Source: Hysterangium stoloniferum
Lineage: Eukaryota; Basidiomycota; Agaricomycetes; Hysterangiales; Hysterangiaceae
DNA length: 64,000 nucleotides
NCBI GenBank assembly: GCA_015178975.1
Contig: WHVD01000020.1
Location: 1-64,000 of the forward strand
Direction of reading: 5' to 3'
The position numbers and the translations under genes are program-made. The notes beneath the pieces are model-generated. The model did not search any database, was not told the DNA's origin, and was given only the letters and a program-made list of their open reading frames with translations. This document shows positions 1-64,000 of this stretch, in pieces; the stretch's first letter is position 1, and each line of letters begins with the position of its first letter.

Positions 1-1251
1 TTTCTTTATATATCCCTCCTTGATGCTGATTAGTAGCTGAGGATGACGCAATGCGAAGTCAGACTCGTCTTCCTGGTCGTTCCTTATTGCGTTATGAGTA
101 TCCCATTCTGACCATCGGACCTTTTGAGTTACTCCGAAAGGCTCCATAGAATCGAGTATGGTAGAGAAGACCGCTTTCTTAGCGGGTTCGTCTTTCCATA
201 GTTTTTCCTCAGTACTCTTGTCCAGAGAAGTCGAGGTGATAGCCTGCAAATCATCTCTAATAGGGCTCACGAAGGCTGGTACCGAGGGAGTCTGGACAGT
301 GGATCCACGTTGCTGTGAACTCTCCCTGCTCGATGCAAAATCTCGAGACCTGGAAATGCAGCGTATATCGCCCCCCATGCGGCTAGTCAACGATTAGTGT
401 TCTCGTAAGATCTAGCCCATTGCAGAGCTGCATAGTCCGTAATGAGCAGGACATGTTCACCTTCAATGAAAGGTTGAAAGTGGACCAGTCCCTCCTTTGC
501 TGCTAATGCTTCCCGTTCAGTAGGAGAATAGTTATGCTCAGCGCTTTTCAGCGTGCGACTCCAATATGCAATGACTCGTTCAACAGTAACTTCGGTCGCC
601 TCAAAAGTGGATCCCCACGAATCCGACCACTCAATCTCGGGCTGTTTGGTTTTGTACCGATGAACAAAGGATGGCACGTCCTGCGCACGGTCAAAAGCTA
701 ATTTGGCTTGGGCATAGATTTTAGTGTCCACTAAATCTCCTAAAGCCATCTTCTGGACTTGTTGGAGGCAACAACCCAAGGCAAAATCCGAAGCGTCCGT
801 ATACAATCGGTAGGGCATCCCACTAACTGGATGTCCCAGCACTGGAGCTGATCCTAATGCGGTTTTAACATCCTCATAAGCTCGGACATGTTCAGCAGTC
901 CACGTCCAAGGTGTTCCCTTTTTTAGGAGCGAGAATAAAGGGGACACCATCCATGAATAAAATGGTATATATGCTGAAAAGTAAAGGACCATTCCAAGGA
1001 ACCGTTGTAGATCAGAAACCTTAGTGGGTGGGGCCAATTCCAATATAGCGCGAACTTTTTCTTGGTGGGTTGAAAAACCCAGCCTAGATACTTTATGACC
1101 CAATAACAATATCGAATTATATCCGATAAAACATTTCTTGGGAGAGAGAGTGATACCGGCCAAAGCGATAGCGCCAAGCACCTGATTCAGGTGAAGCAAA
1201 TGATCATCCCAGTTCTTAGAGAATATGACTATGTCATCGATGTAGACTAAA
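1..1251 (-). pseudogene. A1 pol: RT palm end, connection and RNase H
   Basis: This continues the A1 polyprotein after a frame break. It starts at the YIDD reverse-transcriptase active-site region near 1210-1240, passes through the RT thumb, and reaches an RNase H domain containing LYTDASDFALGCCL near 790-830. Against A2, an extra base in a run of seven A (plus strand 1252-1258) causes the frame change. An in-frame TGA at 387-389 stands where A2 has CGA, and a one-base loss near 280 shifts the frame again before the window edge. The product would have copied element RNA into DNA. A homopolymer error in the assembly could explain the first break but not the others. Confidence 0.85.
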
Positions 1252-4200
1252 CAAAAAAATCCACAAGTAGGGTGCTAAAACTGTTTGCATGACGCGCTGA
1301 AATGTAGAGGGGCCGTTTCTGAGCCCAAATGGCATCCTTTTAAATTGCCACAGCCCTCTATGGGATCTAAAGGCTGTTTTGGGCTTATCGTCCTCCAACA
1401 TTTCTAATTGAGTAAACCCGGCTAGCGCATCGAAAGAAGAAAGAACATTTGACCCCGACAGCGCTTGCATAATCTCCGATTGACGTGGTAAAGGGAATTC
1501 GTCTGGAACAGTGAGATGGTTAAGTTTCCGATAGTCGATGACCACCCGCGGTTTACCATTGCGATATACTACAAAGGCTGGCACTCCCCAGGGGCTTTTA
1601 GATGGCTCAATGACACCCTGTTCGAACCAGGTATCCATTTTCTCGTCTATAACTCTCCTATTGGCAGGGGACGAGGGGAACATAGGCATGGATATGGGCT
1701 GGGCGCCCTCTTTCAAGGGGACAGGGACTCTACATTCCACTTGCCCTAACCGTCCGTCGACTCCGAAAGCCTTAATGTTCTCAGTCAAAACTGATCTGAG
1801 ATGTGGCAGGACCTCCGTTGGTATATCCGGTCCCAAATTGACTAACTTGTGAAGATCCTCTGAGGCAAATGTCTCATTATCAGCCACTGCAGCCGTCTTA
1901 GGACCAGGCGGTTCGAAATCGTCTGCAATCTCTGGTTCAACAGGTGGCTTAGGCCTTTCTGAGGCGACTTGACGGTCCTCCTCAAGTTGAGAGAGACTTT
2001 CGATAAGGTGTGCGATCTTGGTCGCGCCTGCTACCATTAAACCTTTCTCCTTGAGTGACCTGGGCTTGTGAGCCCAACGAGCAGGGTCATGAATTATCCC
2101 TATTGTCTCCCCTCGTCGGATAGTCTTAGGGGTTAGCGATGGATTGGCTAAAGGTACTGCCGCACTATTCCTTGAAATTGCCGTGATTGGTGCGGCTAAT
2201 ATAGAACCGTCCTCGTTTTGCAGTACAATTCCTTCAACAATCCATTCCTCGCCCTTTAGATCTTCAACAAAAATAGGCACTAGTCTGGCTGACTCTGGAT
2301 CGATAGTGCAATCCTCCAAGGCTCGCGCGACTCTTTCAGTATGCACACCTTTATCGGGGAGAGAGGCGAGTTTGGATGACTCCTTCTCATGCTTCCCGAA
2401 AGGGGCCTTATTGACGGTGAAGGTCAAAGGTTGAGGTTCCTTAGAAGAACTGGCTGGAATAAAACCCTGTTGTCCCGGGAGAATATGTCTAGATCCCAAC
2501 GGCTGATCTCTTAGAGTACCAATTTCATAATTAATATGGAAGTCTTCTCCCAAAAGAATTGGCACCGTCATTCCTCTAACGACATAAGTTTCTGCCACGA
2601 ACTTCAGTAACGTTCCACTGTCGTCCTCCAGGTAAATGGGAATATTAACATATCCGATAACCTTAGCGTTACCCGTGAGCTGGATTAGACGTAGCTTGAG
2701 TCCTTGTTTCAACTTATACATGCCCTGCAGTTCCTTGTAGAATTCCTCCGATATAAGGGAAAGATCCGCTCCCGTGTCCATTCGAATTTTAACGCGTTCG
2801 GGTGAATCGGGAGTTCCTACATGACCGAAAACATGGAGCGCTGCAACTCCTATGCTAGAGTAACCACTGGGAGGATCTCGTTTTCGATAAAGGATCGTAG
2901 TATCCTCCTTCATCAGACGACTGGGACGAGGGTATTGGATTCGAGGCCTCTTACTTTCCTTGCGCAGGGACAAGATTACGTTCCTGCGTTCACTTCGGCA
3001 AGGAACATGCTTCAAAGGGGAATCCAATACTGGATCATCGTCGCTGTCCTCCGAATCCGAATTCTCGTACGGTAGTAAATCGGGGGGGTTCCCGGGATCA
3101 AACGGGAACATGTCAACATCAGCTCCAGGTGAACAGAGCGAATTCGAACTGATTTGTTCGTGAGAATCTCCAGTCTGACAGTAGTCCTCGGTCAGGCCTT
3201 CAAGGTCCTGCCGATGAGCACTCAGCCGGTCTCCTTTTTCGAAGAAATCTGTGGCGAGTATGGATACGTAAGCTTCAGACAGAAGAGCTTCACCAGTCGT
3301 TCGATTTTCCTCCCTCACTAATTTGTCTTCGACATGGGGTGAATAAATGGAAACAAAAGTCAATTCGTCATCAGAGTTATTTACTTGTCCTTGTATAGAT
3401 AGTCCATGAACCGCTTCATATAACCTTTGCTCCTCAGCTTCCTCCGATATATCCTGTGCGGAGCATTTGTTGATAGAGACATAATGAGACATTTTACCAA
3501 CTTGAGGGCAGTCTATCTTAAAATGCTCCGGACTTCCGCATATCCAACATTCCTTGGTGGGTTTGACCGAACTCCTCTTGTTACTCCTCTCGAAGAACAT
3601 TTTTCCGTGACGCTTTCCCTGCTTTGGATCAGCGACGTCTGGAACGGTCCTTCTCGTCGAGCCTCTCTCGTTAGTCTCACTAGCGAGAATATGGTTAGGT
3701 GAAGAGGAGTCGCCGGTGACTCTAAAATCCAATTCTTGACCCTCCGATAACATTATGCGCGGTTTCTGGAACCTGTAACATTCCCGGTGTGTTTGGACCC
3801 AGGCATTAATCAGAGCTTCTTGCAGGTTATTAGCATAAGTCTGTAAACTCATGATATTATCGATGGGTTGTCCTTGAAGAAGGTAGAGCCATTCCGTAGG
3901 CAGTGTGAGAATGAGTCTGCGTGTCTCATCCCCTCTGTCCTGGTGGAACCCATACAGGAAACGATAAAGTTTAACTCTCTGTTGGATATAGTGGACGGGT
4001 GTCTCACGATCGTGACCAGCCTGTCGAAATTTCATAGCTTCCCATTCTAAGGCTAAGGATTCATGCCAACGAGTTCCAAGAAATCCTTCGACGATACCCC
4101 AAAGAAACGACCTATGAGATTGACTGAATTCAGTACGATGCTCACAGTCTAAGGTGCTCCACCAGACCTTAGCGTGCCCCTTGAGTCGTCTTGGCAGAGC

Positions 4201-5934
4201 AACTCCTAAGATCGCACTCATAGAGTCTGATATCTCCGCGAGACTCATGATATCCATGATATAGTCCAGGGCTTCGGATTGAGCTCCATCGTATTCAGGG
4301 AGATCAGACCATTTGATCTTGAGGTCGTTGGTGTTAAGAGTGACCTTCTTGTCCTTAGGTAAGTCATCAATAAGCGCGCTAGCTCGAGACCGCATCGGAG
4401 TTCGAAAAGGGGTATTAGGCACTCCATTGTGGCGTTCCCCACGTCCTGAGTTCCCTCCCTGGTCTGAAGTATTCGAACTCCCAGATGAATCGCTAGGGGG
4501 TCCTCCTGATGGCAAGAAAGGGTTTGAAGTGATCAGTAGAGAATGGCGGGGACCGTCTGGATTAAGCGATCCTTGACCAGCAACTGGGCCAGCTATGCCC
4601 TCAGTGAATGCCGTGGAGAAGGACGGTCGACCCTTGTTGGCGACTGATCGGTTTCTGAGAGTGGCCACTTCGTCCCTGAAGTTAGGGCTGTTGGAGACTC
4701 CCTCAAATGCGACGCGAGAGCAGTGATCTCCCTGGAAAGACGTTAGGCCCGGTTCCATCGCGATTTGTCTCTCGATCTCCGTCGTGTTCAGAAGTCGACA
4801 CGGCTGGGGTTGATGGAAGGGAGTGCAGACCTCAATCCTCTTCTCCTGAAGGCGTTCTATCACTTGTGTCCTCAAGTCCAGTGGAAAATCCTCCAATATT
4901 ACGGGACGGTTGAGAGAATGCAGAAAACGAGTATCAGGGGACCCGTTTAAGTTGCGAACGAACGAATTGGTCATGGAGATAGGCAAATCAGGGACCTGGA
5001 TCGAGTCGTTATAGGGGAGGAGTACCTCTAAAACCATCTTATCAAGTCTTCTTTGGTTTCGCTTCAACCGACCTCTTAAAGTGAGGTATGCCAGCGATAT
5101 ATTTGGCGTGACTCCATTGAGAGACTCCTCCAACATACGGATGTACATGTACTGGTAGTCAACCTTAGGCACAACATGATCTCCGCCAAGCAGGACATGC
5201 AGGATCTGCAACACATCATCATGCGTACGAAGTGCTTGAAGGAACATAGAAAACACCTCCCGCTTGAGAATTCTTCTTCCTCCTTCCATAGTAGTCGTCA
5301 CCTCATTCGACCATTCAGGAATCGATTGGGTCAAATCCTCAAGGTTCCCTGGTCGTGTGAATAAATCCCGCGCCGATAAAATCGCTTGATAACGCCCTAA
5401 CCAGACTGCTACAGTCTCCGGTAGAATAGGGTAATCCATACTGTACTCCTCCACGAAGGGGGTAACCTGATCCTCGGGGATTCGATCGGTGTAGTACATA
5501 TCCCATTTGTAATCGATGGGCTGGGCATAAACTATATGACCTCCGAGGAACTGCTTAAGGATGACCTGTCTCGGAGGGAATCTGAGAACGGGCGTGGGTG
5601 CTCGATTAGACTCAACGTTAACTCCAGGGGTGTCCAACTGCTCGAGTAATGAGCGTTCCTCAGGTGGATCGGGGGGAATGTTCATTGACGATCCAGCTAC
5701 TACTCCGGGGGAATCCTCTGGAGGAGGTGATCCTGGAGGAAGCTGGGGAATGTTCGTAGACGATCCAGCTACTACTCCGGGGGAATCCTCCAGAGGAGCT
5801 GATCCTTGAAAAGTCGACGAAGACTTCCTCAGGGTGACGTTACGGGGTGGTTCTAGGTTAAAAGATTTTTGACGAGGCATGGAGCTACCCGGCATTGATG
5901 AAGGCCTAGATGTTTGATTCTTGCCCGTAGTCAT
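1234..5934 (-). pseudogene. A1 Gag-protease-RT polyprotein (1566 codons, open)
   Basis: A long open frame starts at the ATG that is equivalent in A2. It has a Pro/Ser-rich N-terminus (residues 1-110) and a retrotransposon Gag core ending near residue 690. A CX2CX4HX4C zinc knuckle (CWICGSPEHFKIDC) follows near residue 793, then a retropepsin-like DTGA motif near residue 1051, then the first RT motifs (YRKLN near 1468, FDALAGF, MPFGLRN). The frame ends at LHR just before the YIDD box because of a one-base expansion in a T-run. It makes the particle protein and the start of the replication enzymes. The Gag portion is uninterrupted, unlike in A2, so this is the better preserved family A Gag. It is non-functional as pol without the frame repair. 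Confidence 0.9.
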
Positions 5935-5991
5935 TCGCGTGTTCAGGTCTTAGTAGTCAAATAATAAGTTTTTCCTCGTAGGAAAAGAACG

Positions 5992-6009
5992 GTCCGGCCC
6001 GGATCACCA
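5992..6009 (-). promoter_or_regulatory. tRNA-type primer-binding site of A1
   Basis: On the minus strand the LTR end ...TCTTCACA is followed by one G and then TGGTGATCCGGGCCGG. TGG directly after the LTR is the expected complement of a tRNA 3' CCA. The same sequence follows the A2 LTR at 53106 while the surrounding leader diverges. I could not name the tRNA. Confidence 0.7.
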
Positions 6010-6010
6010 C

Positions 6011-6656
6011 TGTGAAGAGTCGATAGATTCTGACCGTTCGATATACGAAGAATAGTGTCTATTCAACTACTATCAGCAGATATTGACCGTACAGTACAAT
6101 ACCGTAGATTACTAGACAAGCTGTACTAGTAAGAAGACACGCTATGTGTCACAAGAGCAGCTGTACAGTTGCTCTTGACGGCTAGAATGAAAGAATGAAA
6201 GAGTTGACCTTCACGGTACAACTCGCAGCTAGATGTAAAGTAGATAATCAACGCAAAGTTGAATATCTAGGGTAAAGAAATAATAGCGCGAGTCGACTAT
6301 AATGTCGACTAGCGCAAAGACCTTAGATTGGAACTCGACCTTCGCGGTTCGAGTCCGAAGTACGTTAGTACGCAAGAGAATACTACCTTTTAAAGGTAGT
6401 TGAAACGTTACCCTTGACACCTCTCGCTATTCGACGTCTGGGTCGTTTACGAGGTGGTGTCTGCTGGGTAAAAGTTGTCTATCTCTTTTGGCGCCGAGAG
6501 TGCCCATACATATACACAAAGCTTCGAACTACAAAATCAAGGTGTGCTCGAAATATAGAAAGAATATAAAGAAAGAAAATAAAAGGTAAATAATAAAGTA
6601 CTATAATCCAGTTATTATTCCTTAGTCCAGGTATGCATATATGCATACCCTTTACA
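6011..6656 (-). repeat. 5' LTR of A1
   Basis: The 646 bp LTR starts TGTAAAGGGTATGC and ends ACTCTTCACA on the minus strand, with canonical TG...CA ends. The last part matches the A2 LTR (52476-53104) and the solo LTR at 21036-21654, including the GAACGGTCAGAATC/TCTTCACA-type end; the first part is more divergent. It would hold the promoter for A1 transcription leftwards. Confidence 0.85.
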
Positions 6657-7217
6657 GCCCCCAAAAGGTAAGCAACGGGTCCATGGGATATACCGTGGAA
6701 CTAACCATATCAACAGAAGGCAAGGAAGGCGGCGCCAGTCCGTCTTCCGACGTGGAATGATCCATGGTGTTCCAGTTGCAATGACCAGAACACAGAGTGT
6801 AATCAAAAGTCTGGGTGAGGACTGGGGTGCTACCAATGCGCACACCTCAAGGCAAGGTGTTCGCTTGTCCACGAGCAACCCACAGGATCTGGGGTGGAGG
6901 ACATTAATGGGACAGACGGGTTGTCCGGGTTGGACGAGGTACTGGGACGGATCACCGAGGGCATTGAGGCCCAAAATGAGTTGCTCCGGAAAAGCAACAA
7001 GGTCCACATAGTGGTGGCAAAGGAACTGTGTGGACTCCATGAGGAGTTTTGGAGATTCCTGGCAGAGTATGGTGACTATGTGTATGAAGAGCTGCAAGTC
7101 GGGAGTTCCGAGGATGCCGGGTCAGATGAGGACGGGGTTGCTGTGGAGGTCACGGAGCTCCCTGAGGAGATGGCTGAGGAAGTGGGGAAAAAACACAGTC
7201 CCATAAATGTAGACTGA
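6657..7217 (+). pseudogene. Zinc-cluster accessory gene, copy 1 (antisense to B1)
   Basis: The tail of exon 2 (6657-6667), a 49 bp GTAAGC...CAG intron (6668-6716) and exon 3 (6717-7217) are visible. Exon 3 encodes six cysteines spaced CX2CX6CX8CX2CX6C (about 6770-6865), with one TGA inside the cluster where the 50 kb copy has TGG. An acidic coiled region follows (GLDEVLGRITEGIEAQNELL, then EELQVGSSEDAGSDEDG). The gene runs tail-to-tail with the B1 pol. Exon 1 was cut off by insertion of A1 at 6656. The cysteine spacing matches the fungal Zn2Cys6 class; DNA binding is an inference. Confidence 0.7.
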
Positions 7218-7418
7218 AAAAGTAGTATAGAATAAAAGAGTAATTTGAATCATAAAAGTAAAGTGTGAAAAAAACATAAAAGTCAAAGTCAAAGTCCACA
7301 GGAAATCCACTTGAGGACTTGACAGACATGTCAGAACCTGTAAAAGCAAAGAGAGACATAGGGCGACAGGGTATAGTGAAAATGAGTCCAAACGTAACAC
7401 GGGGTCCATGGAGTGTGG

Positions 7419-9386
7419 TCAGAGAGACGATAATGGTCCAGGTTTGAGTGGGTAAGCTGTATGAAAGTCAGTAACGATGTCCATGGCATTACCGAGTTCC
7501 GTGGCCAAAATCCATGAGGTTTCTTCATCGGTGCCCTCGTAACCCACCCACTTGACTAAGTAAAGCAGTTTACAAGTGCATTGACACTTATCAATTTTTG
7601 AATCTAAAATCTGTGAGATTTCAAACTTGGGTTCTCCGTCAATAATGACTGGAGGAGGCAGAGATTGCATGTGATCCAGGATAGTGTTAGCAGTACAAGG
7701 TTCTAACATAGAAACATGAAATACCGGGTGTACCGCGTGCATGCTATCCAGAAGCCGTAGAGTCCAGGAGACTGAACCTACTTGTGCGATAATTTCAAAC
7801 GGACCTAAATATTTTTCAGCAAGCTTTTTTGATGCACGGGTAGTCTGGAAGAATTGAGCTTTGACAAAAACACGATCACCAATCTTGAAGTTTGGTGGCA
7901 GGATCTGGTGTTTGTCCGCTGAATGTTGATATTGCTCTTGGGCAGACAGTATTGCAGTCCAGAGTTCCTCGTGGAGCTCATGGAGGTCCGTGGTGAACTC
8001 TTGAGTGCGAACAGAAGCAAGATCTTGTTCTGGATGTACTGTAATATTTGGATTATATCCTTTATTTGCAAAGAATGGGGAAGTGCCAGTAGTGGCTGAA
8101 GGTGCATTGTTGTAAGCAAATTCTGCAAGTGGTAACAAGGATTTCCAATTGTCCTGTTGGTAGTTGCAATATACGTGGAGGTATTGTTCTAATGTCTGGT
8201 TGACGCATTCGGTTTCTCCGTCGCCTTCTGGGTGATGTCCGGATGTGAAATGTAATGTCATGTCCAAGGATTTCCCAAGGGATCTAAAGAAATGAGAGAT
8301 GAACTCTGATCCTCGATTGGAAGTCATGTGGGACAGAACTCTGTGCTTGGAAAATACATGGATAATGAAAAGTTTTGCTAACTGCACGGACGTAATTGTG
8401 TCATAAGTAGGGATGAATATACCTTGTTTTGAGAATCTGTCAACAATGACTAGAATGGCGGAAAAGCCTTCGGAATCTGGTAGGTGTTCAATGAAATCCA
8501 TAGAGATAGAATTCCACGGATGTTCCGGTACTGGGAGTTGTTTCAAAAGGCCGTATGGCTTGTGTCGCTGAGATTTCGAGTGGGGACAAGTAGTGCAAGA
8601 TTTACAATACTGCTTAACGAATCCACAGAGTCCGGGCCAAGTATATTCTCTTCTTATTAATGATAGAGTTTTGTTGTACCTGAAATGTCCTGAAAGTGGA
8701 TGATCATGTTTGTATTGAAGGATCCTGAGGCGGAGGCCGTCGGAGTCCGGTACATAGATCCTATCATCAAGTCTAATGAAACCATGCTGATCAAGAGACC
8801 ACCGAGGTTGATTGGGGTCCACGGGATTGTCAAGGTGAGCTTTAGTAATTGGGTCTAGTGGAATTGCTGATAGAATCTCTTGATGTAACTTCTCGATATC
8901 CATGATGATAATTCCACAGACAATGGGATTGACGAGGAAAGCTGTGCAGACCGATGCAGTAAGTTGTTGATTCGTGAAAGTAGGCTTCAGGTTGTGCAGA
9001 TTTACCGTGGCATAGTCGTTGCTCCCCTCTTTAGGATAGACATCCCATCGTCTAGTTAAAGCATCGGGTTTGCCGCCGAGATGGCTGGGTCGAAAATGGA
9101 TAATCATGTTGAAGGCAGATAGATATTCAGACCAGCGGGCCTGCTGGCAGGTCAAAGGTTTTGTGGTAGAAAAGTATTCCAGGTTTTTGTGATCTGTTAC
9201 AACGTCAATAGGAGTTCCTGAACCTTCCAAATAGTGTCGCCGTGCTTTGAAAGCTGAAAAGATTGCCAGGAGTTCTTTATCATGAATGTCGTAGTTGAGC
9301 TCTGCTCTGGTAAAAGTCCGGGACAGAAAAGCCATGGGGTGGACTTCTCCATCGGAGTCCTGGATAGACAGAATGGCTCCAAGCAC
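7419..9386 (-). pseudogene. B1 RNase H, integrase and chromodomain
   Basis: This 655-codon frame begins inside RNase H ([23 protein letters not shown]). It continues through an H2C2 integrase zinc domain (HPLSGHF...CKSCTTCPHS) and the integrase core. The core residues are D297 (SMDFIEHLP), N357 (TSNRGSEF) and E393 (GETECVNQ), 35 residues apart as in DD35E enzymes. The middle residue is normally Asp (the B2 and C1 copies read TSDRGSEF), so this integrase should be inactive. A chromodomain near residues 585-640 (LYLVKWVGYEGTDEETSW) would direct insertion to modified chromatin. The upstream frame is cut by the solo LTR at 9407. Confidence 0.9.
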
Positions 9387-9406
9387 ATAATCGGAGGCAT
9401 CCGTTT

Positions 9407-9950
9407 TGTTAAGTGCCGTGTCAGGAACTTATTCTGGAACTATTGGAAAGTCACTGGGAAGTCGGGAACTATTGGATAGGGTCAGGACGTCGGCTTCAGC
9501 TTATGTGCTGCGCCTCTATGCAAATGCTCAAAGTCCTTAATTTCAGAAGTGAGACTTATGATGGAAGATACGGATATTCAGAGTTCCGAAGAGTTCCGAA
9601 TATCGAGCGTACAGAAAGATGGAAGAAGGAATAAGAAACTAAGTCGATATCAGATCTAAGGTAAAGTACAAATTCGCGGAAACTAATATAAGTCTTCTCA
9701 TTATTGTACTCCAAACTGAGGCCATAATAAGACAGAAACGGAAGTATTCTTAAAATGGAAATACAATAAGACATATCAGGGAGACAATATTCCGAAACAG
9801 GAATATAATAGACAAACAAGTGAATACTTGTCAGTGGACAAATTACCAAATGGGGAACAAGGGAAGAATGCAGAAGATACGGTAACTATGATGTTCCGTA
9901 GTCGGGGATCAGGAGTTGGATATTAAAACATCCAGGAATGGGTCGTAACA
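9407..9950 (-). repeat. Solo LTR, family D
   Basis: The 544 bp segment begins TGTTAAGTGCC and ends GGTCGTAACA. It splits the B1 RNase H coding sequence exactly between codons that are contiguous in B4. Flanks are CGTTT (9402-9406) and TGTTT (9951-9955), a 5 bp target duplication with one transition. It holds the shared GGCTTCAGCTTATGTGCTGC motif near 9490-9515 in minus orientation. No internal coding region is present, as expected after LTR-LTR recombination. Confidence 0.85.
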
Positions 9951-9955
9951 TGTTT

Positions 9956-10781
9956 CAACAATGAGCGGGAAGTCCAGTTTCCAATGCGACAGGATAGGAG
10001 CTGTAGAAAAAGAATTTTTTAAAAGATTGAAAGCTTTTTAACACTTATCGTTAAAATTCCATGGAGTACCCTTACATGTAAGATGGGTAAGGGGTACTGT
10101 GATGTCAGAATATCCATGGATAAACCATCAGTAAAAATTGGTAAACCCGAGGAAGGATTGTATATCTTTAACGTTTCGGGGTTCGGGCCAATCTTTGATG
10201 ACTTGCACTTTAGTTTCATCCATGCAGAGTCCATCAGGTCCCATCATGAAACCTAGGTATTCCACGGAGTCCGTGTCAAAAGTACATTTTTTACCATTCA
10301 TGAATAAGCCATGTTGTCTGAGTCTCTGGAGAACTTCAAGGACTTGTTTGTTGTGTTCTGCGGGATTCTCAGAGTAGATAAGAATGTCATCCAAGTAAAC
10401 AATGATGCATACATTGAGCATGTTGGAGAAAATGTCGTTGATAAAATGCTGAAAAACAGACGGAGCATTGGTGAGTCCAAAGGGTATCACCAACCACTTG
10501 AAGGCCCCATAACGGGTTCTAAAAGTGGTTTTCCATTCGTCGCCCGTGGCAATCCAGACCAAATGATAGGCGTGCTTGAGATCTATTTTGGTGTAAATCC
10601 GAGCATTCCGCAGAGCATCGAGCAGATCAGATATAAGTGGGAGTGGATATTTATCCTTTTTGGTGACAGCATTGAGTCCTCTAAAATCAACACATAGTCG
10701 AAGGGATCCATCCTTTTTTCTGACAAACAGAACAGGTGCTCCAAAAGGAGACTTTGAGGGTCTGATAAAACCTATGGACAA
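9956..10781 (-). pseudogene. B1 reverse transcriptase
   Basis: The open part (10128-10781, 217 codons) contains the RT fingers and palm: [52 protein letters not shown] and the catalytic YLDD, followed by [12 protein letters not shown] at 10128-10130 ends it where family members continue with FYRRFI, again a CGA-to-TGA type change. Residual thumb and RNase H sequence continues in broken frames to the solo LTR at 9950. It copied element RNA. Confidence 0.88.
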
Positions 10782-10843
10782 ATGTTCATCCAGGAAATCA
10801 CGAATCGTGGAAAGTTCTGTGGATGAGAGCAGGTAAATATGTC

Positions 10844-11700
10844 CTAGGGGTGGCTGGGCGCCATCTTCAAGATCGATTTTAAGTCATATTCTCTGTGAGG
10901 CGGAAGCCGGTCAGCTTTTTGCTTGCTAAAAACATCTGCGAAGTCAAGATATTTCTCTGGGACGCCTTCTAGGTCAGCGGCTTGCTCAGATTCAGATACT
11001 GGGGTTGAAAAACGTCCAGTTGCTTCATCAATATTTAAGTTGATAGTGAACGCCTGGGACCCATCCATTTTTGATGCCCTAATAAAGCTGCAGCATTAAT
11101 GAGAGAAATAGACAGAGGTGCTGTGGGTTCCAGGGAAGCCATTGGTGCCATAGGGATCACAGGAGTCCTCGAGACTGCAGGTGCTGGGAAGGCCATGGGT
11201 GCCGTGGAGGCCGAGACAGGTGCAGTTTCCTCAGCTGCCATGGGAATCCGGAATGTTATACTGTTAGCTATCCAGTCAATCAATGGATTGTAGCGGGTAA
11301 GCCAGTTATGTCCTAGGACCACTGAGCAACTTGAGTCTAACTGGGTCACATAGAAAGTGACCAATTGAGATGTTCCACACAGGAAACAGATGGGTAAATC
11401 ACAAGCTTGGGTAACAACCAAATTACTTGTGCCATCGAAGAGGCGGAGACCGACGGGATTTATCAAATAAGTTGACAAAGAATTTTTTTGCGTGAATTTT
11501 GTATCTAAAAAACAATGAGTCAAGCCTGAATCTATAAGAGCTGAAAAAACGAATTTCGGAATCATATTAGACATAAGTTTAATGAAAAATGAATCAGAAT
11601 GTGAAAGAGTGGATGCATTGAGACGGGTAAACTCTTGAATGCGCGGAGAGGCAATGCAACCCCCAACCTGTGCAGAGTCCGCGGGGTTGCTTACTCTTTT
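10844..11700 (-). pseudogene. B1 aspartic protease and protease-RT linker
   Basis: The frame contains ALIDSGLTHCFLDTKF, the DSG form of the retropepsin active site, followed by VVTQACDLPICFLCGTSQ and VVLGHNWLTRYNPLIDW, the second conserved half. A spacer rich in Ala/Pro/Met and an acidic linker ([27 protein letters not shown]), typical just before Gypsy RT, come after it with a frame break near 11035. This enzyme cleaves the polyprotein. Confidence 0.82.
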
Positions 11701-11756
11701 TTCGAGTCGGAAGCCGGTTTGTCCTTTGACGGGGTTTCTGTGGAGGCCTTGGCTGT

Positions 11757-12992
11757 TCAACCCTTTGAAGAGTTTGCTTTTGCCAGTGGACATTCCAGGA
11801 CTCGATGACTGGGTTTCCCGCACAAGAGACAGAGGTTATTGTCCATACGATGTTGTCTTTCCTGTGGGGTCAATTTGCCATCAGGTCTGAGTTTGCCTGA
11901 GAGGTTGGGTTTTCCGGCTTGCTTGCCGGACTGTTGACCCTTGTTATTGTCCTTGTTGTTATTGGTGTTGTTGTTGTTGTTTGAAGACTTTTTATCATTC
12001 TTCTTGTCAGATTGCATGGAGTTTTGGTTGCTGGTTGACGAATTATTGTTGTTGTTTTTATTGGCCTTGGACTTGTTTACTTTGTCCGCAGAGGTCTCAT
12101 GGGCAACTTCCACATGATGTTGCCAATAACATGCATCCGTGTTTTGAGCTTTGAGGTGCATATGGGACAGGGTTTTTGGCTTGCCATCTTCTCCTTTTGA
12201 GACTTTGTCTTTAAGGTGGGATGGCAGACTGGCATAGAATTGGTGGCAGAGAGCGGGATCGCCCCACTGACAACGAGCTGCAACATTATTGAATTGGACG
12301 ATGTAGTCTGTGATGTGCTGCGTGTCCTTCATACGAAGATTTGTGAGACTATTCTTGGCTTCTCCTGTCGGGTCATATGGGCCAAAGTTGGTTTCAAGCT
12401 CCTCAACAAAAGCATCCCAATCTTCAAGCTAGAGTGGCTCTTCCTCGGAAATTCCGCTAAAAGCCGGTTCGAACCATTCCAATGTGGATCCCGACAAGTA
12501 TGAAAGTGCATAGTTGACTTTTTGGGAGTCCATGGAGAATGCAGCGGATCAATCATGGAAATTGAAGTGACATTGCATGAGGAAAGTAGAGAGTTTGTTT
12601 GAGTTGGAACCCGTGAAGGCTTCCGGAGCATTGACTTTTGACCGTGGAGGTTCTTGTTCCTTTTTCTTTCGTTCTTTGAGCAGGTGCATCATAAATTTAT
12701 CTATAGTGCCTGCTAAAAACTCAGAAGTAGGACCCCCCAAGTGCGGTCATTGACTAGGTGGAGGATTTTTGACACCTTTGCCCTTGTCGGGGGTCACGGA
12801 TTCGTTCTCGTGCTCGGATTCATCCTGGTTTTCCGGGACTTCTTCAATAGGGGCTTCTTCCGTGGATTCTGACTGGTTCGCAAGCGTCTGACTGGTATAC
12901 AACGTTAATGGGGAATGAAGAGTTGATGGTCCAGGTAATGATGCCTGTGCACGTTTATTTCTTCTTGGTGGCCTAATGAAAACAATCTGCAA
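11757..12992 (-). pseudogene. B1 Gag
   Basis: Order: basic start (PPRRNKRAQASLPG), acidic region, Gag core (FLMQCHFNFHD, WFEPAFSG, WDAFVEELETNFGPYDPTGEA, MKDTQHITDYIVQFNN), an Asn-rich stretch (about 11940-12060) and a CX2CX4HX4C knuckle (CLLCGKPSHRVLEC, near 11790-11830). Several in-frame stops break it, for instance TGA after CHFNFHD. The usual initiator, seen as MPPRRK in B4, is mutated to Arg here, leaving only an upstream ATG at 12990-12992. Confidence 0.85.
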
Positions 12993-12997
12993 GTGTT

Positions 12998-13008
12998 AGT
13001 CAGAAAAT
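12998..13008 (-). promoter_or_regulatory. Self-priming primer-binding site of B1
   Basis: Three bases after the 5' LTR the minus strand reads ATTTTCTGACT. Its exact complement AGTCAGAAAAT occurs inside the same LTR at 13326-13336. Eleven paired bases next to the LTR is the arrangement described for the self-primed Tf1/sushi group. No tRNA-like TGG follows the LTR. Confidence 0.65.
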
Positions 13009-13010
13009 AC

Positions 13011-13828
13011 TGTTAGGATACATACAGGGTGGGTCTCTGGAGAAACCCGTGGGATATCCAGTAGGACTTGGCTTCAGCTTATAGGCTGCACCCTTGCTAG
13101 ATCGTGTTGTCCAATTTCAGACGGACAGATGGACGGGAATCCCGGGGAGTCTGGGCGGGGGTCATTGGTCGAGGGGTCATAGGTCGGAGGTCGTGGGTCG
13201 TGAGTCGAGATTGGTGAGAGAGATAGATGCACCGGAGCCTGTGGGCTCCGACTAGTGCGAGCAGTGTGAATCAAGTAGGGTTTTAGAGTGGAAAATGTAT
13301 TAGATTACTGGGGAAATATAAGCTGATTTTCTGACTGGATTGTATGTACAACATCTGCCAGTTTAAATAGACTGTGGAGTAAATGTCATACCAAATCCAG
13401 TAATAATGAAATGAAATGAGCAAAACATAAAACGGGAATAGTCAACACCAAATTGGTGTTAGGAACGGGATGGAACGGAGCGAAGTCCGAATAGTGACAA
13501 ATCATAAACCATGACAGGAAACAGAGTGGGAGCGGAGTCCGAATCGTGACAGGTCATTTGACTAAAATGGGAACGGGGCTCGGTTAGAGGGATGACAGGT
13601 ATTCTGAGCAGGGTCTGGTGACTGATGCACGGGACGAGGTTGGAGTTAGACAGAGACGGAGTCCGGTGAGTATTCCGGTGACTGAAACACAACGTAACGA
13701 AGACGAATGTAGATGAGTCTGACATACGGAGTCCAGTGGGAATCCCAGTGAACTGATAATGGGTGCGTATAGGGTGCAGGTGCGTATAAGTTGGTGCCCA
13801 GAGTCTGGCGGGATTTCCAGTTGTAACA
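13011..13828 (-). repeat. 5' LTR of B1 (family B)
   Basis: This 818 bp LTR begins TGTTACAACTGG and ends CCTAACA on the minus strand. It is collinear with the B4 LTR at 41464-42271 and the solo LTR at 44761-45567. The TATA-like block near 13358-13366 is altered (TATTTAA instead of TATATAG), which may weaken transcription. Confidence 0.87.
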
Positions 13829-14347
13829 GAGTGCACCTGAAGGCAGAAGATGGAATTCTTAGTATGAGACTTCTGGAGGTGTAAGAGGGTATCCTGAGTC
13901 GATATTCTGATTACCTAGTAACTACAACTACAGTGGGTTCATATACAAGTAACAGGCGTCTAGAAAATACTAACTGGGAGAAGAGCAGAACACGGTATTG
14001 ACAAATAAACTTGACTAGGAATGGGAGGTTACTATTAGTTCGGAGGCCGTGAAATAACTGAGAGTGGAATTACAAAGAAAGGAAATAGTTAGAGGGTTAC
14101 AAATATATATAGACATATGTGAAACATAGGATAGAGCGGATCATCATAATAAAAGGAACATATCAGAGTTCAACCAGATAGTTTGAGTATATTTTGGCGT
14201 GGGTGTAAACAGAGTTTGATCACTGCAAAAGCGTACGTCAGCATCGGGGCCAATGGTTTCCGATGTGATGACTTGAACGGTAACTTGAAATCGTCGAATG
14301 GTGGCGATAACCTCGGGGACCGATAGGGCTGCAACATGGTCGTAACA
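13829..14347 (-). repeat. Family C LTR fragment
   Basis: It matches the family C LTR (compare 24482-25219 and 50482-51228) from the leading TGTTACGACCATG end at 14347 to the position where B1 inserted. The downstream third (element sense) is missing. It keeps the ATTTTGG-type self-priming block near 14190-14200 in degraded form. Confidence 0.8.
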
Positions 14348-15095
14348 CTTCAACTAAATATTCATCTAGCCCTTTTCTAAAAGATAGGAGCATCTCAAAA
14401 TTTGATTTTATCTATCAGTGCCATATTGGCATAGGTAAATACAGCACTATACATTTGTATACCATTATCACTTGACCTCAGAGAATTTGGTTCAAGCTCT
14501 ATGGAGGATGGTCACACTATTGAATATACAAAACTTTCCTGAATAATCCTCATATTTTCGAAGTGAGACTATTCCTTCTGGCCATGTCAACTTATTCTAT
14601 GAGTTTATATTTAATTACCTGAAATTTCATCTTTAAAATATGTATGCCCTTTTAAAATACACACAAACAACATAGTTACACAAAATTATTTAGATTAACG
14701 TAGATTATTTGGGTTATGACTTAATCTTTGGGTTAAACAAGATTATCTGGGCTGTCACCTAATCTTTGGATTATGATGTATTCTTTTGCATACAAGCAAA
14801 CTTTCAAATATATTTCATATAATTTAAATTTAGTTGGTTTAGAGAGTTAACTAGAACTATCTGGGGTACCAATCCCTATGTGCAATTTATTCCAAAAGAA
14901 TAATCTACAGATGATTGTTTGACTAAATTTTGTCAGATATAGGATTAATATTAATATTTTTGCATTCTTCAGAGTGATACCTAATCAACTGAATTTGATT
15001 AAATATTAATTTTACAACAAACAATATAAATAAATATATATACTTTAGTGGATAAATAATTTTTAAAGTTTTGGGTTATCCTCCTATAAAGTAAT
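14348..15095. repeat. Unclassified AT-rich repeat, copy A
   Basis: Non-coding AT-rich DNA, similar over about 700 bp to 46720-47552. Shared blocks include GGGTTATGACTTAATCTTTGG, ACTTTCAAATATA, TTGTTTGACTAA, and ACAACAAACAATATAAAT followed by GGGTTATCCTCC. Neither copy has a long ORF. Ends and class are undetermined. Confidence 0.6.
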
Positions 15096-16572
15096 AGCAA
15101 TCCATTTCAGATAACATAAGAAAATCAAAATGCATAGAGTGGACTTAATTCCAAATCATCATAATTGATATGGTATATTGTCACAACCATTATAAGACCA
15201 GTTCTGGCAAAAATTTCCAACAACCTTTCCACCCTTTGACTCAACATCCTTTGACATTCTCAATATTCTTCACCTTAACCTTCAACTTGTCTCAGATCAG
15301 CATCATTTGTTATTTCATATGTGATATCATTATTAGTCATATAATGGTCATTGACTGACATTCAAAGCCATAAAAAAAGGCAACAAAAGGGGAGTCAGTC
15401 AGAAAATCTGTAAAACTCTGTAATCTATTGTATTATTAATCTCTGCTCATCAAAACTTTCCATGATATCTTTGACTAATATATTTGTGAGCCTCTTGTGT
15501 CCCAATTAGCCTGATACTTCATCTACAGGGGGAATTAATACTTCATTGAAAGAGGCAATTTCATATTTGACAAGAGTTGAAGACATTCAATTACTACATC
15601 AATAATTGTCAAGAAAATTTGATCTGTGTCATATATAAATTCTTTATGACCTGTAGTAGGCATTTGATAGCATTTTTGAATGTAAGGGTTTGGTGCCCTA
15701 GTTCTGGTTATAGTTACTCTTTTATCCCTAACAAAACAATTATAAGCAGTGGGTTTAATAAGGAGTGACATTGAGGAAGTAGACATTTGGCTAATGCATG
15801 GAGTGATATATGCTTACAGTATATCCCACTTTAGGTATCCAAAATTAGAATAATTCATTTATCATTGTTAATATAATGAGATATAATAAAAGGGTATATG
15901 AGATCAATTGGAAAATACTAGCATTTTAAAACAAAATAATAAAATAATATATACATAGACTAAAAACGAGAAGGCTTATACTGTATCTATAGACTAGTCA
16001 TTAGCTTTTTCAGAACACATCAATCTTTTATTATAGAAGAAGCACCCATACAGAATGAAATGATAAATGGTTACTCTTTAATAGATAACTTACTCTATTC
16101 ACTTGCCTCTAGTATGGCTACAACATTGTTAGAAAAGGCATTAGAGTTAAAATACCCCAAAATAAAAGGAATAATGAAAATGTTTTGTGATAAACATGTG
16201 TTGGATTAGGCTTACATGTGGTTTTCTTTTCTTCCCTTATTGTATGACTTTCTGGGACTTGTGTGGCCTATCATGTTTCTTTTTGTCTACTTTAGGCTCT
16301 ATTGTACTATCACCACATGTATTCCCATCATCTGATGCTATTGTTCTTTCATACATACTGTGGGACTGTCATTAGAATGCCTGTAGCTCCCCAGTCAATT
16401 ATTCTTATCAACTGAGAAGCTTTATCTGTTATATGTTATGGGCCCTGACCCACATTCCTGAACCAACTTGAATCCCAAACTCGAACCAAACCTGCCCAAA
16501 GTTACTAAATCAAACATCAACTTGATAACCTATACTGAATCCCGACCTGACCATATTGATTAATTGTAGAAC
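15096..16572. other. Gene-free AT-rich stretch
   Basis: No ORF longer than about 85 codons, no splice-consistent coding signal and no recognisable TE protein. Sequence just before 16573 (from about 16440) is likely leader of the Copia fragment that follows. Confidence 0.5.
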
Positions 16573-17010
16573 ATGAGTTTGCAGCCTTCATTATTTCAGC
16601 TTTCTGCCAATGAGTGTTTTGATGGAAGCAGGTGGTACTTTTGGAAGGAGATAAGCCTTTCCACAAGCAATGCTAGAGGAGTACATGGGTATCTGGATGG
16701 GAGCATTAGCAAACCCACAACAACATCAATGACAATACCAATGACAATACCAATGACAATACCAATGAGTTACAGGGGCTCATTGGCACAACATTTGACA
16801 AATGGGTGCAAGGAGATGCATATGCCAAAAGCATGATTACTCTCAATGTCAAAAACCCACTAGGTTTTGTAATTAAGTCAGGAAAGACTGCCACAGAAGC
16901 ATGGAAAGAACTTACCACAACATATGATACAGTCTCTGATATTGGCCACTTAACACCAAAGCCCATTATGGTCTATCAGGCATATACAGTAGATGGTGCT
17001 AATATACTGT
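16573..17010 (+). pseudogene. Copia Gag fragment
   Basis: Two overlapping frames together resemble the N-terminal Gag (UBN2-type) of Copia elements: FDGSRWYFWKEI, ARGVHGYLDGSI, then after a shift DAYAKSMITLNVKNPLGF and TATEAWKELTTTYDTVSDI. A 12 bp unit coding TIPM is repeated three times at about 16730-16766, probably a local slippage event. The frame ends where a short LTR begins at 17028. No protease or RT follows. Confidence 0.75.
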
Positions 17011-17027
17011 AACTGCCCATTTCACAG

Positions 17028-17239
17028 TGTTATGAGAAGCATGGGAAATGGTAATAGGACAGGGTAGCAAGATCAGTGAGTCTTTCTCAGACTCCTTGGA
17101 CCCTCCATTCATCATGTTCAAAATTGGACACAATGATCTTGTGAGGGTGCAACATATAAGCTGAAGCCAAGTCCTCCCTGTATACTGGAATATCCACAGG
17201 TTACCCACTGGTCCCTACCCATAAGCCCCAAGCTTAACA
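17028..17239 (+). repeat. Short LTR-like element
   Basis: It begins TGTTATGAG, ends AGCTTAACA, and carries the conserved block GCAACATATAAGCTGAAGCC (17150-17169) seen in family B, C and D LTRs. At 212 bp it is either an internally deleted family B LTR or a separate small family. No convincing target duplication flanks it; it lies between Copia Gag pieces. Confidence 0.5.
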
Positions 17240-17385
17240 TGGGTTGTTTGCAATGTTGATTTTCTGTGCCATGACAGAATCATATCATCCATGGTGAGTC
17301 TAGCAATTACATCTGCATATTTCTTCTGTTCATTCAATGTGCTGATATATGTAATGAAGGTCCTGGGTCCTGGCAGGTTGTCCAG
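17240..17385 (-). pseudogene. Copia Gag fragment, opposite strand
   Basis: The minus strand encodes GPRTFITYISTLNEQ and YADVIARLTMDDMIL, characteristic of the C-terminal half of Copia Gag. It faces the plus-strand fragment at 16573, so the two are an inverted pair or two copies. It abuts the start of the B2 3' LTR. Confidence 0.6.
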
Positions 17386-17561
17386 TCATAACAGTACCCT
17401 CCCTTTAAGAGAGGCCCTAGAGTTAAATAAGGTTTGTTGGATATGCATAATGTGTCAAAATGTCAGTTGATCTGGAAGTAGGGGTCTGGGTGTGAGAAGC
17501 CTGGATAAAACCCAAAATAATAAATCTTTTCTTTTCTTCATACCACCACCATCCACATCAC

Positions 17562-17797
17562 ATGGCATCAAAATTAACACCACACAAACCAATTCTCAAC
17601 ACTGCTGGAACATCCACAGAGTCTGCGTATTGGACCCCTCTCACTTCTGTTCAAATTCTTGAGCAGCAGGAGAGACAAAAGAAATTGTGTGAGGAGGCCA
17701 AGAAGAAAGCCTGGGAAGATGAGGAGGAGATGGAACAGGAATACCAGATAGTATTGGCTGCAGAAAAAGCAGAGAAGGAGTGTCAGAGGAAAGACAT
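17562..17797 (+). pseudogene. Zinc-cluster accessory gene, copy 2 (exon 1)
   Basis: The frame MASKLTPHKPIL... aligns with exon 1 of the 50 kb copy (MGSKPTLRRPMP...), sharing SVQILEQQE/TATQILVQRE and the charged EEEMEQEYQIVLAAEKAEKE coiled coil. It lies antisense to B2, starting about 150 bp from the B2 polypurine tract, the same place as in B6. Homology stops near 17797, and exons 2-3 are replaced by unrelated AT-rich DNA. Confidence 0.7.
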
Positions 17798-18360
17798 AAT
17801 GCTCTTGTGCCTGTGCGTGTATGACACCCTTCATGTCTTGTGACTGTCACGCACTCTTGTTACAGTCACACACCTTTGTGACAACTGTCACTCGTTGTGA
17901 CAATTTTCCCATGCACCGTGTAATAAACACCAGCTGGCTGATTTTATATTATTATATAATTATTATATTTACTTTTAGTTAATTATAAATATAAAAATAT
18001 ATATTTCGCCTTGATCATGCGTGATTATTTCACATCGCATTTTGTTGTTATCAGTTTGAAATGTCATGTGAATATCATGTGATTTCTCGCACATTGTGCA
18101 TAAGCGCTGAGTCACCAGTAAATGACATTAATTAAAAAAGAATAAAAAATAGAAATTTCATAGCTTTCCCAGTTTATAAGATAAAAAATAGAAATTTCAT
18201 AGCTTTCCCAGTTTATAAGATAAAATTATGAAATAAATTGCATAATTTTAAGATAAATCAGGAGAATATTGTACAATTTTATCGTCACGATATAAATACA
18301 TTTAAACCTTCTTTTTCACAATTTGTTAGGGGAGATTGGTTAAAATTGGAAAAAACCTAA
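17798..18360. other. AT-rich insert with 39 bp tandem duplication
   Basis: This stretch replaces exons 2-3 of the accessory gene. It has no ORF. A 39 bp unit is perfectly duplicated head-to-tail at 18142-18180 and 18181-18219. GTGACA/TGTCAC motifs crowd 17840-17910. Confidence 0.6.
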
Positions 18361-18583
18361 AAATACATAACAACAGTCCCATAAATGTAGACTGAGAAAA
18401 ATATAATAAAACTTAATAATTTTTGAAAATAAAAGTAAAGCATGAAAACATAAAAATCAAAGTCCATGGAGAATCCACTAGGACTTGAAAATATGTCAGA
18501 ACCTGTAGAAGCAAAGAGAGACATAGGGCAACAGGGAATAATGAGAATGAGTCCAAACATAACATGGGGTCCGTGGAGTGTGG

Positions 18584-19930
18584 TCAAAGAGAAGATAGTG
18601 GTCCAGGTTTGAGCAGGTAAGCTGTGTGAAAGTCAGTAATGATTTCTGTGGCATTACCAAGTTCTGTGGCCAAAATCCATGAAGTCTCTTCATCGGTGCC
18701 CTCATAACCCACCCACTTGACCAAGTAAAGCAGTTTACAAGTGCATCGACGCTTGTCAATTTTCGAATTTAAAATTTGTGAGATTACAAACTCAGGTTCT
18801 CTGTTAATAATGACTGGAGGAACACGATCCGGGATAGTGTTAGCAGTACAAGGTTCTAGCATAGAAACATGAAATATCGGGTGTACTGCAGGCATGCTAT
18901 CCGGAAGCTGTAGGGTCCAAGAAACTGAATCTACTTGTGCTATTATTTCAAACAGACCTAAATATTTTTCAGCAAGCTTTTTTGATGGATGGGTAGTCTG
19001 GAAGAATTGAGCTTTGACAAAAACACGATTGCCAATCTTGAAGTTGGGTGGCAGAATCTGGTGTTTGTCTGCTGAATGTTGATATTGCTCTTGGGTGGAC
19101 CTTATTGCAGTCCGGAGTTCCTCATGGAGCTCATGGAGGTCTGTGGTGAATGCTTGAGCATGGGCAGAGGTGAGATTTTGTTCTGGATGTACTGTAATAT
19201 TTGGATTATATCCTTTATTTGCAAAGAATGGGGAAACACCAGTAGTGGCCAAGGGTGCATTGTTGTAAGCAAATTCTGCAAGTGGTAATAAGGATTTCCA
19301 ATTGTCCTGTTGATAGTTGCAATATACGTGGAGGTATTGTTCCAATGTCTGGTTGACACGTTCAGTTTGTCCGTCACCTACCAGGTGATGTCCAGATGTG
19401 AAGTGTAATTTCATGTCCAAGGATTTCCCAAGGGATTAAAAGAAGTGAGACATGAACTCTGATCCTCGATCGGAAGTTACATGGGATGGAACTCTGTGCT
19501 TGGAGAATACGTGGATAATAAAAAGTTCTACTAACTGCACAGATGTAATGGTATCATATGTAGGAATGAATATACCTTGTTTTGAGAATCTGTCAACAAT
19601 GACTAGAATGGCGGAAAAGCCTTCAGAGTCCAGTAGGTGTTCGATGAAATCCATAGAGATGGAATTCCACAGGTGTCCTGGTACCGGGAGTTGTTTCAAA
19701 AGGCCGTATGTCTTGTGTCGCTGAGATTTAGAGCATGGACAAGTAGTGCAAGATTTACAATAGTGCTTAACGAATCCTCAGAGTCTGGGCCAACTGTATT
19801 CTCTTCTTATTAATGATAGAGTCTTGTTGAACCCAAAATGTCTGGAGAGTGGATGGTCATGTTTGTACTGAAGGATCCTGAGGTGGAGGCCATCAGCATC
19901 CAGTACATAGATGTGATTGTCAAGTCTAAT
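18584..19930 (-). pseudogene. B2 integrase and chromodomain
   Basis: From right to left: part of the H2C2 region (HDHPLSRHFGFNKTLSLIRREY, 19778-19930), integrase core with D (SMDFIEHLL) and D (TSDRGSEF) in 19436-19699, then HLVGDGQTERVNQ with the catalytic Glu and a chromodomain (LYLVKWVGYEGTDEETSW) in 18584-19420. The codon after SHFF is TAA where B1 has AGA. Compared with B1 the DDE triad itself is intact. Confidence 0.87.
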
Positions 19931-20430
19931 GATCCTGACAAGTATGAAAGTGTGTAGTTGACTTTTCGGGAGTCCATGGAGAATGCAGCAGATCAATCAT
20001 GGAAATTGAAGTGACATTGCATGAGGAAAGTGGAAAGTTTGTTTGGGTTGGAACCCATGATGGGTTCCTGAGCATTGACTTTTGACTGTGGAGGTTCTGG
20101 ATCCTTCTTTTTGCCTTCTCCGAGCATATGATTCATCAACCTTTCTAAAGTGATTGCTAAATACTCAGAGGCAGGGTCCGAAAGTGGCAGTCAATCATTA
20201 GATGGTGAATTTTCAACACCCTTGCCCTTGTTGGGGGCCACAGACTCGTCCTCATGCTCGGATTTGTCCTGGTTTTCTGGGACTTCTTCGATATGGGCTT
20301 CTTCCGTGGCTTCCAGCTGGTTTGTGAGTACAAAGTAAGTGGGGAATGAAGAGTCAACCGTCCAGGTAATGATGCCTGTGCGTGTGCTTTTCTTCTTGGT
20401 GGCATATTGAACAATCTGCAAGTCTTAGTC
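19931..20430 (-). pseudogene. B2 Gag N-terminal fragment
   Basis: It includes the MPPRRKAHAQASLPG start near 20405, the acidic block (EEVPENQDKSEHEDESVAPNKGKGVE) and FLMQCHFNFHD near 20000. It ends abruptly in the segment corresponding to LSYLSGS, where integrase sequence begins. Stops interrupt the frame. Confidence 0.8.
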
Positions 20431-20439
20431 ATAAAATAC

Positions 20440-21861
20440 TGTTAACGGTGCATACATGGAGGGTTTCCGGAGAAACTCGTGGGAAAGCCGGTAGGACTTG
20501 GCTTCAGCTTATAGGCTGCACCCTTGTGAGATCGTCTTGTCCAATTTCAAATGGGTGGACAGGAATCCCAGGGAGTCCAGGCAGGGTTCGTGGGTCGAGA
20601 GGTCGGGGAGTTGAGATAGATAGGTCAGAGGTTGAGTGATAGATGCGTCAGAACCCATGGGCTCTGACTAGTAAGAGTGGTGTGATTCAAAGAGGAATTT
20701 AGAGTGGAAAATATACTAAGATTACTGGGGAGAATCTAAGCTGATTTTCTGACTGGATTGTATGTACAACATCTGCCAGACCATATAGACTGTGGAATGA
20801 ATAACATACCAAATCCAATAATAATGAAAATGAAACTAACAAACATAAAATGAGATAAGTAAACACCAAACTTGGTGTTAGGAATGGAGTGGAGTCCAAA
20901 TTGTGACAGGTCATAAGACCATAACAGGAATGGAGCAGGAGCGGAGTCCGAATTGTGACAGGTCATTTGACTATAACGGGAATGGGGCTCAGTTAGAGGG
21001 ATGACAGGTTTTCTGAGCAGGGTCTGGTGACTGATTGTGAAGAGTGGTGGAAGTTCTAACCATTCTATATACAAAGAATATCAACTATTTAGGTATGACA
21101 CAACAATGTATTGACTATCTAAGTCTAATACAGGCCAAACACGCATTGACTATGTAGTTCAATACAGTCAAGAGGATTAGCTATCCTAAGTAGAATAGAT
21201 AGCTAAGATGAATAAAAGAGAATCGACTTTGGTGTTCGATTATGAGCGACTACTTGAGTGTTTAAGGAAATAACAAGAGAGTTGAATAAACAGAGTAGCG
21301 TGGATATAGTCTGCATGAATTGAGAGAACAGTTTGAGTTTCAACTAGTGTAGTTTAAAACTATGATTGCGCTGGTAGTTAAAGCCTGTCTGTGATGGTCA
21401 AAATGATACCCCAATCACAACTTGCAGGACACTGAGTGGGTGTCTGGGCAAGTCGTGGTTACTGGGTAAAACATGTCTGAGTTCATTGGTGCCAAGTGCA
21501 CCCACAAGTATACACAGAGCTTCAAACTAATGAAATGGTGCAATATTCGAAGAATATAAAGGATAGAAAAATATGAATAAAATGTGTAAAATATAAATAA
21601 AATAAAAGGAGTGTTTTACCATGATGAAACTGTGGTAAAAGCATACCCTTCACACTGATGTGTGGGACAGGGTTGGAGATGAACAGGGATGGAGTCCAAC
21701 AGGTATTCTGGTGACTGATACATGAAGTAACAAAGTCGAATGTGGACAAGTCTGACATACAGAGTCTGGTGGGAATTCTGGTAAACTGACAATTGGTGTG
21801 TATAGGGTGCAGGTGCATATAAGTTAGTGCCCGGAGTCTGGCGGGAATTCTGGTCGCAACA
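20440..21861 (-). repeat. 5' LTR of B2, interrupted by a family A solo LTR
   Basis: Family B LTR in two parts (20440-21035 and 21655-21861), about 800 bp when the insertion is ignored. It starts TGTTGCGACCAG at 21861. It keeps the AGTCAGAAAAT block in minus orientation at about 20745-20755 and the TATATAG box near 20785. The Tc1 target TA follows at 21862. Confidence 0.85.
21036..21654 (-). repeat. Solo LTR of family A
   Basis: The 619 bp copy begins TGTGAAGGGTATGC and ends CCACTCTTCACA on the minus strand. It is flanked by perfect CTGAT duplications at 21031-21035 and 21655-21659. Removing it restores the family B LTR order seen at 13600-13630. It proves family A was active after B2 inserted. 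Confidence 0.92.
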
Positions 21862-21863
21862 TA

Positions 21864-23199
21864 ATCTCCAAATATGGAAATACTACAAATATTTATATAC
21901 AAGAGATTCATGAGAAGGGTTTTTTTGCTGGCAGGTTTGATGACTCTAAGTGCTTATAGTCATGTGACTTTGTTGATTTTTTACTTCCAGTTGTCCAATC
22001 AACAAAATCACGTGATGTCACATGATGTCACATGACCATGTTGTACTGGAGTATACATATATGGCTTTTAGCAACCAGCAATGCCCCAATTCCCAAAATG
22101 CACACGCCAGCCAGAATCATATCCTCTCATTGCTTGATGTTGGCCATTCAGCTAGCCACATTGCAACTTCTACTGGTCATAGAATTTCCACAGTCTCTAA
22201 GCTTCACTCTAAGCATCGTTCTCATCTCTCAAAGTCCATTGGTGGTCATCCCTCAAAGCTTTCCCCTACCAACATTCACTATGCACAGCACCTCATCAGC
22301 TCTGGGAAGGCTGACACTGCTATTGATGTGACCAAAGCCCTTAAGAATCTCACCAACCAGTCCATCTCTACCCAAACTGTGTGCAATAGTCTTAAGATGG
22401 TTGGGATGAAGGCTGTGATGAAGAAGAAAAAGCCCCTTCTCAGCAAGAAGCATAGGAAGGCAAGGATGGACTTTGCTATAGCACATCAGCATTGGACTGT
22501 GGAGGACTGGAAGAAGGTGGTATGGTCTGATGAAACCAAAATCAACAGGTTGGGGTCAGATGGGAGGAAGTGGGTCTGGAAAAAGGCTGGGGAGGCTTGA
22601 GTAACAGGCTGGTTCAGGGGGCTCAGAAGTTTGGAGGAGGATCTGTGATGGTATGGGGGTGCATGCTGTGGGAAGGACCTGGGTATGCTTGCAAGATAGA
22701 TGGGAGGATGGATGGAGACCTTTATCTCAAGATTATGGAGGAGGACCTTCAAGCCAGCCTCAACTATTATGGAAAATCTGTGGGTGATGTCATCTTCCAG
22801 CAAGACAATGACCCCAAACATACCTGCAAGAAGGCTCAGACTTGGTTTCAAAATAATAATTTCAATGACCTCCCATGGCCAGCACAATCTCCAGACCTCA
22901 ACCCCATTGAACACTTGTGGGATCATGTCAAGAGGAGGCTGGGGGAGTATGAGGTTGAACCAAAAGGGATACTGGATTTGTCAGAGAGGGTGGAGGAGGA
23001 GTGGGACAAGATTGATGCAGAGGTGTGTCAGAATTTGATTGGCAGTATGCCTAGGAGGGTTGCAGCTGTGTTGAAGGCAAAGGGTGGCTATACCAAGTAC
23101 TGAATATAAGTAGTTTTGTGGGTCAGAGTGGTCAGCAAAAAAACCCTTCTCATGAATCTCTTGTATATAAATATTTTTAGTATTTCCATATTTGGAGAT
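21864..23199 (+). mobile_element. Tc1-like DNA transposon
   Basis: A 1336 bp element flanked by TA (21862-21863 and 23200-23201) with inverted ends of about 65 bp. Both start ATCTCCAAATATGG and end near AAGGGTTTTTTTGC, with few mismatches. It contains one transposase gene. It inserted directly at the outer edge of the B2 5' LTR. Confidence 0.92.
22022..23103 (+). pseudogene. Tc1-type DD34E transposase with one frameshift
   Basis: The first frame (22022-22600) holds an N-terminal helix-turn-helix region (ASHIATSTGHRISTVSKL) and WSDETKI, the first catalytic Asp. The second (22570-23103) holds GGGSVMVWGCM, QQDNDPKHT (second Asp) and PDLNPIEHLW (Glu). I count 34 residues between the second Asp and the Glu, the DD34E class. 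The frames join near 22590 with a one-base indel at VWKKAGE. The enzyme would cut and paste the element at TA. Apart from that indel the gene looks complete, so it is a recent copy or an assembly error. Confidence 0.9.
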
Positions 23200-23355
23200 T
23201 ATATAATGGTATTCTACCTCCACAATCTAGATATGATAGAGTATATTCACAAATATTCTTGATATTTTTGCATTTTTATTCTTTGAGTTATATGGAATAT
23301 ACATCTGAAGTATAAAACATGAGAAGGGTTTTTTGAGGCACTGTATCATCAGCAT

Positions 23356-23712
23356 GTGTTAGGATGCTCACCTCTTTGGGCCCACAACTCATTCTCACTC
23401 TGGCAACCTTCTGGCATCCTGATACATGGTTTACTTGTTGGGTGTATAGAATCTACCCAGATTTTCCAGTGAACATTCCAAGGGCTTTCTGGAAACAGTC
23501 TGAGGAATAGTCCACAGGGTTCCAGTGAAGTTCTCTGGGGGGGGGGGGGTATTGGAATATTACCAGGAGAGGGGAACGACTTGGACTGTGACCTGACATG
23601 ATTGGCAGGTTGTAACTTCAACTACCCCTTCAGAAGCAACTGCTATGCTTGATGGCATGCTGGAGAAGCATTACAACTTCATTGACTTGTGAAGTAAAGA
23701 GCATCCTAACAC
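23356..23712. repeat. 357 bp segment with 14 bp inverted ends
   Basis: GTGTTAGGATGCTC at 23356-23369 is perfectly inverted at 23699-23712. Inside the outermost base the ends read TGTTAGGATG...CATCCTAACA, so it could be a small solo LTR or a MITE. Flanks give no clear target duplication. A run of 13 G sits at 23537-23549. Confidence 0.45.
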
Positions 23713-24271
23713 TTTAGACCCCTGTTCTGTCCTGCAAGCCTTTCACATATGATGGCTATGCTCTTTTCATCAGCAAGCCAATGTTTCAACCTCATGACTT
23801 ATTTTGGGCCTAGCCACCTCAGCAGCAAACCTGATGCTATGACTAGATGATGGGACATTTATTAGAATGAAGAAGGGAGGTGGATGTGAAACACAAGAAG
23901 TGTGAGAGCTCAGACACAGACACAGACATGAACGAGTGAATGCAATTTCACCAGTGTGCACTATGGACCCACAATGGTACACAACTTGTAGCTACTGTGC
24001 TGAGTCACTAAATCTAACACTCCCACCTGATGAGACACATATCTAAGTAATAACTCCCACCAGACAAAATACTCAAATCCTAAGAATAAATCTGGGGGGA
24101 CAAGAAGAAGGAGATGAGGGTGGTGAAGACCTGTATGAATATTTATTAACAATGGTGGAAGATAAAAAACTTGTTCTGTTTGATGAGCAGTGTTGGTAGA
24201 GGAGGAGGAAAAATATGGTGGCTTTGGAGGACCACTTATGACCCATTCCCTGACTTCTCAGGGCATGTTAT
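23713..24271. other. TE debris
   Basis: No gene. A short family B/C pol remnant lies near 23829-23862, matching the PNAMTR-stop-WDIY region of C1 near 26640-26670. The rest is unrecognised. Confidence 0.45.
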
Positions 24272-24481
24272 AGACACAATGCAGCAATATGACCTGGGCA
24301 ACCACAATGGTGACAGTGACCTTCATTGGTAGGATCATACCAATGAAAACCTTTATCATCTTCTAAAATAGGTGGTGGAGTAGTGCCTGACCTAGAAAAC
24401 TGACCAGGTTGTTTTTGAACATTCCCATGCTTTAGACCAGCTGTGTATGCAACATCAATCAGCTCAGATTTGATGGCAATG
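24269..24481 (-). pseudogene. Copia Gag zinc-knuckle fragment
   Basis: The minus strand encodes IAIKSELIDVAYTAGLKHGN, a Gln/Gly/Pro linker and CHHCGCPGHIAALC, a CX2CX4HX4C nucleocapsid knuckle, then a TAA at 24269-24271. The upstream half is cut by the C1 LTR starting at 24482, so C1 landed in this Copia copy. Confidence 0.72.
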
Positions 24482-25219
24482 TGTTATGACCGTGTCACAA
24501 CCCGACGGTCCCCGAGCTTATTGCCACCTATCAATGATTCAAGTCATCATTTGTGTCATCACATCAGAAACCGTCGGTCTTCCGATGCTGACATATGCTT
24601 TCATGGTGATCAAACTCCATTTACACCCACATCAAAATATACTCGTACTATCTGGTTAGACTCTGATACATCCCTTTTATTATGATGATCTGTTTCTACT
24701 CTGTGTTTCACATGTCTATATATACTTGTAACCCTTGGACTATTTCCTTTTCTCATAATTCCACTCTCGGTTATTTCACAGCCTCCCAACTAATCGTAGC
24801 CTTCCCATTCCTAGTCAAGCTTATTTGTCAATACTGCTTTCCACTCTTCTCCTAGTTAGTATTTTCCTAGATGCTGAATATTTCTATATGAACCTGCTGT
24901 AGTTGTAGTTACTAGGCAATCAGAATATCGACTCAGAGAACCCTCTCACACCTCTAGAAGTCTCATACTAAGTACCCTGCTATTCACCTTGGTGTGCACT
25001 CACCCACTCTCAGTTCCCGACCCCTTGGCCCGACACTCGACTTATCCTTTGGTTCCGATCAGTAACTCGCTGAGAGGTACTCATTAGGACTAGTCTTCTG
25101 TCCGAAATTTCAGGACACCCGACGGATAATTGTGAGGGCACAGCACATAAGCTGAAGCCAAGTCCTTCTGATTGGTCCCCATCAGCCTACCAACATTAGT
25201 CAGTTTTCAGTTCTTAACA
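24482..25219 (+). repeat. 5' LTR of C1
   Basis: The 738 bp LTR runs from TGTTATGACCG to GTTCTTAACA. It is highly similar to the 3' LTR (29315-30057); many of the differences are C/T or G/A transitions, especially at CpG. It contains ATCAAAATATAC at 24631-24642 and the shared AAGCTGAAGCCAAGTCCT block near 25149-25166. Confidence 0.9.
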
Positions 25220-25231
25220 GTATATTTTGAT
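25220..25231 (+). promoter_or_regulatory. Self-priming primer-binding site of C1
   Basis: GTATATTTTGAT immediately follows the LTR and is the exact complement of ATCAAAATATAC inside the LTR at 24631-24642 (12 bp). The LTR block is conserved in the other family C LTRs. No tRNA complement is evident. Confidence 0.65.
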
Positions 25232-25256
25232 TTCACACTCACATTTTCCGTTAATC

Positions 25257-25985
25257 ATGCCTCTGAGAAAAAGAGATGCCAAGCCAAGTGGCAAAGCAGA
25301 ATCTTCCACTCTCAAGTCTCCTTTCCTGTATACAGCCCGAGCTACCTTGAGAACCCTGCAACCGGAAACCTCTGAAGAATCCCACTTTGTGGAAATTACT
25401 GGTGATGCTGAAGAAATTACTGAAGCAACCGAACCTGAAGCACCTGAAGAGGATAACAATCAATCAGCTCTGGAACCCGAACCCGAGGATGGCGACCAAC
25501 CTGTACCTCAGGCTAGTGGTTCTAAGGAATTGTTCTCAGGTACCCTAGGATCCCTTAACGAATTCCTTAAAAGGAATACCAAGGAAAAAGAACCTGGGCA
25601 AACCCGAGTCAACAAACCCGAACCGTTTACCAGCTCAAACCTGAAGAAATTGCCAACATTCCTTATGCAATGTCAATTCAACTTTCGGGACCACCCGGCT
25701 GCTTTTGCAACGGATGACCAAAAGGTAAACTTCGCACTCTCGTACCTTAAGGATTTCACAGCAGCCTGGTTTGAACCCGCATTCTCCGGCCTCACCTCCA
25801 AAGATCCCAACTGGCTCCATGATTGGGATGCCTTTGTTGAGGAACTGGAAACAAACTTCAGTCCCTATGACCAAACTGGTGATGCCGAAACCATGCTTTC
25901 TAATCTCAAAATGAAAGACACCCAGTGCATCACCAACTACATCATCCAGTTCAACAACCTCGCCACACATTGTGACTGGGGCATT
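25257..25985 (+). pseudogene. C1 Gag, truncated
   Basis: The start MPLRKRDAKPSGKAESS parallels the MPPRRK start of family B. An acidic region (EEITEATEPEAPEEDNN) follows, then the Gag core: FLMQCQFNFRDHPAAF, WFEPAFSG, WDAFVEELETNFSPYD, MKDTQCITNYIIQFNN. The frame is open to LATHCDWG, after which RT thumb sequence begins, so the knuckle and protease are lost. Leader from LTR to ATG is 37 bp. Confidence 0.87.
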
Positions 25986-28081
25986 TTGAATATTTAGGTT
26001 TCATGATGGGACCCAACGGTCTCCACATGGACGACTCTAAAATTCAAGTCATTCAAGATTGGCTGGAACCCTGGAAGGTTAAGGATATTCAGTCCTTTTT
26101 AGGCTTTGCCAATTTTTATTGTCATTCATTCACAACTACTCAAAGAAAAATTACTGTTCCACTCACTCATCTTACTCATAAAGATGCCCTGTGGAATTTC
26201 TCTGAAGAATACCAAATGGCATTCTGAGAATTGAACAGTGCATTTACATCTGCCCCTATTTTGTCACACTGGAAGCCTGATGTTCAACTCATTGTGGAAA
26301 CTGACACCTTGGATTATATGCTTGCTGCGATATTGTCCATTTTGGACACCAATGGTGAAGTACACCCAGTAGCCTTTTTGTCTTGCACATTTTCAGCACC
26401 CGAACTCAACTACGATGTTCATGATAAAGAACTACTTGTGATATTTGAAGCTTTCAAAACATGGTGACATTATTTGGAGGGATCAGCTCACCTGATAGAT
26501 GTTATTACCGACCACAAAAATTTAGTTTACTTTTCAACCACAAAACTCCTCACCGGTCGGCAAGCCCAATGGTCCAAATTCCTCTCTGCTTTCAATATGG
26601 TAATCCGCTTCCGTCCCGGCCACCTTGGTGGAAAACCCAATGCTATGACTAGATGATGGGACATCTATCCTAAAGAGGGGAGTAGCGACTATGCCACAGT
26701 TAATCCACATAATTTCAAGCCTATGTTTTCACCGGAACAACTGTCCGCATCTATCCGAGCCACTTATCTCATTCATCCAGTCTTGTGAAGTGTTATCCTT
26801 ATGGATACTGAAAGGTTACATCAAGATATACTATCGGCAATTCCATTAGACCCAGTCACCAAAGCACACCTCGATAACCCATCTGACCTCAATCAACCCC
26901 GATGGTCACTAGACTCACAAGGTTTCATTAGACTTGACAACCACATCTTATGGCCTACTCAAACAATTACCGATACCAGAAAAACCCTGGAACTTGATTT
27001 CTATGGATTTCATCAAGCACCTACCAGCATCCAAAGGTTATACAGCAATCCTAGTTGTTGTGGATCAGCTCACAAAGCAAAGTATTTTCATTCCAACACA
27101 TGACACAATAACATCTATACAGTTAGCCAAATTATTTGTCACCCATGTATTTTCCAAGCACGGCATCCTGTCACATGTTACATCCGATCGTGGATCCGAG
27201 TTTGTCTCTCACTTTTTTAGGTCACTCGGAAAAGCACTACACATGAAATTACACTTCACTTTGGGCTATCCTGGAAGGCGATGGCCAAACCGAATGCATG
27301 AATCAAACTTTGGAATAGTACATTTGTGTTTAGTGTAACTATCAACAAGACAATTGGAAATCACTACTACCGCTAGCCGAATTCACATGTAACAACACAC
27401 TGAATGCCACTACTGGCATTTCACCTTTCTTCGCAAACAAAGGCTACAACCCCAATATTGCAATCCACCCGGAACACGATCTCGCATCCACCCACACTCA
27501 AGAGTTCATTACAAACCTTGACAAGCTACATCAAGAACTTTGTAAAACTATTGCAATGGCCCAAGAACGATATCAATGGTCTGTGGATAAAAACTGACTT
27601 CTGCCTCCTAATTTCAAGATTGGAGACCGAGTATTCATTAAAGCCGAGTTTTTCTGAACTACTAGACCCTCTAAGAAGCTCTCTGAAAAATATTTAGGTC
27701 CTTTTGAAGTTATAGCACAAACTGGCATGCTTTCATGGATGCTTCAGCTTCCCGATAACATGTGTGCAGTGCACCTGGTATTTCACATATCTATGTTAGA
27801 ATTAAGTGTTGCTAACAATATACCAGATTACATACAACCACCACCTCCACCCATGATCATTGACGGAGAACCTGAATTTGAGATATCAGAGATCCTAGAC
27901 TCAAAAATTGACAATCGCCGATGCTCATGCAAATTACTTTATTTGGTTAAATGGGCTGGCTATAAAGGTACAGACGAAGAAACTTCATGGATCCTAGCTA
28001 CAGAGCTCGGTAATGCCTGAAATCATTTTAGGGTTTCATCAAGCTTATCCGAATAAACCCAGTCCCCTAAATTCTCTATAA
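25986..28081 (+). pseudogene. C1 pol remnant: RT end, RNase H, integrase, chromodomain
   Basis: It starts at [11 protein letters not shown], then FLGFANFY. RNase H motifs follow ([39 protein letters not shown]), then an integrase core whose zinc domain is deleted (join after FIRLDNHI near 26945). The core keeps SMDFIKHLP, TSDRGSEF and, after a one-base shift near 27270, the Glu. The chromodomain (LYLVKWAGYKGTDEETSW) is near 27940-28010. Stops (for example TGA at 26466-26468 and 26654-26656) and frameshifts are frequent. Confidence 0.88.
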
Positions 28082-28165
28082 GTTGTCCCATGTGGAACTC
28101 GACCTTTTCCTGACTATGCCTTGTGAATTCACGCTATGTGGTTTGTTTTTTAAAAAAAAACATTA

Positions 28166-29141
28166 CTATCTAAAGGTTTCCTCTACAACCTCCCCTTCTT
28201 CTCTGGCCTCCGAACCTTCCCCCTCACCGACGGCCACCAACACCTCTTCACTGACTTTATCCGATACCCCAACTCCAGGCCCAACTCCATCGCAACTCGA
28301 TACTTCTAAATATTGTTCAAGTTGCTCCCCGAGAGACTCAATCGCACTGGTTTGTTTGTCCAACCTGATGCCCAGTAATCGCAGTTGCTCGCTCATGAGC
28401 CCCTGTTGTCATAATGTCTCGAATCGGAACCGAGTCATCTCCGAGAAGTAGGTGCACATGAGGCAGTTTTGTTCCTCTAATGCATCGGCCTGCCGTTCTT
28501 GGTAGGACCCGTTGCCATTGGCATCTGGGAATACGTACCCAAGTTTTTGGTTGGCGCACACTTGACAGGTGTGGCCCTGATGACTTGCCCGTGGATGGCA
28601 AGTCCGACCCCGTTTAGTGCACCAGTTGCACTTGGGGTCATTTTCAGGCCCCGCCTTGGGGGCCTGTTTTTGTTTCTATAATCAAAAATTAGAAAATGAA
28701 AAAAATTAGGAACCTGAACCCACCTTGGGGCTTGACGGCCCTGGTACATCCTCCTCATCCTCTTCCTCTTTGTCATCGGACTCTGAAGGCGTCGCAGCCT
28801 TGCACTAAAAAAAAGAGTCAGCAAAGTTCACGAAAGAAATGGGAACCCACTTACCTTTCCCTCTCACTTCTTCTTCGCCACCTCCTCTCGCGCCCGATCG
28901 GCCTCCTGCTGCTTCTTCTTTGCAAGCACTGCATCCCAGTGCTTGCATGCAGCCTCTTCCACTGCCAGTTTCTTTTCCTCGGCCTCTATGGCTGCCAACT
29001 CCTCCTTCTCCTTCTGCTCCTCCTCCTCGCGTGCCTTCCTTTTCTCCTTGAGTAGCCTTCACTAGATGGCCCACTCGGAACTGACATGGGAGTGACCATC
29101 AACTGAATCGGGTATGGCTTCGACCCCAAACCTATGGTCAT
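28166..29141 (-). pseudogene. Zinc-cluster accessory gene, copy 3 (three exons, inside C1)
   Basis: Exon 1 is 28855-29141: a start MTIGLGSKP, then after a frame change a long Lys/Glu coiled coil. A 50 bp intron (28805-28854) with GTAAGT...TAG follows. Exon 2 (28724-28804) is acidic (ESDDKEEEDEEDVPGPSSPK); intron 2 is 48 bp (28676-28723). Exon 3 (28166-28675) carries CX2CX6CX10CX2C (CNWCTKRGRTC, then CQVC), a second Cys pair (CLMC) and a C-terminal helix. It runs convergent to C1 pol. One TGA in exon 1 and one in exon 3 break it, both plausible CGA changes. A regulator is plausible; the function is not known. Confidence 0.72.
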
Positions 29142-29314
29142 GGTGGTCAAGGGAAGAGAAGTGAAAAATCAAGCGTCAGTACCCCTTGAATTTTTATATG
29201 TAAATTTTTACTGAGTCACATGATGTTTTGACACACCAACCATACCCGACAAGCTTTTATGTACGGAATCTAGATTTTCAGCCTCCTTGGGATTTCCGCC
29301 AAATGCAGGGATAC

Positions 29315-30057
29315 TGTTATGACTGTGTCACAACCTGATGGTCCCCAAGCTTATCGCCACCTATTGACAATTCAAGTCATTGTTTGTGTCATCACATTGG
29401 AAACCATTGGTCTCCCGATGCTGATGTATGCTTTCGCAGTGATCAAACTCCATTTACACCCATGTCAAAATATACTCGTACTATCTGGTTAGACTCTGAT
29501 ACATCCCTTTTATTATGATGAGCTGTTTCTACTCTGTGTTTCACATATGTCTATATATAGTTGTAACCCTTGGACTATTTCCTTTTCTTGTAATTCCGCT
29601 CTTGGTTATTTCATGGCCTCCCAACTAATTGTAACCTTCCCATTCCTAGTCAAGCTTATTTGTCAATACCGCTTTCCACTCTTCTCCTAGTTAGTATTTT
29701 CCTAGATGCTGAATATTTGTATATGAACCCACTGTAGTTGTAGTTACTAGGCAATCAGAATATCGACTCAGAGAACCCTCTCACACCTCTAGAAGTCTCA
29801 TACTAAGTACCCTGCTATTCGCCTTCGCATGCGCTCGCCCACTCTTGGTTCCTGACCCCTTGGCCCGACACTCGACTTATCCTTTGGTTCCTATCAGTAA
29901 CTTGCCGAGAGGTACTCATTAGGACTAGTCTTCACCCATCTGAAATTTAAGGACACCCGACAGATAATTGCGAGGGCACAGCACATAAGCTGAAGCCAAG
30001 TCCTTCCGATCGGTCCCCGTCGGCCTACTGACATTAGTCAGTTTTCAGTTCTTAACA
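29315..30057 (+). repeat. 3' LTR of C1
   Basis: The 743 bp LTR runs TGTTATGACTG to TTCTTAACA, preceded by a short purine-rich tract (GCAGGGATAC). The LTR-internal priming block has one change (GTCAAAATATAC) relative to the 5' LTR. Confidence 0.9.
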
Positions 30058-30240
30058 GTGTGAGAGGTACCTCCCTCTAGGAAATATAATAATTCTATTG
30101 TATTATATTTCACTTATTTTTCTTATTTTTCTACTATTTTTCTAATTAGAATATTCTTCATATATCATCATTTCCTGTATATAATTTTCATTCTAAAAGT
30201 ATTTCACACATAATATTTGACATTTTTTAAATCCTGTCTT
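30058..30240 (+). repeat. Family A-like LTR start fragment
   Basis: TGTGAGAGGTAC...AGGAAATATA and the following T-rich blocks resemble the first 130 bp of the A2 LTR at 52476. It directly abuts the C1 3' LTR. No matching end is found. Confidence 0.5.
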
Positions 30241-30270
30241 CCACAAGTACAGTTGTTTCAGGCTCTCCCA

Positions 30271-30296
30271 GTTACCTTCCTAATTAGGAAGGTAAC
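30271..30296. repeat. 26 bp perfect palindrome
   Basis: GTTACCTTCCTAA is followed at once by its reverse complement. It lies in otherwise unannotated DNA between TE debris and the duplicated block before the permease. Confidence 0.8.
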
Positions 30297-30404
30297 TGCC
30301 ATGATGTACAAGTTTTTGGTATAAACCTAGAACCCATGTCATTTAGAAGTTACATTTTGTTATTGTAGACTTTAATAAATTTATCTGAGAATTAATACTC
30401 TTCA

Positions 30405-31020
30405 AGGAAGGACTAAAACTACGGATGTGCCAATTGAAGTGGCGCACAAGGTATATTTCACCAAGAAAATGTATACTAGATGTAACAGTTCTCACTGCTG
30501 GGCTTATACCCTGTAGGGGACACTCAAAATCCTTCTCAGTAAGGTGAAATTTAAGAAATGGATTTTGTTTGCCACAAAATTTCAAATTGATTTCCTTATA
30601 AGGAAATTAATAGAATCTTGCAGTGCACAAAATCCATTTCTTAAATTTTAACAAAATTTGACATCCCTGCAAAGGATTTTGTGGTGCTCCAAAAGTAGTT
30701 CACCCCAGCAGTGTCTCATGTTTTGATGATCTAATGTCAAATATACCTTTATTTTAGTAATTCTCAATACAAAATTGATGAAGTATCTACTTATTTTGAA
30801 AAAAAAAAAAACCTGTCACAAAACTTGCGCGGCACTTTCCTATAGCCCCTATTTTTAGAAGGGCTGAAAAACTAAGGATTTGCCAATTAAAGTGGTGCAC
30901 AAGGTACATTTCACCAGGAAACTGTACACCACAAAACAGTTCTCATGTGATTTTCTAATGTCAAATATGATTTTATTTTAGTAATTTCCAATGCTTAATT
31001 GATGAAGTATCTACTTATCT
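30405..31020 (+). repeat. Duplicated block upstream of the permease gene
   Basis: Sequence around 30410-30492 plus 30714-30800 matches 30860-31020: GCCAATT(G/A)AAGTGG, GCACAAGGTA, TCTAATGTCAAATAT, ATTGATGAAGTATCTACTTAT. The first copy is split by a small transposon (30493-30713) and the second is not, so the second gives the empty site. Both are followed by a CTTGCGCGGCA motif (about 30825 and 31045). Confidence 0.75.
30493..30713. mobile_element. CACTA-like MITE
   Basis: The 221 bp element begins CACTGCTGGG and ends CCCAGCAGTG, a perfect 10 bp terminal inverted repeat. It is flanked by TCT on both sides (30490-30492, 30714-30716), and the paralogous block has a single TCT near 30940. CACT(A/G) ends with a 3 bp duplication fit the CACTA/EnSpm superfamily. 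An inner pair, AAATTTAAGAAATGGATTTT and its inverse, would fold into a hairpin. It is non-coding. Confidence 0.75.
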
Positions 31021-31150
31021 TATAAAAGGAAACATGTCGCGGCACTTGCGCGGCAGCGCGACACCCATGCTGAGTCAGAGTTGTGGCGATTGTGTGCATG
31101 TGATTAAGGACGCATACTGTCTTGACTATCATCGCCTATTCCAGGTTGAG

Positions 31151-33641
31151 ATGAGCGCAAGTCCTGTCGTGAGTGGTGGCGGAGAAGAGTATGGACAACT
31201 GTTAGGCCGTTCCACGGCCGTCGCTGCGTATGGCTCAATCGTTGGAGGAAGCAGTGTACATCTGAGCGCAACGGATAGAGCTGCATTGAGTGAAGCTGAA
31301 GGTGACCGTAGGTTTTTGGTCTTAACATATTGAAATATTTTAATATTAAGATGATCTTAGGAACCAATGCAGAAGCATTCGATAATGTTCCTTGTTCCAA
31401 ACGGAAGTTAGGTACGCTATATAAATATTTGCGAGACGTATAAGAAATTTAGTAGAACTCATGCGTACTCAGGAACATTTAGTGCAGTATTCTTGATCTT
31501 CAACAGGATAATAGGAAGCGGGTAAGATAACCCATTATGTCGAGTTCCTACTGTACGTTTGAAGGAGATGCTGAATAGTTTTGTAGAATTTACGCGACAC
31601 CGAGCAACATCCTTCGGTCTGCTGGAAGCGTTGGCGTGTCACTGATTACTTGGCTAGTTGGAGCACTGATTGCTGCATGTGGAACAGCCGTCTATATCGA
31701 GTTGGGTACCGTAAGCCGACGGAATTGTCTACACTTAAACTCTAAATTTATTCTTGCTTTCACGAATCATCAGGGATTGCCCAGAAGCGGCGGCGAAAAG
31801 AATTATTTGGAATATATTTACCGACAGCCCAAGTTTCTTAGTACTTGCACATTCGTTGCATATGCTGTCATAATGGTTAGTCTTGTGTTTTCTTTTGTTC
31901 AACGTGTGTTTATCGTGTGATGGGGTCGATATTTGGATTTTACATGTTCACTTACCTGTTCATCGCCTACAGGGATCCGCAACGGCAAACAGTGTCGTCT
32001 TTAGTGAATGCACGTTTGACTCTCTGAAAACACCTCCATAACACTAACCCTCTCATCTAATCTTTCAGACCTCCTCCACGCGCTCTCCATATCTCCTTCC
32101 CACATCAACATCCGCATAACAGCCTTTATATGTCTCTCCTCCATCTGTCTTATTCATGGTACTCACTTAACGTGGGGTCTTCGCCTACAAAATACCCTTG
32201 GACTATCCAAACTGATCGTCGTTTCGGCAATAGCGATATCAGGGGTTATGTGTCTCATGGGCGTGACATGGTTTAGAGTGAGAGAAGAGTATGAACAACC
32301 CAGAAACTTTGATTCGTGGCACCGAATTTGGGAGGGGAGTGGAACAGGGATTAATGCATTTGTCGCAGGGTTGTACAGTGTCATCTGGTGACTCGGTCTC
32401 TGTTCTTCACATCGAAAGTGATTCAATCATAACTTTCTTCTACAATGCAGGTCGTTTATCGGATATTCCAATGCCAACTACGCCTTATCTGAGGTCCGGG
32501 ATCCGGTGAGAACGATAAAGAAAGCGGCACCATCGGCAATGTTGGCAGTGACAGCGGTTTATATTTTCGTGAACGTGGCTTTTTTCGCAGTTGTTTCGAG
32601 GGACGACATTTTGGGTAGTCAACAGATAATCGCGTGCGTTCCATATTTGCATAGTTAAGAGCCATGATGGACTTTTTGCGTTTATTTCTGGTGCAGGGCA
32701 TTGTTTTTTAGAAATCTTTTCGGGCCGATGACCGAGAAGGTTCGTGTGTACCTGAAATGGGATGAGGCAACTTCCCATGGTAAATCTACTCTGACTATAT
32801 ATACTCATGACCAGACACTCAGTTTTCTCGTCGCCCTTTCAACATTGGGGAATTTACTGGCGGGTCAATTTTCTCAGGGCCGAGGTACGTTTATCCTCGG
32901 TTGATTACCTGGGTAGTTCCACCTAAGTTATCTATTCTACTCCCTCAATCTGTCTTCCTTGCCATCTTCATTTCCCAGTCATACAAGAACTCGGCCGTGA
33001 AGGTGTCCTTCCTTTTTCCTCGTTCTTTGCAAGCAACAAGCCCTTCAATGCTCCCTTTGCTGGTCTATTCACGCAATATATCGTGTCCTGTGTTCTGCTA
33101 TGGGGCGTACCAGTGGGCGATGCGTATCTGTTCTTGATTAGTCGTGAGCCACATATCCTTAAATCGGTCTATTTCGTTGGATTTATTGAATAACAGTGTC
33201 ATCTTATTCGCTCACGATAATCAACACCCTCGTGTCCGGTGGACTTCTGTTGTTATATACTCCATCATATCGCTCCTGGAAATGGAATCCTCCATTCAAG
33301 GCATTCAAACCAGTCATCGTACTATTTTTCGTCTCGAATCTTTTCCTTATATTGGCTCCACTTGTTCCCCCGGTTCCAGAGTCAAAAACCTATGACAAAC
33401 TGCCCTATTGGGTACGTCGTATTTACCAACTTCTTATCTTCTTGATCGATTGATTGTCTACTCCCCGATGTTCCAGTCTCACTCCGTCGGTGGATTCGCC
33501 GTGTCGATTTTCGGCATTGCCTATTGGTACGTTTGGAGTGTGTGGCATCCGAGGCGGATGGGGTATCGGCTTGAGAGGGCGTGGACATTACAGGATGATG
33601 GGGTGTCGAGATTTGTGTTTAAAAAGGTTTCCGGTTCATAG
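31151..33641 (+). CDS. Amino-acid permease, APC superfamily (LAT / methionine-permease type), 13 exons
   Basis: Exons: 31151-31301, 31361-31411, 31473-31521, 31587-31710, 31774-31875, 31973-32009, 32069-32387, 32451-32633, 32697-32739, 32815-32884, 32979-33140, 33197-33411, 33477-33641. They join without a stop into 556 residues, a normal length for fungal methionine-type permeases. Family signatures: NRIIGSGIYATPSNIL in the first membrane helix, TAVYIELGTGLPRSGGEKNY, SFIGYSNANYALSEVRDP and LSTLGNLLAGQFSQGR. About twelve hydrophobic helices imply a plasma-membrane amino-acid/proton symporter; the substrate is inferred. The ATG at 31151 starts a hydrophilic tail; an in-frame ATG at 31034 could add 39 residues. 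Exon 6 ends best with a GC donor (see findings). This is the only gene here that looks intact. Confidence 0.85.
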
Positions 33642-34530
33642 TAATAATATACTGTTGGCCAGGGTATGTAAGATATTTGTGTCACTGATGTGGGTAAGAC
33701 AAATCAACGGAATTCCTGTGAGGCAAGTCTCAGAATATTAGATTCTTACTGCTTTCAATTATAGTCTGCCAAGCATATTTTTCTACCATACCGACTGTGA
33801 CTATTCCTAGGCATGAGGGAATTGTTAATTAGCCTAGATGTTGTCTTGCTCCTGCCAGTAATGTAGAGTCTTCCATGACAGCACAACTGTTGGAAATGAT
33901 GGTGAAACATCCCCCTCCTAGGGGAGTTCATCTCCTTTAACTTTTTATATGAAAATGCAAATTTTGGACCATGCCCAGGGGGCTTAATGCATGATTTAAC
34001 TCATGTACATCTAAACTATCACAAAACCTATCATGTCAGAAGGTGATTCACTAACAGACACATTGTTTGACACACAAGTACTCTTTTTACAAGTCTATTA
34101 AACCCTTGTAGATTGTGTATTACAATAAGTCAACTCGTACTATTTTTTAATAGCAACCTCCATTCCCAGGCATTCTCACATACATATGTACATGCTACAT
34201 CCAATATATCAAATGTATCAAATAATTATGCTGGATACACACCAGTGATCCAATTTGTGCTATATTCACTGATGGCACCCAGTACTTGATATTATCAGCC
34301 CTGTAAATTGTCCTTCATGGGTTATGAATAAAATTCTGCTTGCATCCAAGAGTCTCACAATGAAGCACACACTGCCCTTTTGTAGCCCTCCCAGGTGGGC
34401 CACAAAACCAAGTGTGTACACCACAGGCTGTTGGGGATCTGAATGAACTGAGAGCCTGATGCAGTGAAGGAAATCCCATAGGCCTGGGTGAGCATGGGGT
34501 GAAGAAACTGAAAAGAAAATACTGGGTGTA
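33642..34530. other. Intergenic, no gene seen
   Basis: No coding pattern on either strand up to the LINE remnant. A minus-strand frame at 34315-34836 overlaps the LINE and is judged a shadow. Confidence 0.4.
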
Positions 34531-35110
34531 ATATTCTACAAACTGCCCAAACAATAATGCCACCTTAAGGCACAAACTACAAGACACCTGGGCACAAGAC
34601 AATCTGCTACCAATAGATCTAATGCTTGGCAATTTTAATGTGGAAGAAAGGGTTGACAAACTTCCATGCAATGATGATAGTAGGTCAGTAGTGGACGCCT
34701 TACAGGACCTAAAGTCAGCCTTCCAATTGAAAGATGGGCAGAGGCTACCCATCCAATGAGCATTAAGTATACCTACCTGCACAAAGCCAATGAAGTGAGC
34801 TCCTGGATTGACAGAATATACATACATAAGAGACACCCTGGTTCCCTACATCTCTGAGTGGAGAATAAAAAGTGCACCCCTGCAAACAGACCATAATCTA
34901 GTTTCTCTAATTGTTTTACACCCAAGGGCCCCAGGAAAGGGAGATGGACCATCCTTGGTTTTCCACTGAACAGCAAACTATTTATTGAAGAAATCATCCC
35001 AATGGGCCTTAAAATTTAAGCCATGTTAGAAGCAAATGGCAGCCAAAATATGCAGGAAGCAAATGCAGCCTTTAAAATGGATATCATACAGTGGTCAAAA
35101 TGAAGGCAAC
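34530..35110 (+). pseudogene. LINE (Tad1-like) endonuclease-domain remnant
   Basis: In shifting frames the plus strand encodes LMLGNFNVEERVDKLP, SVVDALQDLKSAFQL, YTYLHKANE, SWIDRIYIHKRH, QTDHNLVSLIV and APGKGDGP. Their order matches the endonuclease/exonuclease/phosphatase domain of non-LTR retrotransposon ORF2 (GDFN, DRIYV, TDHxLV). No reverse transcriptase follows, so the copy is truncated. Multiple stops. Confidence 0.75.
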
Positions 35111-36935
35111 TAGCCTCACTGTTACCCTGGATGAAGCTATCATATGAAACAATCCAGATTGAACACCCTGTAAAATGACCTTAGATGCCAGCAGATGAAA
35201 AAAAGTTATTAATAACATTCATGAAGGAAGATCAAAATTCTTTTATTTGCATTAAAACATGAGTATTCTTTGAGACTGCTTCTCCTACAAAGCTTCGTCA
35301 CACATTCCCTTTGCTTTGTGCTTCTGAGCTGGTTGGGGTTTTGGTCTATTTAGAGGGAAAATGTGAGATTCTTGAGTGTCTGGTTCACTGCCTTTACTAA
35401 ATTCTGATCCATGCTACATGAAAGTATGAGTATTAATCTATATCAGATTTTGAAATTGATAGGAAAATATCTGATATTCAGTCTCCTCTGGTTCAGGAAT
35501 ATCACATTTATTCCAAGAGTAGGGAACAAAAGGATATGGACTTTATTTATTCTGATGATTACCTGCATCCAATCCCCATTGTTGAAAGCTGGCAGGCCCT
35601 GCTGCTTTTGAAGATTCAAGCATTTCATGTTTAAGTAATCCAATGGCTTCTTTGTCAACATCTATGGCAGGGAATAGCAGTACCTGGCTATGCTGTATGT
35701 ATATGCAATGAGTGCTTCAGTAGGTCTTGAAATAGTTGTGTATGTTTAGGAAGATCCTCAAAAGGTGGGTCATCAGGGGATAATCAGATGTAGAACTGTG
35801 TCAGAATAAGAAGAGTCATTGCACTAGCTGCAGATACTCAGTAGATCCATGTATCCATGTTCATTGTACCAGAGTCTAGGTTTTCATGCAGCCAATAATA
35901 TATCATGGCAATTATTATTGAAGAAGGATTTCCAGATAACAGTATGAGATGGTTTTTAAGGTGAGTGAATTCAACCTTCAACTTTGAAATAACCTTCCAG
36001 GTGTACAGGTAATCCAAAGCAGGACATTCTTCTCTTTTAACTTCTTTTGGTATCTTCACCAGCTTGTTAAGCAATAGAAATGAGGTTTCAGAAGAGCATC
36101 AAACATTGGAAATGAGGGATAATGAAGGTAATCCAAGATCTTGTCATCTTCATGTGATAATGAGCACACCAAAACTCTGAAATTCTAAACAGAGGGTTAG
36201 ACATGATGCAATAAGTTGAATTTGAGCTATCATTTACATTAAACAATTGAATATTTCATTTTATGTGTCTGACACTATATCTTTCTTCCTCCGATATCTT
36301 TTCCCTTAAGTATCTACCCAGGGTTATATATTCATTAATATCTACTCTTAATATAATAATACTGAAGAAGAGAATGAATATTTTATATCATGATCTCCAT
36401 AATAAAGAAGGTTTATATCCTCATCAGAAATTTGTAAGATTTAAGTCTCCCCATAGACCATATAGATCTATTCTTCTACATCAATGTATTATACATAAAT
36501 TGAATATAATTTATAATCATCAATATGTATAGGTCTATACATACATAGCTCTGTCATGGATGTCCAATCTCAGTTGAGAGAGCAAGTTGTAAAATACTAC
36601 TAAGGCTATTTTCATGGACTTGTAGCATTTTACAATATGCTTTATTTCCTTCTGAGTTATATGTGATTGAGAGGGACATTGGAGGAGGTGTTGTGAGCAT
36701 TGGTGCTGGATTCTCTTTCTCATGTCAAGAGAAGTTTGTTGTACAACACTCCAGATCCATCACCTTCTGGTTTCTTTCTCTTGCTTTTTTGCCTCTCTTT
36801 CTATATTTTAATAGTAAATTTTCTAGATTATCATCTCCATCTATAATATTATCATCCTCATCTTAATAATGTGAGTATTTTGATCTATAATAACAGTGTA
36901 ATTATGTTCATCTGTAATGATATGTAATATGACCT
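35111..36935. other. AT-rich stretch, no recognised gene
   Basis: Short minus-strand frames at 35443-35661 and 35838-36074 encode no motif I recognise. Nothing else stands out. Confidence 0.4.
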
Positions 36936-37280
36936 TCATTTATTACATATAATAATCTCATTACCATATTCATCTATAATAACATCACCATCTTCATCTA
37001 TGATAATATCACCACCTTCATCTATAATCTCATTATTATCTCCATCATCTTCATTTTCTATCGCATTCCTTTGTTCATTTCCATTATCCATAATAAAGTT
37101 ATACCCACAATGAATTTCCTTTATATCAATAATGTCATTCCTATACTTATAAATAGTAGATAAAGCTCTAGGATTACCATTAATATTAAGTGTGTACCCT
37201 TCCAAGTCAACCATACCTACACTATCTAAATGAAAAGTAACAGTTTCATAGCCATTCTTGTGAGAATGGAACACTCCCAT
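36936..37280 (-). CDS. Unrecognised ORF with acidic IIDE repeats
   Basis: A 114-codon frame with an ordinary N-terminal half (HLDSVGMVDLEGYTLNINGN) and a C-terminal half of repeated (I)IIDE(D/Y)GD/N units encoded by an ATC/TCATC-type simple repeat at 36940-37060. It may be an exon of a decayed gene or chance translation of a microsatellite. No family recognised. Confidence 0.25.
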   Translation of the reverse strand: MGVFHSHKNGYETVTFHLDSVGMVDLEGYTLNINGNPRALSTIYKYRNDIIDIKEIHCGYNFIMDNGNEQRNAIENEDDGDNNEIIDEGGDIIIDEDGDVIIDEYGNEIIICNK

Positions 37281-37342
37281 TTCTTGAAGCTCAAATAAGC
37301 CAACTCCACTCTTGTAAACTCAAAAGAGGCCCATTATCAACT

Positions 37343-38023
37343 CACCAGCTTGCCAAAGACACAAACAATTCACTACCTTCAACACAAACACTACCAGATA
37401 ACAAATGGCAATTTGCAATCATGTTTATACTCACAGGTTCTTCCAAGCTCAGATGTTGGAAATTGTGTAAAGGTGAACAGATATGTAAGAGTACACCCTC
37501 TATAATGGAAATCTGGGTACACATTCCCATCATGCTTGTTTTGTCCCTGGATCATGAGGACTTGACAGAGACATGGGGTCTGCCTAAAAAGCTCAAATTA
37601 TTTCATAATTCAACCCATTTTGAAGGTCTCCACTACAACCTTGTAGGCAATGCTATCTATGAGCATGATGGTTTAGAACATGCAGAACCCTCAGTAAAAA
37701 TACAAAAAGGTACTATATCACAATACCTTGAAAAGAAGATTCTGACAGTTTCAGGCATATCTTCATATACTAGTGCTGTTATAGATGTGTTTCAAGGTGG
37801 AATTAAAGCCCAGGAAGAACTTCAGAAAATACAAAGAAAAGTCTTGGCTAATCACCATATTCTTGTAAACTACAATTCTTCAGTAACACTGCCTCAAGCC
37901 ACTCTAAATCCTACTATCATTTCTCTATTTCCATCAGAGGAATGCTTATGGCTCACAAACCCCAATAGGTGGGATATTCAAGATTATATTTGTAAATCAC
38001 CACATGACATTCCTCATGACTGA
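37343..38023 (+). CDS. Unrecognised ORF, truncated by a family B LTR
   Basis: The frame is open from about 37343 (first ATG 37421) for roughly 225 codons. It has mixed composition without low-complexity bias and segments such as FEGLHYNLVGNAIYEHDG and SQYLEKKILTVSGISS. The stop at 38021-38023 lies in the adjoining LTR fragment, so the true C-terminus is lost. It could be a TE-encoded or host protein; I recognise no motif. Confidence 0.4.
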   Translation, partial: HQLAKDTNNSLPSTQTLPDNKWQFAIMFILTGSSKLRCWKLCKGEQICKSTPSIMEIWVHIPIMLVLSLDHEDLTETWGLPKKLKLFHNSTHFEGLHYNLVGNAIYEHDGLEHAEPSVKIQKGTISQYLEKKILTVSGISSYTSAVIDVFQGGIKAQEELQKIQRKVLANHHILVNYNSSVTLPQATLNPTIISLFPSEECLWLTNPNRWDIQDYICKSPHDIPHD

Positions 38024-38227
38024 CACGTGGGACGAGGTCGGACATAGACAGGGGTGGAGTCCAGTGGGTTTTCTGGTGACTGAAACACAATGTAACGAAG
38101 TTGAACGTGGACAAGTCTGACATACAGAGTCTGGTGGGAATTCTGGTAAACTGACAATGGGTGCGTATAGTGTGCGGGTGCATATACGTTAGTGCCCAGA
38201 GTCCAGCAGGAATTCTGGTCGTAACAG
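38018..38227 (-). repeat. Family B LTR fragment
   Basis: It covers the first about 210 bp of a minus-strand family B LTR, starting TGTTACGACCAG at 38227. It separates the unknown ORF from the Copia remnant. Confidence 0.8.
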
Positions 38228-38228
38228 A

Positions 38229-39068
38229 CCCACTGTGTAGTTGATTTGTGTTGGAGTTGGCAATGATTGCTCTAAATGTCTCCTTACCCATAACATGTCT
38301 GACTGTCATCTAGTTCTGACACCTATGGTGGCACCTGATACATCCCTTTCCAAGAAAATAGGTCCTGAGAATGCTGCAGAGGTGGATTTCATGTGTAGAG
38401 TTCCTTACCTCAGTGCTGTTGGGTCTTTACAGTACCTAGCTACCATGACTCATCCAGATATTGCCTATACTGTATTCTACTTGGCACACTTTAATTGCAA
38501 TCCTGGACCAAAGCATTGGGCAGCAGTGAAGCACTTATTCAGATACCTAAAGGGTACACTGGAATATAAGTTGCATTACTCTGGTGAATGTGGCACTGAA
38601 TTATTCACCACATACACTGATGCTGCTCATGGTGATTGCATTGATTCTGGAAGATCCACTGGGGGTTATGTCACAATGATGGCTGGAGGTGCTATTGGCT
38701 GGAATAGTAAACTGCAAAGCATTGTCACACTTTCTACAACAGAAGCAGAATTTGTCTCTGCTATAGAAGCTGGCAAGGAGATTGCCTGGGTGTGGAACAT
38801 CTTAGGTGAATTTGGCTACCAAGTTAATCAACCCTCCACTCTACACATTGACAACCAGTCTGCCATCAGTGTGGCTAAGGACCCTCACCATCATGGGAGG
38901 ATGAAACATCTTGACCTTCATTACTATTGGCTTAGAGATCCTGTGAATGCCAAGTGTATTACTCCTTCCTATATTCCTACTGTAGAACAAATTGCAGATA
39001 TTCTAACCAAGCCTCTGTCCCCTCCCAAGGTTCAATTTTGCTGTGATGGAATGGGTATCAGGACTTAG
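38229..39068 (+). pseudogene. Copia RT C-terminus and RNase H
   Basis: A 276-codon uninterrupted frame with Copia-specific order: YLSAVGSLQYLATMTHPDIAY, LFRYLKGTLEYKLHYS, TYTDAAHGDCIDSGRSTGGY (RNase H first Asp), WNSKLQSIVTLSTTEAEF, IDNQSAISVAKDP, RMKHLDLHYY and QIADILTKPL. It is the C-terminal end of Copia pol. Everything upstream is missing, displaced by the LTR fragment at 38227. It is followed by 3' untranslated sequence, purine tract and LTR. Confidence 0.92.
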
Positions 39069-39159
39069 TTTCATTTTCTCTCTTCTTACTCTCTGTAGTT
39101 TTAGCAAAGTCACACACACTCTTTCTTTTTCTTTGGAGACATGTGAGATCAGGGGGGTC

Positions 39160-39405
39160 TGTTAAAACTGCCTCCACTGTCTCTAAGACCTTCTAGAAGC
39201 TTCTAGCATGTTCCAAAGTATTTTTAGAGGCATCTCCCATGACAGCTGTCAATCAGCTGTCAGTTTCCATTCAAGTTGTCAATCAGCTGTCAAGCTTACT
39301 GATCATATGTAACATACATATATAAGCTTGTAGGTAGTTACTTGAATAGTAACAACTTTCCTCAGGCTTCAGTGTTTCACTGTAAGTCACAGGTCACATT
39401 TAACA
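39160..39405 (+). repeat. Copia 3' LTR
   Basis: After the purine tract AGATCAGGGGGGTC the sequence runs TGTTAAAACTGCC to CACATTTAACA, 246 bp with TGTTAAA/TTTAACA inverted ends. It contains TTCTAGAAGCTTC (39191-39203), a three-unit heat-shock element, and TATATAAG at 39319-39326. Confidence 0.8.
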
Positions 39406-40302
39406 AACTCCATATTGGGAAAATTCACTCCCAACTCCCTGATTCACTTCCAACACCTTCCAGAGGTACCCAAGCTCTCCCCCAGGGATCAGCACCTGGT
39501 TCAGTCTATCACCTCTGGAGAGGTTGATAATACCTCCCAGGCCAAGTCTCACCTCTCCCTCAATGTCTGCACACAGACAATTCACAATGCATTGAAGAAA
39601 GAGAATTTGAAGGCTGTGGTGAGGCCCAAAAGACCCCTTCTTGCCTCTCAACACATCAAGGCTTGATATGAGTTTTCTGTCAAGTACCAGTATTGGACTG
39701 AGGAGGACTGGTTTAGGGGTATCTTCTCAGATGAGACCAAAATCAATCATTTGGGCTCTGATGGGAGGTGGTGGGTGTGGAAAAGTCCAGGTTCTGCACT
39801 CACTCAGTAGTATATCAATGGAACTATCAAATTTGGAGGGGTGAATCTGATGATTTGGGGATACATGACAGCACATGGTGTGGGGTACATGTGCAAGGTA
39901 GATGAGAGGATGGATGGGGAGATGCACAGGGACATATTGGAGGACTATAACTTCAAAATAGTGGAGTATTATGGGATAGACAGGGAAATATTTGTCTTCC
40001 AGCAGGACAATGATCCTAAACATACTTACAAGTTGGCCAAGGATTGGTTCAAGGACTATCAGGTGGAGGTTTTAGACTGGCCTGCACAGTCTCCAGACCT
40101 GAATCCAGTAGAACACTTATGGTGGAGTTGAAGTGAAGGCTTGGAACATACCCTGAGGCACCCAAGAGCATGTTGGAGCTCTGGGAGAGGGTGGAGGTAG
40201 AATGGGAGGGTATTCTAAGGGAGAAATGCCTTGAATTGATCAAGAGCATGTCTAGAATGGTTGCTGCAATGCTAAAGGCCAAGGGGGGATACACTAAATA
40301 CT
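39406..40302 (+). pseudogene. Second Tc1-like transposase, decayed
   Basis: Pieces in two frames align with the transposase at 22022-23103: LSPRDQHLVQSITSGE, KRPLLASQHIKA, SDETKINHLGSDGRWWVW, QQDNDPKHTYK, PAQSPDLNPVEHLW and AAMLKAKGGYTKY. DD34E spacing is kept. Internal stops (for example TGA near 39664 and TAG near 39808) and a frame break after EHLW are present. The N-terminal DNA-binding part is cut off by the Copia LTR. Confidence 0.85.
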
Positions 40303-40332
40303 GAAACTGGAAAAAACTGGTAGTTAATTACA

Positions 40333-40541
40333 AGAGCAAAAAAAGTGTCTGGATGCACCATGTCCATTGTTCATTTTCTACTCCCCTGATAAGGAAAGCT
40401 ATGATGACAGGCATATGTCATCATATAGGTCAGATGTATACCTCTTACTTCTGATTTTTTCTGATGTGTATCTATTTTATTTCTGGAGCTGTGAACCCCT
40501 CTTTCCAATTTCACCAAACATCTGGACACTTTTTTGGGTCA
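40333..40541. repeat. Tc1 terminal repeats, outward-facing pair
   Basis: AAAAAAGTGTCTGGATG at about 40336 begins the right terminal repeat of the preceding Tc1 relic. CATCTGGACACTTTTTT at about 40523-40539 is the near-perfect inverse and looks like the left end of another copy. Sequence right of 40541 is family B pol, so the second copy is truncated. Confidence 0.5.
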
Positions 40542-40797
40542 CTTCTATGTTAAAGCCATGTGCAGCTAACACTATCCCAGACTGCATACAACCTCCACTC
40601 CCTCTGAGGCCCAGAATCTTCTGCTAGAGAGTAGCAACTTATGGCAGAAGTGTCTCTCAGAAAATCTCTGGGGACTCTATGGGGAGTTCTGGGATGGAGA
40701 GTATGTGGGTCTGAGGATGGGGAATATGAGGGTCCACAGGGACCGAAGAGATGAATGAGCTGGCTGAGGAGAGCAAGGAGAGGGGGGCAGAGGAAAC
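40542..40797 (+). pseudogene. Family B pol stub fused to accessory-gene C-terminus (copy 4)
   Basis: Pol sequence SMLKPCAANTIPDCIQPPLP (just before the chromodomain) is followed at about 40606 by accessory-gene C-terminal coding (EAQNLLLESSN, GEFWDGEYVGL, GAEETLD) on the same strand. Normally the two genes are convergent. The join is one end of a local inversion (see findings). Confidence 0.65.
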
Positions 40798-40976
40798 TTT
40801 AGATTAAATAATAATATTGTTTTTTAAAAAAAACTTCAGAAAATGCATGAGCAATGGAAAGGCGACAGGAAACCCACTTAAAAGGACAAGTCAAAACCTG
40901 TAAAGCAACAAGAGACATAGGGTGACAAGGAAAAATGATGTGAGTCCAGGAGGTACAGGGTCCACAGGTAATGTGG

Positions 40977-41195
40977 CTAGAGAGAAGACAATGTACCAGG
41001 TTTGTCTGGGTAAGCCATATGAATATCAAGTACAATTTCCATGGCATTCCCAAGTTCTGTGGCCAAAGTCCAAGAGGTTTCTTCATCAGTGTCCTCATAA
41101 TCTGCCCACTTGACTAGGTAAAGCAGTTTACAAGTGCACTGACATTTATCAATCTTTGAGTTTAAGATTTGTGAGATCCACAACTGGTTTTCTGG
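40977..41195 (-). pseudogene. Chromodomain end of family B pol, inverted
   Basis: The minus strand encodes WISQILNSKIDKCQCTCKLL, then YLVKWADYEDTDEETSW and PDKPGTLSSL, the C-terminus of family B pol. Upstream it is fused to accessory-gene exon 3 at about 41195 instead of the rest of pol. Confidence 0.8.
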
Positions 41196-41463
41196 TAGCA
41201 GACCACATTCCAGTCTTGGCAACCAGAACACTACAGCTTGTTCTTCATGTCCAGGCACATAGGTGGCAATTTTTCCTCTATATCTGTATATAGTACCAGC
41301 TGGCCATAGAGCCCTCACTACTTACCTTATTTTGGAGAGTCCTGGGATCACCCTCAGATTCCAACTTAACCTTTACTGCTCTGCACTAAGGAAGCACTTC
41401 GGTAAGAATACTAAGATAATAATAATTAGACAAACCTTTCCCATGGACATCTCAGCTACCCAG
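41196..41463 (-). pseudogene. Zinc-cluster accessory gene, copy 5 (exons 1-3, split by B4)
   Basis: Part of exon 3 (to 41277), a 48 bp intron (41278-41325), exon 2 (41326-41385, KLESEGDPRTLQNK), a 50 bp intron (41386-41435) and the end of exon 1 (41436-41463) are recognisable. Exon 1 continues at 48733-48848 beyond the inserted B4 element (EQEEIVRKAVEATWGVAE). Donor and acceptor positions match copies 3 and 6. The zinc cluster is degraded: most cysteines are lost and a TGA is present. Confidence 0.65.
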
Positions 41464-42271
41464 TGTTATGACCGGAATTCCCACCAGACTCCAGGCACTA
41501 ACTTATATGCACCTGCACCCTACATGCACCCATTATCAGTTTACCGGAATACCTGCTGGACTCCGTATGTCAGACCTGTCCATACTTGACCTTTGTTACT
41601 TCATGTATCAGTCACCGGAATACCTGCCAGACTCTGTCCCTGTCTATATCCAACCCTGTCCCATGCATCAGTCACCAGACCCCACTTGGAAAACCCATCA
41701 ACCCTCTAACTGAGCCCCATTCCCATTATAGTCAAATGACCTGTCACAATTCAGACTCCACTCCTGCCCTGTTCCCATTATGGTTTTATGACCTGTCACA
41801 ATTTGGACTCCACTCCACTCTCTTCTGTTCCTAACACCAAGTTTGGTGTTTATTTATCTCGTTTTATGTTTGCTAGTTTAGTTTTCATTATTACTGGATT
41901 TGGTATATTATTCTTTTACAGTCTATACAGTCTGGCAGATGTTGTACATACAATCCAGTCAGAAAATCAGCTTAGACTCTCCCCAGCAATCTTAGTATAT
42001 TTTCCACTCTAAATTCCTCTTTGAAAACACACCACTCTTACTTGTTGGAGCCCACAGGCTCTGACCCATCTATCACTCAATCTCCGACTTATTTATCTCG
42101 ACTCCCTGACCTCTCGACCCACAAACTCTGCCCGGACTCCCCAGGATTCCCATCTGCCCATTTGAACTTGGACAAGACAATCTCGCAAGGGTGCAGCCTA
42201 TAAGCTGAAGCCAAGTCCTACCAGCTTTCCGACAGGTTTCTCCAGAAACCCTCCATGTATGCACCTTAACA
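41464..42271 (+). repeat. 5' LTR of B4
   Basis: The 808 bp LTR runs TGTTATGACCGG to CACCTTAACA. It holds a TATA-like box (41924-41930), the probable transcript start at AGTCAGAAAAT (41957-41967) and the AAGCTGAAGCCAAGTCCT block (42202-42219). Confidence 0.9.
41924..41967 (+). promoter_or_regulatory. Family B core promoter and R start
   Basis: TATACAG here, TATATAG in the LTRs at 44761 and 46612, lies 33 bp upstream of AGTCAGAAAAT. In self-primed elements the RNA 5' end is the sequence that pairs with the primer site, so transcription should begin at 41957. The spacing is right for a Pol II TATA promoter. Confidence 0.6.
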
Positions 42272-42273
42272 GT

Positions 42274-42284
42274 ATTTTCTGACT
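42274..42284 (+). promoter_or_regulatory. Self-priming primer-binding site of B4
   Basis: ATTTTCTGACT starts three bases after the 5' LTR and is the exact complement of 41957-41967. The same pair occurs in B1. Confidence 0.65.
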
Positions 42285-42306
42285 AAGTCTCGCAGATTGT
42301 TCAATA

Positions 42307-43252
42307 TGCCACCAAGAAGAAAAGCACACATACAGGAATCATTACTGGACCTTCAACTCTTCATTCCCCACTACCAGCCAGACACTCACAAACCAGCCGG
42401 ATGCTACGGAAGAAGCCCATATCGAAGAAGTCCCAGAAAACCCGGATGAATCCAAGCACAAGGACGAGTCCATGGCCCCCGACAAGGGCAAAGGTGTCGA
42501 AAATCCTCATCTAAAGATCAACTGCCACTTTCGGACCCTGCCTCTAAGTTATTAGCAATCACTTTAGAGAGATTGATGAATCACATGCTTGGAGAAGGCA
42601 ATAAGAAGGATCCAGAACCTCCACGATCAAAAGTCAATGCTCTGGAACCCTTCATGGGTTCCAACCCCAACAAACGTTCCACTTTCCTCATGCAATGTCA
42701 CTTCAATTTCTGTGATAGATCCACTGCATTCTCCATGGCCCCCCAAAAAGTCAATTATGCACTTTCATACTTGTCAGGATCCACATTGAAATGGTTCGAA
42801 CTGGGTTTTAGTGGACTTTCCGAGGGAGCCGCTTTGGCTCAAAGATTGAGATGCTTTTGTTGAGGAGCTAGAAACCAACTTTGGCCCATATGACCCAACC
42901 AGAGAAGCCAAGAATAGTCTCACTAATCTTTGTATGAAGGACACACAGCGCATCATGGACTATATCATCCAATTCAATAATCTTGCAGCTCATTGTCAGT
43001 GGGGTGATCCCACTCTCTGCCACCAAATCTATGCCAGTCTGTCATCCCACCTTAAAGACGAAGTCTCAAAAGGAGAAGATGGCAAGTCAAAATGTGGATG
43101 CACACTATTGGGAACATTATGCAGAAGTTGCCCATGAGACCTCCACAGAGAAAGTGAACAAGTCCATGGCCAATAAAACCAACAACAACAACTCCTCAAC
43201 CAGCATCCAAAAATCCATGCAATCTGACAAGAAGAACAATAAAAAGTCTTCT

Positions 43253-43284
<32 letters not shown>

Positions 43285-43540
43285 AGGTCAACGTCCGGCA
43301 AGCAAACCAGAAAACCCGACCTCACAGGCAAGCTCGGACCCGATGGCAAATTGACCCCACAAGAACGACAACATTGTATAGACAATAACCTTTGTCTCTT
43401 GTGTGGAAAACCCAGTCATTGAGTTCTGGAATGTCCACTGGCAAAAGCAAACTCTGCAAAAGGTCAAACAGCCAAGACTTCCTCCACAGAAACCCACCCC
43501 ATTAAAGGACAAACCAGCTTCTGACTTGAAAAAAGAGTGA
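42307..43540 (+). pseudogene. B4 Gag
   Basis: It begins with the family start MPPRRKAH at 42307. The Gag core appears as FLMQCHFNFCDRSTAF, LSYLSGSTLKWFELGF, MKDTQRIMDYIIQFNNLAAH, followed by an Asn repeat (43255-43285, AAC units) and a zinc knuckle CLLCGKPSH-stop-VLEC near 43397-43435. The stop is TGA where B1 has an Arg codon. Several frameshifts break the rest. Confidence 0.85.
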
Positions 43541-43564
43541 GCAACCCCACAGACTCCATGCTGG

Positions 43565-44330
43565 TTGGGGGTTGCATTGCCTCTCCGTGCATTCAAGAGT
43601 TTACCCATCTCAATGCATCCGCTCTTTTGCATTCTGATTCACTTTTTATTAAACTTATGTATGTCTAATATGATTCTGAAATTCATTTTTTCAGCACTCA
43701 TAGATTCCGGCTCAACTCATTGTTTTTTAGATACAAAATTCACACAAATTAATCTGTTGTCAACTTATCTGATAAATCCTGTTGGCCTCCAACCTTTTGA
43801 TGGCACAAGCAATTCAGTTGTCACCCAAGCTTGTGATTTATCCATCTGTTTCCTGTGTGGAACATCCCAGTTGGTCACTTTCTATGTGACCCAGTTAGAC
43901 TCAAGTTGCTCGGTTGTCCTAGGACATAACTGGCTTACCTGCTACAATCCGTTGATTGACTGGGTAGCAACAGCATAACTTTCCAGACACACGTGGCTTC
44001 CGAGAAAACTGTACCCATCATGGCCTCCATGGCACCCATGGCCTTCCCAGCAACTGCAGTCTCGAGGACTCCTGTGATCCCTATGGCACCCATGGCTTCC
44101 CCGTAACCCATAGCACCTCCATCTATTTCTCTCATTAATGCTGCAGTGTTTATTAGGGGTACAAAAATGGACAGGTCCCAGGCATTCACTATCAATTTGA
44201 AAATTGATGAAGCAACCAGTTGTTTCTCAACTCCGGTATCTGCATCTGAGCAAACTGCTGACCTAGAAGGCATCCTGGAGAAATATCACGACTTCACGGA
44301 TGGTTTTAGTAAGTGGAAAGCTGACTAGCT
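43565..44330 (+). pseudogene. B4 aspartic protease
   Basis: ALIDSGSTHCFLDTKF and VVLGHNWLTCYNPLIDW mark the retropepsin-like domain, open from 43565 to 43978. The Ala/Met-rich linker and EKYHDFTDGFSKWKAD follow in other frames with stops. It is collinear with B1 at 10844-11700. Confidence 0.82.
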
Positions 44331-46505
44331 TCTGCCCCACAGAGAGTATGACTTAAAAAATCAACCTCGAAGAAGGCGCCCAGCCACCCCTTGGACATAT
44401 TTACCTGCTTTTCTCCGCAGAACTTTCTGCAATCCACAATTTCCTGTATGAACATTTGTCCATAGGTTTTATCAGACCCTCTAAGTCTCCTTTTGGAGCA
44501 CCTGTTCTGTTTGTCAAGAAAAAGGATGGATCCCTTAAACTATGTGTTGATTTCAGAGGACTCAATGCTGTCACAAAAAAGGATAAGTATCCACTTCCAC
44601 TTATATCTGACCTCCTCGATGCTTGACCTCCTTGATGGTCCACAGAATGCCCAGATTTACACCAAAATAGACCTTAAACATGCCTATCATTTGGTCCAGA
44701 TCTCTGAGATGAATGGAAAACCACTTTTAGAACCTGTTATGGGGCCTTTGAGTGGTTGGTTGTTACTACTGGAATTCCTGCCGGACTCCGGGCACTAATG
44801 TATATGCACCAATTGTCAGTTTACCAGAATTCCCACCGGACTCCATACATCAGACTTGTCCACATTCGACCTCGTTACATCATGTATCAGTCACTGGAAT
44901 ACCCACTGGACTCCATCCCTGTCTATGTCTGACCTCGTCCCACGCATCAGTCACTGGACCCCACTTGGAAAACCCATCATCCCTCTAACTGAGCCCCATT
45001 CCCATTTTAGTCAAATGACCTGTCACAATTCAGACCCCGCTCCTGCTCCATTTCCCATTATGGTTTATGATTTGTCACAATTTGGACTCCACTCCATTCC
45101 ATCCCATTCCTAACACCAAATTTGGTGTTTACTATTCTCATTTTATGTTTTGCTAGTTTCATTTCATTATTACTGGATTTGGTATGTTATTCATTCCATG
45201 GTCTATATAGTCTGGCAGATGTTGTACATACAATCCAGTCAGAAAATTGGCTTAGATTCCCCCAGTAATCTAATACATTTTCCACTCTAAACTCCTCCTT
45301 GAATTACACTGCTCTCGCTAGTTGGAGCCCATGGACTCCGACGCATCTATCTCTCTTATTTATCTCAACTCCCCGACCTCTCAGCCCATGACCTCTGACC
45401 TACAACCCCTCGACCCATGAACCCCGCCCGGACTCCCCGGGATTCCCATCTGCCTATCTGAAATTGGACAACACGATCTCGCGAGGGTGCAGCCTATAAG
45501 CTGAAGCCAAGTCCTACCGGATTTCCCACAGGTTTCACCAGAAACCCGCCGTGTACGTACCCTAACAGGTTGGTGATGCCCTTTGGACTCACGAATGCTC
45601 CATCTGTTTTTCAGTGTTTTATCAACAACATTTTCTCTGACATGCTCAATGTATGTGTCATTGTTTACTTGGACGACATTCTTATCTACTCCGAGGACCC
45701 ACAGAACATGACAAACAAGTCCATGAATTCTCTGGAGACTCAGACAACATGATTTATTCACCAATGGTAAAAAATGTACTTTTGACACAGACTCTGTGGA
45801 ATACCTGGGTTTCATAATGGGACCCAACAGACTCCACATGGATGAAACTAAAGTACAAGCCATCAAAGATTGGTCAGAACCCTGAAAAGTCAAAGATATA
45901 CAATCTTTCCTCAGCTTTGCCAATTTTTACTGATGGTTTATCTGCAGATATTCCGATATCACAGTTCCCCTTACCCATCTTATGCATAAGGATACTCTGT
46001 GGAATTTTAATGATAAGTGTCAAAAAGCTTTCAATCTTTTAAAAAATTCTTTTTCTTCAGCTCCTATTCTGTCGCATTGGAAACTGGATTTCCTGCTCAT
46101 TGTTGAAACAGATGCCTCTGACTATGCACTTGGAGCCATTCTGTCTATCCAGGACTCTGACAGAGAAGTCCACCCTGTGGCTTTTCTGTCCTGGACTTTC
46201 ACCAGAGCAGAGCTCAATTATGATGTTCATGATAAGGAGCTCCTGGCAATTTTTTCAGCTTTCAAATGTGGTGACACTATTTGGAAGGCTCAGGAATTCC
46301 AATTGATGTTGTAACAGATCACAAAAACCTGGAATACTTTTCTACTACAAAACCTTTGACCCACTGGCAGGCCCACTGGTCTGAATACCTATCAGCCTTC
46401 AATATGATTATCTGTTTTCGACCTGGCCATCGGCAAACCTGACACTTTAACTAGATAATGGGAGATCTATCCTAAAGAGGGGAGCAACGACTATGCCATG
46501 GTAAA
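44331..46505 (+). pseudogene. B4 RT and RNase H, split by a solo LTR
   Basis: Left part: [24 protein letters not shown] sequence, [14 protein letters not shown] and [10 protein letters not shown], up to 44760. Right part from 45568: [19 protein letters not shown], the catalytic YLDD, YLGFIMGP, APILSHWKLDFLLIVETDAS, ELNYDVHDKELLAIFSAF and TDHKNLEYF. The frame ends in PKEGSNDYAMVNPHN, where B1 continues into integrase; here 3' untranslated sequence follows. Several stops and shifts. Confidence 0.87.
44761..45567 (+). repeat. Solo LTR of family B inside B4 RT
   Basis: The 807 bp copy runs TGTTACTACTGG to TACCCTAACA. GGTTGGT occurs directly before and after it (44754-44760, 45568-45574), and removing the insert plus one repeat restores the RT codons. 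It contains a good TATATAG box near 45206 and AGTCAGAAAAT 33 bp later. Confidence 0.9.
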
Positions 46506-46597
46506 CCCACACAACCATGTAACTGACATGACTTTTGACACATGCGTGTAGCCAACAAAACCTTATCAAGTTCTAGAGCCTCTTTGGGACTTTGGCA

Positions 46598-46611
46598 TAA
46601 AGGGAGGGTAC
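46598..46611 (+). other. Polypurine tract of B4
   Basis: AAAGGGAGGGTAC directly precedes the 3' LTR. The same tract precedes the LTR at 52269 (as AAAGGGAGGGTAT) and, on the minus strand, ends at 17394 in B2. It is the expected plus-strand DNA primer. Confidence 0.8.
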
Positions 46612-48727
46612 TGTTACAACTGGAATTCCCACCGGACTCTGGGCACTAACCTACATATGGAGAAGATCTGAAAACTATTAAGTATACCAAATTCTAATAT
46701 ACTCTAAAGGTCATTTAAACATCTGGGATGTGATTCAAACATAATTTGGTTTTTAAAACTATCAAAAAGTTTTAAACTCTCTCATACATTACAAACTAAA
46801 GAATCTTTCCGGACACGAGTAGACAATGAAAAAAATTAGTAGTTTGAAACACTAATACTTTTAAAAAATAGATACCTTTAGATAGTCCATTCCATGCATA
46901 TGTATATCATTGGCACCTCTAAATACAGGAGGATAGTCACAATTCATTGAATACACAAAATTTTATGAAAAACTCCTCATATTTTTAAGTGAGACTATTT
47001 CTCCTGGCTATGACTACATGTTTTAGGGATTTATATTTCATTAACCCAAAATTTCAGCTTTAAGACTTGTACACTCCCTTAAAATATGCACAAATGTCAT
47101 GGTTATACAAGATTATCTGGGTTGTTACCTAAATCTTTGGGATAAAATACATTCTCTAGTATCTCCATGACTTTTAAAATGTCCACAAACATTATAGTTA
47201 ACCAAAATTACTTGGGTTATGACTTAATCTTTGGGATAAGATGGGTTCTCTTGTATATTATGCAAACTTTCAAATATAGTTCATATAATTTAAATTTATT
47301 TGGTTTAGAAAGTTAACCAGAACTATCTGGCCAACCAATCCATGTTGTGGAATTTATCCCCAAAAGGATAATCTATATATGTTTGTTTGACTAACTTTTG
47401 TCAGATACAAGATAAATATTAATATTTCCTTATTCTCCAGAATATTATCTGATAGACTGAATTTGCTTAAATATTAATTCTACAACAAACAATATAAATA
47501 TATATACTTTAGTGGACAAATAACTTTTAAAATTTTGGGTTATCCTCCACATATGTATTACTTCGGAATAGATCTGTCAATCTGAACAGATTTCTACTTG
47601 ATTCAACATACCCAGAATATATAGGTAATTTCACTTAATAAAGAAGGCCATAGGATGAAAATTTCCAATGACATATCATATATTTTACTAGGAAATAACT
47701 ACAGTTTAGTTTTTAAAAAACAAATTAACAACAAAAGTATTAGCAAGTATTTACATAAATTGGAAAACTATATACAATAGGTTCTATTAATTGACTCTGA
47801 ATTATTTAGGATGTAATATGAAGAATTGTTTCTTATGATTGGTGGTTAACAATATAATACTCTCAGAGGATATGTCACTATTTAAAGATGGATTTTTGTA
47901 GCAATTTTGCTTTTATTAGTAAACATTTGATATTATAATGATTGTGGACAACCTCCTATATGCACCTGCACCCTACACGCACCCATTATCAGTTTTACTG
48001 GAATACCCACCAGACTCCATATATCAGACCTGTCCACACTCGACCTTCATTACTTCATGTATCACTCACCGGAATACCCACCGGACTCCATCCCTCTCTA
48101 TATCTGACCCTGTCCCACGCATCAGTCACTGGACCCCACTCGGAAAACCCATCAACCCTCTAACTGAGCCCCATTCCCGTTATAGTCAAATGACCTGTCA
48201 CAATTCGGAATGCTCCCACCCTATTCCCATTATGGTTTTATGACCTGTCACAATTTGGACTCTGCTCCTGCCCCATTCCTGTTATGGTTTTATGACCTGT
48301 CACAATTCAGACTCCGCTCTTGTTTTATGTTTGTTAGTTTAGTTTTCATTATTACTGGATTTGGTATGTTATTCATTCCACAGTCTATATAGTCTGGCAG
48401 ATGTTGTACATACAATCCAGTTAGAAAATCAGCTTAGATTCTCCCCACCAATCTTAGTATATTTTCCGCTCTAAATTCCTCTTTGAAACACACTGCTCTT
48501 ACTTGTTGGAGCCCATGGGCTCTGACCCATCTATCACTTGACCTCTGACTTATCTATCTCAACTCCCTGACCTCTCAACGAACTCTGCCCAGACTTCCCA
48601 GGATTCCCATCTGCCATTTGAAATTGGACAAGACGATCTCGCGAGGGTGCAGCCTATAAGCTGAAGCCAAGTCCTACTGGCTTTCCCACGGGTTTCTCTG
48701 GAAACCCTCCATGTACACACCTTAACA
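46612..48727 (+). repeat. 3' LTR of B4, interrupted
   Basis: The LTR starts TGTTACAACTGG. After about 45 bp (CACTAACCTACAT) it is interrupted by AT-rich DNA (46656-47950) and resumes at TATATGCACCTGC, running to CACCTTAACA at 48727. Without the insert it is about 820 bp. The R block reads AGTTAGAAAAT, one change from the 5' LTR. Confidence 0.85.
46656..47950. repeat. Unclassified AT-rich repeat, copy B, inserted in an LTR
   Basis: About 1.3 kb of non-coding DNA lies between two halves of an LTR. Positions 46720-47552 resemble 14360-15095. AACCT precedes each border, with imperfect similarity further on (AACCTACATA and AACCTCCTAT), possibly a decayed target duplication. No terminal inverted repeats were seen. 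Confidence 0.6.
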
Positions 48728-48732
48728 CCCAG

Positions 48733-48848
48733 GTACACTCTGCCACACCCCAGGTGGCCTCCACTGCTTTCCTGACAATCTCTTCCTGCTCATATATGCT
48801 ACTCCAGCAAAAACCGGAAACTCCCTGGAATATTCCAGTGGCTTCCAA
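48733..48848 (-). pseudogene. Accessory gene copy 5, exon 1 upstream part
   Basis: Continuation of exon 1 from 41463 across B4: EQEEIVRKAVEATWGVAECTWV, matching the charged coil REEQQRQREEVEREDK region of copy 6 in position. The N-terminal residues before EQEE differ from other copies, so the exon start may have been replaced. Confidence 0.5.
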
Positions 48849-48876
48849 AGGAGCAGTAGATAATAGGTACTAGATA

Positions 48877-49044
48877 GAATATTCTAGAATATTCTATAAG
48901 TTTCTAGAATGTTCTATTATGCCAAGAACATTCTATAGTGTCTTAGAAGTAGTTAGAACCTTCCACAATGCTCTAGAAAATTCTAAATGACATCATTCAA
49001 TCTTCTAGAATCTTCTAAATGTCTCAGACTAAAATGTATATAAG
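48877..49044 (+). promoter_or_regulatory. Heat-shock-element cluster with TATA box
   Basis: GAATATTCTAGAATATTC (48877-48894) is a perfect four-unit heat-shock element. TTCTAGAATGTTC (48902-48914), GAACATTC (48926-48933) and TTCTAGAATCTTC (49003-49015) follow, with TATATAAG at 49037-49044. This is promoter-like and probably part of a Copia-type LTR, since the Copia LTR at 39160 has the same pairing. No matching LTR end was found. Confidence 0.6.
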
Positions 49045-49149
49045 GAGCTCAGCTCCAGCCTTGAAAATAATATCATCTCATCTCATCAACCCACCACATC
49101 TGTGTGTCACTGCAGCAAGCAGGCTACTCCATCCCAATCTGGGCAGTTG

Positions 49150-49505
49150 GACATCTAATTCCACCTCTATCAGAGCTGTTGGAAACCCTTGCAACCTCTA
49201 TCAGAGTTGTTGGCCCAATCAGATCCCTTGTCACCTCAATCTGAGTTGTTGACTGATCTGTTGTTCCCCTTGTCACCTCAATCTGAGTTGTTGACTTTTG
49301 TTCCCCCTTGCCACTTCTTAATTGAATAGTTGGCTTTTATATATCTGTTGCCACCTCGGTTAGAGTTGTTGGCTATCAGCCTATAATATATAAATAATCT
49401 TATACTATAGTCACCTCTTAATTGAGTACTGATTATTAGTTTTCTTTACATTGTTATTTGTAGTCTAAGACTTCAGTCACCTCTAGTTGAGTAATTTGAC
49501 TGTTT
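49150..49505 (+). repeat. Degenerate tandem array
   Basis: About eight imperfect units of 35-60 bp share CACCTC(A/T)ATC(T/A)GAGTTGTTG. The first four are clear (49160-49305); later ones decay into TTAATTGAGTA variants. It lies downstream of the TATA box at 49037, so it would be in a transcript leader. Confidence 0.6.
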
Positions 49506-50084
49506 ATTACATTGCAAATAATCCCTTTTCCATTGTTCATTTATTGTGAATCAGTAAAGCATATTCACATAAATAAATACTGAGAATATCCTTGCAAGAT
49601 CCTAAGACTACATTAAGATCCTGATAAGTTAGTATCACAGTAGACCCTGTAGGTTAGAGTAAATAAAGCATATATTAGCCAAATAAGTGTTTTATTCTAT
49701 ATCTAATCTTTTGACCTGTTTATAAATATTTTTATTGTTTGATAAATAGTATAAAATATATAAAAACTAGCTAGAATTGAAGTTAAATCTAGCTTCGCAA
49801 TCAGTAAATTGTTATTCTTATTTTAATAGTTGTTGTCACAGAAAAAGAACAAGCAGCTCTCAAAACCTTCTTTGCGAAGTAGGGTGCATATATTCAAGTA
49901 AACTCTTGACTTCAGGGGTTCTAAGTCTACCAAGGCTCCCACGGATTAATATCAAATACTTAAATTATTTTACCTTGCAGTAAATTGAGTATTTGCACAT
50001 TTTGATAGAGCATTGGACTCCTTTTTCAGAAAATAGTATTAAAATAAGGCTAATACATTACAACTGTGCTTCTTCCCCACCTCA
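49506..50084. other. AT-rich stretch, no gene
   Basis: No ORF of note. A short coding-like run (VTEKEQAALKTFFAK) occurs near 49835-49880 but leads nowhere. Confidence 0.4.
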
Positions 50085-50481
50085 GCCATCTCCTCAGGAA
50101 GCTCCGCTACCTCCATGGGAACCCCATCCTCATCCAACCCAGCATCCTCGGAACTCCCAATCTGCAGCTCTTCATACACATAGCTGCCGTACTCTGCCAG
50201 GAACTTCCAAAATTCCTCACAGAGCCTGCAGAGTTCCCTAGCCACTACCACCTGCACCTTGTTGCCCTTCCTAAGCAACTCATTTTGGGCCTCTATACCC
50301 TCAGTGATCTGCCCCAAAACCTCATCCAAACCCGAAAACCCATCTGACCTGCTCATTTCCTGTGCCACGGACCCCATGGGCTGCTCGTGAACGAGTGAGC
50401 ACCTCACTTTGAGGTGCATGCACTGGAAGCAGCCCAGTCCCCACCCAGACTTCTGATTGCAATCAGTGTTCTGGTCATTAC

Positions 50482-51228
50482 TGTTAAGAACTGAAAACTG
50501 ACTAATGTCAGTGGACCGACGGGGACCGATCAGAAAGACTTGGCTTCAGCTTACATATGTGCTGCGCCCTCACAGTTATCCATCAGGTGTCCTTAAATTT
50601 TGGGTGGGCGAAGACTAGTCCTAATGAATACCTCTCGGCAAAACTACCGATCGGGATCAAGGGATAAGTCGAGTGTCAGGCCAAGGGGTCGGGGACCAAG
50701 AGGGGGCGAGCACATGCGAAGGCGGATAGTGAAATACTTAGTATGAGATTTCTATAGATGTAAGAGGGTATTCTGAGTCGATATTCTGATTGCCTAGTAA
50801 CTACAACTACAGTGGGTTCATATACAAGTATCAGGTGTCCAAAAAACACTAACTAGGAGAAGAGCGGAAAACAGTATTGACAAATACGCTTGACTAGGAA
50901 CAGGAAGGTTACAATTAGTTTGGAGGCCATACATTAACCGAGAGTGGGATTACGAGAAAAGGAAAAAGTCTGAGAGTTACAAGTATTTTTAGACATGTGT
51001 GAAACATAGAGTAGAATGGATCATCACAATGAAAAGGGACATATCAGAGTTTAACCAGATAGTATGAGTATATTTTGATGGGGGCATAAACGGAGTTTGA
51101 TTACCACGAAGGCATACGTCAGCATCAGGAAACTGATGACTTCCAATGTGAGGACTTGAGCGATGACTTGAATCGTCGATAGGTGGCGATAACCTCAGGA
51201 ACCGTTGGGTTGCGACACGGTTGTAACA
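50482..51228 (-). repeat. Solo LTR of family C in accessory-gene exon 3
   Basis: The 747 bp copy begins TGTTACAACCGTG and ends GTTCTTAACA on the minus strand, flanked by ATTAC (50477-50481) and ATTAT (51229-51233), a 5 bp duplication with one transition. It splits the codons between CSSY and NDQNTDC of the zinc cluster. Confidence 0.88.
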
Positions 51229-51279
51229 ATTATAACTGGAACACCGTGGGTCATTCCTCACAGGTAGGCAGACTGGTGC

Positions 51280-51608
51280 TGTAAGGAGAGAAGTCATTCA
51301 CACTTTATTTTCCACAGATTAGTACCCCATATTAGGCTCTATTGTCTATTCCATTTATTACCTCCCCATTACAGGACACCTTATTCTTTTTAGGATACAT
51401 TGAACTGATGTATGAGGGCACTTAAGGTGTGGGAAAATATGCTGCGTACTGTATAGCTGACATGTCACACCTAGTAGAGTTTCCCTAGACTTTTCTCTTT
51501 GGATTTCCTCTACTAGGTGAGTAGATAGTTGTCTTGTATTTAGTTACTTATATATATCTTTGGATTTCCTCTACTAGTGTGATACCCACTATTAGGGTTG
51601 CCCTTACA
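51280..51608. repeat. Small 329 bp solo LTR-like insertion
   Basis: TGTAAGGAGAG...GGGTTGCCCTTACA with inverted TGTAAGG/CCTTACA ends, flanked by perfect GGTGC duplications (51275-51279, 51609-51613). It interrupts exon 3 of accessory-gene copy 6. TTTGGATTTCCTCTACTAG is repeated inside it. TG...CA ends and 5 bp duplications favour an LTR; orientation is unknown. Confidence 0.75.
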
Positions 51609-52268
51609 GGTGCCACTTTCCTTGTCTTCTGTAGATGTGGTTAGTTTCCAGAATATCAATGGACCTGAGACTTACCTTCTGGGGGCTCTCCGGCTCCCCC
51701 TCAGACTCCAATTCAACGTCTGCCACCTTGCACTGACAATGCCAAGTCAGTTAAGTCGACATGTTGTAACTATGGGACTTACCTTTCCCACAGCAACTGC
51801 GGCCCTATCCACAGCCACCTGGGCTTTCTCCACAGTGACCCGTGCAGCCTCCTCCTCATCCTTCTTCCTCTGCTTCTCAGCTCCTTTCTCCACGGCCAAT
51901 GCCACCTGGTATTCCCTATCCAGCTGCTCTTCAGCCTCCTTGTCCTCCCTCTCCACCTCTTCTCGTTGACGTTGCTGTTCCTCACGCTGCACCAATATTT
52001 GGGTAGCGGTGAGAGGCGCCCGATATTGAGTGTCTGTGGAGGGCCTGGCAGTTGGCATTGGTCTTCGCAATGTTGGCTTTGAACCCATTTATGTCAAAGA
52101 TGGGGGTAATAAAGAAGAAGAAAATTCATTTTTTCAATTTTTTATATAGGCTCGTCATGTTTGAACCTTACCTTCCAGATCATGTGACTTTTGACACATG
52201 CGTGTAGCTGACAAAAACCTTATCAAGTTCTAGAGCCTCTTTGGGACTTCGGCATAAAGGGAGGGTAT

Positions 52269-52475
52269 TGTTACGACCAGAATTCCCACTGGACTCCGGG
52301 CACTAACTTATATGCACCCGCACCCTATACGCACCAATTGTCAGTTTACCAGAATTCCTGCCAGACTCTGTACATCAGACTTGTCCACATTCGACTTCGT
52401 TACTTCATGTATCAGTCACCAGAATACCTGCTGGACTCCGTCCCTGTTTATCTCTGACCCCGTCCCACGCATCAG
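52269..52475 (+). repeat. 3' LTR of a family B element (B6), first part
   Basis: Preceded by AAAGGGAGGGTAT, the LTR starts TGTTACGACCAG and is interrupted after CCACGCATCAG by A2. It resumes at 63860. Its element body should lie to the left, but only the accessory gene remains. Confidence 0.88.
52471..52475 (+). repeat. Target-site duplication of A2, left copy
   Basis: ATCAG here and at 63860-63864. Undisturbed family B LTRs (for example 48119-48126) have a single CATCAGTCACTGG at this place. Confidence 0.92.
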
Positions 52476-53104
52476 TGTGAGAGGTATGGCGAAATACACT
52501 CAGGAAATATAGTCGGATGAGCTCTTACTATATTTCCTTTATTATTTCTATTTTCTCTCTTTTATTATATCTATAATTAGTTCAACGACCTATGTATGTG
52601 GTACATCGACTCTTGTGGGTGCACACATGCCAGACTTATGTATTCTAGCACCCGTAGTTTAGAACTCAGACACTTTTTACACCGCAACCACGACTTACCC
52701 AGACACCCATTAGTGTCCTGTAAGTTGTGATTGGTGTATCGTCTTGACCGTCACAGACGGGCTTTAACTATCTACTCTATCAGAGTTTCGAACTGTACCA
52801 GTCGAAACTCAATCCTTATCGCAACTCGCGTGGACCACATCCATGCTATTCTATTATTCGACTCTCTAGTACTCTACTTTACTCTCGAGCAGTCATTCAG
52901 AATCGCACATGACAGTCAATTCTACTTATTCGTTTAGCTCTCTACCTTATTCTAGATAGCTACTTCCTTCTACCGTATTGAACTAAGTAGTCAATACGCG
53001 TTCATTCTGTATTAGACTTTGACAGTCAATACATCTTAGTGTCGTACCTAAACGGTCGATATTCTTCGTATATAGAACGGTTAGAACTTCCACTACTCTT
53101 CACA
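52476..53104 (+). repeat. 5' LTR of A2
   Basis: Starts TGTGAGAGGTATGG, ends ACTACTCTTCACA, 629 bp. Differences from the 3' LTR are few, and several are C/T transitions. Confidence 0.94.
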
Positions 53105-53105
53105 G

Positions 53106-53121
53106 TGGTGATCCGGGCCGG
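53106..53121 (+). promoter_or_regulatory. tRNA-type primer-binding site of A2
   Basis: TGGTGATCCGGGCCGG begins one base after the LTR, identical in A1. Unlike families B and C no complement is found inside the LTR. Confidence 0.7.
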
Positions 53122-53180
53122 ACCGCTCTTTCCCTACGAAGAAAAACATTTATTTCAACTATCAAATTCTAAGCATGTAA

Positions 53181-56100
53181 ATGACCACTGGCAAGAACCA
53201 GACGCCGAAATCTTCGATGACCGCGAGTAGTTCAAAACCTCGTCAAAGACCTGCAAGTCTGGAACCACCCCATAACGTCACCATGAGGAAGTCTTCGTTG
53301 ACTTTTCAAAAACCAGCTCCTCCCGGAAGTTCCATCGAAGCAGTAGCTGGACCGTCAATGGATGCCCCTCCAAGTCCACGAGAAGAACATCCGTCAACTG
53401 AGCAGTTGAGCATCCCCGGAGCTAATGTTGAAACTACCCGTGCTCCTGAACCCATTCTCTCGTTCCCGCCTAAACAGGTCATCCTTAAGCAATTCTTTAG
53501 GGGTCATATGATTTACACCCAGCCCATCGACTTACAATGGGATGCGTACTACGCCGACCGAATTTCTATGGATCAGGTTACTCCCTTTGTGGAGGAGTAC
53601 AATATGGACTACCCCCTCTTACCGGTGACTGTAGCAGTCTGGTTAGGTCGTTATCAGGCTATTTTATCGGCGCAGGATCTATTCTCATGACCTGGAACCC
53701 TTGAGGATTTGACTCGCTCAATTCCCAAATGGTCGAGTGAAGTTACTTCTGTTATGGAAGGAGGGAGGACGGTTCTTAAACAAGAGGTGTTCTCTTCATT
53801 CCTCGAAGCGCTCCGCATGCATGATGACATGTTACAAATCCTTCACGTCCTACTCGGTGGGGATCACATCGTCCCTAAAGTCGACTACCAGTATATATAC
53901 ATTCGGATGCTGGAGGAGTCTCTTAATGGGATTAGTCGGAATTCTTCGTTTGCCTATTTTACCTTAAGGGGTCGGTTAAGGCGAAATCAGAGAAGACTCA
54001 ATAAGATGGTTTTGGAGGTGCTTTACCCTTATGGTGATTCCATCCAGGTACCCGATTCGCCCATCTCCACAACCAGTTCGTTTGTTCGTACCCTGAATGG
54101 ATCTCCCGACACTTGTTTCCTTCATTCGCTCAATCGTCCCATTATTTTGCAAGACTTCCCGTTGGACATGAGGATGCAAGTTGCGGAACGTCTTCAGGGA
54201 AAAGGAATGGAAATATGCATCCCCCTCTATCAACCTCAACCTCGTCGACCTTTGAATACGGTCGAAATCGAGAGAGGGATCGCGACGGAACCTAGCCCTA
54301 CCCCCCATCAGGAAATTCACCGCTCTCGCGTCGCGTTCGAACGAATCCCTGGTAATACGAACATAGGTGATGAACCTACTACAACTAGGAATCGATCAGT
54401 TGCCAACAGGGGTCGACCGTCTTTCTCCACTGCATTCACCGAGGGTATAGCTGGTCAGGTTGCTGGTCGAGGATCGCTGAATCCAGTCGATCCTCGCCAT
54501 TCCCTGCTGATCTCCTCCAATCCCTTTCTGCCATCGGGAGGACCTCCTAGTAATTCATCTGGGAGTTCTAGTACCTCAAGCTATGGAGGGAATTCGGGAC
54601 GTGGGGGGCATCACGGTAGAGTACCTAACTCTCCCTTTCAAACTCCGATGCAGCCTCGAGCCAGCGCGCCTATCGATGACTTACCTAAGGATAAAAGGAT
54701 CGCTCTTAACACCAATGACATCAAGATCAAATGGTCAGACCTTCCCGAATACGATGGGACTCAATCCAAGGCGTTGGATTACATCATGGATATTATGAGC
54801 CTCTCGGAGATCTCTGACTCCATGAGTACATTGTTGGGAGTCGCTCTGCCAAGACGACTCACCGGCAGTGCTAATATCTGGTGGAGCACCCTAGACCGTG
54901 AACATCGCACTGAATTTAGTCGATCTCACAGATCATTTCTCTGGGGCATCGTAGAAGGATTACTTGGAACTCGTTGGCGCGAATCCTTGGCTCTAGAATG
55001 GGAAGCCATGAAATTCCGACAGGCCGGTCACAATCATGAGACACCCATTCATTACATTCAGCGAAGGGTCAAGCTCTATTGATTCTTGTACAGGTTCCAC
55101 CAAAACCGGAAGGACGAAATGCACAGACTTATCCTGACACTACCCATGGAATGGCTTTATCTTCTACAGGGACAACCTATCGACGACATCATGAGCCTAC
55201 AGACTTACACGAACAATTTACAAGAGGCTCTGATTAATGCTTGGGTTCAAACACATCGAGAACGTTATCGGTTTCAGAAACCCAGAGTCATGATCGCCAA
55301 GCAAGACGAGTCGGATCCCTGGCATGAGGAGGAGCACTCTGGAAAAATCGACTCCACTAATCGAGGCCACGTCCTCCTCGGCGAACTCGAGGATAAAACC
55401 GTCCCTAGGAGATCAAACGCTAAGCAGGGTAAGAAACACGGCAAGTTCTTTTTCGAACGAAGTGACAAGAAAAGCATCACCAAGCCTCCAAAGGAGTGTT
55501 GGATTTGTGGGAGCTTAGAGCATTTCAAGATCGACTGCCCCCATGCGGGCAGGATGTCGCACTATGTCTCTATTAACAAGTGCTCCGTGCAGAACCCAAT
55601 GGAGGAGGTGGAGGATCAAAGGGCTTATGAAACGGTTTATGGACTAAGTGTACAGGGACAAGTACATAACATTGATGAGGAATCGATTTTCATTTCTGTC
55701 TACCTTCCTCAGCCAGAGGACAACATCGTTTCAGATGTGAAAGCATCCTCGAATGAGAACGAGACATTGCAAGTTTATGTTTCTATATCAGACCATGATT
55801 TTCTCGAGAAAGGAGACTGGCTAGATGCTCATCGTCAGAACCGTGAAGGTCTGACTGAGACGAGAGTTTTATCGCGACCTGAACCTCCCACCATTGAGGA
55901 AATCGTCGATGAGGACGCATTTGTGAACTGATCTAAGGAAATAAGTCAGACCTATGTTATAGAAGACCCCTCTGAGTCAGAGGGATCAGAGGAGGAGAGC
56001 TTCCCCTTCAACCCAGGGCAATTACCCAACTTAATTCCTTGTGATGAGTCAGACTCTGAAGTGGACGACTCTATTTCGAACGCCACTCCCAAGGTACCTA

Positions 56101-57406
56101 ACGGTAGACATATCAGGAGGAACGTCAAATTGGCTGCAAGAAAAGAAAGCAAAAGACCTAGAGTTCAATACCCCCGATCCAGTCGACTTATGAAAGAGGA
56201 TTCGACTATTATCTATCGCAGAAGGGACCCTCCGGGTGGATATTCCAGTATTGGGATTTCAGCATTACACATCTACGGATGCGTAGGGAATTCAGAAGCC
56301 TCAAATCCTATTAAAATCAGGCTGGACGCCGGAGCTGACCTCTCCTTAATCTCGGAGGATTTCTATAAGGAACTAGAGGACCGCCCTAAACTCAAGCAAG
56401 GACTCAAGCTGCACCTCGTACAACTTACCAGTAATGCCAAAGTATTAGGATATGTCAACGTCCCCATTTATCTCGAGGATGACACCGGTATACTCCTTAA
56501 ATTTACCGCCGAGACGTACGTTGTCCGAGGTATGACCGTCCCGATCCTTCTTGGAGAAGACTTTCACGTGAACTATGAGATCGGGACACTGGGAGACCAA
56601 CCACTGGGTTCCAGGTTGATTTTGCCTGGGAGAGCAGGATCTATTCCAGCCAGTTCTTCCAAGGAGCCGCAGCCTTTAACCTTTTCGATTAGCAAGATCC
56701 CCTTTGAGGAATTAGCCAATGACTCATCTGAATTGACTTCCAAACCAGACAAAGGAGTGCATACTGAAAGAGTCGCATGGGCCTTACAAAATTGTACTAT
56801 AGAACTGGAATCAGCTCGATTAGTACCAATCTTTGTAGGAGATCTTATTGGTGACCAATGGATAGTCGAGGGAGTTGTCTTGCAGAACGACGATGGGAGT
56901 ATACTAGCTGCTCCCACCACCGCCATCTCTAGGGAACGTGCTGCAATACCTCTCGCTAATCCCTCTCTGACGCCAAGAATCATCAGACAAGGGGAAACCG
57001 TTGGATTAGTTCACGACGCGAACAAATGGGCCCAGACTCCTAGATCTTCGACTGAGAGGGCATCGATGCAGTCGATGGCAACCAAGATCGCCCATCTCGT
57101 CGAAAGTCTATCAAGAATAGAAGAGGAACGTGTCCTTAATCCTCAATCTTCCGGGCTGCCCCTGGAACGGGAACTCACAGACGATTTTGACCTGGCAGGC
57201 CCCAAAACGTCAGAAGTTGCCACCACGGAAACGTTTCGCGCGGAAGATCTGCATAAGCTAGTTAACTTAGGTCCTGACATCCCTACCGACGTCTCCTCCC
57301 ACTTGGAGTCAGTATTAACTAAGAACGTCCTAGCTTTTGGAGTAGATGGGCGTTTAGGACAAGTAAGGTCAATGTCCCCTTAAAAGATGGCACACAACCT
57401 ATTTCA
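53181..57406 (+). pseudogene. A2 Gag and protease
   Basis: Start MTTGKNQTP matches A1. TGA stops fall at 53688-53690, 55080-55082 and 55929-55931; the first two replace residues that are Arg in A1. Gag core and zinc knuckle CWICGSLEHFKIDC (about 55498-55540) are followed by retropepsin-like RLDAGADLSLIS near 56320-56355, where the usual DTG reads DAG. A deletion of several bases near 57365 shifts the frame into RSMSP before a stop; RT resumes in the original register at 57407. The protease change alone probably abolishes cleavage. Confidence 0.9.
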
Positions 57407-60400
57407 ATGTCAATGTTTCCAACCTCCCCGGCTAATAGGAAAGTCATTGACGAACAAATGGACACTTGGTTCCAACAGGGAGTGATTGAACCGTCCAAGA
57501 GTCCTTGGGGGGCGCCAGCCTTTGTTGTCTATCGCAATGGGAAACCACGAGTAGTGATTGACTATAGAAAGTTGAACAGCCTAACGGTTCCCGATGAATT
57601 TCCGCTGCCACATCAATCGGAAATCATGCAGGCACTCTCGGGATCCAACATCTTATCTTCCTTCGATGCACTAGCTGGTTTTACCCAACTTGAAATGTTA
57701 GAGGAAGACAAGCCGAAGACAGCCTTCAGATCCCATCGAGGACTGTGGCAATTTAGGAGAATGCCCTTTGGACTTCATAATGGACCTTCTATATTCCAAA
57801 GGGTTATGCAAACTGTACTTGCACCCTACTTATGGATATTCTGCCTAGTTTATATTGACGACATCGTGATCTTTTCTAAGACATGGGACGATCATCTAGA
57901 GCATTTGGACCAGGTCCTACAAGCCATAATTGCAGCGGGAGTCACTCTCTCGCCCAAAAAGTGCTACGTGGCGTATAATTCGATTCTACTACTAGGACAT
58001 AAGGTGTCTAGACTTGGCTTTTCGACCCATCAAGAAAAGGTCGCCACTATATTGGAATTAGCCACGCCTTCTAAGATAGCAGACCTTCAACGTTTTCTCA
58101 GAATGGTTCTGTACTTCTCTGCTTACATACCATTCTACTCCTGGACGGTTGCTCCACTTTTCAACCTCTTAAAGAAAGGAGTTCGTTGGCATTGGGATTC
58201 AGAACACGCCCGAGCTTTTGAAGACATCAAAGTTGCATTGAGTTCAGCTCCAGTACTTGGACACCCTGCGAGCAGTATGCCTTATAGGTTATACACAGAC
58301 ACTTCGGACTTCACGCTGGGATGTTGCCTCCAGCAAATACAAAAAATGACGCTTAAGGACCTAAAGGATACGAAAATTTATGCCCAAGCAAGGGCAGCTT
58401 TCAATCAATCACGAGACATCCCCATTTTTGTTACTCGTTATAAAACCAAGGAGCTGGAATTCACCTGGACGGATTCCTGGGCCGCAGATTTTGATGACAC
58501 CAGTGTCAAATGTAACTACTCAGCCACAGAGCGAGAAGCGTTAGCTGCTAAAGAAGGATTGGTCCATTTCCAGCCCTTTATCGAGGGAGAACATATCCTT
58601 TTGATCACTGACCATGTGGCGTTACAATGGGCCAGATCTTACGAGAATACTAATCGTCGACTGGCCACATGGGGGGCAGTATATGCTGCATACCCCGGTC
58701 TGGAAATCCTACATAGAGCAGGACGGATACACAGCAACGTTGACCCATTATCTAGACTTCCTCGAGTACCTGACTGTGCTAGCCCCGCGAGAGACGATCT
58801 CTTACCAATCGTAGTGGATTCTTATAACCGGAACGACAATGAGACGTTATGGGAGAACAAACCAGCGGAAAAGACCGTCTTTCTCACTCATCACGAGTTA
58901 GTTGAACCTGTCGGAACCGTCGAAGAGGTCCCCCAAATGAAATGGGACTTGCACAACCTTCCCAGAAACAATGAGACTGATGAGGCGGATTTTACTCTCT
59001 CGAATCCACAATTGCTTATAGAGATCAATGAGAATTACGCTAAGGAACTTCGCGATGGATACCAGAAAGATCCCGCCTTCAGGAATTATTATGCCGCCGA
59101 TCCCATTTCTCCAAACATGGTAGCCACTCCTTCGCATTATTTTATCGGCAAGAACAAGCTATTGTTCTTTCGAGATTCGGACTGGAAAAGTCGAATCTGC
59201 ATTCCTAGCAGCATGACGACAACCATACTCAAGCTGATACATGATAATCCTTTCGAAGGAGCTCATGCAGGCAGCCACAGGCTCTTTAATCTGATGAAAG
59301 ACCGTTTCTTCTGGCCGAGGATGTTGCATGACTGCGTGGCGTATGCTCGCAGCTGCGACATATGCCAGAAAACTAAAATTGATCATTCCGCTCGACAAGG
59401 AGCTCTTCGACCCGCGGATGTGCCCCTAAGGCCGTTTGAGGTTGTCTCGATTGACCTGATTACTGGATTGCCTCCTTCTACAGAGGGTGGTTATTCCGCC
59501 ATCTTCATTGCCGTGGATAAACTCACGTGTTTCTTAATCTGTGAACCCACCACTTCAGATCTATCCGCAGAAGGATTCGCACGAATCTTCGTGAATAAAG
59601 TAGCCGCTCCTTTCGGCCTGCCTTCAAGGATAATCTGTGATCGAGACAAGAGATGGACCTGTAGGTTCTGGAGAGAAGTCTGCAAAGTATACGGAAGTGC
59701 CCTTGCAGTATCCTCATCCCACCATCCTCAGACCAACGGTCAAATGGAGAACACTAATGCTATTGTGGAGCAAATGCTCAGAGCGTACTGCGCCTCTTCG
59801 AAGGAGGAATGGTCTAAATGGACTCAAGTAGTGGCTCATACCTACAATTCGACAGTTCAAAGCTCAAAAAGCTATGCACCGGCCTTTTTGCTGATGGGCT
59901 ACTTACCAAGAGGAATGTCTAGCTGTCTGGGAGGGGACGACCCTGTGGTTCCCAGAGAATTATCGGATAGCCCTGTAGCCGACCAATGGATCTTAGAATT
60001 GGAAAATCACCAACAAGCGGTGCGGGATTCGATTGTGTGAGCACAAGAAACCCAAGCTCGCAGTTACAACAAGAGACGGAGATTAGTGGAAGATATCTCA
60101 GAGGGAGATTATGTTCTGATTAATCCCCATTCTCTCGAGCTCGTTGAAGCCAAGGGACCCGGAAGAAAACTTATACAAAGACGGATAGGGCCGTTTGAGG
60201 TCTTGGAAAAGATCAATCCTCAAGTCTTCCGACTCCACATTCCCTCGGAATATCAATTACATCCAGTGATTAATCGAGACTATCTTAAAAAGTACCACCC
60301 TAAGGAATTCAGATCCAGGGAGCTACTCGAGAACCCTCGAGAACTCAATCGTAACGACGAGGAGTACGAAGTAGAAGCTATAGTAGGGCACAAAAAGCAT

Positions 60401-60529
60401 CGAAATCGACTCATTTTCCAGGTTCGATGGAAAGGGTATGGACCGGAGGAGGACACTTGGTTAAACAGCAATGACCTTCGTAATGCTCCCGCTCTTCTTA
60501 GAGCTTACAAGATTATTTATCGAATTTAA
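57407..60529 (+). pseudogene. A2 RT, RNase H, integrase and chromodomain
   Basis: The 877-codon part (57407-60040) contains RT (VIDYRKLN, FDALAGF, MPFGLHN and the catalytic Y149-I-D-D152) and RNase H (D298 in LYTDTSDF, TDHVALQW, DPLSR). Integrase follows, with an H2C2 zinc domain (HDNPFEGAHAGSH...CDICQ) and a DD35E core D683 (SIDL), D745 (CDRD), E781 (QMEN). All catalytic residues are present. A TGA at 60038-60040 separates the last part (60041-60529), which holds LIFQVRWKGYGPEEDTW, a chromodomain. Apart from this stop the enzyme region is open, making A2 pol the best preserved in the window. Confidence 0.93.
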
Positions 60530-60726
60530 TGATCATTTCACATCCTTACGACGACAACACTGTTTATCTACTTCTAGCTCTACCCCCCCCCACTTTCTTC
60601 CCCCTCGGCCTTTCACTTCAATAACCGAGCAGAGCTTGAAATTAATATAAAATACGTAAATTTGCTAAAGAAAATTTTATTCCCCCTATCTCTTCCCTCC
60701 ACGTCAACCTCTCTAATCAGTACACT
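60530..60726 (+). other. Spacer between pol and ORF3
   Basis: About 200 bp with a C-run (60585-60594). No conserved motif recognised. It might hold a promoter or splice acceptor for ORF3. Confidence 0.4.
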
Positions 60727-63205
60727 ATGTCGCAGGAGCAACAACCCAAACCCCAAGTCCCCCAACTTCAAAAGAATACTGCGACCTCAACCTATTAATA
60801 CCTCTACCACGCCATCTCGCACTGAACAAGTCGAGCACTCCACGAGTAACCCTGGAACACCTTTGCCAATACCCTCTGCTGTGCAGGGCGACATCGCGGG
60901 AACATCCACCAACTCGGGGAATGGAACCGCCTTTACTCCATACGCTCCTCTTCCCAGACCCCGATTTCCCAATTTTAAAAGAATACCTCGACCTCAAACT
61001 ACAGTTCCTTCTGCCCCATCACCTCGAACAGAAACTGTCGAGCATGTGGAGGAGACCTCATCATCCACGAATCCTATGCGGATGGACTCCATTTCAAAAG
61101 CTGCACCATGGTCCTCTAATACTTGGGGGGCTCCCTCGGGAACATGGAGTGAAACCCCACCACCTTCTCGTAGTATTTTCCCTTCTACCGAGGAGGAGAT
61201 CAAAAAGAAACAGCAGTCTGAGGCCTTCTCTGCGCAGGTTCAGGAAGAATTGAAAACCCTTAAACGGAAGAGGAGAGAGGAGTACTTGGAAGGACAGCGG
61301 AGGATGGGGGCTAGGGATAATGTCCCTTCAAGGCAGACATGGCAGGAATGGAGGAAAATGGAAGGGCACGATAATCCTTCAATCATCGCTCCCCCTTCGG
61401 GTCATAAATGGACAGATTTCGCTGAAATGGATTGCAGCGACGGGGGCACGCCATGTGTTCGGAGTGTAGGACAAAAAAGTAGGAAAGGAAAAGATGGGGT
61501 CACCTTCTACGATTGGGACAAAGTACAAAGGATCAAATTACAAAGCATTGCATTGCGATGTGGAGATGGAGTTGCACTACCTCCCAGACCCCCTTCACAA
61601 TGTGGACCTCAGGAACGGACCTACCGGATGGGGCCCAGTGATCTTTCATCTGACTCGGAGGACGACCAATCTCGCTACCCCACCTACGACAGCAAGTACC
61701 TCGGTGCTGACTGCCATGAAGGTTTCCTACTCCCTGACAACATTCACTTCTTCACGAGTGATCCTAACCAATGACGAAAGCTACCAACTTCCATCAGAGT
61801 TTGGAGAGGGTATCGTCCAGCAGACTCTGCAACCCCATCCAGTTCCTCTCATCTCCCTCCACCTCCGCCGGTCTCTTCCGTACCCACATTACAGCACTTT
61901 ACACCCTTTTCGGAGCTACCGGGAAGTCTTGTACCATCCTCCAAGCTGCCTTCTCTTCCCCCTATACCACTACCCCTCCCCTTCACAGGACATTCTCTTA
62001 TATCACCGCCCTCATCCATACCCAAGCCTCCTCCAGCACCGCAGCCAATCTCACCCCTCCACACGTCACCTGACCCTCTCGTCGCCTCCCACTCTACTCC
62101 GATGCCTTTGGTCCCTGCGGTGTCTAACATTCCCCTCACTTCCTTGACAATGTGGAGTCCACCACCCGCCTCTCCCTACTCCCCTTGTGTTTCTCTGGGA
62201 AGCCCCATTCAGCATCCTAACGATACATTAATGGATATTGATCACCCTATCCCGGAAGTTCTCGCAACGCCTATGGAGGAAGTCCTCAAAGCGCCTCTCT
62301 CAGCCACAGATGTCTCCAAGGAACCCCCCCCGGCAATGGAAGCCTTCGAGGAGCCTCCCCCCTTAAGCGAGAAAGCAAAAGGGAAACGAAGAACCGATAC
62401 TCAGGCCGACGAGCCCCTTGTCATGGACCCCCCCCCGGCCCACCCCATTCGCAGCCCCCCGCTGCAGCCATCCTCTCCCCTCCACTCTGAGGATACGGCT
62501 GGCCCCTCCCATCCCTGCCAGTCAAGTTGGATGCGCGTGTCCATTAATTACCCCTCCGACATCTTCACTGTGGGATGCACATTAACGTGACTGGGACCAA
62601 CCCTGCAGCACCCCCTTCTTAAAGGGCATATCCAGGGGTATAGTGGGTCTCTCACGTTGTCGGACCGCATGAGTGCATTTTATTTATGCGTCAACGACCC
62701 TAAGTAACAGCTGCGTTTAGCGGAGGATATCGAACGGGTGGAACTTTCCATGTTTCGGTCCTTACTTGTCAACTCTTCTTGTGTTCTTCCTGACCACACA
62801 CCAACCCACTCTGCAGTGGACCTCATTGACTTGTTGGAGCAACTGTTGCCGGATTCGGACACCTCGAGAGGAATCCCCCCTGGGGGAGACATGAGCTCCA
62901 CACCGCTCATCACTCCTACCCCGCCATCACTACACCCTCGACCCCCTCTCATTGCCCATATTACTGACGCTTCCGCTGATCGCATTCGCGCCATAATTCA
63001 AATGCGCCAGAAGGCCTACGGTCATTGGGTCTCGTCGATCCAAAAACTGGATGGGTTGACAGCCAATGATGCTTCGAGGCGGGAGGACATCGCTCTTTCC
63101 TTTCATGCCAAGCGTCTTGCCTGGGGCAACACTATCCTACACCTTGGGGGTTCATCGCAGGATGCATGGGGAGGAGTTCCAAGCATCCTTCGACATCTTC
63201 TTTGA
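60727..63205 (+). pseudogene. ORF3 of A2, about 840 codons, unknown function
   Basis: One reading frame runs from about 60662 to 63205, broken by TGA at 61772-61774, TGA at 62588-62590 and a TAA near 62705. The likely ATG is 60727 in a neighbouring frame, with a shift in the C-rich stretch near 60745. The product has two copies of PNFKRI(L/P)RPQ (about 60765 and 60975), a basic coiled stretch (EELKTLKRKRREEYLEGQRR), a region with WTDFAEMDCSDGG, long Pro/Ser-rich segments and a helical C-terminus (ADRIRAIIQMRQKAYGHWVSSIQKL). No Env, protease or DNA-binding signature recognised. It ends 25 bp before the 3' LTR. Confidence 0.7.
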
Positions 63206-63218
63206 CATAGCTCTTCGA

Positions 63219-63230
63219 CCTGGGGGGCAC
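63219..63230 (+). other. Polypurine tract of A2
   Basis: CCTGGGGGGCAC lies directly before the 3' LTR, a short G-rich plus-strand primer. Confidence 0.6.
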
Positions 63231-63859
63231 TGTGAGAGGTATGGCGAAATACACTCAGGAAATATAGTCGGATGAGCTCTTACTATATTTCCTTTATTAT
63301 TTCTATTTTCTCTCTTTTATTATATCTATAATTAGTTCGACGACCTATGTATGCGGTACATCAACTCTTGTGGGCACACACACACCAGACTTATGTATTC
63401 TAGCACCCGTAGTTTAGAACTCAGACACTTTTTACACCGCAACCACGACTTACCCAGACACCCATTAGTGTCCTGTAAGTTGTGATTGGTGTATCGTCTT
63501 GACCGTCACAGATGGGCTTTAGCTATCTACTCTATCAGAGTTTCGAACTGTACCAGTCGAAACTCAATCCTTATCACAACTCGCGTGGACCACATCCACG
63601 CTATTCTATTATTCAACTCTCTAGTACTCTACTTTACTCTCGAGCAGTCGTTCAGAATTGCACTTGACAGTTGATTCTACTTATTCGTTTAGCTCTCTAC
63701 CTTATTCTAGATAGCTACTTCCTTCTACTGTATTGAACTAAGTAGTCAATACGCGTTCATTCTGTATTAGACTTCGACAGTCAATACATCTTAGTGTCGT
63801 ACCTAAACGGTCGATATTCTTCGTATATAGAACGGTTAGAACTTCCATCACTCTTCACA
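63231..63859 (+). repeat. 3' LTR of A2
   Basis: 629 bp, TGTGAGAGGTATGG to ATCACTCTTCACA, collinear with 52476-53104 without indels in total length. Confidence 0.94.
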
Positions 63860-64000
63860 ATCAGTCACTGGACCCTGCTCAGAAAACCCGACATCCCTCT
63901 AACTGAGCCCCATTCCCATTATAGTCAAATGACCTGTCACGATTCGAACTCCGCTCCCACTCCGTTCCTGTTATGGTCTTATGACCTGTCATGATTCGGA
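63860..64000 (+). repeat. 3' LTR of B6, continuation
   Basis: Begins with the second ATCAG and continues TCACTGGACCCTGCTC, collinear with 48120-48260. It runs off the window. Confidence 0.88.

Follow-up and report, generated by a model that had tools for sequence, protein, structure and literature searches.

Does a spliced gene that lies on the opposite strand of a Gypsy element, between pol and the 3′ LTR, belong to the element or to its host, and what would its product do? That Gypsy elements may carry additional genes in antisense is an old observation, the function of these genes being described as unsettled in the accounts drawn on here (PMC7264820, PMC11963269). The question is raised by the window, i.e., the whole stretch of 64,000 nucleotides that was analysed, belonging to an assembly of 111 Mb in 554 contigs, in which a sequence-only reading had noticed such a gene within an element referred to as C1. 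The organism, Hysterangium stoloniferum, is an ectomycorrhizal false truffle.

The antisense gene of element C1

Translation of the minus strand of 28082-29314 in all frames yielded three exons and two GT..AG introns, and the gene lies, as had been claimed, wholly between the pol stop and the 3′ LTR of the element, whose parts are as follows.

24482..25219, plus strand: C1 5′ LTR, a direct repeat of the 3′ LTR (91%) that matches the young family C LTR
25252..25985, plus strand: C1 gag remnant (85-89% by blastn to gag of the young copy L028)
25986..28081, plus strand: C1 pol remnant, ending after the chromodomain (89% by blastn to L028 pol)
28166-29141, minus strand: window copy of the antisense gene, three exons
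28166..28675, minus strand: exon 3 (zinc-cluster-like stretch, long helix, acidic tail)
28676..28723, minus strand: intron 2, GTGGGT...TTATAG
28724..28804, minus strand: exon 2 (acidic linker), its junctions matching the annotated protein P0001
28805..28854, minus strand: intron 1, GTAAGT...CTGAC...TTTTAG
28855..29141, minus strand: exon 1 (Glu/Lys-rich helix; start codon at 29141)
29142..29314, minus strand: leader and putative antisense promoter, with a purine tract adjoining the LTR
complement of 29190-29199: TATA-like leader stretch ATATAAAAAT, for which 12 aligned leaders (families B and C) show an equivalent
complement of 29216-29223: leader motif TCATGTGA, for which the 12 aligned leaders (families B and C) likewise show an equivalent
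29315..30057, plus strand: C1 3′ LTR, TG...CA

The pol of C1, the last stop of which is at 28079-28081, is devoid of the protease and of most of the RT, and no target duplication was seen for this element. In the region translated, exon 1 comprises ~96-100 codons, exon 2 27-28 and exon 3 ~165-170, and the introns measure 48-50 bp. The window copy is a decayed member of a gene that resides in two families of elements, C and B: its exon 1 has 287 nt against 300 in most relatives (13 nt less) and is shifted in frame, there are in-frame stops (e.g., at 28411), and Tyr stands in place of the sixth cysteine, the six-cysteine pattern being absent from this copy.

Paralogues had also been placed in family B elements of the window, namely exon 3 in B1 and exon 1 in B2 and B6, and this placement was borne out:

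6716..7217, plus strand: B1 exon 3 of the antisense homologue, lying tail-to-tail with pol (86% to the intact copy L032)
17562..17795, plus strand: B2 exon 1 fragment, end approximate, its translation beginning MASKLTPHKP (evidence limited to this translation and a weak tblastn match)
50063..50476, minus strand: B6 exon 3 fragment (77% to L032 exon 3)
51808..52088, minus strand: B6 exon 1 (72% to L032 exon 1)

The leader of B6 extends over 52097-52264 and its LTR starts at 52269; a family C LTR (50482-51228) lies inside the B6 antisense gene, between exons 3 and 1, on the strand opposite to B6. Elsewhere in the window, a large element (~52.3-63.9 kb) possesses several post-pol sense ORFs within 60086-63205, including ORFs of 370, 217 and 155 aa, and the three post-pol sense ORFs scanned gave no Pfam match at E 0.01, while positions 1234-5934 hold a 1566-aa ORF of another Gypsy family, in which an extended region containing a CCHC knuckle (at about residue 800) is joined to part of an RT.

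Copies in the genome and young intact elements

A DNA search with the window gene, in which the best 40 of 365 candidates were scored, listed 43 matches, consisting of the gene itself and 42 others, all at 78-88% identity except for one 30-base piece at 97%. Protein searches with a single exon 3 piece were scored for the best 150 of 603 candidates, many of which have a 164-residue open frame, and with the family B piece for the best 150 of 1227, 20 of these sharing the identical score of 286.2 bits. With gene DNA taken from young copies, the best 40 of 299 (C) and 40 of 727 (B) candidates, totals that like the others are loose, first-look counts, all scored at least 95% identity, and these 40 matches per family are nearly all full length, with the same place and exon plan.

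In the family C copy L028 the LTRs display one difference in 720 (up to 99.9% identity), the insertion is flanked by the 5-bp target duplication CAGGG and the gag frame has 441 codons, whereas L029, of the same family, has LTRs 99.3% identical, the target duplication CATAA and a pol consisting of two long open pieces. Both carry an intact antisense gene of 292 codons, with the ATG 172-173 bp from the LTR and the stop ~100 bp from the end of pol. The family B copy L032, with LTRs at 97.6% and no target duplication seen, has the same layout and an intact antisense gene of 294 codons; the start codon is separated from the LTR by about 174 bp in family C and about 209 bp in family B. L028, the youngest C copy examined, has an insertion of ~1.2 kb in the RT (~3590-4789) that interrupts pol and is not present in L029.

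Pfam matches above cutoffs in family C comprise Retrotrans_gag, protease, RT, RNase H, integrase and Chromo, and the chromodomain (PF00385, cutoff 25.1) scored 26.3 bits in C (L029) and 30.3 bits in B, where the scan covered gag and the pol end only. Having gag, protease, RT, RNase H, integrase, chromodomain and TG..CA LTRs, the elements are chromoviruses, i.e., chromodomain Ty3/Gypsy elements. In the old family C copies L009-L027, judging by eye from the translations, decay seems to have proceeded mostly by Arg changing to Trp, Gln or a stop, as CG → TG mutation predicts.

Residence of the gene in the elements

The association was approached from both ends. Starting from pol, the 3′ ends of family C were chosen without reference to the gene and the best 40 of 1662 candidates were taken. 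An opposite-strand gene match was found 261-642 bp downstream in 33 of these 40, and two more continue into the gene (L055, and L059 which leaves its contig inside exon 3); in four the gene is there but deleted in part or interrupted (one with a 68-bp deletion, two without ~485 and ~533 bp, one broken inside exon 3) and one is at a contig end. Some of the 35 gene-positive pol ends are partial, C167 being matched over 756/976 bases and C26, at the widest spacing, by exon 1 only. Complete absence of the gene was thus seen in none of the 39 testable C copies among the best 40. In family B the gene occurs at 230-238 bp in 35 of the best 40 pol ends (of 1534 candidates), one being at a contig end and four being left uncalled, so that the gene is present in 35/39 testable copies of either family, the other four of family C being partial. 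In the two families taken together, an antisense match 230-642 bp downstream of pol accompanies 68 of the 80 best pol matches, the best 40 per family being the closest pol ends and no census of intact elements. The sequence-only reading had named as fatal to itself the lack of the gene in most intact copies; what was found is its presence in 35/40 best pol ends of family C and 35/40 of family B. The two copies with the largest losses, L054 and L057, are young members of family C that retain exon 1 and the pol end, the missing ~485 and ~533 bp corresponding to the greater part of exon 3 together with some of exon 2.

Starting from the gene, a 3′ LTR lies within 280 bp of the start codon in 37/44 fetched loci, and a pol end lies beyond the gene stop, within 735 bp, in 41/44, the score of L012 referring to another gene copy, of family B, at the edge of the locus. 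The 44 include 19 older C loci picked by similarity to the window copy and 20 gene-only loci picked for open frames and diversity. The other outcome that had been named as fatal, namely a gene existing mainly outside LTR borders as a host family, is contradicted by these numbers and by the database relatives, all of which are from H. stoloniferum, and a host gene beside the elements was rejected on account of the adjacency to LTR and pol at the 44 loci.

The annotated protein P0001 was considered as a possible stand-alone host ancestor and rejected: its DNA (L033, 2.4 kb) is a 74%-identical stretch of the gene with stops, i.e., a decayed fragment, and no LTR or gag-pol match was found in these 2.4 kb. 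P0001 is a predicted H. stoloniferum protein built over this fragment, at C537:71926-72972, which it matches at 98% and 96% in two segments and at 78% and 80% in two others that possibly overrun the exon ends.

Recurring in both families in the same place and with the same exon plan, the gene belongs to the elements and is no chance neighbour, as had been proposed. By its position, its antisense strand and its presence in most young copies it is an antisense aORF of the pol–3′ LTR kind found in Gypsy elements, and it is confirmed as residing in two related families of chromodomain Gypsy elements, which carry it antisense between pol and the 3′ LTR.

Conserved introns

Both introns occupy identical positions, in phase 0, in families B and C (...GK|RKA... 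and ...SP(Q)K|K...), and P0001 uses the same exon junctions. GT..AG borders are found at both introns in 41/44 copies and a CTRAY branch-site motif in 39/44 and 37/44 introns, compared with 16% and 13% in shuffles. The length is a multiple of three for exons 1-3 in 35, 41 and 27 of the 44 copies, and for the introns in 17 and 12, all of these being counts over copies that are related, some having been picked for open frames, and that are therefore not independent. In LTR elements the template for the new DNA copy is the sense RNA alone; the persistence of these introns can be explained because it is the sense genomic RNA that is reverse-transcribed and the antisense splice signals are unread there. 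The gene represents a clean case of introns that can persist in a retroelement, being on the strand that is not reverse-transcribed.

Purifying selection on the protein

The analysis of dN/dS concerned the 11 intact copies (6 C and 5 B); given how the loci were picked and the relatedness of the 44 copies, 11/44 is no random rate of intactness. Pairwise dN/dS ranges from 0.11 to 0.33 among the six C copies (15 pairs) and from 0.15 to 0.34 among the five B copies (10 pairs), with dS up to 0.71. Divergence at the three codon positions amounts to.058/.071/.184 and.071/.099/.230, that of the third being about two to three times that of the first and second, and introns diverge by 0.13-0.17. The gene is under purifying selection within both families; the picking of intact copies would depress dN somewhat, though hardly to such ratios at dS 0.3-0.7.

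Among the six frames the gene's own has the lowest value (0.24 and 0.27), the sense frame sharing the wobble position also having a low pN/pS (0.36 and 0.34). Coding in the sense frame was rejected as the source of the constraint, since, in all 11 intact copies, exon 3 shows 3-7 stops in the wobble-sharing register (taken by reasoning to be offset 1) and since it would leave the introns unaccounted for; one other sense register is stop-free in 3/11 intact copies.

The cysteine cluster

The product has ~290 residues. An alignment of exon 3 from 18 proteins of both families shows no variation at the six cysteines of the cluster, nor at one Gly and one Lys within it, and the cysteine spacing is CX2CX6CX10CX2CX6C in family C and CX2CX6CX9CX2CX6C in family B. 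This fits C-x2-C-x6-C-x5..16-C-x2-C-x6..8-C, which we take to be the Zn2Cys6 pattern (PF00172). The full spacing is preserved in 39/44 copies, many of them otherwise decayed, and when the intact proteins of L028 and L032 were shuffled 100,000 times each, it never arose. The antisense gene is not a product of chance, because it recurs in place with the same exon plan and because of this outcome of the shuffles; a chance ORF is ruled out by the shuffles, the selection and the copies.

The Pfam profile Zn_clus (PF00172) stayed below its cutoff in every scan, the best score being 13.7 bits against 21, and was absent at E 1 from the intact full proteins of L028 and L032, while 13 of the 18 exon 3 members match it at E 10, with a best E of 0.33. 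When a profile of the 18 was compared with the PDB, none of the matches was significant, LEU3 being the best (E 0.7), RPB9 the second (0.82) and Pho7 the third (1.2); the Zn2Cys6 domains of LEU3 and Pho7 have all six cysteines aligned to the profile, whereas RPB9 is not a Zn2Cys6 protein. AlphaFold predicts a long helix after the cluster, at residues 55-125 in family C (mostly with pLDDT >90) and 69-122 in family B, and models the cysteine blocks with low confidence (mean pLDDT 46-50 in C and 36-44 in B); with the family C model, Foldseek against the PDB gave no match and VIA-align no zinc-cluster match. The plant-type TRP28 domain (PF04195) gave no Pfam match in the intact proteins of the two families, nor is it among the Pfam families listed for the 18 exon 3 members. 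Of the zinc-cluster identity originally proposed, the six-cysteine spacing stands, in 39 of the 44 copies, whereas the domain assignment finds Zn_clus below its cutoff and a structure prediction that does not confirm it. This identity is nonetheless likely, the spacing and the weak matches speaking for it rather than Pfam or the predicted fold.

The two families differ far more in this protein than in the others, identity between B and C being 28-33% in exon 3, 53% in gag and 67-82% in pol, and blastp of the full L028 and L032 antisense proteins gave no match at E 0.001. Such divergence between families, combined with constraint within them, would fit a protein that tracks the target DNA of its own family.

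Motifs in the leader and the LTR

A TATAA-type stretch is present in 12/12 aligned leaders, its distance to the start codon being 57-58 bp in L028 and L032. The octamer TCATGTGA lies upstream of this stretch in all 12, in families B and C alike; by eye, five of the six family B leaders have a second, similar stretch. The family B LTR (L032 1050-1871 and 8327-9147) contains clustered CCGGAC/GTCCGG, with 7 occurrences against 0.9 expected in shuffles, and the family C LTR has neither CCGGAC/GTCCGG nor a clear enrichment of CGG-type sites.

Proposed function and its alternatives

Our preferred reading, which we hold to be probable without being secure, is that the antisense gene encodes a DNA-binding regulator of its own element, made from a promoter of its own and a spliced mRNA. 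Transcription would proceed inward from the TATA-type promoter, located in a leader of ~175-210 bp beside the polypurine tract, and the antisense mRNA would lose its two introns in vivo; these would survive in the element inasmuch as reverse transcription uses the sense genomic RNA, where the antisense splice signals go unread. The product would be a nuclear-looking protein in which an N-terminal charged helix is followed by an acidic/basic linker, the Zn2Cys6-like cluster presumed to bind zinc, a long helix through which two copies could pair, and an acidic tail. By binding to LTR or leader DNA this protein may set the transcription of the element or resist its silencing, much as HBZ and other antisense regulators of retroviruses do. 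A protein that binds RNA or chromatin would be just as compatible with the charged helices. A self-contained circuit of fungal chromoviruses can be envisaged more tentatively, in which the spliced antisense gene encodes a dimeric zinc-cluster protein; by recognising motifs peculiar to the LTR of its own family, this protein would activate the element or shield it from silencing, protein and target co-evolving between families.

The main rival holds that the protein is an anti-silencing factor which, like VANC, binds the non-coding DNA of its own element and lifts or prevents the methylation or heterochromatin imposed by the host, instead of tuning transcription rates. An identity of ~30% in exon 3 between families, as opposed to 53% for gag and 67-82% for pol, is expected of an arms-race or target-specific protein, and the CCGGAC repeats clustered in the family B LTR recall that VANC targets, as described in PMC5735166, are often tandem repeats varying between related TEs; the LTR of family C is, on the other hand, without these repeats, and overall we regard this alternative as rather unlikely. 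An accessory structural protein with a different cysteine knuckle, such as a nucleic-acid chaperone, an integration-targeting factor or a Gag partner, would agree with the charged helices and with a zinc-cluster fold unconfirmed by Pfam and structure prediction, whereas the cysteine spacing fits Zn2Cys6 and the promoter-like antisense leader and the acidic tail would better fit a regulator, which makes this possibility improbable.

The remaining two alternatives deprive the protein of a role and are confronted with the selection acting on it. It might be the antisense RNA that matters, pairing with the genomic RNA to give rise to small RNAs or to limit copy number, as its position over the pol–LTR interval would allow and as is discussed for plant elements (PMC7264820). 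An RNA-only role predicts no protein constraint such as that seen in dN/dS values of 0.11-0.34, in exon lengths that are multiples of three far more often than those of introns and in invariant cysteines, all of which bespeak selection at the protein level, so that we consider this explanation highly improbable. The gene might also be a passenger, i.e., a captured host zinc-cluster gene copied along without use to the element. Genes of the Zn2Cys6 type are common in fungi, which counts in favour of such an origin. Gene capture by LTR elements is likewise documented (PMC7264820), yet purifying selection in two families, with dN/dS far from the value near 1 expected of a passenger, retention in 35/39 testable young C copies and database relatives confined to H. 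stoloniferum render this the least probable of the readings considered. As to the regulator that we favour, the cysteine pattern is typical of fungal transcription factors, young copies are intact and the protein is under selection, and the question of its function is therefore testable.

Comparison with known systems

The sequence-only reading had regarded a spliced zinc-cluster gene in antisense position as new for a fungal chromodomain element. The antisense gene as such has a fungal precedent, brtn of Boty, reportedly the subject of Zhao et al. 2011, Virology 417:248, and it is the spliced, six-cysteine, basidiomycete form that can be new. Boty-like Gypsy elements of Botrytis cinerea carry brtn in antisense orientation and are grouped with the pol–3′ LTR cases (PMC7264820, PMC8365987, PMC4227169), and a BRTN-like transcript is reported in Monilinia (PMC5987419). 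Like Boty, judged by description only, the present elements are chromodomain Gypsy elements of a fungus with an extra antisense gene; unlike H. stoloniferum, which is a basidiomycete, the host of Boty is an ascomycete. Among 5.8 billion proteins, searched by a procedure that needs shared 5-residue words, relatives were found only in H. stoloniferum (P0001-P0005), with no ascomycete match. Transposable elements are often masked before annotation; for this reason, and because of the shared words needed, the absence of relatives elsewhere is weak evidence.

The plant precedent that had been invoked is supported by the literature, since Retand, Grande and RIRE2 have antisense ORFs between pol and the 3′ LTR that are proposed to encode DNA-binding regulators, and GENE23 of Grande is described as nuclear and as having its own promoter (PMC11963269, PMC7264820); the main text of these two papers makes no mention of introns. 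Retand belongs to a non-chromovirus plant lineage, and the TRP28 domain (PF04195) was not found in the H. stoloniferum antisense proteins scanned.

In HTLV-1 and HTLV-2 a spliced antisense gene, HBZ and APH-2, respectively, is read inward from the 3′ end and yields a small regulatory factor (PMC3185765). The likeness to the fungal gene lies in splicing, strand and direction, and no relationship is claimed: HTLV is a retrovirus, its antisense transcript begins inside the 3′ LTR, and HBZ is a bZIP protein without a cysteine cluster. VANDAL elements are DNA transposons of plants. VANC of the Arabidopsis VANDAL transposons acts on motifs in the sequence of the elements that encode it (PMC5735166), its anti-silencing activity being demonstrated, whereas for the fungal protein such an activity is a proposed possibility.

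As far as we have seen, the new features are the conserved introns, the six-cysteine pattern, the basidiomycete host and the measured selection. The case combines a high copy number and intact recent insertions with selection measurable in the protein and, in two families, with conserved introns and motifs resembling a promoter, and, if the self-contained circuit envisaged above were true, it would be a fungal counterpart of both HBZ and VANC, with introns that mark the strand that the element copies.
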